Notes under the pieces: generated by a model
What the model saw: the letters and a program-made list of their open reading frames with translations, nothing else
Told to the model about the DNA's origin: nothing
The model's database searches: none
Program-made: the position numbers and the translations under genes
DNA from: a virus
DNA length: 45,797 bases
Strand: one strand, 5' to 3'
Virus record (IMG/VR): IMGVR_UViG_3300005253_000046
Location: 1-45,797 of that record
Shown: in pieces, positions 1 through 45,797 of the stretch
Layout of the letters: the number at the start of each line of letters is the position of its first letter
Numbering within the stretch: the first letter of the stretch is position 1

Positions 1-121
1 ATTATCGATGATAAAAGACTTCCACATGATCTTAGAGCCAATCTTCCGGCCTTGCGCCAGGGGATTGCTGAAGGATGCACCGGCAGGCGTAATGTACGAC
101 TGCAAGGACATACCATTCAAC
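1..121. repeat. Direct terminal repeat, left copy (circular closure)
   Basis: Bases 1-121 are identical to 45677-45797. The capsid gene reads in frame from one copy into the other side, so the window is one circular (or circularly permuted) genome of 45,676 bp with a 121-base overlap. The overlap is most simply an assembly overlap of a circular or terminally redundant molecule. A real 121-bp terminal repeat cannot be excluded from the sequence. Confidence 0.95.
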
Positions 122-1233
122 TCAACCCTTCCAAAGGCGTCTACACCGAAGATCCACGCGACGAACACCTCACGCCCACTTGCGGGGGCGGCAGGTGCGG
201 CAGCGCCGGTCCCAATACCCGTGACACTGACAGTTGCACTGGCAGCATTACGGCTTGAGAACAACAGCATTGAGCCGCTGTTTCCATCGTCACTGTACAC
301 GTCATACGTGTAGTTAGATGACGAAGGAACGGTCACATCGACGTTATCAGATACCGCGGCAACGACAATCGCTGCTGAGGTCTGACTGATCTTGCGCTCG
401 TAGTCGGTTGAGATATCTCTCGCAACCACGACGATCTTCACGTTGACACCACTAAATGTGCCATCCGAAGGAGCTGCGTTAGCAACTGCTTGCGCTTTTG
501 TAGCGGTAGCAGCCGAGCCCGAAGGGGCAGCGACTCCAGCAAAGATCGGGAGGAAGTTACCCCGAGCCCAACGAACACCCATCCAGACGCCGATTTCTCC
601 GAACTGCAACGCTTTCACGTTGGCGAAGTTACTGGCATCCTTAAAGGTTTGGTCGGAACCAAGAATATCTCCTTCCTGAGCTGGTGACAAGACACCACTG
701 AACAACCCTCCATCGCTTTCTAATGCACCGTTGGTACGCAACTGTGTAGTAGCTTTTAACACGGCGGCAGTATCGACGTGATCCGCGGAACCAATCGTAG
801 GACGAGTGGTGACCGTACCCGGATACACAACGGCAGTGCCAGCAAGCAGCATGACGGCCATCTCACGTTCCAAAACCTCAGCCATAGCCAAGGCGGTTCG
901 AGAAACAGCGACATTCAATGCCGGATGCTTCGTGGTAATCATTACCACGTCAGTCAACAGAACCACGATACCCCACTGTTCCACAGTCACGTCCACATTT
1001 TCGATAGACAATGCAACTGCTGTAGGAGCGGTACCCTCAGTGAGAGCAGTCGTCGGCAGGGTGAGCCTGCTGTGACGAACGATCCTCAAGGTCTTACCCA
1101 TCCTCTGAACCAGTTGGTACTTCGTAGCATACTTACCAAGGCGCAGATGCTTTTCAGCGAGCTGATAAGTCCGCTGGGCAATCCACACATTAGGAGCATC
1201 ATTTGACAGAGTGCTGAAACTTGTTTGTGCCAT
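1..1233 (-). CDS. Major capsid protein, N4-gp56 type (5' part; continues at right end of window)
   Basis: Main shell protein of the head. The gene starts at ATG 1233 behind an AAGGAAGG ribosome site and is open to base 1. It continues across the circle join to a TAA at 45620-45622, giving about 429 residues in total. The N-terminus (MAQTSFSTLSND), the early 'YQLAEKHLRLGKYA' helix, a basic central strand and a C-terminal 'TPAGASFSNPLAQGRKIG' segment resemble the N4-gp56 family of HK97-fold capsids. It lies directly after the scaffold gene, the usual order. Family assignment is by recognition, not by search. Confidence 0.8.
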   Translation of the reverse strand, partial: MAQTSFSTLSNDAPNVWIAQRTYQLAEKHLRLGKYATKYQLVQRMGKTLRIVRHSRLTLPTTALTEGTAPTAVALSIENVDVTVEQWGIVVLLTDVVMITTKHPALNVAVSRTALAMAEVLEREMAVMLLAGTAVVYPGTVTTRPTIGSADHVDTAAVLKATTQLRTNGALESDGGLFSGVLSPAQEGDILGSDQTFKDASNFANVKALQFGEIGVWMGVRWARGNFLPIFAGVAAPSGSAATATKAQAVANAAPSDGTFSGVNVKIVVVARDISTDYERKISQTSAAIVVAAVSDNVDVTVPSSSNYTYDVYSDDGNSGSMLLFSSRNAASATVSVTGIGTGAAAPAAPASGREVFVAWIFGVDAFGRVELNGMSLQSYITPAGASFSNPLAQGRKIGSKIMWKSFIIDN

Positions 1234-1392
1234 TTTTTATTACTTACACCTTCCTTTCGGGAAATAATGAGACCCCCACGCCCTTGCGTGAAATCCCAAC
1301 ATCCTCAATGCAGCCTTTAGTCTCGTAGGGCTGCGAACACCGGGATTTTCAGGTGTGAAGCGGTGTCCCTTATCCAGGGGGAGCCTACTTCA

Positions 1393-2019
1393 CTAGAACT
1401 CTACGTTCTCCATAGCCTTCGATACCTCTTCTTCTGTATTGGTATGATCGACTGTGGGAGATTGTATCACGGGACGACCGGCTGCGTCAACAGTCTGGGC
1501 ATCCTCAGCTTCTTTAACCTTTGTTTTTTCTGTTTCCATGGCTTCCTTTACAAACCCATCGAAGTTCTCTTGACTACCTCTGTACCACTCCCAGACGGCC
1601 TGACGGGTAAAAGGCTTGCCTTGGGAGATCAAGTTCTGGACCCCATTCTCGATAGCCTCCTGATGCTTGATGCACTCTGGGTGCGTGGAGTAAAACAGAC
1701 CTGAGTCCTTGGCGTTGGCAATCTCGATGTCCTGCTGGGCAAACTTGGGTCCGGTGTGACTGTCGAGGGCCTGCGTTAAAGGGTCCACAGTGTCCGTAGG
1801 TTGCACGATCACCGTATCAGTGGGCTCAACAACCGGTTGCACCGCGCTGGCTGCAAACTCCGTGAGGCTCTCTGTCATCAGTTCTTTCAAACCTACGATG
1901 TCCTTAGCTTGAATTTCAGGCGCAGGACCTGGCACCTTGGTAGCCTCGGCCTTGTCTTCGGGTGACAAAGCATCAAACTGTTCCTGAGTGATTTCCTCAC
2001 CCTTTGCATTTTTGGGCAT
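1393..2019 (-). CDS. Putative capsid scaffolding protein
   Basis: A 208-residue acidic, Ala/Glu/Lys/Pro-rich protein without cysteine-rich or membrane features. It lies immediately upstream of the major capsid gene, separated by a 159-bp spacer. The composition (many charged residues, a low-complexity Pro/Thr/Val middle around residues 60-85, a charged helical C-terminal half) and the position are typical of phage scaffolds that chaperone shell assembly and then leave or are degraded. It starts at ATG 2019 behind AGGAGG. No specific motif proves the role. Confidence 0.65.
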   Translation of the reverse strand: MPKNAKGEEITQEQFDALSPEDKAEATKVPGPAPEIQAKDIVGLKELMTESLTEFAASAVQPVVEPTDTVIVQPTDTVDPLTQALDSHTGPKFAQQDIEIANAKDSGLFYSTHPECIKHQEAIENGVQNLISQGKPFTRQAVWEWYRGSQENFDGFVKEAMETEKTKVKEAEDAQTVDAAGRPVIQSPTVDHTNTEEEVSKAMENVEF

Positions 2020-2031
2020 AAAAACCTCCTG

Positions 2032-2676
2032 TTATTTTTCGAACAAACCTTTAGCCGGGGGAAAGCCCGGCCTGACTGTAAAAACCTCTATGTCAATGCC
2101 ACTCAAATCAGTTGTTCCTACAGGCACCACAAAGGGCATGACTATGTACTCGACAAAATTTGCTGGACGGGGATCGGAATGAAGCTGCAAAACTACATTC
2201 AACTTTATGCCGGGATTACCCGTGAGATAAACGACCCATCTGCCCGGAGCTAAGATTGTCAAAACAACCTCAGCACTAAGAACGCGAGTTTTAGCTTTAT
2301 CAATTATGTTGCCCTTTTTATCTTTGAGCCAACCACGCACACGCTTATTATCGGGCATATATTCCACTTCACCAGCAAGAACTTTGTTATGTAATTCCTG
2401 AAGACCAGAAGCAAGTCTTTCCATTTCATCAGATAGGGTCTGATCGACAAAACTTCCAATAGCTTTTGCTACATTTACAATTCTAGCCTGGCCGGTTGTG
2501 GTGAAGGAACACTTCGAAACCGTCAGCTCCATAGGATCAGTCTGTGTAACCCGGCATGTTGAAGCCAGAGGCGTATCCCCTGCGTGAATGATGCGCTGCG
2601 TCATAACAGCAGAGACCCAATCGTTACCCCCACCAAGCAGCACAAGAATCAGCCAAACTATCCAAAGCTTTTTCAC
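2032..2676 (-). CDS. Secreted protein of unknown function (Sec signal peptide)
   Basis: A 214-residue protein starting MKKLWIVWLILVLLGGG, a clear Sec signal peptide with a likely cut near WVSA (about residue 23). The mature part carries two cysteines (around 'CRVTQTD' and 'SKCSFTT') and mixed beta/helix sequence. I do not recognise a family. It is the last of three consecutive signal-peptide genes (4408 down to 2032) placed just upstream of the scaffold, probably in one transcript. Export to the periplasm or cell surface is inferred from the leader. A virion role is possible because of the neighbourhood but unproven. Confidence 0.75.
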   Translation of the reverse strand: MKKLWIVWLILVLLGGGNDWVSAVMTQRIIHAGDTPLASTCRVTQTDPMELTVSKCSFTTTGQARIVNVAKAIGSFVDQTLSDEMERLASGLQELHNKVLAGEVEYMPDNKRVRGWLKDKKGNIIDKAKTRVLSAEVVLTILAPGRWVVYLTGNPGIKLNVVLQLHSDPRPANFVEYIVMPFVVPVGTTDLSGIDIEVFTVRPGFPPAKGLFEK

Positions 2677-2677
2677 A

Positions 2678-3178
2678 TTAACTCCCTAGAGCTATCCAGC
2701 CGCCGTTGGCTAAATCATGACTTCCAGTAGTGCTGAGGTAAGCAGCATCAAATCCGGTTGTGCTGACTTTATCAAAAGCGCCATTTACATAGGCAGCGCC
2801 TGTATCATCTTGAGTTCCGCCATAGACAACAACTGGAGTCGATGAAAAAGCAGTACCGTATGTAATGCTGTCTCCAAAGGCACTCTGGTAAACTACATTG
2901 TTGCCCGCACCAACCGCACTGGGATTGTTTGTCCCGCTTTCGGTAAATTTTCCACTACCATCTCTATTTCCAAGTACATTAACACTGGCTCCAAGTCCAT
3001 GTACATTAGCTACATCATCACTAGTTGAGGCGTGAGGCAGTTCACCCGTTACATCTGAAGCCAGATTAACTGGGTGAGTTCCACCCCCTGCGCCACCTTG
3101 AGGCCAATCAGTGGCGAAGAGCCAACTTGCGCCTAATAACAGACATAGAGATAAAGCGAGTGTATTTAAAAACTTCAT
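2678..3178 (-). CDS. Secreted lectin-like protein (H-type-lectin-like C-terminus)
   Basis: A 166-residue protein with a Sec signal peptide (MKFLNTLALSLCLLLGASWL, likely cut after LFA at about residue 22). A Gly/Asn/Ser-rich linker follows. The C-terminal stretch (around residues 105-160) has the 'YGTAFSSTPVVV...VSTTGFDAAYL' pattern seen in H-type-lectin-like domains at the ends of phage fibre proteins. A carbohydrate-binding role is therefore plausible, but a signal peptide on such a domain is odd for a cytoplasmically assembled virion. It abuts its neighbours (stop and start 0-2 bases apart), so translation is probably coupled. Confidence 0.65.
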   Translation of the reverse strand: MKFLNTLALSLCLLLGASWLFATDWPQGGAGGGTHPVNLASDVTGELPHASTSDDVANVHGLGASVNVLGNRDGSGKFTESGTNNPSAVGAGNNVVYQSAFGDSITYGTAFSSTPVVVYGGTQDDTGAAYVNGAFDKVSTTGFDAAYLSTTGSHDLANGGWIALGS

Positions 3179-4408
3179 TTATGCGTCTCTCCTATACAAA
3201 ACAAGGAGCCTAAAGTCCTGATTTACTATTGTGGTCACACCTTCTTGCTCATAAGCCACGTGAGTAATTCCAGCAAAAGACTCATCTACAAACTGACAGT
3301 TAGTTTTAACAGTGGCGAAGTTAGCATTGTAATCAGTGCCCTTCAATGAAACCATTACTTCAACTGTGATTGCTTCGGCCACTGTCATGTCAGCGGTGTT
3401 AGAACTGATAGCTGGATCAGCACTGAAGAAGTAAATAGTACCATCCTCAGCGAAAGGCGAAGTGCCTTCAACGACTAAGCATATTTTTACAATCTTACCA
3501 CTGCCAGTAATGGTGATCGCACTTGACTTAGACAGATTAGTTGTAACAATATCAGAGTCAGCTGACCCATCTATCATTGTCAAAACCGCAACTTTAGTAG
3601 TTGGTGAGTTGGCATGAAGTAGACCAGCAGTCGCCACTACATCATTATTGCCTGCCAGATCCACTACCACTACATCAGACCCACCAATCTGAACATCCAA
3701 ATTTGTAGCGGTGACAGCTATTGAAGCATTATCAACTGTTACATTATGGCCATCGGCTAACTGTCCAGATGCAGTAGCCATATCAACTCCGCCGCTTTGC
3801 ACATCTAAGTTTGTAGCTGTAACTGTAACAGTAGCGCTAGAGTCAACAATAACATTCATGGCCCCAGCACCATCCGAAACTGTAAGGGTTCCCTCAACAG
3901 CAGTCTGTATGGCTTCTGTATCAATCTTGATCGCATCGAGCACCGCATCGATGGTGTCCAGAACGGCATTGTCCACAGCGCTGAGAGTGGCCGTAAGTGC
4001 CCCGGAAGTGACCGTCACGTCATTATTGGCTCCGAGGTCTACCGGGAGGGGTGAGGCAGCGCTAACGGGCTCTAGAGTGTCAGCAGCGTCTTCCCACATG
4101 AAAGCTGTTCCAGTAATCGTGGCGTCTATGTCGCCCTCAGTATATTCTGTTCCGCCGCCGCCCCCGGCTGTAGTAACTCGAAGCTTGCCCGAGTCGTCAC
4201 ACAGGACAGGCATGGTCTGACCATCGGCAGACTTGGCCGTAGCGGTATCTGAGCGAGTGCAATAGATCAAAGGCCCTGAGAACGAGCTATCGTAAGTGTC
4301 GTCTTCTTGAACGAGGTCGTTTTCCTGGGCTTCGACCCCATGCGGAATACCCCCAACAAGGAAAGCCAACGAGAGCACCAAAGCACCTATAAGTTTGAAG
4401 ATCTTCAT
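3179..4408 (-). CDS. Secreted Thr/Val/Asp-rich beta protein
   Basis: A 409-residue protein beginning with a textbook Sec signal peptide (MKIFKLIGALVLSLAFLVGG, likely cut after VEA near residue 27). The body is rich in Thr, Val, Ala and Asp, and contains two copies of 'VTATNLDVQ-GG-D' at about residues 195-250, suggesting repeated beta strands. A 'NLSKSS' motif is shared with the protein at 4937-5290, hinting at a common domain. Function not recognised; adhesin-like or fibre-like material is the best guess. It starts at ATG 4408, overlapping the downstream end of the membrane gene before it. Confidence 0.7.
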   Translation of the reverse strand: MKIFKLIGALVLSLAFLVGGIPHGVEAQENDLVQEDDTYDSSFSGPLIYCTRSDTATAKSADGQTMPVLCDDSGKLRVTTAGGGGGTEYTEGDIDATITGTAFMWEDAADTLEPVSAASPLPVDLGANNDVTVTSGALTATLSAVDNAVLDTIDAVLDAIKIDTEAIQTAVEGTLTVSDGAGAMNVIVDSSATVTVTATNLDVQSGGVDMATASGQLADGHNVTVDNASIAVTATNLDVQIGGSDVVVVDLAGNNDVVATAGLLHANSPTTKVAVLTMIDGSADSDIVTTNLSKSSAITITGSGKIVKICLVVEGTSPFAEDGTIYFFSADPAISSNTADMTVAEAITVEVMVSLKGTDYNANFATVKTNCQFVDESFAGITHVAYEQEGVTTIVNQDFRLLVLYRRDA

Positions 4409-4584
4409 TAATCTGCGTCTAGCTCTAAAATACCTGCCATACCCTGATCGATCTTGGTTGTAAGAGAGTCAACCTTAGTTTCCAAAAGCTTCTGCCACCT
4501 GTAATTTAGCACGAAAAGCCAGGCGTTTGCAATGAGTAGCGCAGCAAGGGGAACGTAAGCTATAATGAACAATTCTGTGGTCAT
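4408..4584 (-). CDS. Small single-span membrane protein
   Basis: 58 residues from ATG 4584, chosen because it overlaps the previous stop (ATGA) and gives a clean N-terminal membrane helix (about residues 5-28, 'LFIIAYVPLAALLIANAWLF') followed by a charged, coiled-coil-like tail. The topology resembles i-spanins or membrane-anchored accessory lysis proteins, but it lies away from the holin cluster and just upstream of the secreted trio. The role is unknown. Confidence 0.6.
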   Translation of the reverse strand: MTTELFIIAYVPLAALLIANAWLFVLNYRWQKLLETKVDSLTTKIDQGMAGILELDAD

Positions 4585-4937
4585 CGGTCGATTAGCCGCC
4601 AATCCGCGAATAAGTAGGCGTTGGGACTTGAAGCTGATCCTGCTTCTTTCTTGACCTTCACCCACCTGAAACGATGCTGGGCAGAGGACACGGAACGCTC
4701 TGCAACGATGTTGCGGCCAAAACGCACACCGTCCACCGTATCATCAGGTTTGGTGAGGGCATTACTAACACGGATCTGAACTACGTCACCCCCTGAAACA
4801 TCAGTGACGTGTATGCTCCAAATGCTGATATGCGCAAAATCTACCCACTCACCGTTATTAGGGGTGGCCTGGGCAGTGAGCATCTGAGCCGTGATCCGGC
4901 TGTTTAAACCTTGAAACGGTGGTACCAGGTCAATCAT
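4581..4937 (-). CDS. Small virion-associated-type protein, unknown
   Basis: 118 residues, beta-rich, no signal peptide or membrane helix. It contains a compact 'WSIHVTDVSGGDVVQIRVSNAL' strand pattern and ends in a basic segment. Its start (4937) touches the stop of the preceding gene and its stop overlaps the next start, so it sits in a tightly coupled row of small genes (5614 down to 4408). Its position between the lysis-like genes and the secreted/scaffold genes suggests a minor virion or decoration protein. This is inference from context only. Confidence 0.5.
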   Translation of the reverse strand: MIDLVPPFQGLNSRITAQMLTAQATPNNGEWVDFAHISIWSIHVTDVSGGDVVQIRVSNALTKPDDTVDGVRFGRNIVAERSVSSAQHRFRWVKVKKEAGSASSPNAYLFADWRLIDR

Positions 4938-5290
4938 TATTCAAACTCTTGAATGGCTAACTCTTGAACCGCTTTGTCTGAGATGGCCGTGATAGCACCT
5001 AGCGTGAAATTGCCCTTGTCCATTGTCCAAGCACCACCAGTCAAAAGGGTTATGCCCGAATTGAGAACCGCGGGCGCACCTTCAAGACCAAAGCTTATAG
5101 AGGACTTTGAAAGGTTGAGCAGTACCAAACCTGTGCGGTCGGCGTTTGCGGCCACAACTTCCGCGCTTGCAACACCAACGGATGCGGAAGCGGGGGCCAA
5201 ACCAAGTAGAGCGGTGAGGCTCTCGGCAACATTCATGTTACCAGCACCGTCAGCCGTAACTCCTGGGATACCTGTTTGTACTACGCCCAT
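4937..5290 (-). CDS. Small virion-associated-type protein with NLSKSS motif
   Basis: 117 residues, Ala/Gly/Val-rich with alternating hydrophobic strands, no cysteine. The segment 'RTGLVLLNLSKSSISFG' looks like part of a jelly-roll or decoration domain and is echoed in the large secreted protein at 3179-4408. It starts at ATG 5290 behind AAGGAG. It is probably a head decoration or fibre accessory protein; the family is not recognised. Confidence 0.5.
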   Translation of the reverse strand: MGVVQTGIPGVTADGAGNMNVAESLTALLGLAPASASVGVASAEVVAANADRTGLVLLNLSKSSISFGLEGAPAVLNSGITLLTGGAWTMDKGNFTLGAITAISDKAVQELAIQEFE

Positions 5291-5299
5291 CAGAACTCC

Positions 5300-5614
5300 T
5301 TAATTTGGGGCACCGTAGTAACTCACGTTGATTTTGGCGTCGGTGCCGCTAGCGATGAACCCGATCCTACTCATGGCACCACCACAAACAGCCAACTCAG
5401 TATCGGCTTTGTTGAGGCGTCCCACAGCGGTCGTTGGGTCGGTTCCATCATCACGAGAATACACAGGCTGGTCCTGCACGTTGACGATAGCCATGACAGC
5501 ATCCTGAGGCACTGTAAGTGTTTTCACAGCGCTGTTGGTAACGGTCAACTGTTCAAACCCGGCAATGGGATGCAAGGGGTGAGTCAAACCTGGACAATCT
5601 GATATAGCGGACAT
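5300..5614 (-). CDS. Small virion-associated-type protein, unknown
   Basis: 104 residues, mostly predicted beta (e.g. 'AVMAIVNVQDQPVYSRDDG', 'IGFIASGTDAKINVSYYG'). The ATG at 5614 directly follows the previous stop (TAAATG) and AGGAGG lies inside the end of that gene. The pattern resembles the preceding two small proteins, so these may be a set of decoration or fibre-base proteins. No catalytic motif is visible. Confidence 0.5.
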   Translation of the reverse strand: MSAISDCPGLTHPLHPIAGFEQLTVTNSAVKTLTVPQDAVMAIVNVQDQPVYSRDDGTDPTTAVGRLNKADTELAVCGGAMSRIGFIASGTDAKINVSYYGAPN

Positions 5615-5791
5615 TTAGACCTCCTTGATTACGACCTCGGCAACAAGCCTCTTGGTCTCAGTCAGTCTGTTTGAAAGGTCGCGCAAGTGAACCTTCGTTG
5701 CTTCGTCAGAGCTTGGCAGGCTATTGTAGGCTCCGATTAATTTGACGATCATGTCAATTCCCATTCCAATCAAAGGCAAAATAGCACCCAT
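5615..5791 (-). CDS. Small protein with N-terminal hydrophobic stretch
   Basis: 58 residues. Residues 1-22 ('MGAILPLIGMGIDMIVKLIG') form a hydrophobic, amphipathic helix and the rest is a charged helix. It is read from ATG 5791, overlapping the stop of the lipoprotein gene, and its end carries the ribosome site for the next gene. Position after the lipoprotein suggests an accessory membrane or lysis role, but nothing specific is recognisable. Confidence 0.5.
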   Translation of the reverse strand: MGAILPLIGMGIDMIVKLIGAYNSLPSSDEATKVHLRDLSNRLTETKRLVAEVVIKEV

Positions 5792-6174
5792 TATTGCACC
5801 TCCAGCTTACCAAGACTGAAACTGTAATACTCGATAAGTTGCTGTTTGAGTTTGAGGATCTGGTTGGTTAAAGTTTCTGCTTGCTTGCCCTCAGCCAACT
5901 CAGGATTGCTCTCAACGGCTTTCCAAGTGTCCACCGCAACCGGGTAAATGACCTTGAACTGTTTGGCAAACACGGCGAAAGCCCGGTACTCGTCATCGGT
6001 GATCTTACCGGCGTCATGAAGTGAGTTGTAAAGATTGGCGGTGGTGACAAAGCTTTGACCAATGGTATCAAGGGCCGTGCCTGACATGACCAGTTGATTA
6101 CCAGCGCAAGCGGAAAGCAGGAAAAGCGCGGCAATCGCAAAGGTTAGTTTTATTCTTCGTCCAAGTCTTCCCAT
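5791..6174 (-). CDS. Lipoprotein (possible outer-membrane spanin or exclusion protein)
   Basis: 127 residues with a basic N-terminus, a hydrophobic core and a lipobox LLSAC (modified Cys about residue 23). A helical mature domain of about 100 residues ends in 'LKQQLIEYYSFSLGKL'. It follows two membrane proteins and a holin-like gene, the place where o-spanins are often found, but it is longer and more helical than typical o-spanins. Outer-membrane anchoring follows from the lipobox. An alternative role is a surface exclusion lipoprotein. Confidence 0.65.
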   Translation of the reverse strand: MGRLGRRIKLTFAIAALFLLSACAGNQLVMSGTALDTIGQSFVTTANLYNSLHDAGKITDDEYRAFAVFAKQFKVIYPVAVDTWKAVESNPELAEGKQAETLTNQILKLKQQLIEYYSFSLGKLEVQ

Positions 6175-6275
6175 TGTTCAGTCTCCTTTTTGGTGAACCA
6201 TTTCTTCCAAAAGTTCTTATTCAACCACCATACTATGATCCGGCCATAAAGCCAAGCCCGGAAGCGGTTGAGCAT
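6150..6275 (-). CDS. Small basic/aromatic protein in lysis cluster
   Basis: 41 residues (MLNRFRAWLYGRIIVWWLNK...), Trp/Lys/Arg-rich at the N-terminal half and acidic at the C-terminus. It starts at ATG 6275 directly after the stop of the membrane gene and overlaps the lipoprotein gene start by 25 bases. The amphipathic aromatic helix suggests membrane association. Real coding is supported by the gap-free packing and the overlap. Confidence 0.5.
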   Translation of the reverse strand: MLNRFRAWLYGRIIVWWLNKNFWKKWFTKKETEQWEDLDEE

Positions 6276-6473
6276 TTATTTGCCCCAGTCGGCGGTGAGA
6301 AGCAAGTAAATCCAAATGCCGATATAACCTACAACGCCCGAACCCAACCAAATAGCAATCAATCCCCAACGGACATGGGCCATAGGGACTATGACAGCGG
6401 CGGCAGTGGCAACCACGCCTGTAACCAAACCGGCAAAGATAACCAAAAGCGTGTTGACCAGAGGTGAAAACAT
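6276..6473 (-). CDS. Small integral membrane protein (two helices)
   Basis: 65 residues with two strong membrane helices (about 4-30 and 37-58) and short charged ends. It directly follows the holin-like gene (start overlapping its stop), so the two may be a holin/antiholin or two-component holin pair. No family recognised beyond the topology. Confidence 0.6.
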   Translation of the reverse strand: MFSPLVNTLLVIFAGLVTGVVATAAAVIVPMAHVRWGLIAIWLGSGVVGYIGIWIYLLLTADWGK

Positions 6474-6643
6474 TATAACTCCACCTTGGTCTTGGTGACC
6501 AACCGCAAGACAAAGTTAATCAGGGCGAGCAGCGCCGGGAACACAGTTGCCGGGTCCCCCATCTCAAAGTAAACCCCAAAACTGGCAATAAACGCACCCA
6601 CATTTACAAACAGCATCCGACTGTGATACCACTTCTTTTTCAT
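6473..6643 (-). CDS. Putative holin (class II-like, two membrane helices)
   Basis: 56 residues from ATG 6643: MKKKWYHSRMLFVNVGAFIA..., then a second helix 'PALLALINFVLRL' and a basic C-terminus. The 'KKWYxSRxLxxN' start followed by two short helices is a pattern I associate with small phage holins of Gram-negative hosts. It would form the membrane lesion that times lysis and releases the lysin. A longer start at 6661 exists but lacks the typical charged N-terminus and is less likely. Confidence 0.6.
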   Translation of the reverse strand: MKKKWYHSRMLFVNVGAFIASFGVYFEMGDPATVFPALLALINFVLRLVTKTKVEL

Positions 6644-6644
6644 G

Positions 6645-7259
6645 TTAAATTCCCCTCTCAATTTGACTCAGAATCTGATTGTGAACGGGCCTATTAAGAT
6701 ACCAGCGATCCATAAACTCGTCGTGAGTCCAGTTAGTCTCGATTGACAAAACCCGTGGGTGTTTGACCCGGGGGCCAATCAAACCTTGCTGTCCCCAGTA
6801 AGCCATGTCTAATTTCTCGTCCTTCTTTGACCACCAGATAAAAGCCTGGTTGAATTGACTGTTGTACTCGTGCCAGTTGAACCATTCATCCATTGCACCC
6901 ATGAAAATGATGATGTTCTCGAAAACAAAGTCTTGTTTGAGCGCGTGTTCTACAATAGTACCGCCGAGAGAGTGAGCAAGGATACTGAATTTCGCACTCG
7001 GGTCCCATTCCAGAAGCCGAGACTTCAATCTTTTTAAGGCTTTGACCTCCTGATTCACTAACTCAGCCCTATGGTCGGGGTACATCCATATCTTCCAACC
7101 ACTGACATAACCATACACTTCGGGAAACAACTCGACATCTGTTCTATGCGCGGAGTCGATCACGAAATCGTCAACCCAGCTTACAACAGCGGGATCATAT
7201 TCGATTCCGTGAAGGACTACGCACATCGATCTTTTATGGCCAAATGCCGGTTTAACCAT
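6645..7259 (-). CDS. Alpha/beta-hydrolase (lipase/esterase-like)
   Basis: 204 residues from ATG 7259 (TTG and GTG codons lie just upstream). It has an early 'VVLHG' oxyanion-type strand-turn at about residues 14-18, the nucleophile elbow A-H-S-L-G-G (Ser at about 97) and a C-terminal 'NWTHDEF' His (about 186), giving a plausible Ser-Asp-His triad. The fold would hydrolyse esters or lipids. Its place between the beta-helix protein and the holin suggests action on envelope lipids at lysis, comparable in idea to LysB-type esterases of mycobacteriophages, or on surface polysaccharide esters. The substrate is unknown. Confidence 0.65.
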   Translation of the reverse strand: MVKPAFGHKRSMCVVLHGIEYDPAVVSWVDDFVIDSAHRTDVELFPEVYGYVSGWKIWMYPDHRAELVNQEVKALKRLKSRLLEWDPSAKFSILAHSLGGTIVEHALKQDFVFENIIIFMGAMDEWFNWHEYNSQFNQAFIWWSKKDEKLDMAYWGQQGLIGPRVKHPRVLSIETNWTHDEFMDRWYLNRPVHNQILSQIERGI

Positions 7260-7267
7260 CACCAACC

Positions 7268-8227
7268 TTATGCAGGTCGCGCCGAGCTAACACCCGCCTC
7301 AGTCTTGTTGGCAACCCAGTGAATATTCGTGGCAATGGCGAACTTCGCAATAGCGTTGCTTGCCACGGCAAACGAGTTATCCTCGATCAACCCAGAGCTG
7401 CCTGTGTGATCCAACTCGATGAACACGCCGGTAGGCTCTGTGCCGTCTTCAAGGTTGTCATGCTTGTTGCTGATGTGGTTCAGGTTGACGACCTTACCGT
7501 TATCGGAACCACCCGAAGTCTGAAACTGCGCAAGATGCTGAACACTGAGATTGTGAAAGTAATTTCCAAGAGTGAAAATCTGGGTAGGATAACCAGCAAG
7601 GTTTCCCTTGAACTGAATCCCAATTCCCGCCCATGCAATGTCACAACCCACGAGATAGAGATCGCCAGGACCATGCAGGATTACTGCCGGCTTGGTAGCG
7701 TGACTTCCGTTACGAAGCAAGCAACCAGCGACTCTCACCCCAAGGGGGCTGTTATCGGCATCACCGATGGACAACCCGTAGTCAGCATCATTCACGCCTT
7801 CAACCCTGAGATTCCTCAGAACTACATCGTTGGCGGTGATCTTCATAGCCTCGATACCTGACGCGGGGGTAATGCCCACAGCGCCATTAGCACCCATGCC
7901 TATAATCTGCGCGTCCGCAACATTCACGTTGATTTCTGACTCAGCGTAGTCACCGGGCCGAACAAACAATCTGTCGCCACGACCCGAGGTCATCAGCGAA
8001 AGTGCCTTGGTGAACGTGCTCACAGCCGAAGTAAAGGCCCGGCCACTCCTGTTGTTGTCTCCGTTGGCGTCAAGGTAATAGTCATTCCCGGCGGGAATGG
8101 CTAAACCCACAATTTCTGCAATACCATCATCCGGGTGCGGGAACGAGGCGACTAGCCCACCCCGAGCCCTGATAACCGTGTGCATCCGTCCCGTATTGGG
8201 ACTAACTTCTGTTCCTACTCCATACAT
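7268..8227 (-). CDS. Right-handed beta-helix protein (tailspike/depolymerase-like)
   Basis: 319 residues. After an N-terminal 55 residues comes the 'DYYLDANGDNNRSG...F-TISxALS' type opening of pectin-lyase-fold proteins (here 'YYLDANGDNN...TFTKALSLM', about 50-80). It is followed by regular beta-helix rungs ('AQIIGMG', 'VVLRNLRVEG', 'VRVAGCLLRNG', 'LYLVGCDIAW'). Such proteins form trimeric spikes that bind or cleave host surface glycans. It is shorter than most tailspikes and no catalytic acids can be assigned by eye. It begins a transcription unit: a sigma-70-like promoter lies just upstream (8263-8291). Confidence 0.6.
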   Translation of the reverse strand: MYGVGTEVSPNTGRMHTVIRARGGLVASFPHPDDGIAEIVGLAIPAGNDYYLDANGDNNRSGRAFTSAVSTFTKALSLMTSGRGDRLFVRPGDYAESEINVNVADAQIIGMGANGAVGITPASGIEAMKITANDVVLRNLRVEGVNDADYGLSIGDADNSPLGVRVAGCLLRNGSHATKPAVILHGPGDLYLVGCDIAWAGIGIQFKGNLAGYPTQIFTLGNYFHNLSVQHLAQFQTSGGSDNGKVVNLNHISNKHDNLEDGTEPTGVFIELDHTGSSGLIEDNSFAVASNAIAKFAIATNIHWVANKTEAGVSSARPA

Positions 8228-8262
8228 TTTAAAATCCCCCTTAAAGTTTGTCTAACTCGTTA

Positions 8263-8291
8263 AGTGTACCGCGTCACCCCCCGAACGTCAA
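8263..8291 (-). promoter_or_regulatory. Sigma-70-like promoter for the beta-helix gene
   Basis: On the minus strand TTGACG (8291-8286) and TACACT (8268-8263) are separated by 17 bases. The predicted start near 8256 is about 30 bases before the ATG at 8227, which has an AAGGGGGA-type ribosome site. This 70-base gap is one of the few real intergenic spaces in the late region, which supports the call. Confidence 0.5.
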
Positions 8292-8297
8292 GGGGTG

Positions 8298-8363
8298 TTA
8301 CTTCGCTGGTTTAGACGGTTTGGGCGGTTTCGGTTTGTTGCGTGTACCATGATCTAATTTCAT
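8298..8363 (-). CDS. Tiny Lys/Pro-rich peptide
   Basis: 21 residues (MKLDHGTRNK followed by KPxKP repeats). It starts at ATG 8363 with an excellent AAAGGAG site at the right distance and overlaps the end of the upstream gene. The strong ribosome site argues that it is translated. Function unknown; a basic nucleic-acid-binding or packaging peptide is possible. Confidence 0.5.
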   Translation of the reverse strand: MKLDHGTRNKPKPPKPSKPAK

Positions 8364-8593
8364 GATTTATCTCCTTTCGGTTCATCTTCCTCAGCCAAGG
8401 TAAGAGCCTCGGGCAGGTTCATCAACCTGTCAAGTAGATCAAGTTGACCTTGGTAAAACCGGAAGTCTGCGTCATCCTTGACGCGTCGAAGTTTAGCTAC
8501 GACCTGCTTCTCTATCCTGCGGAAGTGCTTTTCAAGTTTGTGCCAGGGGATAACTGCGTGAAAGTTGTGTTTTTCCTGCTTTTCGTCAGCCAT
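8360..8593 (-). CDS. Small charged helical protein, unknown
   Basis: 77 residues, highly charged, predicted almost wholly helical ('HKLEKHFRRIEKQVVAKLRRVKDD...'), acidic C-terminus. AAGGAG lies upstream of ATG 8593. It sits between portal and the beta-helix gene, so a small virion or assembly factor is possible. No family recognised. Confidence 0.55.
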   Translation of the reverse strand: MADEKQEKHNFHAVIPWHKLEKHFRRIEKQVVAKLRRVKDDADFRFYQGQLDLLDRLMNLPEALTLAEEDEPKGDKS

Positions 8594-8602
8594 TTCAACT
8601 CC

Positions 8603-8827
8603 TTAATTGGTTGGGTTACCCGACAAGCGTACCTTGCCTCGAATACGTTTCCCTTTAGCCCGGGCTCGTTTGACCAAGGCTTCACGTTCCAAAACCTCCA
8701 ACTGACGTTGGGTTTGCCGTATTCTAGGGGCAACACTTTGTTGGGTCTCAACCAAAGGTCTGTTGGACTTGAAGATCGTTCTACCAAATAGCTTTTTGTT
8801 AGTTGCAACTAGATTACGGTGAGCCAT
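8603..8827 (-). CDS. Small basic protein, unknown
   Basis: 74 residues from ATG 8827 (MAHRNLVATNKKLFG...). It is very Lys/Arg-rich with a central coiled-coil-like helix ('RIRQTQRQLEVLEREALV'). A longer frame exists upstream to 8893 but overlaps the membrane peptide gene, so the downstream ATG is preferred. It could bind DNA or portal; unknown. Confidence 0.5.
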   Translation of the reverse strand: MAHRNLVATNKKLFGRTIFKSNRPLVETQQSVAPRIRQTQRQLEVLEREALVKRARAKGKRIRGKVRLSGNPTN

Positions 8828-8835
8828 TTTAACCC

Positions 8836-8907
8836 CTATCTTACTGAGGAAAGGAGCAAAAAAAGAATTATGATAACAATAATTGCACCCCAAATACCTT
8901 CAACCAT
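8836..8907 (-). CDS. Single-helix membrane peptide
   Basis: 23 residues (MVEGIWGAIIVIIILFLLLS plus VR), essentially one membrane helix. Its ATG at 8907 overlaps the portal stop (TAATG), a classic coupled start. Such peptides are common and often overlooked in phage late operons; the function is unknown (possible accessory holin or injection peptide). Confidence 0.5.
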   Translation of the reverse strand: MVEGIWGAIIVIIILFLLLSSVR

Positions 8908-10766
8908 TATTCAGTTTCTCCTTGTTCTTGTTCTCTGGCCAGTTCAAGGGCTTCAAGACGTTCGGCGGTCTCATCGTCAACTCCACCACCTGCTGCGGTA
9001 GCTGTTCCGGCTCCCCGTGCTAACAAAGCGGCCTGCTCCTGAGCCTGAGCCTGGGCTATTTGCTCCGCTAGCAACAAAGCACGCTCCTGCGGCGTTATGT
9101 CAGAGATTATGCTGTCAGCCCCACGTTCTCCAAGACCGTCACGCCATAGCCGCTTGAGAATGGCCGTCCAGTTGATCTGTTTGTTCTTGATTTGCAAGTC
9201 CCGACCGATTTGCTCGCCGTACTTGCCGATGGTGTCCAACAATGAAACCAGGCGTTGTGAGCGGATCTGAAACTCCTGGGTTTGGATCGAGCCCACCCAG
9301 GCGAACTCAGCGTCGCGCAAGAGGTCAGAAGGTTTGAGTTTGCGGGCCTTCTCGAAATTGCTAGTGCCTGGGATCTTGAAAACCTGACTCTTGGGGATCA
9401 TGTCCAGGGTAATCCCGTACAGGTCACCGAGCAGCGGGGTCAAGATCTCGTCCTCCATGAGGATTGCGGCGTCTTTGATGTCAGCGAGGCTGAGGGACAA
9501 AAGCGAAGAAACAGCGAATCCGGCCCTGGGGAGGTTCCTCGTTGGTTGCCCCTCGGCCAAAGGTGAGGAGCCGCTGAATGTGTCCATCAACCCCAGAGTC
9601 ATTTGAATGCCTTGAAAACCGATCTTGGTGGTGTCCTTGGGCTCAAGCATCTTGATGCCTTCGGGATCTGCATACCAGATTTGTCGGGGTTTGTAGACGA
9701 TCGATGACGCCCGTGAAACCCGATCCGGGTCAACAACTGTGGGCGGCGAGAAACTAACGGCCTGAGCTTCTGAAGTCATGTTGATCTGGTCGTTGAGGAG
9801 AACCTGCAAAGGCTCAATGTCGTCCATCATGGCCGAAGTATAGGCCTCACCGGGTATCTCCCGGCTAACAACCATACGGTAACTGGGGCGAGATTTCAGC
9901 TTTTTGGACACTCGGACGATCCTTGCGCCACCATCAATGTTCCAGAGTATCCACACGAACCACCAGGAGGTCTCCTTACGCATCCAGACCTCGGAAATAG
10001 CCAGGAAACTCTGCAAGGGTTTAATATCTTGTTCTCGTTGGGCTTGGGGGGCAGAACTCATGTCATCTGGGGTGGAGATACCTTGATCGGAAAGACGCTT
10101 AACAATGTGATGGGGCCATTCCACCTTGGTGAGATCTTCCTGCTTTATCTGGTCCACCACACCCCTTTTCATGTTGGCCGCATAAGTCTCCCACGGCATC
10201 ATGTTGTCTTCTACGACGATTTGCGCGTCTTCAATGTTGGTGCAGGTCTCGGGCCAAGTGTAAAACATGAAGGGATCAACCGCGCGGGCAGTTGGCCAGA
10301 TCAATGTTTCACGTCCGCTGCGCTCCACTCTGACCCCGGTTTTTATGATGGCCCTTGAGTACAGCAGAAAGCACCGGAGTAATTGCTTGACCAGTGAATA
10401 TGTTCGTAGTTTCTTTCTGAATAGGTAGACTAAATAAGCCCGGGTAGACTCCGCACGCTTTCCTGCGTCATCATCCAATTCGTCTCCCGGGTAGACCTCG
10501 AAGAACTCAGACGAAGGTAAAAGCATCTGGGTACCGCGGGTTACGAACCGCTCCACGACTCGGCGCGCGGCGGGTATGAAATGGGCAAACGTGTCAGATT
10601 TGAAGAAGCTTCGTGTGTGGGTGCCACGCCAAGCAGCGTGGTTTAGCTCCATACGGTGCGTGATGGTCTTTCTTCGATCACGAATATTGGGAATGTGCCC
10701 TTCAAGAGTCTTTAACAGGGTATCCTTTTCCGCGGGGGATAATTGAATGTTGGATTCTATTGCCAT
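8907..10766 (-). CDS. Portal (head-to-tail connector) protein
   Basis: 619 residues, placed directly after large terminase. The length, the acidic helical N-terminus, a membrane-free alpha/beta body and a Gln/Ala/Glu-rich coiled C-terminus ('AEQIAQAQAQEQAALLAR') fit podovirus-type portal proteins of the T7/head-tail-connector kind, dodecamers through which DNA is packaged and ejected. 'EAQAVSFSPPTVVDPDRV' in the middle resembles conserved sequence in this family. It starts at ATG 10766 behind GAGGA. The assignment rests on size, order and pattern; no residue-level proof. Confidence 0.75.
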   Translation of the reverse strand: MAIESNIQLSPAEKDTLLKTLEGHIPNIRDRRKTITHRMELNHAAWRGTHTRSFFKSDTFAHFIPAARRVVERFVTRGTQMLLPSSEFFEVYPGDELDDDAGKRAESTRAYLVYLFRKKLRTYSLVKQLLRCFLLYSRAIIKTGVRVERSGRETLIWPTARAVDPFMFYTWPETCTNIEDAQIVVEDNMMPWETYAANMKRGVVDQIKQEDLTKVEWPHHIVKRLSDQGISTPDDMSSAPQAQREQDIKPLQSFLAISEVWMRKETSWWFVWILWNIDGGARIVRVSKKLKSRPSYRMVVSREIPGEAYTSAMMDDIEPLQVLLNDQINMTSEAQAVSFSPPTVVDPDRVSRASSIVYKPRQIWYADPEGIKMLEPKDTTKIGFQGIQMTLGLMDTFSGSSPLAEGQPTRNLPRAGFAVSSLLSLSLADIKDAAILMEDEILTPLLGDLYGITLDMIPKSQVFKIPGTSNFEKARKLKPSDLLRDAEFAWVGSIQTQEFQIRSQRLVSLLDTIGKYGEQIGRDLQIKNKQINWTAILKRLWRDGLGERGADSIISDITPQERALLLAEQIAQAQAQEQAALLARGAGTATAAGGGVDDETAERLEALELAREQEQGETE

Positions 10767-10865
10767 AAGGAAATCCTCAGTGGCCGTCGACGCCCCGGGG
10801 CTTAGTAGGCTTGCCTATTGACTCTCCGGGATATAGCGGAATTGATTTGAACATAACCTACCTCA

Positions 10866-12371
10866 CTACACTGGTGTTACTCGATCCATCCAGTCCCAAT
10901 CGTTTTTGGGAGTTTGGTTGGACCCGAGAATTATACCTTGATTAAATTCGTTAGACAAGGGTTTGTAGAACAGCATACAAAAGTACCTTATCGTGTCCGA
11001 AAGGTTATCGTAATAACCATCTTTCACTGGTTTCTTATTGAGTACGTCTTGTGAACTGGGGCGTTCCTTAGGGTAATGGTAACCACCTGCCATGCCTTCG
11101 ATTGTGGTTCTGCAACGACGGTGAAACATGAGTATAGGCCAACCACACTTGCACTTGCGACCCAAGCACTTACGTACTTCGTCCAATCCCGGGTCTATGT
11201 CCTTGAATTTCTTGTATTTGAAGTGCAGACCAAAGCCGCCTTCAGCCGGGTCTTTACCTTTTGGCGCGACAGGGCGGGAGAGGCGAATAATAGGTCCTGG
11301 GCCGCGGTCTGAGCGCTGGGCACCAGCAGCGTCCCCACCATCAAGGACAAGATTGCGCCCAGCTTTCAATACGTAGGTAAAGTCACCCTTTGTCATGTTG
11401 ATAACATCCGTAGCAAAATCATGGGCTTCCTGGTTCTCCCCGAGTCGCTCTTGTAACACCACCCAGTGCAAAGTGCGCTCTTTGCACCTGAACATCTGGT
11501 GCCAGGTGCAAGCCGGACGGCGGAAGCCGAAGTCCCAGACGCGGTAGGTCGTCATAATGCGTGTGTCGGGATCTCCCACATGTTTGAGGAGATTGAACAT
11601 TGGGTAGACAGGATCTCCTTCTTGCTGAAAACCGTAATGGCCGTCCAGGATACGCCGGGCCTCAGCCTCGGTATTGCCCTCTAAGATGCCAGCGATGTAC
11701 TCGGAACTGAGAAAGGGGTTGTCATAGGTACTGCTGCGGATCATCCGATAGGTGAGCTTGACTTCCTTGCCTCTGACCTTGACCACCTTGGTTTCATGGC
11801 CTGGTTTGGGCCACATCTTGGCAATCCAGTGCTTATCAGGCGGGGGATTCGTGCAGATCATCCCCTTCAAGTATTTGTCGGCTCGGGGTAGCCTAAGCCT
11901 ACCATTCAGCTTCCGTATGAGATCCTGGGGCTCCTCCTGTGCCTCATCAATGAGATACCACCCATACTCAGGCCCAAGAAAGCGACCGGGGTCCTTGGTC
12001 TCACGGAAGGCTATCTCTGACCCATTGCCGTAGATGATTCTGTGTGGCCAGCCATCCCGCATTTCCCGGGCTACGAACTGTTCGCCGGAACGCTCCAAGA
12101 CTTCGAGGAATATGCGCTCTGTTGAGTCGTGCAGCTTGGGTAGGGTACGCCTGAGTATAATCCCCATGTTACCGGGAATCGATATACTCAAAAGATGCCC
12201 CATGATGACAGCAGCGAGGGACTTTCCTGAGCCATATCCACCGATTAGCGCGATGAACCGTTCAGAGGCATCAAGGAACTCCTGCTGAAGGGTCAAGATA
12301 TGTTTGTGCAGGGGTGTTTTGTCCTTGCAATCTTCGATGGTGCAAGGAGGAAACAAGTCGATTGTTTTCAC
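10866..12371 (-). CDS. terL: Terminase large subunit
   Basis: 501 residues. It is the packaging motor with an N-terminal ATPase and C-terminal nuclease. Visible motifs: Walker A G-G-Y-G-S-G-K-S at residues 44-51, Walker B 'YLIDEAQ' with Asp/Glu at 142-143, a TNPP motif near 174 (coupling motif position), and the nuclease opening 'RVWDFGFRRP' with Asp at about 280. Full length for the family. It starts at 12371, overlapping the upstream gene by a few bases, and is followed after 99 bases by the portal gene. Confidence 0.92.
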   Translation of the reverse strand: MKTIDLFPPCTIEDCKDKTPLHKHILTLQQEFLDASERFIALIGGYGSGKSLAAVIMGHLLSISIPGNMGIILRRTLPKLHDSTERIFLEVLERSGEQFVAREMRDGWPHRIIYGNGSEIAFRETKDPGRFLGPEYGWYLIDEAQEEPQDLIRKLNGRLRLPRADKYLKGMICTNPPPDKHWIAKMWPKPGHETKVVKVRGKEVKLTYRMIRSSTYDNPFLSSEYIAGILEGNTEAEARRILDGHYGFQQEGDPVYPMFNLLKHVGDPDTRIMTTYRVWDFGFRRPACTWHQMFRCKERTLHWVVLQERLGENQEAHDFATDVINMTKGDFTYVLKAGRNLVLDGGDAAGAQRSDRGPGPIIRLSRPVAPKGKDPAEGGFGLHFKYKKFKDIDPGLDEVRKCLGRKCKCGWPILMFHRRCRTTIEGMAGGYHYPKERPSSQDVLNKKPVKDGYYDNLSDTIRYFCMLFYKPLSNEFNQGIILGSNQTPKNDWDWMDRVTPV

Positions 12372-12658
12372 TCGTCTTCATCTCCCAAACCAGGTGATCT
12401 AAAATGGTCCGGCAAGGATACAGTTCCCACCTTTTGAACCCACTTGATATTGCTCCGGAGGATCGTCATAGAGTGTCGGGGAAAACCATCATCGAAGAAC
12501 TGCCGCACCAAAACGATGTGATCTTTGTTCTCCTTGATTACAAATCCGCAATCTACCACCCAAGGGGGCTCAATAGAGTCACGGGTAGGGTTCATTGCGT
12601 GGCAAGCGTCGCGCCAGATTACAGCAACCAACGGCACTTTAATCTTAGTCTTTCTCAC
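12368..12658 (-). CDS. Conserved-looking small protein between terminase genes
   Basis: 96 residues, mixed alpha/beta, start MRKTKIKVPLVAVIWRDACH. It overlaps both the putative small terminase (12645-13025) and terL, so it is translated as part of the packaging cluster. The 'VPLVAVIWRDACHAM...PWVVDCGFVIKENKDHIVLVRQ' pattern looks like a small beta-barrel protein that I have seen near phage terminases, but no function is known to me. Confidence 0.6.
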   Translation of the reverse strand: MRKTKIKVPLVAVIWRDACHAMNPTRDSIEPPWVVDCGFVIKENKDHIVLVRQFFDDGFPRHSMTILRSNIKWVQKVGTVSLPDHFRSPGLGDEDE

Positions 12659-13025
12659 TAGTTGTCTCCTTAAGTCGAAAATCTTCCGGCGGATTTATCA
12701 AATGCGGTTTCTTAGCTTTGGCTGAGGCGAGCCATTGGATTACCCTGATCAAGCTGTCGGCGTTGAGTTTGACTTCGGTGCCGTCTTCTAACCTCATGGC
12801 CCCGGTACGGACGGCTTCATCCATCAGCTTCCAAGCTTGCTCCTGTAGCTCGTAGGGTTCTCTTACTTTGGCAGGGGGCACTTCCGCTTGCTTCGCGCTG
12901 CTTTGCCCCGCGGTTGGTCCGGTTTGTAACCCGAGTGGGATTGCAGATGTGTACTTAGGGGGTTTTTCAGGGTTCGGATGCACTCCATTCTGTAACCCAG
13001 TAAGATCCGTTTTCTTTTCATTCAT
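12645..13025 (-). CDS. Putative terminase small subunit or packaging-associated protein
   Basis: 126 residues from ATG 13025 (overlapping the upstream stop as ATGA). The N-terminal 55 residues are Pro/Gln-rich and disordered. The C-terminal part ('YELQEQAWKLMDEAVRTGAMRL...ADSLIRVIQWLASAKAKK') is helical and could be the DNA-binding or oligomerisation part of a small terminase. Its place two genes before terL supports the role. The sequence is not typical enough to be sure. Confidence 0.45.
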   Translation of the reverse strand: MNEKKTDLTGLQNGVHPNPEKPPKYTSAIPLGLQTGPTAGQSSAKQAEVPPAKVREPYELQEQAWKLMDEAVRTGAMRLEDGTEVKLNADSLIRVIQWLASAKAKKPHLINPPEDFRLKETTSEKD

Positions 13026-13186
13026 CTGGCCTCCCAAAGGACCTTGGTGACTTTCTTGTTTAGCTTGCAGTGGTCACAAGCCTTCTCGGACTTTACTAAG
13101 TCGTGGTCAAAGGAACTATGAGAGTCGTACTGAGCCATTTTCCTCAGTAGGATACGGAGGTTAATTATCTCCTGTCGTTCTTCCAT
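13022..13186 (-). CDS. Small Cx2C protein, first gene of late operon
   Basis: 54 residues (MEERQEIINLRILLRKMAQY...), with one CxxC pair ('ACDHCK'), otherwise charged helix. ATG 13186 has GGAG seven bases upstream and its stop overlaps the next start. It is the promoter-proximal gene of the leftward packaging/virion operon; the two minus-strand sigma-54-type motifs (13767-13781, 13856-13870) point towards it. Function unknown. Confidence 0.5.
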   Translation of the reverse strand: MEERQEIINLRILLRKMAQYDSHSSFDHDLVKSEKACDHCKLNKKVTKVLWEAR

Positions 13187-13418
13187 TTTATACTCCGGGT
13201 TTTATTGGGGTGGTATCTCGCATGGTCAAAGGGTACTCCGCGAGGGGAGCCTTGTCAAGCGTTCAGGATTTACCCCCGTTCGAAAAAACTACACGGTGGC
13301 AAAACGCAGACAGTTAGCGACAAGTGCCGACACTTTACCACGGTCTTCGACCAGTGCGAACGGGATTCGACCAGGGGCTTTATAACCGAGCGCGGCACCC
13401 GCGCGAGGCCCAGGTTTC

Positions 13419-13442
13419 CAAGTAGCTGTAATAGCTCAGGTT
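13419..13442 (+). repeat. 24-base direct repeat, copy 1
   Basis: CAAGTAG-2-GTAAT-3-T-1-AGGTT. It matches copy 2 at 13469-13492 at 18 of 24 positions, start to start 50 bases apart (close to five helical turns). Spacing and conservation suggest a protein-binding site pair. Confidence 0.5.
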
Positions 13443-13468
13443 TGTTAAGTGATGAATAATGTGACCTT

Positions 13469-13492
13469 CAAGTAGTCGTAATCATTGAGGTT
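13469..13492 (+). repeat. 24-base direct repeat, copy 2
   Basis: Second copy of the element at 13419-13442, with CAAGTAG, GTAAT and AGGTT blocks conserved and the spacers between them changed. This is the pattern expected of a bound site rather than of a recent duplication. Confidence 0.5.
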
Positions 13493-13679
13493 CTCCAGGC
13501 GCGCAGTGCTTTGCTATTGACATCAGGGGTCCCGTGGTCAAGCCAAGGGTTGTCATATTGCAACCACCCTAAATAGGCCACCCGGATTAGTTTTGACTGG
13601 TGTAAGGTTTTGGTGCTGTGTGCGGGTTAGGTTTTCTCCCCGTGGTGGCGCGCTCTCAAACACCAGCAGGGCAATGTGG

Positions 13680-13706
13680 GGGAACCCGAGAACTTTCAGG
13701 GTTCCC
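13680..13706. repeat. Inverted repeat GGGAACCC / GGGTTCCC (candidate activator site or hairpin)
   Basis: Perfect 8-base arms (13680-13687 and 13699-13706) around an 11-base centre. It lies 42 bases upstream of the first sigma-54-type motif. It could be an enhancer-binding-protein site or an RNA hairpin. No T-run follows on the plus strand, so an intrinsic terminator is less likely. Confidence 0.45.
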
Positions 13707-13747
13707 AACCAACGGGCCTGGTCAAAGGTCTGCCGGTCACGTCAAAC

Positions 13748-13762
13748 TGGCATGGGTCTTGC
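13748..13762 (+). promoter_or_regulatory. Sigma-54-type promoter motif P1 (rightward)
   Basis: TGGCAT-N5-TTGC, matching the -24/-12 consensus TGGCAY-N5-TTGC with exact spacing. The predicted start is near 13774. It faces motif P2 on the other strand with only four bases between the two -12 elements, so both cannot be occupied at once. Confidence 0.6.
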
Positions 13763-13766
13763 GATA

Positions 13767-13781
13767 GCAAAGGTCATGCCA
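13767..13781 (-). promoter_or_regulatory. Sigma-54-type promoter motif P2 (leftward)
   Basis: Reads TGGCAT-N5-TTGC on the minus strand (13781 to 13767). Predicted start near 13755, heading towards the packaging genes that begin at 13186, which would leave a long untranslated leader. Together with P1 it forms an imperfect 34-base palindrome. Confidence 0.55.
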
Positions 13782-13788
13782 ACTTAGC

Positions 13789-13803
13789 TGGCACGAGTCT
13801 TGC
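13789..13803 (+). promoter_or_regulatory. Sigma-54-type promoter motif P3 (rightward)
   Basis: TGGCAC-GAGTC-TTGC followed by TT, a perfect match to the full consensus TGGCACG-N4-TTGCW. Predicted start near 13815. No gene begins directly downstream; a long leader or non-coding transcript reading towards the early genes would result. Confidence 0.65.
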
Positions 13804-13855
13804 TTGCCCGCTTCGCGGTTGGCGTGGTTATTACGTGTCGGGCCGGGCCGAGCCA

Positions 13856-13870
13856 GCAAATGTAATGCCA
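13856..13870 (-). promoter_or_regulatory. Sigma-54-type promoter motif P4 (leftward)
   Basis: Minus strand TGGCAT-TACAT-TTGC (13870 to 13856). Second leftward motif; a candidate late-operon promoter with a long leader. It lies 39 bases from the first of the 33-base-spaced repeats. Confidence 0.55.
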
Positions 13871-13908
13871 GTCTGCGTAATTGCCAGAATGTGGTAACGT
13901 GCCACCAG

Positions 13909-13928
13909 GTGTAAACCACGTGGACAGT
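13909..13928 (+). repeat. Phased repeat, copy 1 (GTGTAAAC-N7-ACAGT)
   Basis: GTGTAAAC followed by seven bases containing CGT and then ACAGT. Copy 2 begins exactly 33 bases later (about three helical turns). Located between leftward P4 and rightward P5, at typical upstream-activator distance (about 170-190 bases) from P5 at 14101. Confidence 0.55.
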
Positions 13929-13941
13929 AACTTCGTGTACA

Positions 13942-13961
13942 GTGTAAACTTCGTTGACAGT
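13942..13961 (+). repeat. Phased repeat, copy 2 (GTGTAAAC-N7-ACAGT)
   Basis: Same GTGTAAAC and ACAGT blocks as copy 1 with a variable middle, and a further ACTTCGT-GTACAGT unit lies between the copies. The end includes TTGACA, a possible sigma-70 -35 box, but I find no good -10 at 16-18 bases. Confidence 0.5.
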
Positions 13962-14100
13962 CTTACATTACTAGCCAATTCTACCATATTGCGGCATTGT
14001 AACGTAAAATTGTATGCCTTTTGAGCACCTGAGCGTTACTTCAGACGGAACAATGACCGCTCTCAATACAAAGGTCAATGATTACAAGGTTTGCTTGTGT

Positions 14101-14115
14101 TGGCACGGCTATTGC
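14101..14115 (+). promoter_or_regulatory. Sigma-54-type promoter motif P5 (rightward)
   Basis: TGGCAC-GGCTA-TTGC followed by TT, perfect match to the consensus. Predicted start near 14127, only two bases before the ATG of the first small gene (14129), which would make that message leaderless. Confidence 0.65.
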
Positions 14116-14128
14116 TTATTCAAAGGGC

Positions 14129-14263
14129 ATGACGAACAAACTAAAAGCACCAAAGGACACCATTGCTGTAATTGACAACCTTGACTTGACCAGTTGGGTG
14201 CTGGCAGGTTGGGCTTTAATTGAATCTGTGTCCATTGGCCAAGCAAAGATTATTCGTTTGTAG
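14129..14263 (+). CDS. Possible small protein after P5 (uncertain)
   Basis: 44 residues from ATG 14129 (MTNKLKAPKDTIAVIDNLDL...). Protein-like composition, but no proper ribosome site: AAAGGG ends one base before the ATG. If transcription starts at the sigma-54-type motif P5, the message would be practically leaderless. Kept at low confidence. Confidence 0.35.
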   Translation: MTNKLKAPKDTIAVIDNLDLTSWVLAGWALIESVSIGQAKIIRL

Positions 14264-14266
14264 GCT

Positions 14267-14281
14267 TGGCACGCGGTTTGC
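14267..14281 (+). promoter_or_regulatory. Sigma-54-type promoter motif P6 (rightward)
   Basis: TGGCAC-GCGGT-TTGC followed by TT, perfect match. The predicted start near 14293 falls just before the TAAGGAG ribosome site (14294-14300) of the gene at 14309, so the geometry fits a real promoter with a minimal leader. Confidence 0.75.
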
Positions 14282-14308
14282 TTAACTAAAGGGTAAGGAG
14301 AACAAACT

Positions 14309-14443
14309 ATGATACACCTGCACACTTGTCCTAATTGCAAAGAACAATGCCCTTGTAGCCACCTTGTTTGTAAGAAGTTAGATTCAATTGTTTGTTGGGC
14401 TTGCAAGTACCTAATGCGGGCAAACTATCATGATGCTAGATAA
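14309..14443 (+). CDS. Cysteine-rich mini-protein (zinc-binding type)
   Basis: 44 residues with seven cysteines, including CPNC and 'CxxC...CWAC' pairs, likely binding one or two zinc ions. First gene behind P6, with TAAGGAG at the right distance from ATG 14309. Possibly a host-takeover peptide, as promoter-proximal early genes often are; no family recognised. Confidence 0.6.
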   Translation: MIHLHTCPNCKEQCPCSHLVCKKLDSIVCWACKYLMRANYHDAR

Positions 14444-14456
14444 AGGAGAATAGAAT

Positions 14457-14606
14457 ATGAACAGGCGATACCGTTATTACAATGCCTACCTCTTGCTGGC
14501 AATGTTTATGACCCGACTAGGGTTGACGGAAATAGATAGGCCAAATCTCCGAGTCAAAAACTTTGATGGTGAAGCTTACGGGGTTCGAGTAAGATACTTT
14601 GGGTAA
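14457..14606 (+). CDS. Small early protein, unknown
   Basis: 49 residues (MNRRYRYYNAYLLLAMFMTR...), basic/aromatic N-terminus, amphipathic helix, then a short beta-type C-terminus. AAAGGAG is upstream of ATG 14457. Packed between two other early genes. Confidence 0.5.
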   Translation: MNRRYRYYNAYLLLAMFMTRLGLTEIDRPNLRVKNFDGEAYGVRVRYFG

Positions 14607-14617
14607 GGGGGCAAACA

Positions 14618-14914
14618 ATGAACCGCAAAGAGTATAAAGACTTTGAGGATAGAGTTGAACAATTTTTCGAGGTAGAGGGCATTACTAACTTGTCCTCTAT
14701 AGATCCTGAACCCGAAGCTTACTTTTCAACCAGACCGTGTGATTGCTGTCAAAGACACTGGCATGGTGATCGGGAAGATGCTAACGGTTATAATCCCGCC
14801 ACTAAGGAAATTTACGAGTATTCTGTTTGCTCTGATTGCCTTTATTATGCTGAGTATGGTCGATTAAACGATATGACCATGTTAGAGCTAGGGGAAGAGG
14901 GGCAAAGCTTATGA
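14618..14914 (+). CDS. Zinc-ribbon early protein
   Basis: 98 residues. A helical N-terminus is followed by 'PCDCCQRHWHGDRED...CSDCLYYAEYG', two Cys pairs (about residues 41-44 and 71-74) that make a plausible zinc ribbon. A polar protein of this layout recurs in early regions of many phages; the function is unknown. AAGGGGG lies upstream, and the stop overlaps the start of the SprT-like gene. Confidence 0.6.
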   Translation: MNRKEYKDFEDRVEQFFEVEGITNLSSIDPEPEAYFSTRPCDCCQRHWHGDREDANGYNPATKEIYEYSVCSDCLYYAEYGRLNDMTMLELGEEGQSL

Positions 14915-15486
14915 ACCGTGAGGGGTACCTTGAATTAGCGACAAGCGAATTGTCTGACTATATCAGCAAAGCAGGCTACACCATGCCAAAGATCAAAGTG
15001 TCGGCTGGTTGGCCTTCCACTAAGGCCTTCTCAACTAAGAGTCGTAAGCTAGGTGAATGCTGGCATCACGAAGCAATCAATCAAGAGGCGTCTCACATTT
15101 TCATAAGCCCCTATTTGTCCGATACGGTAACTGTTTTGGGGGTGTTAGTGCATGAGATAGGTCACGCTATCTTGCCACAAGAGGCAAAGCACAAGAAGGC
15201 GTTTAAACAGTATATGACTGCGGTGGACCTAACAGGCAAAGCAACGGCAACGGAGGTTGGTGAAGTCTTGAAAAGCTTCATAGACTTGCTCATTGATCGG
15301 GTTGGCACCTATCCACACGAAAGCATTGACAAAGGTCCAAAGCAGAAAAAACAAACTACCAGACTACGCCTTTGGACATGTGAAGGCTGTGATTTAAAGA
15401 TCCGCGTTGCCAAAGATGACCTGAACATTCTTTGCATGGCATGTGATTTGCAGTTTGTAAAGGTTGAAAAACAGGAGGTAGACTAA
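14911..15486 (+). CDS. SprT-like metallopeptidase with C-terminal zinc ribbon
   Basis: 191 residues. Catalytic zinc motif H-E-I-G-H at residues 81-85, preceded by a SprT-like alpha/beta segment and followed, as in the SprT/Spartan family, by a helical region and a C-terminal Cys4 zinc ribbon ('CEGC...CMAC', about 157-182). Family members cleave DNA-protein crosslinks or act on other nucleic-acid-bound proteins, so the phage version may remove host proteins from DNA. Start at ATG 14911 overlaps the previous stop (ATGA). Confidence 0.8.
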   Translation: MNREGYLELATSELSDYISKAGYTMPKIKVSAGWPSTKAFSTKSRKLGECWHHEAINQEASHIFISPYLSDTVTVLGVLVHEIGHAILPQEAKHKKAFKQYMTAVDLTGKATATEVGEVLKSFIDLLIDRVGTYPHESIDKGPKQKKQTTRLRLWTCEGCDLKIRVAKDDLNILCMACDLQFVKVEKQEVD

Positions 15487-15671
15487 TGAAAGAGTACAAA
15501 AAAGTAAGGGCGTCTGATCATTTCGGGTATTTGGGTAGCAGTGAAAAGTCTAAGCTTACAAATGGTCAGACGGGCATAGACAAGAAAGAAAACGTACTTG
15601 TTGTTTGCTGCTCGAACTGTGGGGATTACTCCCACATAGACTTGAACAAATTGAAAGAGGTAACAAAGTGA
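15486..15671 (+). CDS. Small CxxC protein
   Basis: 61 residues, with 'VVCCSNCGDY' at about 40-50 as a half zinc knuckle; the rest is charged. ATG overlaps the SprT-like stop (TAATG) and AGGAGG is just upstream. Function unknown. Confidence 0.55.
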   Translation: MKEYKKVRASDHFGYLGSSEKSKLTNGQTGIDKKENVLVVCCSNCGDYSHIDLNKLKEVTK

Positions 15672-15850
15672 GCGCTTCAATCTTTATCAGTTTGCGGCAT
15701 AAGCTTTGCGAACAACCCAAACAATACAAGTTCTGCCTTGAATGCAAAGGCGATCGGTTGCATATTATCAACCGATACGATAAAGCAACGGTGAATTTGA
15801 AAATGTATCATTTCACTTGTCTGAATTGCTTTCACGAAGGGGAAGAATAA
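15668..15850 (+). CDS. Small zinc-ribbon protein, GTG start
   Basis: 60 residues from GTG 15668 (overlapping the previous stop as GTGA, with AAAGAGG upstream). Two Cys pairs 'CLEC' and 'CLNC' about 30 residues apart form a simple zinc ribbon. A near-match to the sigma-54 core (first T changed to C) lies inside it at 15695-15709. Confidence 0.55.
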   Translation: MSASIFISLRHKLCEQPKQYKFCLECKGDRLHIINRYDKATVNLKMYHFTCLNCFHEGEE

Positions 15851-15924
15851 TGCTTACAATTGCGGGTGGGATAGTTATAGCTTGGGTGGTTATAGGTTTA
15901 CTTTGTGCCCTTTTGGACGGTTGA
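15850..15924 (+). CDS. Single-helix membrane peptide
   Basis: 24 residues, one hydrophobic helix (MLTIAGGIVIAWVVIGLLCA...). ATG overlaps the previous stop (TAATG) and a purine-rich GAAGGGGAAG lies upstream. Typical early membrane micropeptide; function unknown. Confidence 0.45.
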   Translation: MLTIAGGIVIAWVVIGLLCALLDG

Positions 15925-15999
15925 ACCACAATGATACCACAGTCCCAAAATTAAACAAGGTGCTTTAGGATTATGTCAAGCATTTGTTAGCAGCATAAC

Positions 16000-16014
16000 T
16001 GGCATGGAATTTGC
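16000..16014 (+). promoter_or_regulatory. Sigma-54-type promoter motif P7 (rightward, inside early operon)
   Basis: TGGCAT-GGAAT-TTGC followed by TA. The predicted start near 16026 is just before the AAAGGAG site (16029-16035) of the gene at 16042, the same geometry as P6. It lies in a genuine intergenic gap (15925-16041). Confidence 0.7.
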
Positions 16015-16041
16015 TAGAGTATAAGAGCAAAGGAGATTGAA

Positions 16042-16137
16042 ATGGAAATATATTTGCTTATCTTTCGTGTTTTGGTTGTTTGGGTTATAGGTCTTGCATT
16101 GTTTAAGCGCAGGAAAATGAAAGGAGTAACAAAATAA
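16042..16137 (+). CDS. Single-helix membrane peptide behind P7
   Basis: 31 residues: one membrane helix (about 3-21) and a basic tail. AAAGGAG site and ATG 16042 directly behind the P7 motif. Its end carries the ribosome site of the next, AUA-started gene. Function unknown. Confidence 0.5.
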   Translation: MEIYLLIFRVLVVWVIGLALFKRRKMKGVTK

Positions 16138-16301
16138 CACAGAAGGATTATATCAAGATAGCTGAGGTCTTACGGGAGACAAAAAAGGCAAGAGATAAGC
16201 TTGCTTTAACAGCCGAGTTTTCCATCATGCTAAAATATGATAACAAAAGGTTCGATCAAAGAAAGTTTTACAACGCTGTATTTAATTTTAAGGCGTTCTA
16301 A
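16134..16301 (+). CDS. Small helical protein apparently starting at AUA
   Basis: 55 residues, reading (M)TQKDYIKIAEVLRETKKARD... and ending 'NKRFDQRKFYNAVFNF'. This layout (polar start, helix, a 'D N x R F D x x x F' C-terminal motif) matches a small-protein family common in phages of Gram-negative bacteria. No ATG, GTG or TTG exists in frame before the middle of the gene. The AUA at 16134 sits seven bases after AAAGGAG and overlaps the previous stop as ATAA, exactly where a start belongs. AUA initiation, or an ATG-to-ATA base change, is inferred. Confidence 0.65.
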   Translation: MTQKDYIKIAEVLRETKKARDKLALTAEFSIMLKYDNKRFDQRKFYNAVFNFKAF

Positions 16302-16326
16302 TTAACCAAGAAGGGAAAACAAGCTT

Positions 16327-16698
16327 ATGAACACAGTAACACCTTCGCACGGAAAATTGCAGAAATACCGGGTCTATTTTGAACCTGTGGAAGTAAAGCG
16401 GAGTTTAGAATTGCTTCAGGCAAGGTTTGAGTCTGCATCTATCTTTCAAGGTGATGGCCTTTGGGCTGGGCAATTCGAGAAGGTCACCGTGTTTGAAATC
16501 CACACGGTGCTAGAAGCCGGTTACATTGAAGCTTTCGCTGAAGAGATCCGAGCGCTGAACGGGCAAGCTTCGGTAAGAGTAACTATGGAATCGTTGACTG
16601 TCATTGACATCAACTCGAACGCTCAGGCCCATGCCAACGCGCCGGATGTTAGTTATCCTTTGGAACACAAGGTGGCAAACCCATTTTTTGATGTTTAG
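16327..16698 (+). CDS. Early protein, unknown
   Basis: 123 residues, soluble alpha/beta. It has repeated amphipathic strands ('YRVYFEPVEVKRSLELLQARFES', 'FEIHTVLEAGYIEAFAEEIRAL', 'SVRVTMESLTVIDI'), compatible with a ferredoxin-like beta-alpha-beta fold. AAGGGA lies ten bases before ATG 16327. No family recognised. Confidence 0.55.
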   Translation: MNTVTPSHGKLQKYRVYFEPVEVKRSLELLQARFESASIFQGDGLWAGQFEKVTVFEIHTVLEAGYIEAFAEEIRALNGQASVRVTMESLTVIDINSNAQAHANAPDVSYPLEHKVANPFFDV

Positions 16699-16714
16699 TT
16701 GAAAGGAGGTAAAA

Positions 16715-16954
16715 GTATACGAACCTAGTAGTTTTCACATAGAAGGGAATCAGGACAGCCTTAGGCTCCTTATTCCCTTCAGTATGGAAACTAAAAGGAA
16801 ACATACTAGTTCAGTACCTTGCGCGTCTTGGCATATGACCTTCGGTGGAAAGTGCTTAAACTGTGGCGGTGTTAATGAGCATAGTCCAAAGGCAGAGCCG
16901 GACAAAGACGAAAGCAAAGCCCCGACCGTCAATGACGGAGCCACGCGGAGTTAA
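16715..16954 (+). CDS. Small Cys-containing protein with unclear start (GUA or internal ATG)
   Basis: The frame 16715-16954 has a perfect AAAGGAGGT site ending at 16710, but the codon at the right distance is GTA (16715). The first ATG in frame is 16784, which has no ribosome site. From 16784 the product is 56 residues with 'C-x10-C-x2-C' and an acidic tail; from 16715 it is 79 residues. Either GUA initiation, a base change from GTG, or the shorter form applies. The C-terminal half looks genuinely protein-like. Confidence 0.4.
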   Translation, partial: VYEPSSFHIEGNQDSLRLLIPFSMETKRKHTSSVPCASWHMTFGGKCLNCGGVNEHSPKAEPDKDESKAPTVNDGATRS

Positions 16955-16984
16955 CTAACTGAAATGGAAGGAGCATACGGGAAC

Positions 16985-17116
16985 ATGAAAGACATTTGGA
17001 GTGAAGATAAGGAGTACCCTGTTAGTAGGTGGAGAGACGAAGTCATTTGCGATGACACCAGACTCGGATACTGGGAATGGGTTGAACATCAAAAGGAGTC
17101 AAAAGCTGATGGTTAA
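16985..17116 (+). CDS. Small acidic Trp-rich protein
   Basis: 43 residues (MKDIWSEDKEYPVSRWRDEV...), acidic with four tryptophans. AAGGAG is upstream (11-base spacing). Overlaps the next gene by eight bases. Unknown function; acidic small early proteins are often host inhibitors or DNA mimics, but there is no direct evidence here. Confidence 0.45.
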   Translation: MKDIWSEDKEYPVSRWRDEVICDDTRLGYWEWVEHQKESKADG

Positions 17117-17303
17117 CTATCTGAGACTAATGGAAGACGTGAACACAGCCTTCAGGAAGCAATATGGGCACCTTGCCAACCCGCGAGACTATCCGACGGA
17201 ACTGAAGTCAATCATCGAGACTTGCACTGATATGTTGGAAGAAGAGGCGAACGATCACAATAACGAGGAGGCAAGTGATGATGATAACGCTGAGGAAGCT
17301 TAG
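17109..17303 (+). CDS. Small protein with acidic tail
   Basis: 64 residues from ATG 17109 (AAAAGGAG upstream): a helical 45-residue part and a very acidic C-terminus (Asp/Glu/Asn run). An upstream in-frame ATG at 17001 is less likely because it overlaps the previous gene and lacks context. Unknown function. Confidence 0.5.
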   Translation: MVNYLRLMEDVNTAFRKQYGHLANPRDYPTELKSIIETCTDMLEEEANDHNNEEASDDDNAEEA

Positions 17304-17454
17304 GATCTGGTTTAAGCGACTGTTCGAGCCCTGGCAGGACCTTGATAAGGTTCGGGCTGAAGTGCGGGTTGCAAGGAAAGACGTGCCTTGCCTTGCCTGG
17401 AAGCCCAACCCTTACCAACTCTTCAAACGGGCCGATGAGACCCAACTGGAATAG
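17278..17454 (+). CDS. Small basic protein
   Basis: 58 residues (MMITLRKLRIWFKRLFEPWQ...), amphipathic basic N-terminal helix that may lie on the membrane, one cysteine. CGAGGAGG is upstream inside the previous gene; tandem ATG codons at 17278 and 17281. Unknown. Confidence 0.5.
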   Translation: MMITLRKLRIWFKRLFEPWQDLDKVRAEVRVARKDVPCLAWKPNPYQLFKRADETQLE

Positions 17455-17474
17455 CAAACAAGGAGGGACGGGGA

Positions 17475-17639
17475 ATGATACGAGCTACAATAGGCAAAGA
17501 GGTTTACGTGCTGCAATGGGACGGCAAGCAATGGAAAGACAAAGCAAGGCACGTTTGGGTCCTGTTCGGGGAGATGTTTAAAAACCCTGTTCATGGAATT
17601 GCCACTTCGTGGAATTGCATCGGGAACAAGCCTTTTTGA
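17475..17639 (+). CDS. Small protein, unknown
   Basis: 54 residues (MIRATIGKEVYVLQWDGKQW...). A short beta-type start is followed by a helix and a 'TSWNCIGNKPF' end. AAGGAGGG lies upstream at good distance. The next gene starts just after its stop. Confidence 0.5.
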   Translation: MIRATIGKEVYVLQWDGKQWKDKARHVWVLFGEMFKNPVHGIATSWNCIGNKPF

Positions 17640-17650
17640 GGGGGTTGGAA

Positions 17651-17800
17651 ATGACTAAGGGTGAATTAATGAAATTTCTGGAACCATTCACGGACGAGAT
17701 TGAAATAAAAGCGGAAGGAGGAGGGGGATTCTGGCCGTTTTATACCATTAACCGTGATACGAATATCGGCGAACTGGTTTTGATCCCCGACAAGAAATGA
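17651..17800 (+). CDS. Small protein, unknown
   Basis: 49 residues from ATG 17651 (MTKGELMKFLEPFTDEIEIK...). The pattern 'TKxELxxFLxxFxDExxIxxxxxGxxxPVYxIN..xGxLVLI' is common in small phage and bacterial proteins of unknown role. GAGGGGG upstream; stop overlaps the next start. Confidence 0.55.
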   Translation: MTKGELMKFLEPFTDEIEIKAEGGGGFWPFYTINRDTNIGELVLIPDKK

Positions 17801-17955
17801 CAAACAGGAAATTTGCAAAGACTAACAAGCGCTTCGTGGAAGCTTGTGAGAGCGCTGAGGTCAAGCCTACTGTACGGCAAGCTTCAAAGTGGAGAAGGGA
17901 AAAGGGCAAGGCATGGAAATGGTTACAAGGAGGTACTGGAAATGAGAAACCTTAA
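17797..17955 (+). CDS. Small basic helical protein
   Basis: 52 residues (MTNRKFAKTNKRFVEACESA...), basic with a helix-turn-helix-like 'ACESAEVKPTVRQASKWRREKG' centre. It could be a small DNA-binding protein. Starts at ATG 17797 overlapping the previous stop (ATGA). Confidence 0.5.
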   Translation: MTNRKFAKTNKRFVEACESAEVKPTVRQASKWRREKGKAWKWLQGGTGNEKP

Positions 17956-18265
17956 CTCAATCGGAGTCAGAGCGAAAGACATTGACCGGATCTTTGCGGA
18001 TGCTATAAGACGGATTGCAGAAGGGCGCGAGGAATTTTCTTGCGTTGCTATCGGGGCGCGGGGTGGTTATACAATCACTCAAGACCAACTGAAAGTCAGG
18101 CAGTTTTACGTGTATGCGCTTGCCCCGAGACCACGCGCAAGAATGTATCTTGGCTTGCTGGATCGGGTTACAAAACACGTAGGCGTTATTAACAACGATG
18201 AATCCCAAGGCTTCCGCATTCTGATGCTGAGTCTGGTTGAAGCTGCGTGGAGGGACTTGGTATGA
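17942..18265 (+). CDS. Early protein, unknown
   Basis: 107 residues from ATG 17942, behind AAGGAGG within the previous gene. Soluble alpha/beta, one cysteine, N-terminal helix 'RAKDIDRIFADAIRRIAEGREEFSC'. No recognisable catalytic motif. Its stop overlaps the following membrane gene. Confidence 0.55.
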   Translation: MRNLNSIGVRAKDIDRIFADAIRRIAEGREEFSCVAIGARGGYTITQDQLKVRQFYVYALAPRPRARMYLGLLDRVTKHVGVINNDESQGFRILMLSLVEAAWRDLV

Positions 18266-18387
18266 CTGAAACATTTATGCACTTAACAACAGGTATTCTG
18301 CTGGAGTTGGGAGTTGGACTTTTTGTGATTGGAATAGGAATCATAGCCATAGTCATAGGTATTCGTATGTGGAGGGACCTCACATGA
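18262..18387 (+). CDS. Single-helix membrane peptide
   Basis: 41 residues with one very hydrophobic helix (about residues 10-35) and a 'RMWRDL' end. ATG overlaps the previous stop (ATGA) and its stop overlaps the next start (ATGA). The third micro-membrane protein of the early operon. Confidence 0.5.
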   Translation: MTETFMHLTTGILLELGVGLFVIGIGIIAIVIGIRMWRDLT

Positions 18388-18560
18388 AAAAGGGCTTCTT
18401 ACGAGTTCGCCTGTTCGAGCTGTTCAATGGAGATCCGCGCTGGTCCCGGTCGCTAGGTCGGGTTGTGCTGGACGTAAAACACCCTGGAATCAAGCTCTGG
18501 TTCTTGCTGGCAGTGCAAATTGGTGGCTTCAAGGATCTTCAGTTAAAGGTGGTGGAATAG
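18384..18560 (+). CDS. Small basic protein
   Basis: 58 residues from ATG 18384 (MKKGFLRVRLFELFNGDPRW...), behind GGAGGG. Mixed basic and hydrophobic; a short hydrophobic patch near 38-50 is too weak for a membrane helix. Unknown. Confidence 0.5.
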   Translation: MKKGFLRVRLFELFNGDPRWSRSLGRVVLDVKHPGIKLWFLLAVQIGGFKDLQLKVVE

Positions 18561-18562
18561 CT

Positions 18563-18871
18563 ATGCCAGAAACAACCCCGATGGGTCAGACGTTCTACCC
18601 CCAAGAGGCCGACGAGTCATTTCCCGGAGGCTGCAAATGCTGGGACAGGTCCGGGGATTGTGACTGGTGCTGGATTTACTACAACGGCGTGGAAACCTAC
18701 GATTGTCCTTGCCATGCCGGAAGATTGCCAGGAAATTGTGTTCGGTGTGTTCAAGGGAGGATGCCCAGAATTATGAAAACATTTATGAATTTGCTACGTG
18801 ATCTCGTCTTTGCTTTGGAACGGATTGCAAGGGCCTTAGAAGAAGCCAATGCTCTTAGTATGAGAGGGTAA
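18563..18871 (+). CDS. Cysteine-rich zinc-binding protein
   Basis: 102 residues with nine cysteines in the first 65 ('GGCKCWDRSGDCDWCWIYY...CPCHAGRLPGNCVRC'), enough for two zinc sites. The C-terminal 35 residues form a helix. It resembles no enzyme family I know; zinc-dependent protein- or RNA-binding is plausible. Confidence 0.55.
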   Translation: MPETTPMGQTFYPQEADESFPGGCKCWDRSGDCDWCWIYYNGVETYDCPCHAGRLPGNCVRCVQGRMPRIMKTFMNLLRDLVFALERIARALEEANALSMRG

Positions 18872-18872
18872 A

Positions 18873-19040
18873 ATGAGCCAAACCGAATGTGGTTGCATGT
18901 GTCACCAGGACGAGTTCCCGCGTTATGCGGAGACTGATGGAATCATCATTTGTGAGAGCTGCAAGGATGAGCCGTGCGAGACTGTGCTGATGGAACAAAG
19001 GATGGAGAGAACTAATGAAACATCAAATCCAACCGAATAA
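18873..19040 (+). CDS. Small zinc-ribbon protein
   Basis: 55 residues, 'ECGCMCHQDEFPRYAETDGIIICESC' gives a compact Cys4-type zinc ribbon. GAGAGGG lies upstream. It overlaps the start of the papain-fold-like gene by 26 bases, which supports coupled translation. Confidence 0.55.
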   Translation: MSQTECGCMCHQDEFPRYAETDGIIICESCKDEPCETVLMEQRMERTNETSNPTE

Positions 19041-19467
19041 CGCTTGCTTTCCTACGGTTGTGGCTATGCTACTGGGAATTGACGTTCAAGAAGTGATTAA
19101 TTATGGGTTGTCACTGGGAAAGCATAAACAATGGGATCACATTGGGGATTACTGGGGTTATCGTGCTATGGTTCACGACGTGGCAGCACACTTTCATGTT
19201 CCTTATCGCTGGGCAGTAATGATGACCGACACACCAACTTTGGCTTCTTCCAAACCTGCGCTCCCTTCTGAAAAGGGGGTAATTGTCATACGCAAGAATG
19301 GTTTGGGTGCCCACATTGTTGCTCACGAAAACCAGCTTATATACGACGGGGCACTTCCTGGAGTTATATCTTGGGATGCTTGGTATGACATGAAAATAGT
19401 CAAAGAGAAATGGTCCATAACAGAGATCACCCCTTTTAATCCCAATACGAAAGGAAAACAACTCTGA
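19015..19467 (+). CDS. Papain-fold cysteine peptidase-like protein
   Basis: 150 residues. 'QPNNACFPTVVAMLLG' (Cys 11 at the start of the first helix) and 'GLGAHIVAHENQLIYDG' (His 100 on a strand) are arranged as the Cys and His of papain-like/C39-like enzymes, with an aromatic 'SWDAWYDM' strand after. Such phage proteins may be deubiquitinase-like or peptide-processing enzymes, or inactive relatives; no target can be named. ATG 19015 has GGAGAG upstream. Confidence 0.55.
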   Translation: MKHQIQPNNACFPTVVAMLLGIDVQEVINYGLSLGKHKQWDHIGDYWGYRAMVHDVAAHFHVPYRWAVMMTDTPTLASSKPALPSEKGVIVIRKNGLGAHIVAHENQLIYDGALPGVISWDAWYDMKIVKEKWSITEITPFNPNTKGKQL

Positions 19468-19601
19468 TGGCAGTTTGTGAGAAGTGTTGGGCAGAAGCAG
19501 GAGGTATCTTCGAGAAGTATCTAGAATTGCTTAAACAGCGTGATTGCACACCGCAAGAACAAGTAGGGCATGGGAAAGGAGTTCAAGATGCCAAGACGTA
19601 A
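19467..19601 (+). CDS. Small CxxC protein
   Basis: 44 residues (MAVCEKCWAEAGGIFEKYLE...), one CxxC at the N-terminus, then a helix resembling short phage proteins of the 'CxxCWxEAxxRxxYLELL' kind. ATG overlaps the previous stop (TGATG). Confidence 0.55.
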   Translation: MAVCEKCWAEAGGIFEKYLELLKQRDCTPQEQVGHGKGVQDAKT

Positions 19602-19746
19602 AAAGCATTTCAATGACTGTGAACATGTGGGGTTTGGAACCTTCTGTCATAGGTGCAATCCCTGGAAACCAATGGCTAGTCGTACTTCCGCTGAAATACA
19701 GAATAAGTGCGGCATAAAAGTTACCAAGAAGGAGGAACGGAAATGA
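19588..19746 (+). CDS. Small zinc-finger-like protein
   Basis: 52 residues (MPRRKKHFNDCEHVGFGTFC...). Cys/His set 'C-x8-C-H-x-C' is likely to bind zinc; basic at both ends. AAAGGAG upstream inside the previous gene. Its stop overlaps the next start. Confidence 0.5.
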   Translation: MPRRKKHFNDCEHVGFGTFCHRCNPWKPMASRTSAEIQNKCGIKVTKKEERK

Positions 19747-20117
19747 CTGAGAAAGAGAAATACGTGGAACAATTAAGGGAACTGGCGGACTTTTACGAAA
19801 GCGCGCCGGACGCCCTGCCCCGGCCTGTGTTCAACACGCTTGTCTATGTGGAAAAAGACGACATTCCCATCATTATTAAGGCCTGTCGCAAGCTGAAAAA
19901 GACTGCGTCCGGCGGTTACCTTTCCCTGCTCAGGTCCTTAAACTTCGGCACCCTAAACTTTCGTATTGCACAGGCCGAGGTTTGCGAGCGCAAAGTGGTC
20001 GGTCAGAGGTGGGTGCCTGAGTTCAAGCAAGACGGTCACTTTCAAGACCAAGTGGAATGGGAGTGCAAGCCTATTTTGAAGGGGATTGACGAGGAGAAGG
20101 GCAACCAGAATGACTGA
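19743..20117 (+). CDS. Early protein, unknown
   Basis: 124 residues from ATG 19743 (overlap ATGA, AAGGAGG upstream). N-terminal acidic helix 'KEKYVEQLRELADFYESAP', then 'LPRPVFNTLVYVEKDDIPIIIKACRKLKK', an arrangement seen in conserved hypothetical proteins of actino- and proteobacterial phages. Soluble, one 'CERK' and one 'CKPI' cysteine. Role unknown. Confidence 0.55.
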   Translation: MTEKEKYVEQLRELADFYESAPDALPRPVFNTLVYVEKDDIPIIIKACRKLKKTASGGYLSLLRSLNFGTLNFRIAQAEVCERKVVGQRWVPEFKQDGHFQDQVEWECKPILKGIDEEKGNQND

Positions 20118-20502
20118 AGCACTGGAAACAAGGTTGGTAGGGCTACGCAACCGCGTGGCCCTGCTTTACGGGGAAGACTTGGCACAGGAAATGGTTATAA
20201 GAATGATCTTAAGTCCCGAGTTGAATGACCAACAAGTCTTGACGAAAGCAAAGTGGTTGTTTCTGGATAATCTCAGAAAAGAGCCCTGGTGTGTTCAAGT
20301 CGATCAAGATGAAATGGACGCGCTGTGGAATTTCGATGACACCGACCGAATACACGCTCGAATCGAGCTGCAACATCTGTACAACAAAAGCAAACGCATT
20401 GTAAAGATAATCCGAGTGGAATTGGGCTTGCTGGCCCTTTCCAGTTCGAGAAGAAGTGTTATCCGGGCTATCAATAGGAACGAGGAGCGGGAGTCTTTGT
20501 GA
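20110..20502 (+). CDS. Sigma-factor-like regulatory protein (region 2-like)
   Basis: 130 residues from ATG 20110. The stretch 'VALLYGEDLAQEMVIRMILS...AKWLFLDNLRKE' resembles region 2.1-2.2 of sigma-70/ECF factors, the part that binds RNA polymerase. The C-terminal 50 residues are helical and basic but do not show a clear region 4 helix-turn-helix. It could redirect or inhibit host RNA polymerase. It sits just before the lysin gene, overlapping it. The call is by pattern only. Confidence 0.5.
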   Translation: MTEALETRLVGLRNRVALLYGEDLAQEMVIRMILSPELNDQQVLTKAKWLFLDNLRKEPWCVQVDQDEMDALWNFDDTDRIHARIELQHLYNKSKRIVKIIRVELGLLALSSSRRSVIRAINRNEERESL

Positions 20503-20999
20503 AGCTCGTACCACTGCTGGTGCTGGTCTTATTGTTGGCACCATACAAACTATCGGGAGGTCTAACTGAAGTGAAAAACATCGAAAGAAAAGACGATCTG
20601 TTTCTATTGACTGCTACGGTGGCAATGGAAGCTGAAGGAGAATCTTACAAGGGCAAGTTGGGCGTAGCTTACGTGATTATGAACCGGGTTCAAAAGCGTG
20701 TACCCTTCAAGTCTATGTCCGATGTTGTGTTGGACCCTTACGACTTTTCTGCTTGGAACACGAAAGGCGGTCGGCAAACATCCTTGGATACCATTGGACA
20801 ATGGGCTTGGCAAGAATCCGAGAAAGCTGCACACTCCGCGTACTACGGGATCGAGAAAGACCCAACCCACGGAGCCACGCATTACCTTAACGTGAGGCTG
20901 ACCAAACTGTTACGTGGTGGAACCCTTCCGGGCTGGTTAAAGGTTATGAAGCGTACCACGAAGATCGGCCTACACACTTTTTACAAGGAGGTGAGATGA
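20499..20999 (+). CDS. SleB-type cell-wall hydrolase (endolysin) with N-terminal export signal
   Basis: 166 residues. The N-terminal 'MKLVPLLVLVLLLAPYKL' is a signal peptide or signal-anchor-release helix. Residues about 37-65 match the SleB/hydrolase_2 motif 'A..VAMEAEGE...GKLGVAYVIMNRV' with the probable catalytic Glu near 44. The later 'DPTHGATHYLN' and C-terminal strands also fit. It would cleave peptidoglycan glycan strands. Unusually, the lysin is in the early strand, 14 kb from the holin-like genes. Confidence 0.8.
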   Translation: MKLVPLLVLVLLLAPYKLSGGLTEVKNIERKDDLFLLTATVAMEAEGESYKGKLGVAYVIMNRVQKRVPFKSMSDVVLDPYDFSAWNTKGGRQTSLDTIGQWAWQESEKAAHSAYYGIEKDPTHGATHYLNVRLTKLLRGGTLPGWLKVMKRTTKIGLHTFYKEVR

Positions 21000-21247
21000 A
21001 GCTAAACACAGTTATCAAGCTGCCTGATGGACGTGTTGGAACCATCTGCTGGAATCACTTGGATGGTGCTGGTGGTGTTTGGGGTGAGCAACACTTTGAA
21101 ATGCCAGAAGGTGGCTTTGGCGATCTGCCTTCCCCGGAGTTTATGCTTCGAGAACCCAAAGTAAAGGAAATTCTGGTCAAGATTGGGCACCTACCAAATG
21201 TAGAATGTGTCGGAAATGACTTTGAAATAATACGGGAGGGTAACTAA
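20996..21247 (+). CDS. Small beta-rich protein
   Basis: 83 residues (MKLNTVIKLPDGRVGTICWN...). The 'LPDGRxGTICxNHLDGxGGVWGEHxFEMPEGGFGDxLPxPEFxLREP' pattern looks like a conserved phage/bacterial hypothetical family of small beta-barrels. ATG overlaps the lysin stop and AAGGAGG is upstream. Confidence 0.55.
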   Translation: MKLNTVIKLPDGRVGTICWNHLDGAGGVWGEQHFEMPEGGFGDLPSPEFMLREPKVKEILVKIGHLPNVECVGNDFEIIREGN

Positions 21248-21248
21248 C

Positions 21249-21527
21249 ATGGAACAAAACAAACCTACAGGATTGGAACAGCCTTACGTCCCACCACCGT
21301 TCAGACCCCCTCCGGTGCCTTGTCCACCTCCAGCCATACGGGTTGGTGAGATGCTGCCTTGGAAAGGCTGGCACTGGGTTGTGGTGGAAGCCAATGATAA
21401 AGGCCAAGTCTTACTCCAGCTACGTGAGGCTTCGACTGCGGCTATTTCTAGGAAGCTGCTGGAAGGCAAGCGTGTCACCCGTCATCTCAAGAAGCTGAAG
21501 AAGCGTGAAAGGAGGTTGACAAAATGA
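21249..21527 (+). CDS. Small Pro-rich plus beta-barrel protein
   Basis: 92 residues. A Pro-rich first third ('VPPPFRPPPVPCPPPA') is followed by a strand-rich 'MLPWKGWHWVVVEANDKGQVLLQL' segment (KOW/SH3-like) and a very basic C-terminus. Good GGAGGG site. Possibly nucleic-acid-binding. Confidence 0.5.
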   Translation: MEQNKPTGLEQPYVPPPFRPPPVPCPPPAIRVGEMLPWKGWHWVVVEANDKGQVLLQLREASTAAISRKLLEGKRVTRHLKKLKKRERRLTK

Positions 21528-21973
21528 AATGTGAACACGATTATTTATACCAGCGTCCTTGCCGTCTTTGTCTTTTGGATACGGTGAAAGAGTTGGAGCA
21601 AGAGAATAAGAACTTAGCCGCTCATCAGGGTCAGTATCCTGCGGGCGATGAGTTTGGTAATGCTTATTGCACAAGAATAAAAGAACTGGAAACCGTGCTC
21701 AAGCTAGTCCAGCGGTGGGGCAAAGACTCAAGGTCTGTTGGTGCCTGGGAAGTCTTTCAAGAGGTTGCCAAGGCGCTAGAACCAGTTCCCGAGCAGCCAG
21801 TAACAGTCGTGGATTGCACTTGCATTCCTTGTGTTTGTCCCGGCAAGGAACGGTGGAATAAGGGGGGTCCTTGCTCAGGTTGTGGTGCTCGAACGTGCTT
21901 GGCTCACGAGTTGGCACTCAAGACTTCATCACGTCCTTGGCAGGGAGCCAAATCCCGGCAGGGCCCCGAATGA
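21524..21973 (+). CDS. Cysteine-rich early protein, last of the rightward early operon
   Basis: 149 residues. N-terminal 'CEHDYLYQRPCRLC' finger, a coiled-coil middle ('LDTVKELEQENKNL', 'RIKELETVLKLVQ'), and a second Cys-rich part 'CTCIPCVCPGKE...CSGCGARTC' (about 108-130). The end overlaps the convergent helicase gene (21918-22658) by 56 bases, so transcripts from both sides collide here. Confidence 0.55.
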   Translation: MKCEHDYLYQRPCRLCLLDTVKELEQENKNLAAHQGQYPAGDEFGNAYCTRIKELETVLKLVQRWGKDSRSVGAWEVFQEVAKALEPVPEQPVTVVDCTCIPCVCPGKERWNKGGPCSGCGARTCLAHELALKTSSRPWQGAKSRQGPE

Positions 21974-22658
21974 GATCCAAGTCTTTGCGCACAAACCGGC
22001 CCTGTATGATTAGTGAGCCCCGGTCTTTGGTTGTGGCCGAAAGGTCCATCAAGGCGGATACGCCGGCAGCAAGGCTATTGTGGCCTACAGAAGACACATT
22101 GGACTTGTCTGGAACCCCGGGAGTACCCTTGCGCTTGTGGTGGATCAACCACTTTGGCATGGGGGTGAGTGCTTCCAGTGCTCTCCTGACTCGCCCGACG
22201 ACCGAGAGGTCATTGAGATCCGCATACCCAGAAATGGTGAGCAGGGAATCCAAGATCAACAAGCCATACCCACCCGCTTTGAAAGCATTCTTGAGTTCTG
22301 TTTCAATGCTCGGCTTCTTTGCAAGCCAACCTGCATCTATCCAAACCGTGTCCCAACCCTCAGTGAAAGGAACTTGACATGACTGACAAAGACCCAAGTT
22401 TTTCATTTGTTCAGCCCATTCCATTTCAGGAAGATCTGACTGAACATACAGTACTTTTAACTTTTGATGGATCTTGTGGCCGAGCAAAGTACCACCACGC
22501 CCTAATTCATGCGCAAGTTGTTGAGACAATATGCTCTTGCCGGTCTTGGGATGGGCATAAATCATCAGGATGCCATACCCGGGTATTAACCCAGGTACGA
22601 GCCATGCTGGTTGCTCAAATTCCCGAGCTGCATAGTCTTCGGCGGTCCAGATCTTCAT
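21918..22658 (-). CDS. RepA-like (AAA_25) replicative helicase/helicase loader
   Basis: 246 residues. RecA-fold ATPase: 'WLVPGLIPGYGILMIYAHPKTGKS' with Walker A H-P-K-T-G-K-S (36-42), a 'VLYVQSDLP' strand, Walker B-type 'GLLILDSLLTI' (about 131-141) and a 'WLIHHKRKG' sensor-like strand. This matches the RepA/AAA_25 group of plasmid and phage helicases. It probably unwinds DNA for the phage polymerase. It is the last gene of a leftward four-gene island inside the rightward region. Confidence 0.8.
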   Translation of the reverse strand: MKIWTAEDYAAREFEQPAWLVPGLIPGYGILMIYAHPKTGKSILSQQLAHELGRGGTLLGHKIHQKLKVLYVQSDLPEMEWAEQMKNLGLCQSCQVPFTEGWDTVWIDAGWLAKKPSIETELKNAFKAGGYGLLILDSLLTISGYADLNDLSVVGRVRRALEALTPMPKWLIHHKRKGTPGVPDKSNVSSVGHNSLAAGVSALMDLSATTKDRGSLIIQGRFVRKDLDLIRGPAGIWLPAKDVMKS

Positions 22659-22961
22659 CTAGGGGCTTCCACGGCTTTTCAAAAGCCCTCGTAGTATTAT
22701 GTCGGGGTCTAGATCAAGTTGTTCACAGATGTTTTGGAAGGAGAACAACCAAGGCCGATGACCAAGCTTGACGTTGGTTTCAAGGAACCAAACAAGGGCC
22801 GCTTCAGAACGCCGTTTGTTAGAGCAAAACAAGTCGAGTTTGGCCTGTTGGATCATAACCACCATGAGATCCTTCTCGGGGGACTCAGTGTGACCTCCAA
22901 AGATGGCTAAGTCGGCCTGGGGGTCGTCCAACCCCTTTGGTAAAGGTCCTTTAGATCTCAC
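22659..22961 (-). CDS. Small protein with 'SFxxICexLxLDP' motif, helicase partner
   Basis: 100 residues. The C-terminal 'PWLFSFQNICEQLDLDPDIILRGLL' is a helix-turn-helix-like motif found in a family of small proteins of phages and their hosts. The middle 'EAALVWFLETN' is also typical. It is directly upstream of and adjacent to the RepA-like gene, so a role in origin recognition, helicase recruitment or transcription is likely but unproven. Confidence 0.55.
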   Translation of the reverse strand: MRSKGPLPKGLDDPQADLAIFGGHTESPEKDLMVVMIQQAKLDLFCSNKRRSEAALVWFLETNVKLGHRPWLFSFQNICEQLDLDPDIILRGLLKSRGSP

Positions 22962-23221
22962 TTTTGTGACTTAGCTGTATAGGCGTGAAAGCCTTCAACT
23001 ATTTCGGGATTGAATTGGAACCATTCCCCACGCAAATGGAACTTCACAAATTTTAGGTGTAATTTGAACTCGTCCGCGGTCTCAACATGTACGTTTACCG
23101 CTATAATTTTAAGCTCATAAGGGTTGGCTATTTGCAATTCACACAATCTGGATTCTGGGTCTTTAGACCAGCCAATTTTAAGGGGACCACATTCACCCCC
23201 ACATTGAATTAAGTACAACAT
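22958..23221 (-). CDS. GIY-YIG-like (T5orf172/MUG113-type) protein
   Basis: 87 residues. 'LYLIQCGGECGPLKIGWSKDPESRLCELQIANPYELKIIAV' shows the order of strands and the Gly/Lys/Ile-Gly-x-S-x-D-x-x-x-R-L-x-x-L-Q pattern of the T5orf172 branch of GIY-YIG nucleases, ending in 'EWFQFNPEIV'. The C-terminal Glu (E in 'RGEWF') fits the family. DNA nicking or repair is plausible. Overlaps the next gene by four bases. Confidence 0.7.
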   Translation of the reverse strand: MLYLIQCGGECGPLKIGWSKDPESRLCELQIANPYELKIIAVNVHVETADEFKLHLKFVKFHLRGEWFQFNPEIVEGFHAYTAKSQK

Positions 23222-23270
23222 TTTGATCTCCTGTAAACTGTGCTTCTCTTATATATAGAAACTATCTACT

Positions 23271-23299
23271 AACTAGGGGACCTTTAGGTCCCCGTAGTT
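23271..23299. terminator. Strong hairpin GGGGACC-TTTA-GGTCCCC
   Basis: A 7-base GC stem with a TTTA loop, extended by AACTA/TAGTT across a one-base bulge. It lies between two leftward genes (23318-23533 and 22958-23221). The minus side is not followed by a T-run, so it may be an attenuator, processing site or rightward terminator rather than a classic leftward terminator. Confidence 0.5.
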
Positions 23300-23317
23300 G
23301 CTTTAGTTTCTTTAGTT

Positions 23318-23533
23318 CTAAGAAGAAGGCTTGAAGTCTTGGCAATAAACCCCTCTTACAGCTTCAACCATTTGGTCTGCGACTGCTTGGTCATTTTGAT
23401 AGACGTGCTTCATGGCCATAACGCCCAAGATGACCACTTGCTGTGAGGAAATGTCGAATTTCTTTCGGATTTTTACAAGGTCTTCATATACTGGCTTCGG
23501 TAATGTAGGAACAGAAAACATGAAAGCTGCCAT
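23318..23533 (-). CDS. Small putative DNA-binding protein
   Basis: 71 residues, first gene of the leftward island, with AAAGGAG before ATG 23533. 'LPKPVYEDLVKIRKKFDISSQQVVILGVMAM' resembles a ribbon-helix-helix or similar small regulator helix pair. Position next to a palindrome-rich divergent region (23534-23703) fits an autoregulator. Family not certain. Confidence 0.5.
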   Translation of the reverse strand: MAAFMFSVPTLPKPVYEDLVKIRKKFDISSQQVVILGVMAMKHVYQNDQAVADQMVEAVRGVYCQDFKPSS

Positions 23534-23703
23534 AAGTAGCTCCTTTAACTAAATAAAATGGAGGGACCATCAAGGGTATGGATACCCACCGCGTCTTTTT
23601 GCGCCGCGTCAATGGCCCCGTGTTTATATAACGGCTGGGGACCCCAAAATGTCCCCACAAAGTAAAATGAGGACCAAATGGCCTTCCCAATCGTTATAGA
23701 GGC
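23534..23703. promoter_or_regulatory. Divergent regulatory region with palindromes
   Basis: 170 bases between a leftward and a rightward operon. It contains a perfect palindrome GGGTAT-GG-ATACCC (23574-23587), an inverted repeat GGGGAC...GTCCCC (23637-23656) and an AT-rich TTTATATAAC segment (about 23620). Likely to hold both promoters and operator sites; exact promoters cannot be fixed by eye. Confidence 0.5.
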
Positions 23704-24603
23704 ATGGGAAATGATACAAGAGACTTCGGACCGACTGAGACTAACAACCACCTTGACTGCCCGACCCTTCGCCGGTTCGAGAAGACCTGGGAGCAAAAGA
23801 CCTCCTGGAAGCCCCATATGTCGATCGGAGCGGCCATGTCCGAGGGACTGGCTACCTACCTATCAAATCCCTGTGAGGAGGGCCTGGTGAAGGCCCTGGG
23901 AGCTGCCAAGGCCGTTTTAAAGGACCGTGTGCCTACCAATTCAGAGGAATGGTCTCCAGATGGCCTTCAAACCCTTGTAGAAAGGGGAATCACCGCTGCG
24001 GCTGAGACGACCTTGGCTGAGATGCTCAAGACTGAGAAAGTGGTGGGTTCTGAGGTATCGATAGGGTCCGGCAGGATCGATCTGGTGACAACCCCAAGAA
24101 ACCCTATCTCTCACGTTATTAACGCCGCGGGAAAGCCAGCATCAGAACCTTTTGCGGGGGCCTTTGAAGCACATGGTGACTACCTCATCATCACCGACCA
24201 CAAAACCTCCATTCAAAAGGCCCCCAGGTACATCGAGAGTGATTTCAAGGACATACCCCTTAACTGGCAGCTCTGGGACTATGCCTGGCGCGCACAACAG
24301 TATTATGGCCGTCCTGTGCGGTGGATACGCATTCACCAGATCATCCTGAGCCCTAGGACCAAGTGTATCATGTCTGAGCCCAGTCGGATCAAGCCAGAGA
24401 ACCTGGAGGCGTGGGCGGTAAATGCAGAACGTCATTGGAGTTACATGGCGGCAGATGACCATGTTGGCTTGGCCTTCCTACCACAAAACTGGCACCACTG
24501 CCTCAACAAATACGGCCCCTGCCGTGCTTACCAAGCTTGTCACTCATTTCTACGTGATGAGAAACAAATGGAGTCTGTCTATGTACGCAAGGAGAAAAGA
24601 TAA
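23704..24603 (+). CDS. PD-(D/E)XK nuclease (RecB/Cas4-like)
   Basis: 299 residues. 'SGRIDLV' (Asp about 126) and 'YLIITDHKTS' (Asp 165, Lys 167) are the D...DxK of the RecB/Cas4-type nuclease fold. A C-terminal 'GPCRAYQACH' and an early Cys (about 19) could be iron-sulfur or zinc ligands, as in Cas4/AddB-like enzymes. It would process DNA ends for recombination with the Sak4-like ATPase downstream. ATG 23704 has only a weak GAGG site; no better in-frame start. Confidence 0.8.
   Translation: MGNDTRDFGPTETNNHLDCPTLRRFEKTWEQKTSWKPHMSIGAAMSEGLATYLSNPCEEGLVKALGAAKAVLKDRVPTNSEEWSPDGLQTLVERGITAAAETTLAEMLKTEKVVGSEVSIGSGRIDLVTTPRNPISHVINAAGKPASEPFAGAFEAHGDYLIITDHKTSIQKAPRYIESDFKDIPLNWQLWDYAWRAQQYYGRPVRWIRIHQIILSPRTKCIMSEPSRIKPENLEAWAVNAERHWSYMAADDHVGLAFLPQNWHHCLNKYGPCRAYQACHSFLRDEKQMESVYVRKEKR
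24570..24590 (+). repeat. 21-base direct repeat, copy 1 (coding)
   Basis: Exact copy of 24791-24811, 221 bases apart. Here it encodes the last residues of the nuclease (ESVYVRK). Confidence 0.85.
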
Positions 24604-24788
24604 TGGTAAAGGTAAAGGTAATTAAAGTTCCAATTCCGGTAGACCCCGTTCCCCAAAAGTTTACCTATGTTATAGAGCTGGAAGCAACGCAAGCACGTTT
24701 TCTGCGCGGGCTATTGCGTCATGATTATGGGGGCTCCCTCACTGCCGCTCAGATTATTGACGGTCTTAATGAGGCCGGACTTGGATAA
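24603..24788 (+). CDS. Small protein, paralogue-like to 25260-25487
   Basis: 61 residues (MVKVKVIKVPIPVDPVPQKF...). The segment 'YVIELEATQARFLRGLLRHDYGGS...IIDGLNEAG' parallels 'IILALTETEAGVLKKVLGHVTGS...IYWALIKVG' in the gene at 25260. This pattern (strand, helix 'E-A-x-x-L-x-x-x-L', Gly-rich turn, helix) recurs in small phage proteins of unknown role. ATG overlaps the nuclease stop. Confidence 0.55.
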   Translation: MVKVKVIKVPIPVDPVPQKFTYVIELEATQARFLRGLLRHDYGGSLTAAQIIDGLNEAGLG

Positions 24789-24790
24789 TA

Positions 24791-24811
24791 GGAGTCTGTC
24801 TATGTACGCAA
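24791..24811 (+). repeat. 21-base direct repeat, copy 2 (supplies start region)
   Basis: Exact repeat of 24570-24590. In this copy the GGAG acts as the ribosome site and the internal ATG (24802) as the start of the following gene. This suggests that duplication created or replaced a translation start. Confidence 0.85.
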
Positions 24812-25086
24812 AAATACTAAAGTTCCTAACAAACCTTCTGTTTAAACGGATTTTCAGGGGTTTTTTGACTCCCCGAAAAACGCGACTTCCAGGCCTAACT
24901 TTGCGATGTCAAGTTTGTGGCCGGGACTTCATCGCTTACAACAAACGTCAACGGATCTGCTGCGGGAAAGACTGCACCAAGGTTGACCGTGCCCGTCAGT
25001 ACCGGGCTAGGTTGGTGTTTCGGCGGTCGTCGGAGAACAAGATTGCCGTGACATTAAACCCTTCTGACTTGGAGAGTGAGGAGTAA
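24802..25086 (+). CDS. Basic zinc-ribbon protein
   Basis: 94 residues from ATG 24802. A hydrophobic/basic N-terminus is followed by a zinc ribbon 'LRCQVCGRDFIAYNKRQRICCGKDC' (about 34-58) and a basic tail with 'RARQYRARL'. It resembles the small zinc-finger proteins next to phage replication genes; nucleic-acid binding is likely. Confidence 0.6.
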   Translation: MYAKILKFLTNLLFKRIFRGFLTPRKTRLPGLTLRCQVCGRDFIAYNKRQRICCGKDCTKVDRARQYRARLVFRRSSENKIAVTLNPSDLESEE

Positions 25087-25257
25087 ATGTACGTCGCTTC
25101 TATAAGCAAGCTAGAACCTTGCATGTTTTGTGGAATCATCACGGCATGGAAGCGACCCTCACCGACTGTGGAAGACAACCCTGTATGCTTTGACTGCATT
25201 CCCAGAATGACAAATGTTTGGGAATTTGCAGGCTTAACTGAACCAAAAGGAGATTGA
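25087..25257 (+). CDS. Small zinc-ribbon protein
   Basis: 56 residues with CMFC and CFDC pairs about 22 residues apart, a simple zinc ribbon. It follows the previous stop directly (TAAATG) with GAGGAG upstream, and is followed closely by the next gene. Confidence 0.55.
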   Translation: MYVASISKLEPCMFCGIITAWKRPSPTVEDNPVCFDCIPRMTNVWEFAGLTEPKGD

Positions 25258-25259
25258 CG

Positions 25260-25487
25260 ATGGCAACAGCAGCCAAGCTTGGAAAGATTGTACCCGAGCC
25301 TGAAGATATTATCTTGGCTTTGACCGAGACCGAAGCCGGAGTTTTGAAGAAAGTGTTGGGGCATGTTACGGGTTCCGAGACAGGGCCAAGAAGACTCACG
25401 TCCAACATTTATTGGGCTCTCATTAAGGTTGGTGTGGCGTCAGCAAACATCAGAGTTCCTGACTCAATATATTTGGAGGAAAAGTAA
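25260..25487 (+). CDS. Small protein, paralogue-like to 24603-24788
   Basis: 75 residues from ATG 25260 (a TTG at 25254 is an unlikely alternative). 'LALTETEAGVLKKVLGHVTGSETGPRRLTSNIYWALIKVGV' follows the same plan as the gene at 24603. AAAAGGAGA is well placed. Such proteins are frequent beside phage recombination genes; function unknown. Confidence 0.55.
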   Translation: MATAAKLGKIVPEPEDIILALTETEAGVLKKVLGHVTGSETGPRRLTSNIYWALIKVGVASANIRVPDSIYLEEK

Positions 25488-26417
25488 ATGTTCCAAGAGT
25501 TAAACGAAGAAACCTGGGAGTTTGCAATCAGTCGGGACCTTCGGGTTGGTCCCCCTAACACCGGGAAGTCTCAATCCTTGCTAACCAATGAGCGCCCGAC
25601 CATTGTCATCTCATACCCGGGTGAGAAAGGGATCACCACTTTTCCCAAGAACGAGCCAGGCTTTAAAGTCTTCTTTTGGAAAGAAGATGACATGTCCAAG
25701 AACAAGCCCGGTGTTATTATCAAAGAGGTGGAGAATCTAACGCTGGACATTCTTGCGGGCAAGCACGGGGAGTTCCACTCCTTCTGTGGTGATGGACTGC
25801 ACAAGCTGTACTCCCACTTCTGGCTCAGGGAGTTCAACTTCCTCCTGCAAACCAAGTCAGAACTGCTTGGAAAGCCCAAGCGTGACGGGACGATCACCAC
25901 CGAGGAAGACTTCAGGCTTCAAGCTTATGGCAACGAGAACTACGGTGCCAGCCGCTCCTTCATGGACTATGTGACGATGGTTTATCAGTCCTCGGCCAAG
26001 CACGTAACCTTTACCTGCTGGGAAGGTGTGGAGATGGACGCCCCGGAGCTGCGTTCAAAGTCCCCGACACACATCTTTCCAGACTTCCCAGGCAAGCTGG
26101 CCAAGCGTATCATGGGTGAGTTTGCTATCGTGCTGTACGCCTCGTTGACCAACCCGGACCCACAGGGCAAACAGAAGGCTTTCTGGCAGCTTAGACCCGG
26201 TGGGAAGATATGGGGCGCTGGAATAAAAATGCCCTCCACAGTGCGCGATAACATCCCCGCCAGTATTGAGCAGGACTGGGCCGAGCTGTGGCTGTACTTG
26301 ACTAGCCAGAAAAAGCTGGTTAGGAAGAGTGTCGCACCTTTAGTTGCTCGCCCTGTTGTTCCAGCACACCCAGGCATGATAAAGGTGGGGGCAGGACCCA
26401 GTGCAACAAAAACGTAG
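25488..26417 (+). CDS. Sak4-like RecA-fold ATPase (single-strand annealing/recombination)
   Basis: 309 residues. Walker A G-P-P-N-T-G-K-S at 21-28 near the very N-terminus, with a RecA-type core as in the AAA_24/Sak4 group. It is somewhat longer than average, with an extra Pro/Val-rich C-terminal tail. In phages this ATPase works with an SSB-like protein in strand annealing and replication-linked recombination; the SSB-like gene follows directly. GGAGGAAAAG precedes ATG 25488. Confidence 0.7.
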   Translation: MFQELNEETWEFAISRDLRVGPPNTGKSQSLLTNERPTIVISYPGEKGITTFPKNEPGFKVFFWKEDDMSKNKPGVIIKEVENLTLDILAGKHGEFHSFCGDGLHKLYSHFWLREFNFLLQTKSELLGKPKRDGTITTEEDFRLQAYGNENYGASRSFMDYVTMVYQSSAKHVTFTCWEGVEMDAPELRSKSPTHIFPDFPGKLAKRIMGEFAIVLYASLTNPDPQGKQKAFWQLRPGGKIWGAGIKMPSTVRDNIPASIEQDWAELWLYLTSQKKLVRKSVAPLVARPVVPAHPGMIKVGAGPSATKT

Positions 26418-26487
26418 AGAGTTTGACGAAGCAGGTTTACAAGACTGGAAGCAATACATTAACTCACAACCAAAAAGGAGACAGAAT

Positions 26488-27078
26488 ATGAGTGAAGAAG
26501 CAACAGAAGGAACAGTTGAAGTGGAAGCCGTACCCGCCGGTGACTTTGAAACACCCACCGAGCCCACCGTTGACGATCTCTTCAAGCAGTTTGTCAGTGA
26601 GGAAGAGGTCAAGCAGACTGAGAAGGATTCAATCCTCCCTGTTGGGACCTACACTACCATCCCTGAGTTCAAGGTGACCTTGGGTGAGAAGGACGGTCGT
26701 AAGAACGCAAGGTTGTTTGGTCGTATTTTCAAGGTGGATGAGCATGATGTAGAGATCAAAGGTGCCATTGGCTACCCTCTCTCTTGGCAACGCAAAAACA
26801 AGTTTGAAGAGATCAAGGATGAGTCCACCGGTGTTGTAATCGATAAGAAGGATACCGGCAAGCCTGACTATCTTTCCAAAATGTTCGCACAGGCCGTGAA
26901 AGCCTACACCGTGGCGTTCGGGGAAGCCCCGACGGAGCTGGATGATGCCGGTACCGTCAATGTCAACATTGGTAAGGTCATTACGTACCTTCGTGACTAT
27001 CCCCACAAGGTTCGCGTCATCCAGACGCAAAACAACGAGAACATGGTGGTGTCAATCAGCGCCGTCGTGGAGAAGTAG
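26488..27078 (+). CDS. SSB-like protein, Sak4 partner
   Basis: 196 residues from ATG 26488 (AAAGGAG upstream). The longer frame back to 26401 overlaps the ATPase and lacks a site. Acidic N-terminal tail (about 1-50), then an OB-type core 'ILPVGTYTTIPEFKVTLGEKDGRKNARLFGRIF...IGYPLSW'. The order ATPase-then-SSB-like is common with Sak4. It probably coats single-stranded DNA at the phage fork. Confidence 0.6.
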   Translation: MSEEATEGTVEVEAVPAGDFETPTEPTVDDLFKQFVSEEEVKQTEKDSILPVGTYTTIPEFKVTLGEKDGRKNARLFGRIFKVDEHDVEIKGAIGYPLSWQRKNKFEEIKDESTGVVIDKKDTGKPDYLSKMFAQAVKAYTVAFGEAPTELDDAGTVNVNIGKVITYLRDYPHKVRVIQTQNNENMVVSISAVVEK

Positions 27079-27083
27079 GGACT

Positions 27084-27329
27084 ATGGATAAACCCCAGAT
27101 TACATACGTACGCTGCTTCACTTTCACTTGTAACTTCTCTCTACAAGTAAGTGTCTCACCTGTTCCAGTGTACGTTCCTGGGGAGGGGCTGCAACTCCTA
27201 CCGCCGAGGCTTGCTGCCCCGTTTATCTGTGAGGTGTGTCGGGCAGAACCCACCAAGTTGAAAGCTGCTCGTGAAGAGATGTTCAAGTACATTGGCCCAG
27301 AACAAACACAGGAGGGGTTTGATGGATAG
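27084..27329 (+). CDS. Small CxxC protein
   Basis: 81 residues (MDKPQITYVRCFTFTCNFSL...). Beta-rich start, two Cys near the N-terminus and 'FICEVCRAEP' (about 52-55), together a possible zinc site. Overlaps the next gene start by eight bases. Confidence 0.5.
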   Translation: MDKPQITYVRCFTFTCNFSLQVSVSPVPVYVPGEGLQLLPPRLAAPFICEVCRAEPTKLKAAREEMFKYIGPEQTQEGFDG

Positions 27330-27612
27330 ACGGCAAATGTTGAAAACCGCTGGTTTGGGTTGTCTCGGTTTCCTATCCGTTGGTGTTGTTTCCGAAACTT
27401 TTCAGTCCGGTCTGGCAAGTTTAAGCATTTTACGCGGCTATAATCCTTTGACGCAAGAAGGCAAATTAACCTTGTCTATAACTTGGTCAGATGGTCAAAA
27501 GTTTGTTCAAGAGGTGCTAGTCACGGATTTGCCTTCGGGGGCTGATGACAATCCGGCTTGGGCTGCCGGTAAAACTCTTTTGTTGATAGAAGCAATTAGG
27601 AAAAGGGGATAA
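27322..27612 (+). CDS. Small exported protein with Tat-like signal
   Basis: 96 residues from ATG 27322 (GGAGGGG upstream). It begins M-D-R-R-Q-M-L-K followed by a moderately hydrophobic 'TAGLGCLGFLSVGVV', a layout close to twin-arginine signals (RRxxxK). The mature part is a short beta-rich domain ('GKLTLSITWSDGQKFVQEVLVTDL'). Export of a folded phage protein would be unusual; a short membrane anchor is the alternative. Confidence 0.5.
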   Translation: MDRRQMLKTAGLGCLGFLSVGVVSETFQSGLASLSILRGYNPLTQEGKLTLSITWSDGQKFVQEVLVTDLPSGADDNPAWAAGKTLLLIEAIRKRG

Positions 27613-27624
27613 AGGAGAAATTCG

Positions 27625-27879
27625 ATGGTTAAAATAAGACTTTTAGATGATGAAGAAGTGGATAAGTCGGAAGCTTTTCTTGATTTGGTGAAGCACAAGT
27701 CTGGCTTTGCCATTGTGTTGGAGGATGGGGACGGCGACACCGTTCCTGCACCTTTCGTGCTTTTTCTCGAACCCAACTCAGAAGGCAAACTCACCTTGAG
27801 TTTGGCGGCGTCTCCAAGAGAAGATTTCATTGTGCGGGACGCGACAACAAACGCAATCTTGGTGAACCCGTCACACTAG
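27625..27879 (+). CDS. Small protein, unknown
   Basis: 84 residues, alpha/beta, acidic ('DDEEVDKSEAFLDLVKHKSG...EDGDGD'). AAAGGAG before ATG 27625. It ends exactly where the UDG-exonuclease gene begins. No family recognised. Confidence 0.5.
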   Translation: MVKIRLLDDEEVDKSEAFLDLVKHKSGFAIVLEDGDGDTVPAPFVLFLEPNSEGKLTLSLAASPREDFIVRDATTNAILVNPSH

Positions 27880-29340
27880 ATGCTACCAAAGCCCAAACAA
27901 AACACCAATGGTACGGCAGGACGCGGATGCGAAGGGTGCATTTTTTGGGGTGATGGTAAGGGCTTCGTGCCTGACCTCATTAACAATCAAGCCCCAACAT
28001 TTGTTGTGGCCCAAAATCCTGGCGAGTCTGAGGAGCGCGGGGAGCGGTTGATCGAGTACAAGTACGGCCAGCCCATCTATGAGCCCTGCGAACCGCAACC
28101 AATGGTTGGGAAGACCGGGTTTGCTATGCAGAGAGAATACTTCCCCATTGCCGGACTAACACGAGACAACGTATCCCTCGGTAATGCTCTCAGGTGTCGT
28201 ATCAACCACAAAGACATGGTTCCCCCGCTCAAAAACGTGGAACTACGCACGGCCCTGGCTCACTGTCACTACGCCCATTTCAAGCTGCCTGAAAAGACTC
28301 AGTTGGTTGTAGCTCAGGGTGAACTGGGGCTGTACGCTATGACGCAAGAGGGCCTTGACGAAGGTGTTTCGATTACAAGCTGTCGTGGTTGGGTGTTGCC
28401 TTACACACCTCTTTGTAATCCGAGGGTTATGATGAGCGACATCTGGACCCCTACAATGGGGGGAGGTGTAACGACTTTTATGCCCGTTCTGGCCGTCAAC
28501 CACGTAGCTTACATCTTCCGCTATCCTACAGCCGCTATGTACGCCAAGTCAGATTGGGCCAAGATTCCTCGGATACTGGCCGGTACGTGGCCCCGGAAAC
28601 CCACGTCGATACTGGACGTACCGCCAGTTGTGTTACCCCGGAGGTTCGCCTTCGATACCGAATTTATACTAGAGAAAGACAGACTCTTGCGGTACAGTAT
28701 GGCTTATCCAACGTTGCCTACCAATGAGCTGTGTGTTCGTGTGGTGGAGCGTGAGGTGGCAGAGGCCCACATATTCCCAACCGTGCTATTCCCACCCCTT
28801 GTTATTGCCCATCACATCATGGCTGACATAGGTTACCTTGAAGACTTATTCAATTTGAAGCCAGGAGATTACCGTTATGACGATTCCATGCACATGCACT
28901 CGGTCCTTTGGGCCGGGCTCGATCACGATTTGGACACGTTGGGGAGCCTATACGCTCCAATCAATCGGTGGAAACACCTCGAAGCGAGCAATCCAAGAGT
29001 ATATTCGGGGGGAGATGCAGAAGGAACTTACTATAGCTGGGCATCGCTTGAGCGAGAACTTAACGCCGATCAAGGTTCGCGTCGAATTTACGATGACATA
29101 CAAATCAAACTCGTCAAGCATATCAGAAAGGCTAAAAGGATTGGTATCCGCGTTTTGCAGGGGGCGGGATTGGAAATTGCCAAAGACCTCCAAGAAAAAG
29201 TTGACGAACTCCAGATCGAAGCAGAAGCCCTTGTCGGCTGGCCGATCAACCTGAAGTCAGACCTGATGACAGCGCAACAGTTGTTTGACTCGGAGCGGTT
29301 GCTTGAGTGGGCGTTGCCAAAGAAGAAGGTGAGGAAATGA
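27880..29340 (+). CDS. Uracil-DNA glycosylase-like domain fused to PolA-type 3'-5' exonuclease (N-terminal half of split polymerase)
   Basis: 486 residues in two domains. Residues 1-230 resemble iron-sulfur (family 4/5-like) uracil-DNA glycosylases: C17/C20 (CEGC), 'VVAQNPGESEE' (44-52), C106 and C129, and 'VLAVNHVAYIFRYP' (203-216) in place of the HPA motif. Residues 250-470 are a DEDDy exonuclease: FDTE (D259, E261), 'VIAHHIMAD' (D316), 'YSGGD' (Y375, D379). The end 'NLKSDLMTAQQLF...LPKKKVRK' is the start of a PolA thumb, cut exactly before the part that begins the gene at 30372. Confidence 0.75.
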   Translation: MLPKPKQNTNGTAGRGCEGCIFWGDGKGFVPDLINNQAPTFVVAQNPGESEERGERLIEYKYGQPIYEPCEPQPMVGKTGFAMQREYFPIAGLTRDNVSLGNALRCRINHKDMVPPLKNVELRTALAHCHYAHFKLPEKTQLVVAQGELGLYAMTQEGLDEGVSITSCRGWVLPYTPLCNPRVMMSDIWTPTMGGGVTTFMPVLAVNHVAYIFRYPTAAMYAKSDWAKIPRILAGTWPRKPTSILDVPPVVLPRRFAFDTEFILEKDRLLRYSMAYPTLPTNELCVRVVEREVAEAHIFPTVLFPPLVIAHHIMADIGYLEDLFNLKPGDYRYDDSMHMHSVLWAGLDHDLDTLGSLYAPINRWKHLEASNPRVYSGGDAEGTYYSWASLERELNADQGSRRIYDDIQIKLVKHIRKAKRIGIRVLQGAGLEIAKDLQEKVDELQIEAEALVGWPINLKSDLMTAQQLFDSERLLEWALPKKKVRK

Positions 29341-29564
29341 GTAACGCAGATAAATTTATTGGTAAGATACGTGCTGTGGGTATCGAACCCACCGATTTCT
29401 TGCTACTTGAAATAAATCCTGAGCATATTTATCGGTGGGCAAGTCTGAGCGACCTTCGCACAAAGCTAAGTAAGGCGGGTTTTCATAATGTAAGCATCTT
29501 GTTTTGTTCGGAGCACATGAAAATTACGTCAGTCAAAAAAGTTAAAGGAAAGAAAAAGAAGTGA
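29337..29564 (+). CDS. Small protein 1 of cassette inside split polA
   Basis: 75 residues (MSNADKFIGKIRAVGIEPTD...), soluble alpha/beta with a basic Lys-rich tail. ATG overlaps the exonuclease stop (ATGA) with GTGAGGA upstream. First of five small genes separating the two polymerase halves. No nuclease or intein motif. Confidence 0.55.
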   Translation: MSNADKFIGKIRAVGIEPTDFLLLEINPEHIYRWASLSDLRTKLSKAGFHNVSILFCSEHMKITSVKKVKGKKKK

Positions 29565-29740
29565 ACGACGAGTTTTGTCCAGTTTGTGGGACTTCACAAA
29601 ATGAGGTGCAACGCTTGAAACAGCAAATCAAAGAACTCCAAGGCAACTTCTCCCACTTCCATGTGGACAACGAGATGAACGAACTGTGTGCCTTGTGCGG
29701 GCTCGCGGTGATTAACGCGGTGCATTTGAGGAGTAGATGA
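29561..29740 (+). CDS. Small CxxC/coiled-coil protein 2 of cassette, GTG start
   Basis: 59 residues from GTG 29561 (overlap GTGA). 'FCPVCG' at the start, a coiled-coil middle ('VQRLKQQIKELQGNF') and 'LCALCG' near the end: a zinc-hook-like plan, with the two CxxC pairs framing a helix. Confidence 0.5.
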   Translation: MNDEFCPVCGTSQNEVQRLKQQIKELQGNFSHFHVDNEMNELCALCGLAVINAVHLRSR

Positions 29741-29910
29741 TGAAAGGCAAGCTTCACACTTGTGGTGACTTTTGCTCGATTTGTGAAGAGCCGTTTGAGG
29801 AGGAAGAAGTCTGGGTAAAAGAGGAGAATCCCCTGGGGTATGCAACGCTTTATCTTCACGCACGTTGTTATAGAATCCTCACAGAAGAAAGGCAAAAACT
29901 AATTCAATGA
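29737..29910 (+). CDS. Small zinc-binding protein 3 of cassette
   Basis: 57 residues (MMKGKLHTCGDFCSICEEPF...). 'CGDFCSICEEPF...HARCY' looks like a minimal treble-clef or ring-like knuckle with H and C ligands. Tandem ATG codons at 29737/29740; overlaps neighbours on both sides. Confidence 0.55.
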   Translation: MMKGKLHTCGDFCSICEEPFEEEEVWVKEENPLGYATLYLHARCYRILTEERQKLIQ

Positions 29911-30080
29911 AAATAACAGCAAAAAGACTGAATAAAATCCTGGAGGCTTATCCCGAAGATATTCTTCTTTGTATAGAAGACAATGAAATAGTTTTGGGTG
30001 GGAGATGGGATGAGAAGTACGGCTGTTTTGGTATCTTGGGAACCGTAACGGAAAAGGATGCAAGAGCAGAGGATGTTTGA
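29907..30080 (+). CDS. Small protein 4 of cassette
   Basis: 57 residues (MKITAKRLNKILEAYPEDIL...), helix then beta hairpins, acidic. Its ATG overlaps the previous stop (ATGA). No homology recognised. Confidence 0.5.
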   Translation: MKITAKRLNKILEAYPEDILLCIEDNEIVLGGRWDEKYGCFGILGTVTEKDARAEDV

Positions 30081-30087
30081 GGTCAAG

Positions 30088-30375
30088 ATGACACACTTAC
30101 AACTATGCAAAAAGATCATCGGCTTCGTTCACGGCCAGGACTCACACGGTGATTTACTTGTGCCTTACCAACATGATAATTGCTGTCCGTGGTGTGATCG
30201 GCTTACTGAGTTTGTTGAAGGATTGTTTCTTGAATCCAACACTTTCAAAAACCCTTTGGCGAAGGACGCACCTATTAACTCGCCCATCTTGAACCATGAG
30301 AGGAAGTGTGACGAAGTGCTCAAACTTAAGCATGTGGGAAGCATTTTTGATTGCCCGGCTTGTAAAATACAATGA
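30088..30375 (+). CDS. Cys-containing protein 5 of cassette
   Basis: 95 residues from ATG 30088 (GAGGT upstream; earlier in-frame ATGs at 30058 and 30073 overlap the previous gene). 'DNCCPWCDRLTEFVEG' and a C-terminal 'FDCPACKI' give two Cys pairs for zinc. Its end overlaps the polymerase palm gene start by four bases. Confidence 0.5.
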   Translation: MTHLQLCKKIIGFVHGQDSHGDLLVPYQHDNCCPWCDRLTEFVEGLFLESNTFKNPLAKDAPINSPILNHERKCDEVLKLKHVGSIFDCPACKIQ

Positions 30376-31517
30376 AGTTAACACACTCAAATAGATCTAC
30401 CAGAGCTGACATCCTGCGCGAGCTGGACAAGAAGCTAACGCTCCGGGACCTGGAGTCAGACTACCTGAACCTGCGCTTGCGTTACCAGGAAGCCTCCCAG
30501 TGCCTCACACAGTACATGCCCCACTTCGCGGGGTGCGCCAAATGTCAACGGTTCCCTTGGGACCATAACGGAAAGGGAATGAGACATGAATACAAGCAAA
30601 CGGAAAGGGTATATCCTTCACTTCTCCCTACCCAAAGCAGCGGTCGGTGGTCTGTTGCTCGGCCTCCTCTGGTTACTTGTAGCCATCCCTATATGGACCC
30701 TCCTACTAAGCTGCAATCCCTGGTAGTTGGCCCAGACCCAGACCACGCTTGGATAGCCTGGGATTATGACTCGATAGAAGCCAAGATCGTTGCATGTTAC
30801 GCCGATGATGAAGCAGATCTTTACCACTTTGAAAAGGGCCACGACATACATATGATTACATCATGCAACATGCTGGAAGATCCTTTACCACCTAACCTGT
30901 CTAACCCACATACTTCGCCTGAGTGTGCAGAGTGGCGAGCAGCCCGTAACTGGCAAGGTAAGGATGACAAAAGACGGGGCCTTGCGAAGGTACGATATTG
31001 TGTATTATACGGAAGAGACCACAAAGCCGCGGAAGATTCAGCCTACGCTGCTCAATGGGTTAAGCAAGGAGGAAATCGAGAAGAGCTGGTCGAAGCTGCA
31101 AGGCTCTTTTTGCTCTCTAAGCCAGGCTTGGTCGCTTGCAAGAAAAAGTGGTGGGCTATCGTCGCCGCCAGATGTGAAGCGCGCACTGAGTTCGGTCGTA
31201 GGCGCAGACTCTTCGGTGATGCTTGGCAAAGGTCCAAAGAAGGCTGGAACCACATGGTCCAAGGGTGGGTCTCCGACGCGCTCAACATGGCCTTACTGGA
31301 CGTACTAGAGGATGAGCGTTACCACTTTGTTTACCCTAAGCATGACGCTGCTATCATCGACGTGCCAACCTACTGCTTGGATGAAGCTAACCGTGAGCAC
31401 ACGCTGGGCAAGTTCAAAGACATCGTGGAGCGTACCTGGACGATAAACAAACACGAGTTCAAATCCACATGTGGATGGTCAATTCGCTGGCCTAATGGAG
31501 AAAAGGAGAATTTATGA
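30372..31517 (+). CDS. Family A DNA polymerase, palm/fingers domain (C-terminal half of split polymerase)
   Basis: 381 residues. It begins with thumb sequence 'RSTRADILREL' and carries motif A 'WDYDSIEAKIV' (Asp 131; Glu at 136), motif B 'RRGLAKVRYCVLYG' (201-214) and motif C 'PKHDAAI' (His 324, Asp 325). Both catalytic Asp residues are present, but the usual HDE is HDA, and one residue is missing between the motif B Lys and the YG compared with E. coli Pol I and T7 polymerase. With the exonuclease gene at 27880 it would rebuild a complete replicative PolA as two chains. Confidence 0.8.
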   Translation: MKLTHSNRSTRADILRELDKKLTLRDLESDYLNLRLRYQEASQCLTQYMPHFAGCAKCQRFPWDHNGKGMRHEYKQTERVYPSLLPTQSSGRWSVARPPLVTCSHPYMDPPTKLQSLVVGPDPDHAWIAWDYDSIEAKIVACYADDEADLYHFEKGHDIHMITSCNMLEDPLPPNLSNPHTSPECAEWRAARNWQGKDDKRRGLAKVRYCVLYGRDHKAAEDSAYAAQWVKQGGNREELVEAARLFLLSKPGLVACKKKWWAIVAARCEARTEFGRRRRLFGDAWQRSKEGWNHMVQGWVSDALNMALLDVLEDERYHFVYPKHDAAIIDVPTYCLDEANREHTLGKFKDIVERTWTINKHEFKSTCGWSIRWPNGEKENL

Positions 31518-31909
31518 ACATCTACCTTGCAGGACGTTTTAGTGCTGGCCCCCGTCTCCGGGAGATTCGTGCGCAGTTGGAAAACTTGGGTCATCAGATC
31601 ACCTCAACCTGGCTTGACGAACCCAACAGTCTTTCCTTTGAAAAACTTACTGATGGACAACGCCGAGAGTTTGCCGCTCGGGACCTGTTTGACGTGGGTC
31701 GGGCGCAAGTACTTGCTTTAGACTTATTGCTTCCGCCTTCCAGGGGTGGTTGTGAGGTCGAGTTTGGCTTTGCGTTATCTCGACCTCGTTACAAAACTAC
31801 CTACATTGTAGGGGCTCCAAGAAACATCTTTCACTTCTTGGCAGCTAAAACTTTCAATACTTGGGAGGAACTTATATGGCACATAAAAAAGCAGACATTA
31901 CAGGTTTAA
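31514..31909 (+). CDS. Nucleoside 2-deoxyribosyltransferase-like protein
   Basis: 131 residues. 'MNIYLAGRFSAGPRLREIRAQLENLGHQITSTWLDEP' is the Rossmann-like start of the family, and 'RDLFDVGRAQVLALDLLLPPSRGGCEVEFGFAL' has the conserved D-x-x-x-x-x-x-D and G-G-C-x-V-E-x-G-F pattern with a catalytic Glu. These enzymes exchange or hydrolyse nucleobases from deoxynucleosides; phage versions may serve nucleotide salvage or signalling-nucleotide defence evasion. ATG overlaps the polymerase stop. Confidence 0.7.
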   Translation: MNIYLAGRFSAGPRLREIRAQLENLGHQITSTWLDEPNSLSFEKLTDGQRREFAARDLFDVGRAQVLALDLLLPPSRGGCEVEFGFALSRPRYKTTYIVGAPRNIFHFLAAKTFNTWEELIWHIKKQTLQV

Positions 31910-32229
31910 TGGTGCAGGCCAAACCAGGCTGGGAAAAACGGGCTAAAGAGTTGGCAAAGCCTGAATACTTCTTTATTAGCATTGGGGTGAAAGCTCAATT
32001 ACGGGGTAGATTAACCGTAAAGGAGTACAACAGGCTGGTTAAGAAGCTGTTGTTGGTCCGCGAAGCTGCAACCTACATGGCCGCAGGCATGGTCAAAGGC
32101 ACAGTTAAATACCCAAAAGATGACTTGCCTGTGAGCACTTGGATGGCTCACGTTGTGGGAGAAGGTGCTGACCAATACAATTACGAAATCCTTTTGGCTG
32201 ATGCCTTTGCAAGGAAGAGGAAGAAATGA
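31876..32229 (+). CDS. Small basic protein, unknown
   Basis: 117 residues from ATG 31876 (GGGAGG upstream), overlapping the previous gene by 34 bases. Helical and basic with 'GRLTVKEYNRLVKKLLLVREAATYMAAG' in the centre. No family recognised. Confidence 0.5.
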   Translation: MAHKKADITGLMVQAKPGWEKRAKELAKPEYFFISIGVKAQLRGRLTVKEYNRLVKKLLLVREAATYMAAGMVKGTVKYPKDDLPVSTWMAHVVGEGADQYNYEILLADAFARKRKK

Positions 32230-32411
32230 AAGACAAGCTTGCACGACGGGACACAGAACTCTTGAGAATTGAGGTGCAGGAAGACTACCGCAGCCAAAGC
32301 GAACGGTTGGGGCAACTCCAACGAGATCACCAACGCCTTCTTGAGTATCTTGGTTTGGAACTCAAGCGCAACCCGGTAACAGTAACTTATGTGAAGCGGA
32401 GGAAGAAATGA
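32226..32411 (+). CDS. Small coiled-coil protein
   Basis: 61 residues, almost fully helical ('EVQEDYRSQSERLGQLQRDHQRLLEYLG'), basic end. ATG overlaps the previous stop (ATGA) with GAGGAAG upstream. Unknown. Confidence 0.5.
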   Translation: MKDKLARRDTELLRIEVQEDYRSQSERLGQLQRDHQRLLEYLGLELKRNPVTVTYVKRRKK

Positions 32412-32572
32412 AACATTTTATTGTAACAGAAACCCAAAGCACACACTTTTTGGCTGATAATTGGCAAGACGCTAAAGACAGATGCAAGCACAAAGCTTTG
32501 CCAATTCCTCAACCGCGGGAAATCCACCTGATAGAAGTTGAGTCCGGACAACAGGAGGAACTCGATGGGTAA
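32408..32572 (+). CDS. Small protein, unknown
   Basis: 54 residues (MKHFIVTETQSTHFLADNWQ...), beta-alpha-beta plan 'HFIVTE...DAKDRCKHK...EIHLIEVE'. ATG overlaps the previous stop (ATGA) and its end overlaps the next start. Confidence 0.5.
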   Translation: MKHFIVTETQSTHFLADNWQDAKDRCKHKALPIPQPREIHLIEVESGQQEELDG

Positions 32573-32930
32573 AGTAGCCAAACCTCTCACCATCGTGGTG
32601 TTCCCACCGTTGGATGAATGGCCTGAAATAGTGAAACTTGAGAAGCAGGGGCATACAATTATTAAGACTAACACTGTTGAGTTCCAAGAAGGAGTCTCAG
32701 CAGCCGAAAGGTTTGCCACTGCTGATATCATTATGGGTCCCTACTGTTGGATGATGACCGAACTCCACCGTAAGCACTTGACCCAGGCGATCAAACAGTC
32801 TAGACTCCGAAGGTATGGGACGATTACCAAAAAACGAAAGAAGGGTGATGACAATGGAGAAGTTCAAGTTCAACAACAGATTACTGGTAAGGACGATCCT
32901 AGCTCTGATCCTGAGCCTACTGGTTGTTAG
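32565..32930 (+). CDS. Small protein, unknown
   Basis: 121 residues from ATG 32565 (AGGAGG upstream). An alpha/beta Rossmann-like start 'LTIVVFPPLDEWPEIVKLEKQGHTIIKTN' with 'FATADIIMGPYCWMM' suggests a small nucleotide-binding-type fold. The C-terminus is charged and overlaps the lipoprotein gene by 83 bases. Confidence 0.5.
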   Translation: MGKVAKPLTIVVFPPLDEWPEIVKLEKQGHTIIKTNTVEFQEGVSAAERFATADIIMGPYCWMMTELHRKHLTQAIKQSRLRRYGTITKKRKKGDDNGEVQVQQQITGKDDPSSDPEPTGC

Positions 32931-33291
32931 TGGTTGTGCTGTTTCAAGCCAGCAATTACTGGGCTCACCAAATTTCGTGAAGGAGAACTTGCCACGCTTG
33001 CTATCCCTTGAGAAAGAGGCAAATGACGTTTTGCAGCAGCTTCAAATGCTGGCGTTCGTGGGTCTTAACCTAGAAGACCAAGTGGACGAGATGCAAGGTT
33101 ACTTTAACACCTACTGGGTGTACTACAATGCGGCGAACGTGTATCTCTCTAGCGGGAACCGTGACCTGTTTGTCCAAGCGATTGCACGGGCCGAACACTC
33201 TTTACAAAAGATACGTGACGTTATCGATGCAAGCTTAGACAGCCTTGAAAGCCCTGAACCTGAAACCAAACCTGAAAGGATGTCATTATGA
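32848..33291 (+). CDS. Lipoprotein of the early/replication strand
   Basis: 147 residues from ATG 32848 (alternatively 32854), behind AAAGAAGGG. Basic N-terminus, hydrophobic core and lipobox V-S-G-C (Cys about 30), then a helical mature domain. An early-strand lipoprotein suggests a surface function such as superinfection exclusion. It resembles in plan the late lipoprotein at 5791-6174 (both about 100 helical residues after the lipobox). Confidence 0.6.
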   Translation: MTMEKFKFNNRLLVRTILALILSLLVVSGCAVSSQQLLGSPNFVKENLPRLLSLEKEANDVLQQLQMLAFVGLNLEDQVDEMQGYFNTYWVYYNAANVYLSSGNRDLFVQAIARAEHSLQKIRDVIDASLDSLESPEPETKPERMSL

Positions 33292-33320
33292 ACTTCATTA
33301 ACGACGGTTTACCTTTTTAA
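33288..33320 (+). CDS. Ten-codon open frame before the exonuclease (leader-like)
   Basis: MNFINDGLPF, starting at an ATG that overlaps the lipoprotein stop and with AAAGGATG upstream. It ends 11 bases before the TTG start of the exonuclease gene. It may only serve to carry ribosomes to the next start. Confidence 0.3.
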   Translation: MNFINDGLPF

Positions 33321-33331
33321 AGGAGACTACA

Positions 33332-34060
33332 TTGAAAAACCCCAAAGTGTTGATATGGGACCTCGAAACAGGAGGTGTGAACGCTTTCAAAGCGGACCTC
33401 GGGTTTATACTCAACTTCGGCTACAAGTGGCTTGGTGAGAAAGAAGTCACCGTATTGAAAGTGTCAGATTACAAGGGCTGGTTCGAGAAGACCCGGAACC
33501 TGCCCGTAAACGATAAGCCCCTTCTTGAGGCTGCCCTGAAAATCATGTTCCAGGCCGACATGTTAGTTGCCCATTACGGGGACCGCTTCGACCGTAGGTT
33601 CTTTCAAGGGCGCTGTGCCATTCAGGGGCTCATGTCTCCCCCTCCCACCATTCAGCGTGATACCTGGCGTATAGCCCGCGGTGCGTTTGCTTTCAGCTCT
33701 AACCGGCTGGGCAACCTGGCAAAGACCTTCCAACTGGCTGAGAAAAAGCATGAGAAGACCGCTAACCAGTGGCCGGGTTGGTGGTTCCGGGCGATGGCCG
33801 GGGACAAGACTGCCGTTGAGGAAATGGCCCTGTACTGTGCTCAGGACGTGCGGACCACCGAGAAGCTTTACCTGAAGATCCGCGTGTACGACAACATGCA
33901 GCACCCGCGGTTGCACCCTAACCGCGCTAACTGCAAGCTGTGTGGCGGCTCGGTACACTATGAAGGGTTCAGGACTACCACCGAACGCAAGTACAAGCGT
34001 TATCGCTGTGTGAACTGCGGGCGCTGGGGTCACGAGAGTAAGGCGGAGCCCCGAGACTAA
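33332..34060 (+). CDS. DEDDy 3'-5' exonuclease with C-terminal zinc ribbon, TTG start
   Basis: 242 residues. 'VLIWDLETGG' (Asp 10, Glu 12), 'MLVAHYGDRFDRRFF' and 'YCAQDVRTTEKLY' are exo motifs I-III of the RNase H-like DEDD family (RNase_H_2/YprB-type). A C-terminal 'CKLCGG...YRCVNCG' zinc ribbon follows (about 200-232). The only sensible start is TTG 33332, preceded by AAAGGAG. It may proofread, process replication intermediates or degrade host nucleic acid; it is a second exonuclease besides the one fused to UDG. Confidence 0.75.
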   Translation: MKNPKVLIWDLETGGVNAFKADLGFILNFGYKWLGEKEVTVLKVSDYKGWFEKTRNLPVNDKPLLEAALKIMFQADMLVAHYGDRFDRRFFQGRCAIQGLMSPPPTIQRDTWRIARGAFAFSSNRLGNLAKTFQLAEKKHEKTANQWPGWWFRAMAGDKTAVEEMALYCAQDVRTTEKLYLKIRVYDNMQHPRLHPNRANCKLCGGSVHYEGFRTTTERKYKRYRCVNCGRWGHESKAEPRD

Positions 34061-34102
34061 ACACTGCGTTTAAACAAGATTTCTTGGGGGTTTTGACTTT
34101 TT

Positions 34103-34285
34103 ATGGATGAGAAAACGGTACGGGAAACACTTGGTGATTGGGTTCAACCGGATGGGACTTTATTCTGTCTGGGTCAGTATGTTGCTTGGCCCAGTGTCGG
34201 TGATGACAAGCACTACATTGTTTTGGACGCTGAATTTACCGCGGAAGACCTAGAAGCAATAGCCTGGTGGATGAGGAACAAATGA
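34103..34285 (+). CDS. Small acidic protein
   Basis: 60 residues (MDEKTVRETLGDWVQPDGTL...), acidic, with a beta core and a C-terminal helix 'TAEDLEAIAWWMRN', a plan common in small conserved phage proteins. Ribosome site weak (GGGGG 13 bases upstream). Confidence 0.5.
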   Translation: MDEKTVRETLGDWVQPDGTLFCLGQYVAWPSVGDDKHYIVLDAEFTAEDLEAIAWWMRNK

Positions 34286-34425
34286 TGGCTTCTGGTAAAA
34301 TGCCTCACCGTCATATTTGCAAAGAGTGTGAAGGATTCATCTGCCACGAATGTGAGTGCCCGGACAGTCGTTTAAGGGCCTTACTGTGTGACACGTGTGC
34401 TGATGAAGGAGAGCTGGAGTTTTGA
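34282..34425 (+). CDS. Small Cys/His-rich protein, last rightward gene
   Basis: 47 residues with 'HRHICKECEGFICHECEC...LLCDTC', eight Cys and several His, surely metal-binding. ATG overlaps the previous stop. The stop codon ends at 34425, and the tRNA-like element begins at the next base. Confidence 0.55.
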   Translation: MMASGKMPHRHICKECEGFICHECECPDSRLRALLCDTCADEGELEF

Positions 34426-34517
34426 CGAGGGATAGCTCAAGAACCAACAGAGCACCGGTCATGTAAGTAAGCTTTACAGGACCGGAGATCCCGGTTGGAG
34501 TCCGGGTCCCTGGACCA
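34426..34517 (+). tRNA. tRNA-like element with CCA end and extended anticodon arm
   Basis: 92 bases fold as a cloverleaf. Acceptor CGAGGGA (34426-34432) pairs with TCCCTGG (34507-34513), 6 of 7 pairs, then A-CCA (34514-34517). T8, A9; D-stem GCTC/GAGC (34435-34438, 34450-34453). Anticodon arm CCGGTC/GACCGG, an A/G mismatch, then TGTAA/TTACA around a 7-base loop GTAAGCT. Four-base variable loop; T-stem CCCGG/CCGGG with loop TTGGAGT. The anticodon arm is about 12 pairs tall instead of 5. The D-loop has CC and the T-loop has G at position 56, a swapped form of the usual G19-C56 contact. If decoded conventionally the anticodon would read AAG, but a working tRNA is doubtful. Confidence 0.6.
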
Positions 34518-34519
34518 GT

Positions 34520-35230
34520 TTAAGTCGTGACCTTAACGAACTGATCTTCATGTTGGAAGTGCCCAAATGTCCGTCTATCTAACTCCACCTCAGTGGGTTC
34601 GGATTCAAGCCCTATCCCAGCTTTTTGTAGATCCTTTATGCGGTCCTCTGAGTATTGAAGGGCTGTACCAATCGGCACCACCCGGTGCCATTCCTGAGCC
34701 TTTATCCATACATAGTGAACCAGGATGTAGTCGTCCGGAAAGAAGGGTGTATCGCTGGACGCTATCACTGCGGGAAGTGAGTAGTAATGCAAAGTAGCAG
34801 AGTACGCCTTCTGCGCCTTTGGTGTGAATTTGATAGTATTCCCACGAACGGCATACATGTCTGGAACTCCCTTTACCGGACTGGTGCTTGTTCCTACCAG
34901 TTGGTTAAGGATGACGTTCAAACTCCTACGGACCAACCTTCTTTCATCGTTTGCAAGAACAACACCATTACGATAGTCAATGATAAAATCAGACGGGACA
35001 GAGAATGAAGTGTCATTCTCGGCTATCGATATGCTCGCCTCGGTCAAGTTGAGGGAAAACGGGAAACGCTTTGCAAACAGATCCAGGGCCTCCTGAAGCC
35101 ATGTTATTGATAGAGCATCTGATTCAATCGTCGGACTGGAAGGTCGGTCTTTGGCGTCCAATACTGGGCTATCAGCCAGGTCCAAAGCCCGGTTAATTAT
35201 TTGGTCTCTGTTCAAACGATTCATTGCCAT
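34520..35230 (-). CDS. Putative tail adaptor/head-completion protein (gp4/gp11-like)
   Basis: 236 residues. 'LNRDQIINRALDLADSPVLDAKDRPSSPTIESDALSITWLQEALDLFAKRFPF' is a helical opening like those of podovirus adaptor proteins (P22 gp4, T7 gp11 class), which sit under the portal. Then come 'TSFSVPSDFIIDYRNGVVL' and a 'HYYSLPAVI' strand region. It is the last gene of the late operon and ends two bases from the tRNA-like element. Confidence 0.55.
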   Translation of the reverse strand: MAMNRLNRDQIINRALDLADSPVLDAKDRPSSPTIESDALSITWLQEALDLFAKRFPFSLNLTEASISIAENDTSFSVPSDFIIDYRNGVVLANDERRLVRRSLNVILNQLVGTSTSPVKGVPDMYAVRGNTIKFTPKAQKAYSATLHYYSLPAVIASSDTPFFPDDYILVHYVWIKAQEWHRVVPIGTALQYSEDRIKDLQKAGIGLESEPTEVELDRRTFGHFQHEDQFVKVTT

Positions 35231-35242
35231 TGTCTTGTCTCC

Positions 35243-36265
35243 TTATGCGTCTGTGATATACTGCCCAGTTAAAACTATTCGTCCGTCATCAGTCCACTCT
35301 GTATCGAGCAAACCACTAGTACCTGTGGTAGCATCCCAAAGGACCAACACTACTTCAGTAGAACTGGGAGTTATATGCCCGGCCACAACCTGATTTGCTG
35401 TGATTGCCAAACCTGCTGCAAATCCAACTGCGATGCCGCCGAAATGGGTAACGCCTGATGTGAGGGGGAGTCCACCAATTGTCATAACTCCGGTGCGTGA
35501 AGCTATTGATAACGTCAACAATTCAAGACGGAAAAAGACGACATTGCCTATGCGTGTGTAGGCCCCTGTTTGTGTGGTGTATGTAATCGTACCTGAGCCA
35601 GCCGCAAAAATGGCTACAGGCGTGAAAGTGCCTTCGACGTACTCAGCCAAGTCAGTGATATCGTGCGCGTTACTGAGGGTGCTAGTACCGTGAGAATGAA
35701 CGTGGTCTGACCGAGCCGGAGTTGAAGCTGAACCATCAGCTTCGGCATCAGCAACATCCAAAGGATAACCCGAGCTGGGCGCTGTAAATGCGTGTTGGTG
35801 ATCCGAACGGGTGTGGGTGCTTTCGGAACCCTCAGCAGCCGAGTCCGCAATATCGATACTTCCAGTGGGGGCCGCAAAGCCTCCACCACCTCCGACTTTG
35901 GTGTTGCCGTCAGTGTCAATAATCTTGAACCCGGTGGTATCAGTGTAGCTGAGGGTCTCGTCTTGCAGCAAGGAGACTTTGTAAATCTCACGGTTGGTCG
36001 CTCCGTCAGCTAATTGAAGGGTTAGCACAATCGTGGCATCGTCAGTATTCCTAATGTACATGAACTTGACCATGCGCTTTCCACGGGGCTCGGGAGCATT
36101 GAGAATGGTGACCTCAGTCGCTCCATTGCTGATAGAGTGCTGCAACGTCGGAAAGAAGTTCGAGGCTTCCCCATCAATGTAGGCCAAGACGATTGGCACC
36201 TCATTACTGTTGACAGCTCCGGCCAGCTTGATTTCGAGGGTCTGTGTGGTTGCGTCTATAAGCAT
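35243..36265 (-). CDS. Tail-fibre-like protein with 'SDHxH' motifs
   Basis: 340 residues. Two copies of the 'A-x-G-S-x-S-T-x-x-R-S-D-H-x-H' motif (about 145-195), widely seen in phage fibre and baseplate proteins where His clusters bind metal in trimeric shafts. A beta-rich C-terminal domain ('GTFTPVAIFAAGSGTITYTTQTGAYTRIGNVVFFRLEL', C1q/lectin-like) could bind the host surface. Confidence 0.6.
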   Translation of the reverse strand: MLIDATTQTLEIKLAGAVNSNEVPIVLAYIDGEASNFFPTLQHSISNGATEVTILNAPEPRGKRMVKFMYIRNTDDATIVLTLQLADGATNREIYKVSLLQDETLSYTDTTGFKIIDTDGNTKVGGGGGFAAPTGSIDIADSAAEGSESTHTRSDHQHAFTAPSSGYPLDVADAEADGSASTPARSDHVHSHGTSTLSNAHDITDLAEYVEGTFTPVAIFAAGSGTITYTTQTGAYTRIGNVVFFRLELLTLSIASRTGVMTIGGLPLTSGVTHFGGIAVGFAAGLAITANQVVAGHITPSSTEVVLVLWDATTGTSGLLDTEWTDDGRIVLTGQYITDA

Positions 36266-36269
36266 GGGG

Positions 36270-36485
36270 TTATATTACCACGACCTGTTTTCTCTGTCCA
36301 CAGAACTTGCAGACACGAACACGACGGCCAGTTCAGGTGTACTCGAAGACCCCGGGCTGTTTGCAACGCGAGCACGTCTTGAGTTTCACACTTGTGGGAG
36401 CCTTTGGAGGCAGCTCTTTTGGGCGCTCCTCACCAGGCTCAAACCTGTAAGAAACAAAACTGTGGCCTTCTGCAATTAGCTTCAT
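36270..36485 (-). pseudogene. Zinc-ribbon protein interrupted by in-frame TGA (recoding or nonsense)
   Basis: From ATG 36485 the frame reads 50 codons, a TGA (36335-36333), then 20 further codons to TAA. The two halves make one zinc ribbon: 'CSRC' before and 'CKFC' after the TGA, with 'EYT-(stop)-TGRRVRVCKFCG' across it. TGA is a normal stop elsewhere in this genome (many ATGA overlaps). So this is either readthrough, a Trp (TGG)-to-TGA change, or a base error. ATG overlaps the upstream stop. Confidence 0.6.
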
Positions 36486-37567
36486 GCTGAGACCACCGTG
36501 ACTACCGTTGCTCCCACAGCGTCCTCAACTGTTATTGAGCCACCATGCATTTGAATCTCACAAGGTTGACAACCAGCGTCTTTCATCGCTTGAGTTCGGT
36601 TATCGCACGGAGCCCCACCGGGTAGTAAAGGATCAGTCTGACAAGGCTCTCCCACATTATCAAAGGGCAAGGTGCCAGAACAGTTACCGCTAGAACATGC
36701 ACCCACAGCACAATCTCCAGCTATGCAATTCCCAAAATTTGTAACCGAGCATTGAAGGAAACCAGTGTTTATGCAAGTATTTACGGCTACCCCACCACAA
36801 TCATAGTCTCTTGAATTTTTGAAATTGGTTTGAGGGCTTGTCAAACAATCATCATCTGTTACACAACCACTGGCTACCCTAGAATATGCGACCCCGGCAA
36901 CTATAGTAGTTTCAAGCACAGTAATGAGGGCATTACGACCGTTGGCTCCCGACTGTACCAGAGTTGGGGTGGTGTTAAACCCGCTTAGAAACCAGCTATA
37001 GGGTGGTGTGCCACCACAAACGGTCAGTTTGATTACAGGGCTTGGATTATCACAGTCCAACTCAGTACAAACCACCACAGTTAAATCGGAGCCACCATCG
37101 GGAGTGCAAGGGCACGTAGCCGCACCGCCACCACCGGGCGCGCCAGTTGGGTCTGGTCCTATGATTATATCGCCACCACCACCACCACCTCCTGGTGAAG
37201 TAGCTCCCCCAAATATGCCCCCCGACCATGTGCTAAATGATCCAGCGGCCTTGAAGTTGGGCAGGTTGAACTTGACCCCGAACCGACTGAAGTTGGTGAA
37301 CTGTCGTACCAGAGTACCCCGGCTGTCACAATACGCAATGATCTTCGCTATGTTGGTGGTCTTTGAGATGTCAATGAGGCCTGGTGAGTCAAACCCGAGG
37401 TCTACCGGGGTGGTCCCACCGTACTCTCCGGTGCTTCGCGCGCGCCAACAGAACCAAAGGAGTTGGAGTTCATCGGGAGTGTAACTTCCATCTATCACGA
37501 TAGGTGGAAGGGGCTTGCATAGTCGGAAGGCTCCCCAGGCCGCGCAGTTACCGGGAGGACATGCCAT
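36482..37567 (-). CDS. Cysteine-rich virion-region protein
   Basis: 361 residues from ATG 37567 (AGGAG seven bases upstream; the frame opens at 37618). About 30 cysteines, a central Gly-rich run (about 130-150), and 'TCPCTPDGGSDLTVVVCTELDCDN...GGTPPYSWFLSG', which resembles an Ig/PKD-like sugar-binding domain ('GGTPPYSW'), then a Cys-rich tail ('CVTDDDCLT', 'CIAGDCAVGACSSGNC'). In a cytoplasmic virion these may bind metal; disulfides would need export. It is probably a fibre or spike. No family recognised. Confidence 0.55.
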   Translation of the reverse strand: MACPPGNCAAWGAFRLCKPLPPIVIDGSYTPDELQLLWFCWRARSTGEYGGTTPVDLGFDSPGLIDISKTTNIAKIIAYCDSRGTLVRQFTNFSRFGVKFNLPNFKAAGSFSTWSGGIFGGATSPGGGGGGGDIIIGPDPTGAPGGGGAATCPCTPDGGSDLTVVVCTELDCDNPSPVIKLTVCGGTPPYSWFLSGFNTTPTLVQSGANGRNALITVLETTIVAGVAYSRVASGCVTDDDCLTSPQTNFKNSRDYDCGGVAVNTCINTGFLQCSVTNFGNCIAGDCAVGACSSGNCSGTLPFDNVGEPCQTDPLLPGGAPCDNRTQAMKDAGCQPCEIQMHGGSITVEDAVGATVVTVVSA

Positions 37568-37700
37568 GAGGTCGCTCCTGACAAGCTGAACACACAAACA
37601 AAGGGTCAGAGTGTCCAACAGTAGGAATTACAACCCAACCTGAACCCTCAAAGTCCTTTGAGTCGAGTGTTTGTGGGCAGTTTGAGCAAGCAAAGGTCAT
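37548..37700 (-). CDS. Small zinc-ribbon protein
   Basis: 50 residues (MTFACSNCPQTLDSKDFEGS...), 'CSNC' and 'CSAC' about 32 apart: a classical Cys4 ribbon. Start at ATG 37700 directly after the previous stop; overlaps the start of the Cys-rich protein by 20 bases. Confidence 0.55.
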   Translation of the reverse strand: MTFACSNCPQTLDSKDFEGSGWVVIPTVGHSDPLFVCSACQERPHGMSSR

Positions 37701-37814
37701 TCAAGCCACCTTTGGGCATTTTTCTGCACGTTTACCCACTGGCCCCCAACAACACCACTGGGAATTACAATAATAATGCCACTTACCTTTGCAATGCTCA
37801 TCATAACACATCAT
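37701..37814 (-). CDS. Cys/Trp-rich mini-protein
   Basis: 37 residues with six cysteines and three tryptophans (MMCYDEHCKGKWHYYCNSQW...). Tandem ATG codons overlap the previous stop (ATGA). Composition suggests metal binding. Function unknown. Confidence 0.45.
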   Translation of the reverse strand: MMCYDEHCKGKWHYYCNSQWCCWGPVGKRAEKCPKVA

Positions 37815-37921
37815 TTACCCCCACCAGGCGAACAAGCTTGCCCGTGACGGGCTTTTACGGGTGGACCCAGCGGGAAGGTATCCCGCCGCTGAATGGGTAT
37901 GTCGTAACTCATTGATTTCAT
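37811..37921 (-). CDS. Small Pro/Gly/Arg peptide
   Basis: 36 residues (MKSMSYDIPIQRRDTFPLGP...), one cysteine. ATG 37921 overlaps the stop of the nozzle-like gene (TAATG) with CAGGAG upstream, so it is well placed for coupled translation. Unknown. Confidence 0.45.
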   Translation of the reverse strand: MKSMSYDIPIQRRDTFPLGPPVKARHGQACSPGGGK

Positions 37922-39408
37922 TAGATTGTCTCCTGCGCGCTTGCTACAGCGCCCCTAAGTCTCACCGTGTCAGAGCTGTCCCACTCAAATCTGACTGTAG
38001 AGAACCGCCCCCGGGCGTCAAAGCCCTTGGGTTCTTTGACTGGAACAGCAGTTAAATCAATGGTTTGGCCTGAGCTAAGGGTTCCAGCCGGGGTATCAAG
38101 AACGTTCGAGGTCGCTACCTTGACAATCAGGGTGCCCCTACCAGCCAAGCGCTCCACAAAGGTCTCCACATTGAGTATCCTGGTGGGCTCTGCCCCACTC
38201 ATGGCTTGTAGACCGTACTGAATGTGGCTGTTAATGGTCGTACCGGCATCGTCTGACCCATCCAGGGTGTAGGACTTCTCTGCTGCGGAGGTTGCCGTGA
38301 ACAACACCGGGACCTTGCTGTTGTTTCTTAACACCGACATTCCTGCGCTAATGCCGTCCGCGGTAGACCCCGTGAAAGCCGCGTGTTCGGTGATCTTAAA
38401 CTGAGGCATTGGCAACTTGATGATTAACAAGCCCTTAGCAAGCCCGGAGTCACCCGTGCGAACGTAGTGAAACCAAACCTCTTCCTCCTGGCGGTGGTAT
38501 TCTCCGCGGATTCTGCCGGGTTTAGTCTGGTCAATCTCCGCTTTAATGGTAGACCAGGCCCCATCAGCAATCCAATCGTGGGAAACACCAGTGAACATGG
38601 CCACTCTGCCATGCTCGGTCATGTATAAATCAGCGCCTCTGATCCTGACAATAGCAGCGGCATTAGCAGGACCATCGAAGTCTCCTACCTTCTCGAAACA
38701 AAACGCCTGTGCTCCCGTAGCTCCCGTAGCCTGCCCAATCCAGATGGAGTCTCTCTTATAGACAATCGCACCTATTGTACCCAAGGAGGTTATGCCCACT
38801 GTGTGCGCCGGTGACTCCGAGAGGAACCGCTGATTGAGTGACGACCAGGTACTATCACCCAACGGATCTCCCCACCGGACTTCGTGAGCACCAACTAAAC
38901 CGAGCAGGCGATCCGCCGTACCGATCAAGTCTTTGAACGTGGGAGGTGAACCTGAGACAGTACTGATAGACCCGTCACCAGTCTTCCAGGTTTGCAAAGC
39001 TACTGAGTCATTACAAATATAAGCGTGAGTAACAGCAGGAGTGCCAAAAACCAGTTGCGCGATCCGAGCAGGTTTATCAGCAGAGCCCCCAAGAGTACCA
39101 CTACGATCTGTCCAGTTAGTAAAATCATAAGTCCAAACCTTGCCCAGTGAAGCTGCTATGATAAGCGCAACCTCAGCCGTAGTATAATGCAACACCGCAC
39201 CGGTTACTTGAGAGTCAAACACTTGGGAATCAAGTGCTTGGTAACCCGGCCTGCCTCGCAAAGTACCCGACCTGATGATGACATTATTCGTTTGAAACAG
39301 CCCGTCCGTAGCTATCTCAGTGTCATTAATGCCAGCCACCAGGCCGCGAATAGGAAGGCCGAAGGATAAGACCTTCTCTTCTTCCCTGCGTCTTGCACCT
39401 CTAGCCAT
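37921..39408 (-). CDS. Tail nozzle/stabilisation-like protein
   Basis: 495 residues, almost all short beta repeats: 'TNNVIIRSGTLRGRPGYQAL', 'AEVALIIAASLGKVWTYDFT', 'THAYICNDSVALQTWKTGDG', 'GAIVYKRDSIWIGQATG', 'RGADLYMTEHGRVAMFTG'. The alternating blade-like units resemble the beta-propeller domain of podovirus nozzle proteins (P22 gp10/T7 gp12 class). It comes two to seven genes before the adaptor in the late operon. Confidence 0.55.
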   Translation of the reverse strand: MARGARRREEEKVLSFGLPIRGLVAGINDTEIATDGLFQTNNVIIRSGTLRGRPGYQALDSQVFDSQVTGAVLHYTTAEVALIIAASLGKVWTYDFTNWTDRSGTLGGSADKPARIAQLVFGTPAVTHAYICNDSVALQTWKTGDGSISTVSGSPPTFKDLIGTADRLLGLVGAHEVRWGDPLGDSTWSSLNQRFLSESPAHTVGITSLGTIGAIVYKRDSIWIGQATGATGAQAFCFEKVGDFDGPANAAAIVRIRGADLYMTEHGRVAMFTGVSHDWIADGAWSTIKAEIDQTKPGRIRGEYHRQEEEVWFHYVRTGDSGLAKGLLIIKLPMPQFKITEHAAFTGSTADGISAGMSVLRNNSKVPVLFTATSAAEKSYTLDGSDDAGTTINSHIQYGLQAMSGAEPTRILNVETFVERLAGRGTLIVKVATSNVLDTPAGTLSSGQTIDLTAVPVKEPKGFDARGRFSTVRFEWDSSDTVRLRGAVASAQETI

Positions 39409-39411
39409 TGG

Positions 39412-39615
39412 TTAATCCTTTTCGAGAGCGTTTAAGCGCTGCTCTATATGCTTGATTTCGTTGTCCTTTATTGCGTCCACTGCATCCCAAAGCTTCTGAT
39501 TGCCTTCGCGCCACTTATTGAAAGCGACCCAAGTGAAAGTGTACGACCCAGCTACGGCGGCGATGATGATACCAAGGACCCACCAGAGGGGCAATGTAAC
39601 GTTGAGTTCAGCCAT
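39412..39615 (-). CDS. Small membrane-anchored coiled-coil protein
   Basis: 67 residues. One N-terminal membrane helix (about 9-32, 'LWWVLGIIIAAVAGSYTFTWVAF') and a charged coiled-coil tail ('KDNEIKHIEQRLNALEKD'). The plan is like an i-spanin or an injection accessory. It lies between ejection-type and nozzle-type genes. Confidence 0.55.
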   Translation of the reverse strand: MAELNVTLPLWWVLGIIIAAVAGSYTFTWVAFNKWREGNQKLWDAVDAIKDNEIKHIEQRLNALEKD

Positions 39616-41150
39616 TAGAATGGGCTCCTTAAAAAGGATCGTTGGTCACCTCGACGGGGATCATCACCTCTGAGAACCCGTGCCCCCGCAATATCAGCAG
39701 CAGGTTGAAGCGGTCCCGGAAGTAATGCCGGTTTGGGACGGGGCTCACCAGCAAGTATGCGCCGACTGAGTCCAGTTCTAACGTTTATACCTGAACCAAC
39801 GGGGACAGCAGCCGACCGACCTGAGAAGATCCGCAAAGGGTTCACTTCTTGTAGCACGTCCCGAGCCCCAAAAGCACCACCACGGCGAGCAGCAAGCCTT
39901 AGAGAAGGAAACTCAGAGGTGGGAAGATCATTACCCCGCCGAGCAAAGAAGTCTTGAAGCTTGCCCATGTCCAACGTAGCTCCTGAAGGGTCTCGGCTTG
40001 TACGGGCTGAAACAGCACCACTCTTTTGTAACGCTTCGACAATCTGGGTACCACGCCTGAAGTCTGTGACAGCCTTCTCGTATTTGACAAGCAACTTGGG
40101 ACTCTTTCTTTGCAGGGCACCCTTGAGTGCGTTCTCCACTCTAAGGGCTTTTTGGTGCAGCTTGTGTCCCGCGGAAGGATCTCTACTTGATACTCGTCGC
40201 GCCTCTGCCTTCATGTCCTTGACCTTTTGCAAGGCACCACGGGGCGAGAAGTTCTGTACGGAGGTCAACTCTTTTTCTATTTTTGCCAGGTCTTCAAAAC
40301 CAAAATTCTCGGGTCTGAAGCCTTGAGGAAAGTCTGCTTGAACCTGCAACTTTATGGGATCATCACCGAAAGCCTTGGCAATAGCGTCATCACTAGCTTG
40401 AAAATCATCAGACAGTTTCCGCGGCCCACGTTCAAACAGACTGAGTAACTCGTCAGCGTTGTTCTTCTTGAACAAATTACGGAACGCGGGAATCTCCTTT
40501 TTAAGTGCGGTTACAATCCTGTTTCCATCTGCGGCTTTTTGCGCTCTTACTTTACTGGCTGGAATGAACTGTGCCTTACCCCCAAATTTGCGGGGTAACG
40601 TGCGTCTGAGTGCCGCACGGGTGGGAACACCAAGAAACTCAGGAACCAAGGCCCCCACGCCAGTCTGAAAGCCTTCGCTAACGGGGTCTCCCTCACCCGT
40701 GATCTTTGAAGTTACACTTGACAGAACTGCGGGAGCAGCAACACGAAGGGCAAGCGTACCTAAACCGGCAACGGTGCTCAAAGGTTCAGGGAAAGCAATG
40801 GCGGCGGCTATGATGCCCAACTCTCCTATGGCTTGAGGTTTGTTCTTCGGGGTAACAAATTCAGCAACAGTACGAGCAACCCCAGGCTTACCTTTAATCC
40901 CGCGTGTTCCAAACAAAGGACCAAGTAGCTTTTCCACAGCGGGCACACCAATACGCTCTCTGAAGCTTTTCTTTCGGGCAGCTTTGGGCACCCTTGCAGA
41001 AACAATGCTGAAGTCAGTGGGGGCCTTCCCAGTATCCAAGAAGGTGTTGATGGCAGTCTCAATCTCTTCTTGGGAAACGTCTTCCAAGTCGCTTATGATG
41101 TCGAACGTCCTGCCAGTGTCTTCATCCCTGAATTTGCGGAGAGTGGCCAT
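39615..41150 (-). CDS. Putative ejection (internal virion) protein 3
   Basis: 511 residues. The N-terminus 'KFRDEDTGRTFDIISDLEDVSQEEIETAINTFL' resembles phage proteins with a short GYF-like start. A hydrophobic stretch at about 110-145 ('IGELGIIAAAIAFPEPLSTVAGLGTLALRVAAPAV') could insert in membranes; the rest is helical. Large helical proteins with such segments directly before the nozzle are typical of podovirus ejection proteins that form the DNA channel across the envelope. Confidence 0.5.
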   Translation of the reverse strand: MATLRKFRDEDTGRTFDIISDLEDVSQEEIETAINTFLDTGKAPTDFSIVSARVPKAARKKSFRERIGVPAVEKLLGPLFGTRGIKGKPGVARTVAEFVTPKNKPQAIGELGIIAAAIAFPEPLSTVAGLGTLALRVAAPAVLSSVTSKITGEGDPVSEGFQTGVGALVPEFLGVPTRAALRRTLPRKFGGKAQFIPASKVRAQKAADGNRIVTALKKEIPAFRNLFKKNNADELLSLFERGPRKLSDDFQASDDAIAKAFGDDPIKLQVQADFPQGFRPENFGFEDLAKIEKELTSVQNFSPRGALQKVKDMKAEARRVSSRDPSAGHKLHQKALRVENALKGALQRKSPKLLVKYEKAVTDFRRGTQIVEALQKSGAVSARTSRDPSGATLDMGKLQDFFARRGNDLPTSEFPSLRLAARRGGAFGARDVLQEVNPLRIFSGRSAAVPVGSGINVRTGLSRRILAGEPRPKPALLPGPLQPAADIAGARVLRGDDPRRGDQRSFLRSPF

Positions 41151-42547
41151 TATTGAAACACCTCCGTGAACCGCCTTTTCTTGCGACTCTTAGTACCAAG
41201 ACCTTCTTTGAACCTTTCCTTCAGGAAGATGTCTCTGACCTCTTTTGATAGAGGGGAGAGGCCAAGGGAAGCCTCAGCTCTGCTCATTACAAAGAAGATG
41301 ATGTTATCCACCAGAGGCACAGCAGTCTCGATTGAATCAGTAAGTTTAGGGAACATCGCATTGACCAGCTCAAAGTCCTTGTCATTAGGTCGGCCTCTGT
41401 TAAGGGCTGAAGACATTCCCAAAGCCAGGGCACCTTTCAGTGAGGTGAAAATTGCCACGTCTTCAGAAGAAGCCAAACCCAACTCAACCATCTTGTTCAA
41501 ACCCTGCACGTAGTTACCACCAGGGCTTGCTTTCAACAGCTTATCTGACAACCTTCTAATACGCATCAACGGTGCAAGATTACCCCGCAACTCTCTAACA
41601 CTTTCAATGGTCTTAGGACTGGCAACAATCAGCTTGCCTGACTTCTGAAGCCGTTGTACACTCCCAAGCGTCGCACCTATGGCTGGGTGAGCCAACGTAT
41701 CTGGGTTTACCATTCTAAGAAGGTCAGTCGTTTTGATCCTAGCCCCAAGTGACGCGGCATTCTTCTCCTTGGCAATCGTGTCACGTAAGGTCTTGGCCTC
41801 CAGTTCGTCAAAGGTGTTCAGCTTCTTCCATTGATCTGGAGTGATTTGTGAAAGCTTGTTAACCTTACCCAAGTTTACCCCCGCCCGAGAAAAGTCCTCG
41901 AACTGCTTGGCAGTTACTTCTGGGCCTTTCAATGTGGGGCTAACCCGTTCGTTCCTGGCATTGATGATCTGATTTAAAGCGGTAGGTGAAACGAGTTTAT
42001 CTAACTGAGCTATTTGAAGTTCAGTCAGAGGGGCATTTTGGGATTCACGGAGCGCCAGCTTCTCTACCAAGCCAACAGAAAATGACTTATCGCCCTCACC
42101 TGTGGTTGCTGTACCTCGGAAGGCTTCACCAGGACCAGGACCTTGCTCCAACCGTGCGTTGCCCAACGAGAGCGGGGTCGTAGGATCGGCAGCGGTCGCA
42201 GGAGTAAAGCGCCCAGTCGAAGGAGTTGTAACAGGATTCAGTATATCTTGAACCTTCCTATCTTCAGGGGACAACGACTGAGGTGATTGTTTGGCCCTTT
42301 GATTCTTGACGGACTGAAGAAACTGATTCATCGCGGGCAACGCTGAAACAGGTACGACACCGGCTTGAACTGCGGCGTTACCGATTTCCTCCGCGCTCTG
42401 CAAACTTTGGGGGGCAGTACCAGGATTGGCATCATTGGCCAGATCCATGATCTGAGTTGAAACATCGGACAAGACCTGACGCTTCCGCTCATTCAACGGA
42501 TTTGGTCTGCCTGCTATCGACAATGCTGTGGGTGCGTTAAGTGCCAT
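41150..42547 (-). CDS. Putative ejection (internal virion) protein 2
   Basis: 465 residues, mostly helical, with a Pro/Gln-rich segment (about 75-140) and no membrane helix. It overlaps the start of the next gene. It belongs to a group of three consecutive large helical proteins, the usual layout of podovirus ejection proteins. Identity is by context and composition. Confidence 0.45.
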   Translation of the reverse strand: MALNAPTALSIAGRPNPLNERKRQVLSDVSTQIMDLANDANPGTAPQSLQSAEEIGNAAVQAGVVPVSALPAMNQFLQSVKNQRAKQSPQSLSPEDRKVQDILNPVTTPSTGRFTPATAADPTTPLSLGNARLEQGPGPGEAFRGTATTGEGDKSFSVGLVEKLALRESQNAPLTELQIAQLDKLVSPTALNQIINARNERVSPTLKGPEVTAKQFEDFSRAGVNLGKVNKLSQITPDQWKKLNTFDELEAKTLRDTIAKEKNAASLGARIKTTDLLRMVNPDTLAHPAIGATLGSVQRLQKSGKLIVASPKTIESVRELRGNLAPLMRIRRLSDKLLKASPGGNYVQGLNKMVELGLASSEDVAIFTSLKGALALGMSSALNRGRPNDKDFELVNAMFPKLTDSIETAVPLVDNIIFFVMSRAEASLGLSPLSKEVRDIFLKERFKEGLGTKSRKKRRFTEVFQ

Positions 42548-42558
42548 TGGTCACCACC

Positions 42559-43707
42559 TTAAAAGAATGGGGATGAAGCAGCAGAAGGATTTAACGGCTT
42601 TCGAGTAGGTTTGGTTGGGCCGAAAATGGGGCCAGACGCCACCCGAGAAACTGAACTTGTGGTTGGGATAACGCCAGGAGCAGAACTGAGCCCTGAAGAC
42701 AACCCACCCGCACTGGAGCTAAAGAACCTGGAGAAATCAGCAGTAGCTTCCCTGCCTGCTTTTATAGCTGCGGCGTTTGAAGGTGCGGCGCGCCCGAAAC
42801 TTACTCCCCCACCAGCACTTGGGATACCTAGGCTTCTGGGGGCCTGACTGGGTGCGGCTCCCTCACCCCCGCCAGGACGTAATCCGGCGTTAATCCCTGC
42901 CTGACTGGTCCTGATTTGGCGGAGTTGGTTAAGCAGATTCAAGGTCCTATCTTGGGTACTGAGCCCAATGTTGGATCGTGCGACCTCTTGATTTGACTGT
43001 AACTCGGCTCCCGCAAGGTTAAACTGTGACTCACTTCCAGCAGTGCTAAGGTTGAACTGAGCTAGAACCTGACGCTCCTGTGAGTTGAGGCTTTCAATAG
43101 AAATACCAGCTTGAACCTTGTTCAGTACGGAGTCGAGTAAGTCGCGCTGTTGTGACTGTTCCCGGGAGAACCTGGCCTGTTCAAGGGCAACCTGAAACTG
43201 TCTGGCAAGGCCCTGTTGACGCCCAGCCTCAGTGACAATAGGCAGAGCCAACTCAGCGCCCGCACGGGTGGTGGCTTCCAAAGCGGCAGGGCCTCTACCA
43301 AACCCGGCTTTGATAGCAGCAGCTTGATTGGCCGGGCCTACAATCGTATTGATGAACTCCCGCGCCTTCTCCAAACGCAACGTGGGATCGGCAGCTTCAA
43401 ACAAGCCTTCCAACCCTGCCAGCTCACCTGCGGAGGTAGCTGTTTCGCGGCCTCTTACACCAGCAATAGCTTCGTCTAGCTCCGAGAGAAAAGGAACCCC
43501 ACGACTGGTTTTAAAGTCCGGGCGATCCGGTGCGACGAACTTGGGAGCAGGACCAAACTGAGGATCAAAAGGTGACTGTGTGAGAGCGCTTACCTGTGCA
43601 GCTATTTCTGTTTCCAGATTTAGTTTTCCACTTGGCTTTCTTGCAGCAGCCCTTCGACCAGCACCCAGCGCCCGAGAAAAATTGATCCTGTTGTCTAAAT
43701 GAGCCAA
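42559..43707 (-). CDS. Putative ejection (internal virion) protein 1
   Basis: 382 residues, Ala/Gln/Arg/Ser-rich with long helices ('TEAGRQQGLARQFQVALEQARFSREQSQQRDLL') and a Gly/Ser/Pro-rich end. This resembles smaller ejection or tail-needle-associated helical proteins. First of the three; ATG 43707 touches the preceding stop. Confidence 0.45.
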   Translation of the reverse strand: MAHLDNRINFSRALGAGRRAAARKPSGKLNLETEIAAQVSALTQSPFDPQFGPAPKFVAPDRPDFKTSRGVPFLSELDEAIAGVRGRETATSAGELAGLEGLFEAADPTLRLEKAREFINTIVGPANQAAAIKAGFGRGPAALEATTRAGAELALPIVTEAGRQQGLARQFQVALEQARFSREQSQQRDLLDSVLNKVQAGISIESLNSQERQVLAQFNLSTAGSESQFNLAGAELQSNQEVARSNIGLSTQDRTLNLLNQLRQIRTSQAGINAGLRPGGGEGAAPSQAPRSLGIPSAGGGVSFGRAAPSNAAAIKAGREATADFSRFFSSSAGGLSSGLSSAPGVIPTTSSVSRVASGPIFGPTKPTRKPLNPSAASSPFF

Positions 43708-44169
43708 TCAAACCAACTCCTTTTCCATGACATAGTGCTTGGTGAAGAACCCGTACTTCTTTGCCCACTTAGGGTCAGCCCGACGAGCAAGAAGAGTCAA
43801 CCGGGGTATGGCGTCTTCTTGTCCAAGCACTTGCAAATTATACAACTTGAGCCACGACTCCGCAAGGGCTATGAACTCACCTATAGTGTCACTCTCGGTG
43901 GGCTCGTCCACACGAGGTTGCAAAATATATGCTTTGCTATCTGTGGCGGCAGCAACGGCGTGACCTTTTACCAACCCTTTATCGCTGAGGGCGGCAAGAA
44001 TCAAGACCCCGGGATCAAGAACCCAAGCACGGGCAATTATCTGGTGAAGGGGAGAAAGGTCCTCCCCGTGTTCTTCTGCGTTGTCAACGATCCTGTTGCC
44101 CACCTCAGCCAGTATGAAGCTACCAGCCTTCGTGTAAGGCTTGGGTGAAACGATTTTAACTGAAATCAT
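43708..44169 (-). CDS. Conserved-type virion-region protein, possible GNAT-like fold
   Basis: 153 residues, alpha/beta. 'VGNRIVDNAEEHG', 'VLILAALSDKGLVKGHAVAAATDSKAYILQPRVD' and the end 'WAKKYGFFTKHYVMEKEL' fall in an order reminiscent of acetyltransferase-like (GNAT) domains found near phage structural genes. No acetyl-CoA loop is clear, so catalysis is doubtful. Sits just before the ejection genes. Confidence 0.45.
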   Translation of the reverse strand: MISVKIVSPKPYTKAGSFILAEVGNRIVDNAEEHGEDLSPLHQIIARAWVLDPGVLILAALSDKGLVKGHAVAAATDSKAYILQPRVDEPTESDTIGEFIALAESWLKLYNLQVLGQEDAIPRLTLLARRADPKWAKKYGFFTKHYVMEKELV

Positions 44170-44178
44170 AATGACCCC

Positions 44179-44571
44179 TTAATGTTTGACTGCATTCTTA
44201 CCACCCGCAGCCGCTCGTACTTTTTCGGCTTCTTCATTTTCCCTTTTCCTGCGCTTTTGCCCTTCTTCCACAAGTTTGTCTATGCTGGTTTTGGGGGCTT
44301 GACCCATGAGATGTTCTAAAGCAACATGAATTGCTTGCTGTGCTTTGGGTTCCAAACGCTTTGCCAGTTCGTTGCTGGCTAAGATTCGGCAGTTCATTTC
44401 AAATTGTCTGTCGTCCATGAGTTTGAAAAAGGGGGCTGTTTCTCGAATCAACGCGTCGTAAAATGTTTCCCCTGACCCTAGCATGATGTCCTCACGGCTT
44501 GCATCCAACTCAAGATTGCACTGTTCTCCATCAGCAGTGACTCGAATGATTCCAAATTTGACATTTCCCAT
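44179..44571 (-). CDS. Small helical protein, unknown
   Basis: 130 residues. Short beta start ('VKFGIIRVTADGEQCNLELDAS'), then helices and a very basic C-terminus ('QKRRKRENEEAEKVRAAAGGK'). AAAGGAG lies upstream. It might bind DNA or capsid; unknown. Confidence 0.5.
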   Translation of the reverse strand: MGNVKFGIIRVTADGEQCNLELDASREDIMLGSGETFYDALIRETAPFFKLMDDRQFEMNCRILASNELAKRLEPKAQQAIHVALEHLMGQAPKTSIDKLVEEGQKRRKRENEEAEKVRAAAGGKNAVKH

Positions 44572-44572
44572 T

Positions 44573-44749
44573 TTATCTCCTTTCCAATTTTATTTCGGCA
44601 ATCCGAACCGAATAAGTTTTCTCGCCTAAATCAAAACTAAAATCCACTTCTCCTGTAAGTAGATTCGTACCAGCTCCGATACTTTTACCGCCAAGGGTAT
44701 CAACAAAACGCTCTAACTTATGTCTAAGGCCTAACAATAAGTCCTCCAT
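44573..44749 (-). CDS. Small protein, unknown
   Basis: 58 residues (MEDLLLGLRHKLERFVDTLG...), amphipathic helix then beta strands ('GEVDFSFDLGEKTYSVRIAEI'). Its end 'LERR' codons contain the AAAGGAG of the next gene, a coupled layout. Confidence 0.5.
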   Translation of the reverse strand: MEDLLLGLRHKLERFVDTLGGKSIGAGTNLLTGEVDFSFDLGEKTYSVRIAEIKLERR

Positions 44750-44758
44750 TTCAGTCTC

Positions 44759-45145
44759 CTATGTTCTGAGTGCTAAATTCGAGCCGTCCATAGGCAGCTC
44801 GAACGTGTCAGGGTCCACTTCTACCAGGGTATGATGACCCGTGGGACCCACTTTTCCTATGATAACTCCACGACCGTTAAAAAGATTCCGCTGCTGTTCT
44901 ATTTGTTCTGATTCCTCTTTCATAAACTGCTGGCCCAAACTGCGTAACACCTTGATCTTGCCAGGGCCGTAGACTGTTCCATTGACGAAGTGCCGCATAC
45001 GCAAGGCAACTACAAGGTGAGACTCTTGTGACCGACGCACCTTGAGCATGTTTGCAGCCCGATTAGCACGAGCTTGTTTGGTGCTTTTCTTTTTGCGCTT
45101 GCCACCTTTAGTTTTGAGGGGTTTTTTGATTTCCATTGTGGGCAT
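44759..45145 (-). CDS. Basic small protein, possible head-associated
   Basis: 128 residues. Very basic first 40 residues (Lys/Arg run 'KTKGGKRKKKSTKQARANRAAN'), then a beta-rich half 'MRHFVNGTVYGPGKIKVLRSLG...GVIIGKVGPTGHHTLVEVDPDTF'. Location two genes after the capsid gene suggests a head completion or DNA-binding virion protein. Confidence 0.5.
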   Translation of the reverse strand: MPTMEIKKPLKTKGGKRKKKSTKQARANRAANMLKVRRSQESHLVVALRMRHFVNGTVYGPGKIKVLRSLGQQFMKEESEQIEQQRNLFNGRGVIIGKVGPTGHHTLVEVDPDTFELPMDGSNLALRT

Positions 45146-45148
45146 CCT

Positions 45149-45397
45149 TTATGCAACAGTTAGGGTTATAGACTCACCGGGGGATAATTTACGGACTCTT
45201 ACATTGTAGTGACCAATCCAGGTTGGCAACTGTGGGTCAGTTAAATCAATTACAAAGTCATGGTCAAGATTTCCGCGAACTTTCAGCAGAATGTGACCTT
45301 TGCTTTCGTCATGCAATCCAACACACAAATCACCGATGTTCAAATCATCGATGTTGGTTCCTTGGTAAGATTCTAAACCGGTTTCTAAAGTGTACAT
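45149..45397 (-). CDS. Small protein, unknown
   Basis: 82 residues, acidic, beta-rich ('LCVGLHDESKGHILLKVRGNLDHDFVIDLTDPQ'). ATG overlaps the membrane peptide stop (TAATG). Unknown function. Confidence 0.5.
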   Translation of the reverse strand: MYTLETGLESYQGTNIDDLNIGDLCVGLHDESKGHILLKVRGNLDHDFVIDLTDPQLPTWIGHYNVRVRKLSPGESITLTVA

Positions 45398-45546
45398 TAT
45401 TTGATTTGCTCCGCAATTTTGGTGTATTCCGCGAGGGGATAGAGTAACTCAGAAATGAAAGTGCCGATGATTACCGATGCAAGAAGCACCAGCAATATCA
45501 GTACGGGGATAACGATGAGGCTCATTGCAAGATAACGTGCGTACAT
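45397..45546 (-). CDS. Small membrane protein after capsid gene
   Basis: 49 residues with a single long membrane helix (about 7-30, 'AMSLIVIPVLILLVLLASVIIG') and a short soluble tail. ATG 45546 with GGGAGATG upstream; it follows the hairpin behind the capsid gene. Confidence 0.55.
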   Translation of the reverse strand: MYARYLAMSLIVIPVLILLVLLASVIIGTFISELLYPLAEYTKIAEQIK

Positions 45547-45570
45547 TTATCATCTCCCTAGAAATGAAAT

Positions 45571-45608
45571 CTCTTCTGTGAACCAGATTGAGACGGATTC
45601 ACAGAGAG
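45571..45608 (-). terminator. Hairpin downstream of major capsid gene (attenuator-like)
   Basis: Stem CTGTGAA/TTCACAG plus CTCT/AGAG across a one-base bulge, loop of 15 bases, starting about 12 bases after the capsid stop on the minus strand. Only a weak T-rich run follows, so partial termination or RNA stabilisation is more likely than full termination. It would keep capsid mRNA more abundant than downstream genes. Confidence 0.5.
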
Positions 45609-45619
45609 GTCTCACTTGG

Positions 45620-45797
45620 TTACGACGGCAGTTGCGCGCTGTAGGTGGACGAAGACTCAAGTCTCACGAAGTAGTCATTATCGATGATAAAAGACTTCCA
45701 CATGATCTTAGAGCCAATCTTCCGGCCTTGCGCCAGGGGATTGCTGAAGGATGCACCGGCAGGCGTAATGTACGACTGCAAGGACATACCATTCAAC
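45620..45797 (-). CDS. Major capsid protein, 3' end (continues at left edge of window)
   Basis: The last part of the capsid gene: bases 45676-45620 encode the final 18 residues and the TAA (45622-45620). Bases 45677-45797 duplicate window positions 1-121. The frame is continuous through the join with the segment at 1-1233, which proves the circular arrangement. Confidence 0.8.
   Translation of the reverse strand, partial: LNGMSLQSYITPAGASFSNPLAQGRKIGSKIMWKSFIIDNDYFVRLESSSTYSAQLPS
45677..45797. repeat. Direct terminal repeat, right copy
   Basis: Identical to bases 1-121; see the left copy. Confidence 0.95.

What the first reader, a model, noticed from the sequence alone, without database searches (positions are those of the whole stretch)
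13748..16014. Cluster of seven sigma-54 (-24/-12) promoter motifs controlling a phage
Seen directly: TGGCAY-N5-TTGC occurs exactly at 13748, 13789, 14101, 14267 and 16000 (plus strand) and at 13767-13781 and 13856-13870 (minus strand). By eye I find no other exact match in the window. A 9.5-base-equivalent pattern predicts about 0.2 matches in 45.8 kb on both strands, and these seven sit in 2.3 kb at the divergent control region. P6 and P7 place the predicted start just before a ribosome site. Phages are known mostly for sigma-70, own sigma factors or own polymerase. A sigma-54-driven early programme would tie infection to host enhancer-binding proteins and nitrogen, stress or envelope signalling. 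No activator of the NtrC/PspF kind is encoded here, so the host must supply it.
Basis: partly seen in the sequence, partly recalled or inferred. Interest (0 to 1): 0.88.

Follow-up and report, generated by a model that had tools for sequence, protein, structure and literature searches.

The report
Mirror-image sigma-54 sites in phages
The control region of this phage carries eight copies of the bacterial sigma-54 promoter signal, two of them set face to face, and the same mirror-image arrangement recurs in many unrelated environmental phages but hardly ever in bacterial chromosomes, which suggests that many phages exploit a host stress and nutrient transcription factor they were not known to use.

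Summary
The motifs are real. There are eight exact TGGCAYN5TTGC sites, not seven (15437 was missed), against 0.25 expected. A matrix built from ChIP-mapped Salmonella sigma-54 sites ranks seven of them as the top seven sites of the whole genome. The genome is probably complete (121-bp terminal repeat) and encodes no detected RpoN or enhancer-binding protein. Relatives that include the junction also have such sites, and TGGCACG is the only 7-mer shared by all seven junctions examined. Three or four dispersed + strand sites place the predicted start just before a small early gene. At the junction, 13748(+) and 13767(-) face each other, so their predicted starts diverge. In 257 Gb of bacterial genomes there are 22 matches. 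Dyads are non-coding and lie upstream of terL in 63 of 64 cases. The halves do not covary, so it is not a hairpin. Identity as host sigma-54 sites is strongly supported. Use of the arrays as promoters is inferred: clustered sites are not oriented towards genes, and many arrays are flanked by outward sigma-70 promoters.

The parts
13748..13762 (+). sigma-54 site TGGCATGGGTCTTGC, left half of the face-to-face dyad; predicted +1 about 13774, rightward
13767..13781 (-). sigma-54 site TGGCATGACCTTTGC, right half of the face-to-face dyad; predicted +1 about 13755, leftward to the late module; best Salmonella-matrix score in the window (21.3)
13748..13781 (.). 34-bp mirror-image dyad TGGCATG-N4-TTGC-GATA-GCAA-N4-CATGCCA
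   Evidence: direct reading; same element in L009, L010 and twice in G017, and in at least 120 viral stretches
13789..13803 (+). sigma-54 site TGGCACGAGTCTTGC, back to back with 13767(-) (7 bp between the -24 elements), 41 bp from 13748; predicted +1 about 13815
13856..13870 (-). sigma-54 site TGGCATTACATTTGC, weakest by the Salmonella matrix (11.5); points to the late module
14101..14115 (+). sigma-54 site TGGCACGGCTATTGC; predicted +1 about 14127, ATG at 14129 (leaderless or nearly so)
14267..14281 (+). sigma-54 site TGGCACGCGGTTTGC; predicted +1 about 14293, then AAGGAG and ATG at 14309
16000..16014 (+). sigma-54 site TGGCATGGAATTTGC; predicted +1 about 16026, then AAAGGAG and ATG at 16042
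13038..14128 (.). non-coding divergent control region between the leftward late module and the rightward early module
   Evidence: GC skew changes sign here
13909..13964 (+). direct repeats GTGTAAAC-N2-CGT-N-GACAGT and AACTTCGT-N2-ACAGT, about 165-220 bp upstream of the 14101 start: candidate enhancer (UAS) sites, inferred only
14129..14263 (+). small ORF after 14101 (44 aa, unknown)
14309..14443 (+). small ORF after 14267 (44 aa, cysteine-rich, unknown)
15486..15671 (+). small ORF after 15437 (61 aa, unknown); absent from L006
16042..16137 (+). small ORF after 16000 (31 aa, unknown)
14911..15486 (+). SprT-like metallopeptidase (phrog_6361) in the early module; its 3' end holds the 15437 site
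10866..12371 (-). large terminase subunit of the late module, transcribed away from the dyad (about 1.4 kb)

Best explanation
The cluster consists of binding sites for the host's sigma-54 RNA polymerase in the divergent control region of a probably complete, roughly 45.7-kb tailed-phage genome. Shown by sequence: the sites match the sigma-54 consensus at fixed and free positions, have the exact -24/-12 spacing, are conserved in relatives, and lie at the junction of two divergent gene modules. Inferred: 14267, 15437 and 16000 (and probably 14101) are sigma-54 promoters of small early genes. Inferred with less certainty: the face-to-face pair 13748(+)/13767(-) is a symmetrical bidirectional promoter. 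Its two polymerases would overlap, so only one can be seated at a time, and transcripts would start about 19 bp apart and diverge, rightward to the early module and leftward to the terminase module. Firing would need an enhancer-binding protein supplied by the host, because none was detected in the phage. The dyad, often in arrays of about 42-bp period, is a general phage element of which this window is one example.
For: Eight exact sites against 0.25 expected. An independent Salmonella ChIP matrix ranks seven of them 1-7. Free positions of 250 dyad half-sites have nearly the same base frequencies as the Salmonella sites, e.g. -15 T 0.66 vs 0.63 and -11 A/T 0.88 vs 0.91. TGGCACG is the only 7-mer in all seven family junctions, where shuffles give none. 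Starting from the -24 half alone, 13 of 16 TGGCAYG in relatives' junctions have GC at the exact spacing, p about 1e-13. Predicted starts precede a ribosome site and ATG at 14267, 15437 and 16000. Isolated sites in other dyad phages have SD+ATG downstream in their own direction 7 times, in the opposite direction 0 times. The dyad occurs in at least 120 viral stretches; spacing controls of -1 and +1 give 0 and 0. rpoN is present in 8 of 9 bacterial genomes or bins holding a dyad; the ninth is an actinobacterium.
Against: Clustered sites in other phages show no bias towards downstream genes: 72 codirectional, 71 opposite; SD+ATG 41 own, 44 opposite. Many arrays are flanked by strong outward sigma-70 promoters (32 outward, 4 inward at 12 bits or more), so the modules there need not depend on sigma-54. 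The leftward leader in the window would be about 700 nt. No activator site could be proven and the window's host is unknown. Relatives G012, G015 and G019 lack a junction cluster, though G015 has one isolated site. Deposited phages checked have no dyads.
Confidence: 0.62

Rival explanations
1. The sites bind sigma-54 polymerase, but the arrays are not promoters. They hold inactive closed complexes as a decoy (titrating host sigma-54), a roadblock or insulator between divergent sigma-70 promoters, or a repressing complex that is released later.
For: No gene-oriented bias of clustered sites; arrays are closed units that begin with > and end with < (21:7 each); outward sigma-70 promoters flank arrays in other phages; no activator in the phages.
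Against: In the window, dispersed copies sit exactly where promoters should and no strong sigma-70 promoter flanks the array. One cluster of a few sites per genome is a small titration capacity.
Confidence: 0.2
2. The dyad is bound by a different protein, for example the small terminase at a packaging (cos/pac) site or a replication initiator near an origin, and the likeness to sigma-54 sites is coincidental.
For: Dyads lie 0.3-4.3 kb upstream of terL in 63 of 64 cases; usually one cluster per genome; GC skew changes sign at the window's junction; array geometry is regular, with 41-43 bp between same-strand sites.
Against: The motif is constant across about 29 terL clusters and GC contents 0.32-0.68, unlike phage-encoded recognition systems. 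Free positions reproduce the sigma-54 profile. The distance between halves varies by several bases, unlike a rigid dimer site. Single copies precede genes.
Confidence: 0.14
3. The dyads are RNA hairpins such as terminators or processing signals.
For: The dyad is an inverted repeat; a terminator-like call overlaps 13774-13796.
Against: The variable positions of the two halves do not covary; position 5 of the motif (C/T) matches between halves in 0.35 of dyads against 0.51 expected. Single half-sites abound: 248 against 1 for the reversed matrix.
Confidence: 0.02
4. Chance or shared ancestry of an arbitrary repeat.
For: The closest relative, L001, is 99% identical and adds little independent evidence.
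Against: Conserved in relatives at 44-59% terminase identity and in unrelated phages, with zero matches for the shifted-spacing controls.
Confidence: 0.01

Closest known systems
sigma-54 (RpoN)-dependent -24/-12 promoters
   Same: TGGCAYG-N4-TTGCW with GG and GC at the canonical spacing; free positions match Salmonella ChIP sites (sequences from PMC3844500); predicted +1 before the ribosome site at three or four window genes.
   Different: They lie in a phage, in a cluster, and two face each other. In 257 Gb of bacterial genomes the face-to-face form is nearly absent (22 matches, several of them perfect hairpins or in phage-like contigs).
Symmetrical bidirectional sigma-70 promoters (divergent transcription from one shared element; known to me from memory, not looked up)
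   Same: Shared symmetrical element; predicted starts about 19 bp apart and diverging.
   Different: Built of two complete sigma-54 sites; would need an ATP-dependent activator; not shown experimentally.
Phage cos/pac regions
   Same: Non-coding, usually one place per genome, upstream of the terminase genes.
   Different: Constant motif across unrelated terminases; matches a host transcription factor; single copies at gene starts.
Phage operators and dispersed stoperators (repressor site arrays; from memory)
   Same: Repeated asymmetric sites in intergenic regions.
   Different: Those sites are specific to one phage group; this motif is shared by unrelated phages and fits sigma-54.

Membership tests
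sigma-54 promoter | GG (-25/-24) and GC (-13/-12) at fixed spacing within TGGCAC-N5-TTGC | tested here: met
   in relatives 13 of 16 TGGCAYG have GC at exact spacing
sigma-54 promoter | Extended consensus (pyrimidine before, G at -21, T at -15, A/T at -11) | tested here: met
sigma-54 promoter | +1 about 12 nt after the GC, upstream of a gene with a ribosome site | tested here: met
   Met for 14267, 15437 and 16000; 14101 would be leaderless; not met for the four junction sites
sigma-54 promoter | Binding sites for an enhancer-binding protein nearby | tested here: inconclusive
   Repeats at 13909-13964; no common enhancer consensus exists to test against (PMC3844500)
sigma-54 promoter | Host has rpoN and an enhancer-binding protein | not testable with these tools
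   The window's host is unknown; rpoN is found in 8 of 9 genomes or bins holding dyads; no PF00158 in the phages
sigma-54 promoter | RpoN-dependent transcript starts | not testable with these tools
   needs 5'-end mapping
Symmetrical bidirectional promoter | Two opposed elements with diverging starts about 18-20 bp apart | tested here: met
   Geometry only: predicted 13774(+) and 13755(-)
Symmetrical bidirectional promoter | Transcripts in both directions | not testable with these tools
   needs transcript data
cos/pac packaging site | Located just upstream of the terminase genes | tested here: met
   63 of 64 upstream of terL
cos/pac packaging site | Recognition sequence specific to the phage's own terminase | tested here: not met
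   Same motif across about 29 terL clusters
RNA hairpin / terminator | Compensatory pairing between the arms | tested here: not met

The most novel reading that the evidence does not exclude
Face-to-face sigma-54 dyads, singly or in phased arrays, are a widespread, phage-specific control element at the head of the terminase module in many unrelated lineages. Through them phages seat host sigma-54 polymerase as a two-way switch that couples infection to host enhancer-binding-protein signalling.
Probability: 0.5. Interest if true: 0.92.

Novelty: new variant of a known kind. Interest (0 to 1): 0.84.

Why it matters
Phages are thought to rely on sigma-70, their own sigma factors or their own polymerases. 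If true, a whole class of environmental phages ties its gene programme, or its non-coding control region, to sigma-54, a host factor that stays silent until an ATP-driven activator senses nitrogen, envelope or stress state. The dyad is also a promoter geometry that is almost absent from bacterial chromosomes. It gives a simple sequence signature for finding such phages, and a direct test: phage transcription and growth in an rpoN deletion host. It also raises the question of why two sigma-54 sites should face each other.

Tried and rejected
1. Close DNA relatives among deposited phages: none; protein relatives only at 20-30%. 2. Terminase relatives in bacterial genomes: none. 3. Phage-encoded RpoN (PF00309) in the window: none. 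Activator (PF00158): none in the window, 18 relatives or 50 dyad contigs. 4. A second spacing peak (k=11) was mostly coding homology in terL (WHQMFRCK codons) and was discarded. 5. A missing cluster in the 77% relative G002 is not counter-evidence, because its contig lacks the junction. G012 and G019 really lack sites, and G015 lacks a junction cluster. 6. Hairpin reading rejected by lack of covariation. 7. Simple promoter reading for arrays weakened: no orientation bias. 8. Isolate phages with related terminases (Caulobacter RW, RHph_Y2_11, MMDA13) and uncultured deposited phages (MW202545, MW202477, MW202722): no dyads in the stretches read. 9. Literature: no paper on sigma-54-driven phage programmes or sigma-54 dyads found in the open-access library; subscription journals are not covered. 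11. Order-level sample around the Methylotenera genome: 1 of 399 genomes has the dyad, the one already known.
Full report
OBSERVATION. The pattern TGGCAYN5TTGC has eight exact matches in the window: 13748+, 13767-, 13789+, 13856-, 14101+, 14267+, 15437+ and 16000+. The expected number is 0.25. The excess is confined to near-perfect sites: with two mismatches allowed there are 64 matches against 47 expected. A generic sigma-54 matrix gives the same eight at 16-20 bits, nothing else above 15 bits, and none for the reversed matrix. A matrix made from 29 ChIP-enriched intergenic sigma-54 sites of Salmonella (sequences in PMC3844500) ranks seven of the eight as the best seven places in the genome, at 15-21 bits; the known set has a median of 19. 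13856(-) ranks about ninth.

GENOME. The window has a 121-base direct terminal repeat, so it is probably a complete circular-mapping genome of about 45,676 bp. It is a tailed phage: terminase, head-tail adaptor, baseplate-like, SU10-type adaptor, family A DNA polymerase and Sak4-like proteins were found. Mechanically called ORFs show a rightward module at 14.1-34.4 kb and a leftward structural module running from 13.0 kb through the contig ends to 34.5 kb. They diverge from a non-coding junction at about 13.04-14.13 kb, where GC skew changes sign. Neither RpoN (PF00309) nor an enhancer-binding protein (PF00158) was detected.

ANATOMY. 14267, 15437 and 16000 place the predicted +1 immediately before a Shine-Dalgarno and ATG. 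14101 would give a leaderless start. In the near relative L001/L006 the gene after 15437 is missing, and the site with its leader now precedes the next gene. At the junction, 13748(+) and 13767(-) form TGGCATG-N4-TTGC-GATA-GCAA-N4-CATGCCA. The two -12 elements are 4 bp apart, and the predicted starts (13774 rightward, 13755 leftward) diverge. 13789(+) stands back to back with 13767(-).

CONSERVATION. Terminase relatives were collected from IMG/VR. The relatives and the near-identical L001 that include the junction (L001, L009, L010, G011, G016/L018, G017, G018) have sites there, at 44-59% terminase identity for the aligned relatives other than L001. An unbiased word count over seven junctions finds one 7-mer common to all, TGGCACG (17 copies; shuffles give none). 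Starting from that half alone, 13 of 16 TGGCAYG copies in the relatives carry GC at the exact -13/-12 spacing, all with A or T at -11 (p about 1e-13). Five face-to-face pairs occur in window, L009, L010 and G017 (two), with 4, 4, 5, 6 and 4 bp between the GC elements. G012 and G019 have no sites and G015 only one isolated site. G002, the 77% relative, lacks the junction in its contig.

THE DYAD IS A GENERAL PHAGE ELEMENT. The pattern TGGCAYGN5TGC-N4-6-GCAN5CRTGCCA was scanned through 2.9 million viral contigs. It hit the 120-stretch limit, in contigs of 4-480 kb and GC 0.32-0.68. The same dyad with each half shortened or lengthened by one base gives 0 and 0. Equal base composition predicts about 0.01 per Gb. 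In 257 Gb of bacterial and archaeal genomes there are 22 matches. Several of these are perfect hairpins, and the ones with arrays lie in short bin contigs (L247, L253) or a Methylotenera prophage (L232; protease, portal, GpA-type terminase and endolysin). rpoN is present in 8 of 9 such genomes or bins; the ninth is Brachybacterium. A sample of 399 genomes from the order of the Methylotenera genome holds no other dyad.

PROPERTIES. Of 126 unique dyads, 6 lie in ORFs of 600 nt or more, against 46% at random. Near the dyads are 248 further strong sites, against 1 for the reversed matrix, in 953 kb. In whole contigs the count is 107 against 5 in 1.22 Mb, mostly one cluster per genome. Start-to-start distances peak at 19-21 (face to face), 22-23 (back to back) and 43 (same strand). 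Dyads are upstream of terL in 63 of 64 cases, 0.3-4.3 kb away, across about 29 terL clusters. They favour divergent junctions (23% vs 7% random) and avoid same-direction neighbourhoods (10% vs 40%). Free positions match the Salmonella sigma-54 profile. The two halves vary independently, and position 5 of the motif (C/T) matches less often than expected (0.35 vs 0.51), so the dyad is not a hairpin.

MECHANISM. Shown by sequence: sigma-54-type sites, their geometry, position and conservation. Inferred: binding by host sigma-54 holoenzyme (about 0.85). Inferred: dispersed + strand sites are promoters (about 0.7), supported by their gene-start positions here and by isolated sites elsewhere (SD+ATG 7 in own direction, 0 opposite). 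Less certain: junction dyads act as bidirectional promoters (about 0.5). Against that, clustered sites are not oriented to genes and strong outward sigma-70 promoters flank many arrays (32 vs 4), although not in this window. Decoy, roadblock and packaging readings therefore stay open.

KNOWN OR NEW. sigma-54 promoters are well known. I found no open-access paper describing a sigma-54-driven phage programme or the face-to-face dyad. The library omits most subscription journals, so absence there is weak evidence. I rate it a new variant of a known kind.

Noticed in passing
window 1-121 and 45677-45797: 121-base direct terminal repeat: the window is probably a complete circular-mapping or terminally redundant genome, although the tool's listing groups the record as linear.
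   Followed up: yes
L247:600-1090: In a 3-kb contig of a Methylococcaceae bin, a dense array of many mostly degenerate dyads in tandem beside a D5-like primase gene; looks like a mobile element.
   Followed up: partly
L232:1-8000 (Methylotenera sp. U-2020, contig NZ_JAQSCU010000013.1): Prophage-like head module (protease, portal, endolysin, GpA-type TerL) with a dyad 1.8 kb upstream of terL: a lead to a culturable host group.
   Followed up: partly
L120, L126, L180, L190, L191, L194, L198, L221, L224, L230 and others, within 400 bp of the dyads: Near-perfect outward sigma-70 promoters (TTGACA-17-TATAAT) flank many arrays: 32 outward against 4 inward at 12 bits or more.
   Followed up: partly
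G077 (L278, L279): sites between 6.6 and 24.1 kb: Single sigma-54-like sites scattered in either orientation, mostly between genes, several followed after about 5-10 bp by the palindrome CCGGGCNGCCCGG; a different repeated element of unknown role.
   Followed up: no
dyad half-sites in L112-L231: The two halves of a dyad prefer different bases at position 5 of the motif (one C, one T): agreement 0.35 against 0.51 expected, either a strong/weak pairing or avoidance of perfect palindromes.
   Followed up: partly
window 13419-13442/13469-13492, 13340-13354/13360-13374, 13909-13964: Short direct repeats in the non-coding junction, candidate activator or repressor sites.
   Followed up: no
L097:8532 onward; L249:2631-5087: A MoxR-like AAA+ ATPase gene (with a VWA-domain partner in L249) lies near sigma-54 sites or dyads in two unrelated contigs.
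   Followed up: no
L004:2932-2946 (-): A strong single sigma-54-like site just beyond the end of terL, pointing antisense into it.
   Followed up: no
window 15486-15671 versus L006: The 61-aa gene after site 15437 is absent in the 99% relative; the leader is joined directly to the next gene, a clean gene-loss or swap point.
   Followed up: yes
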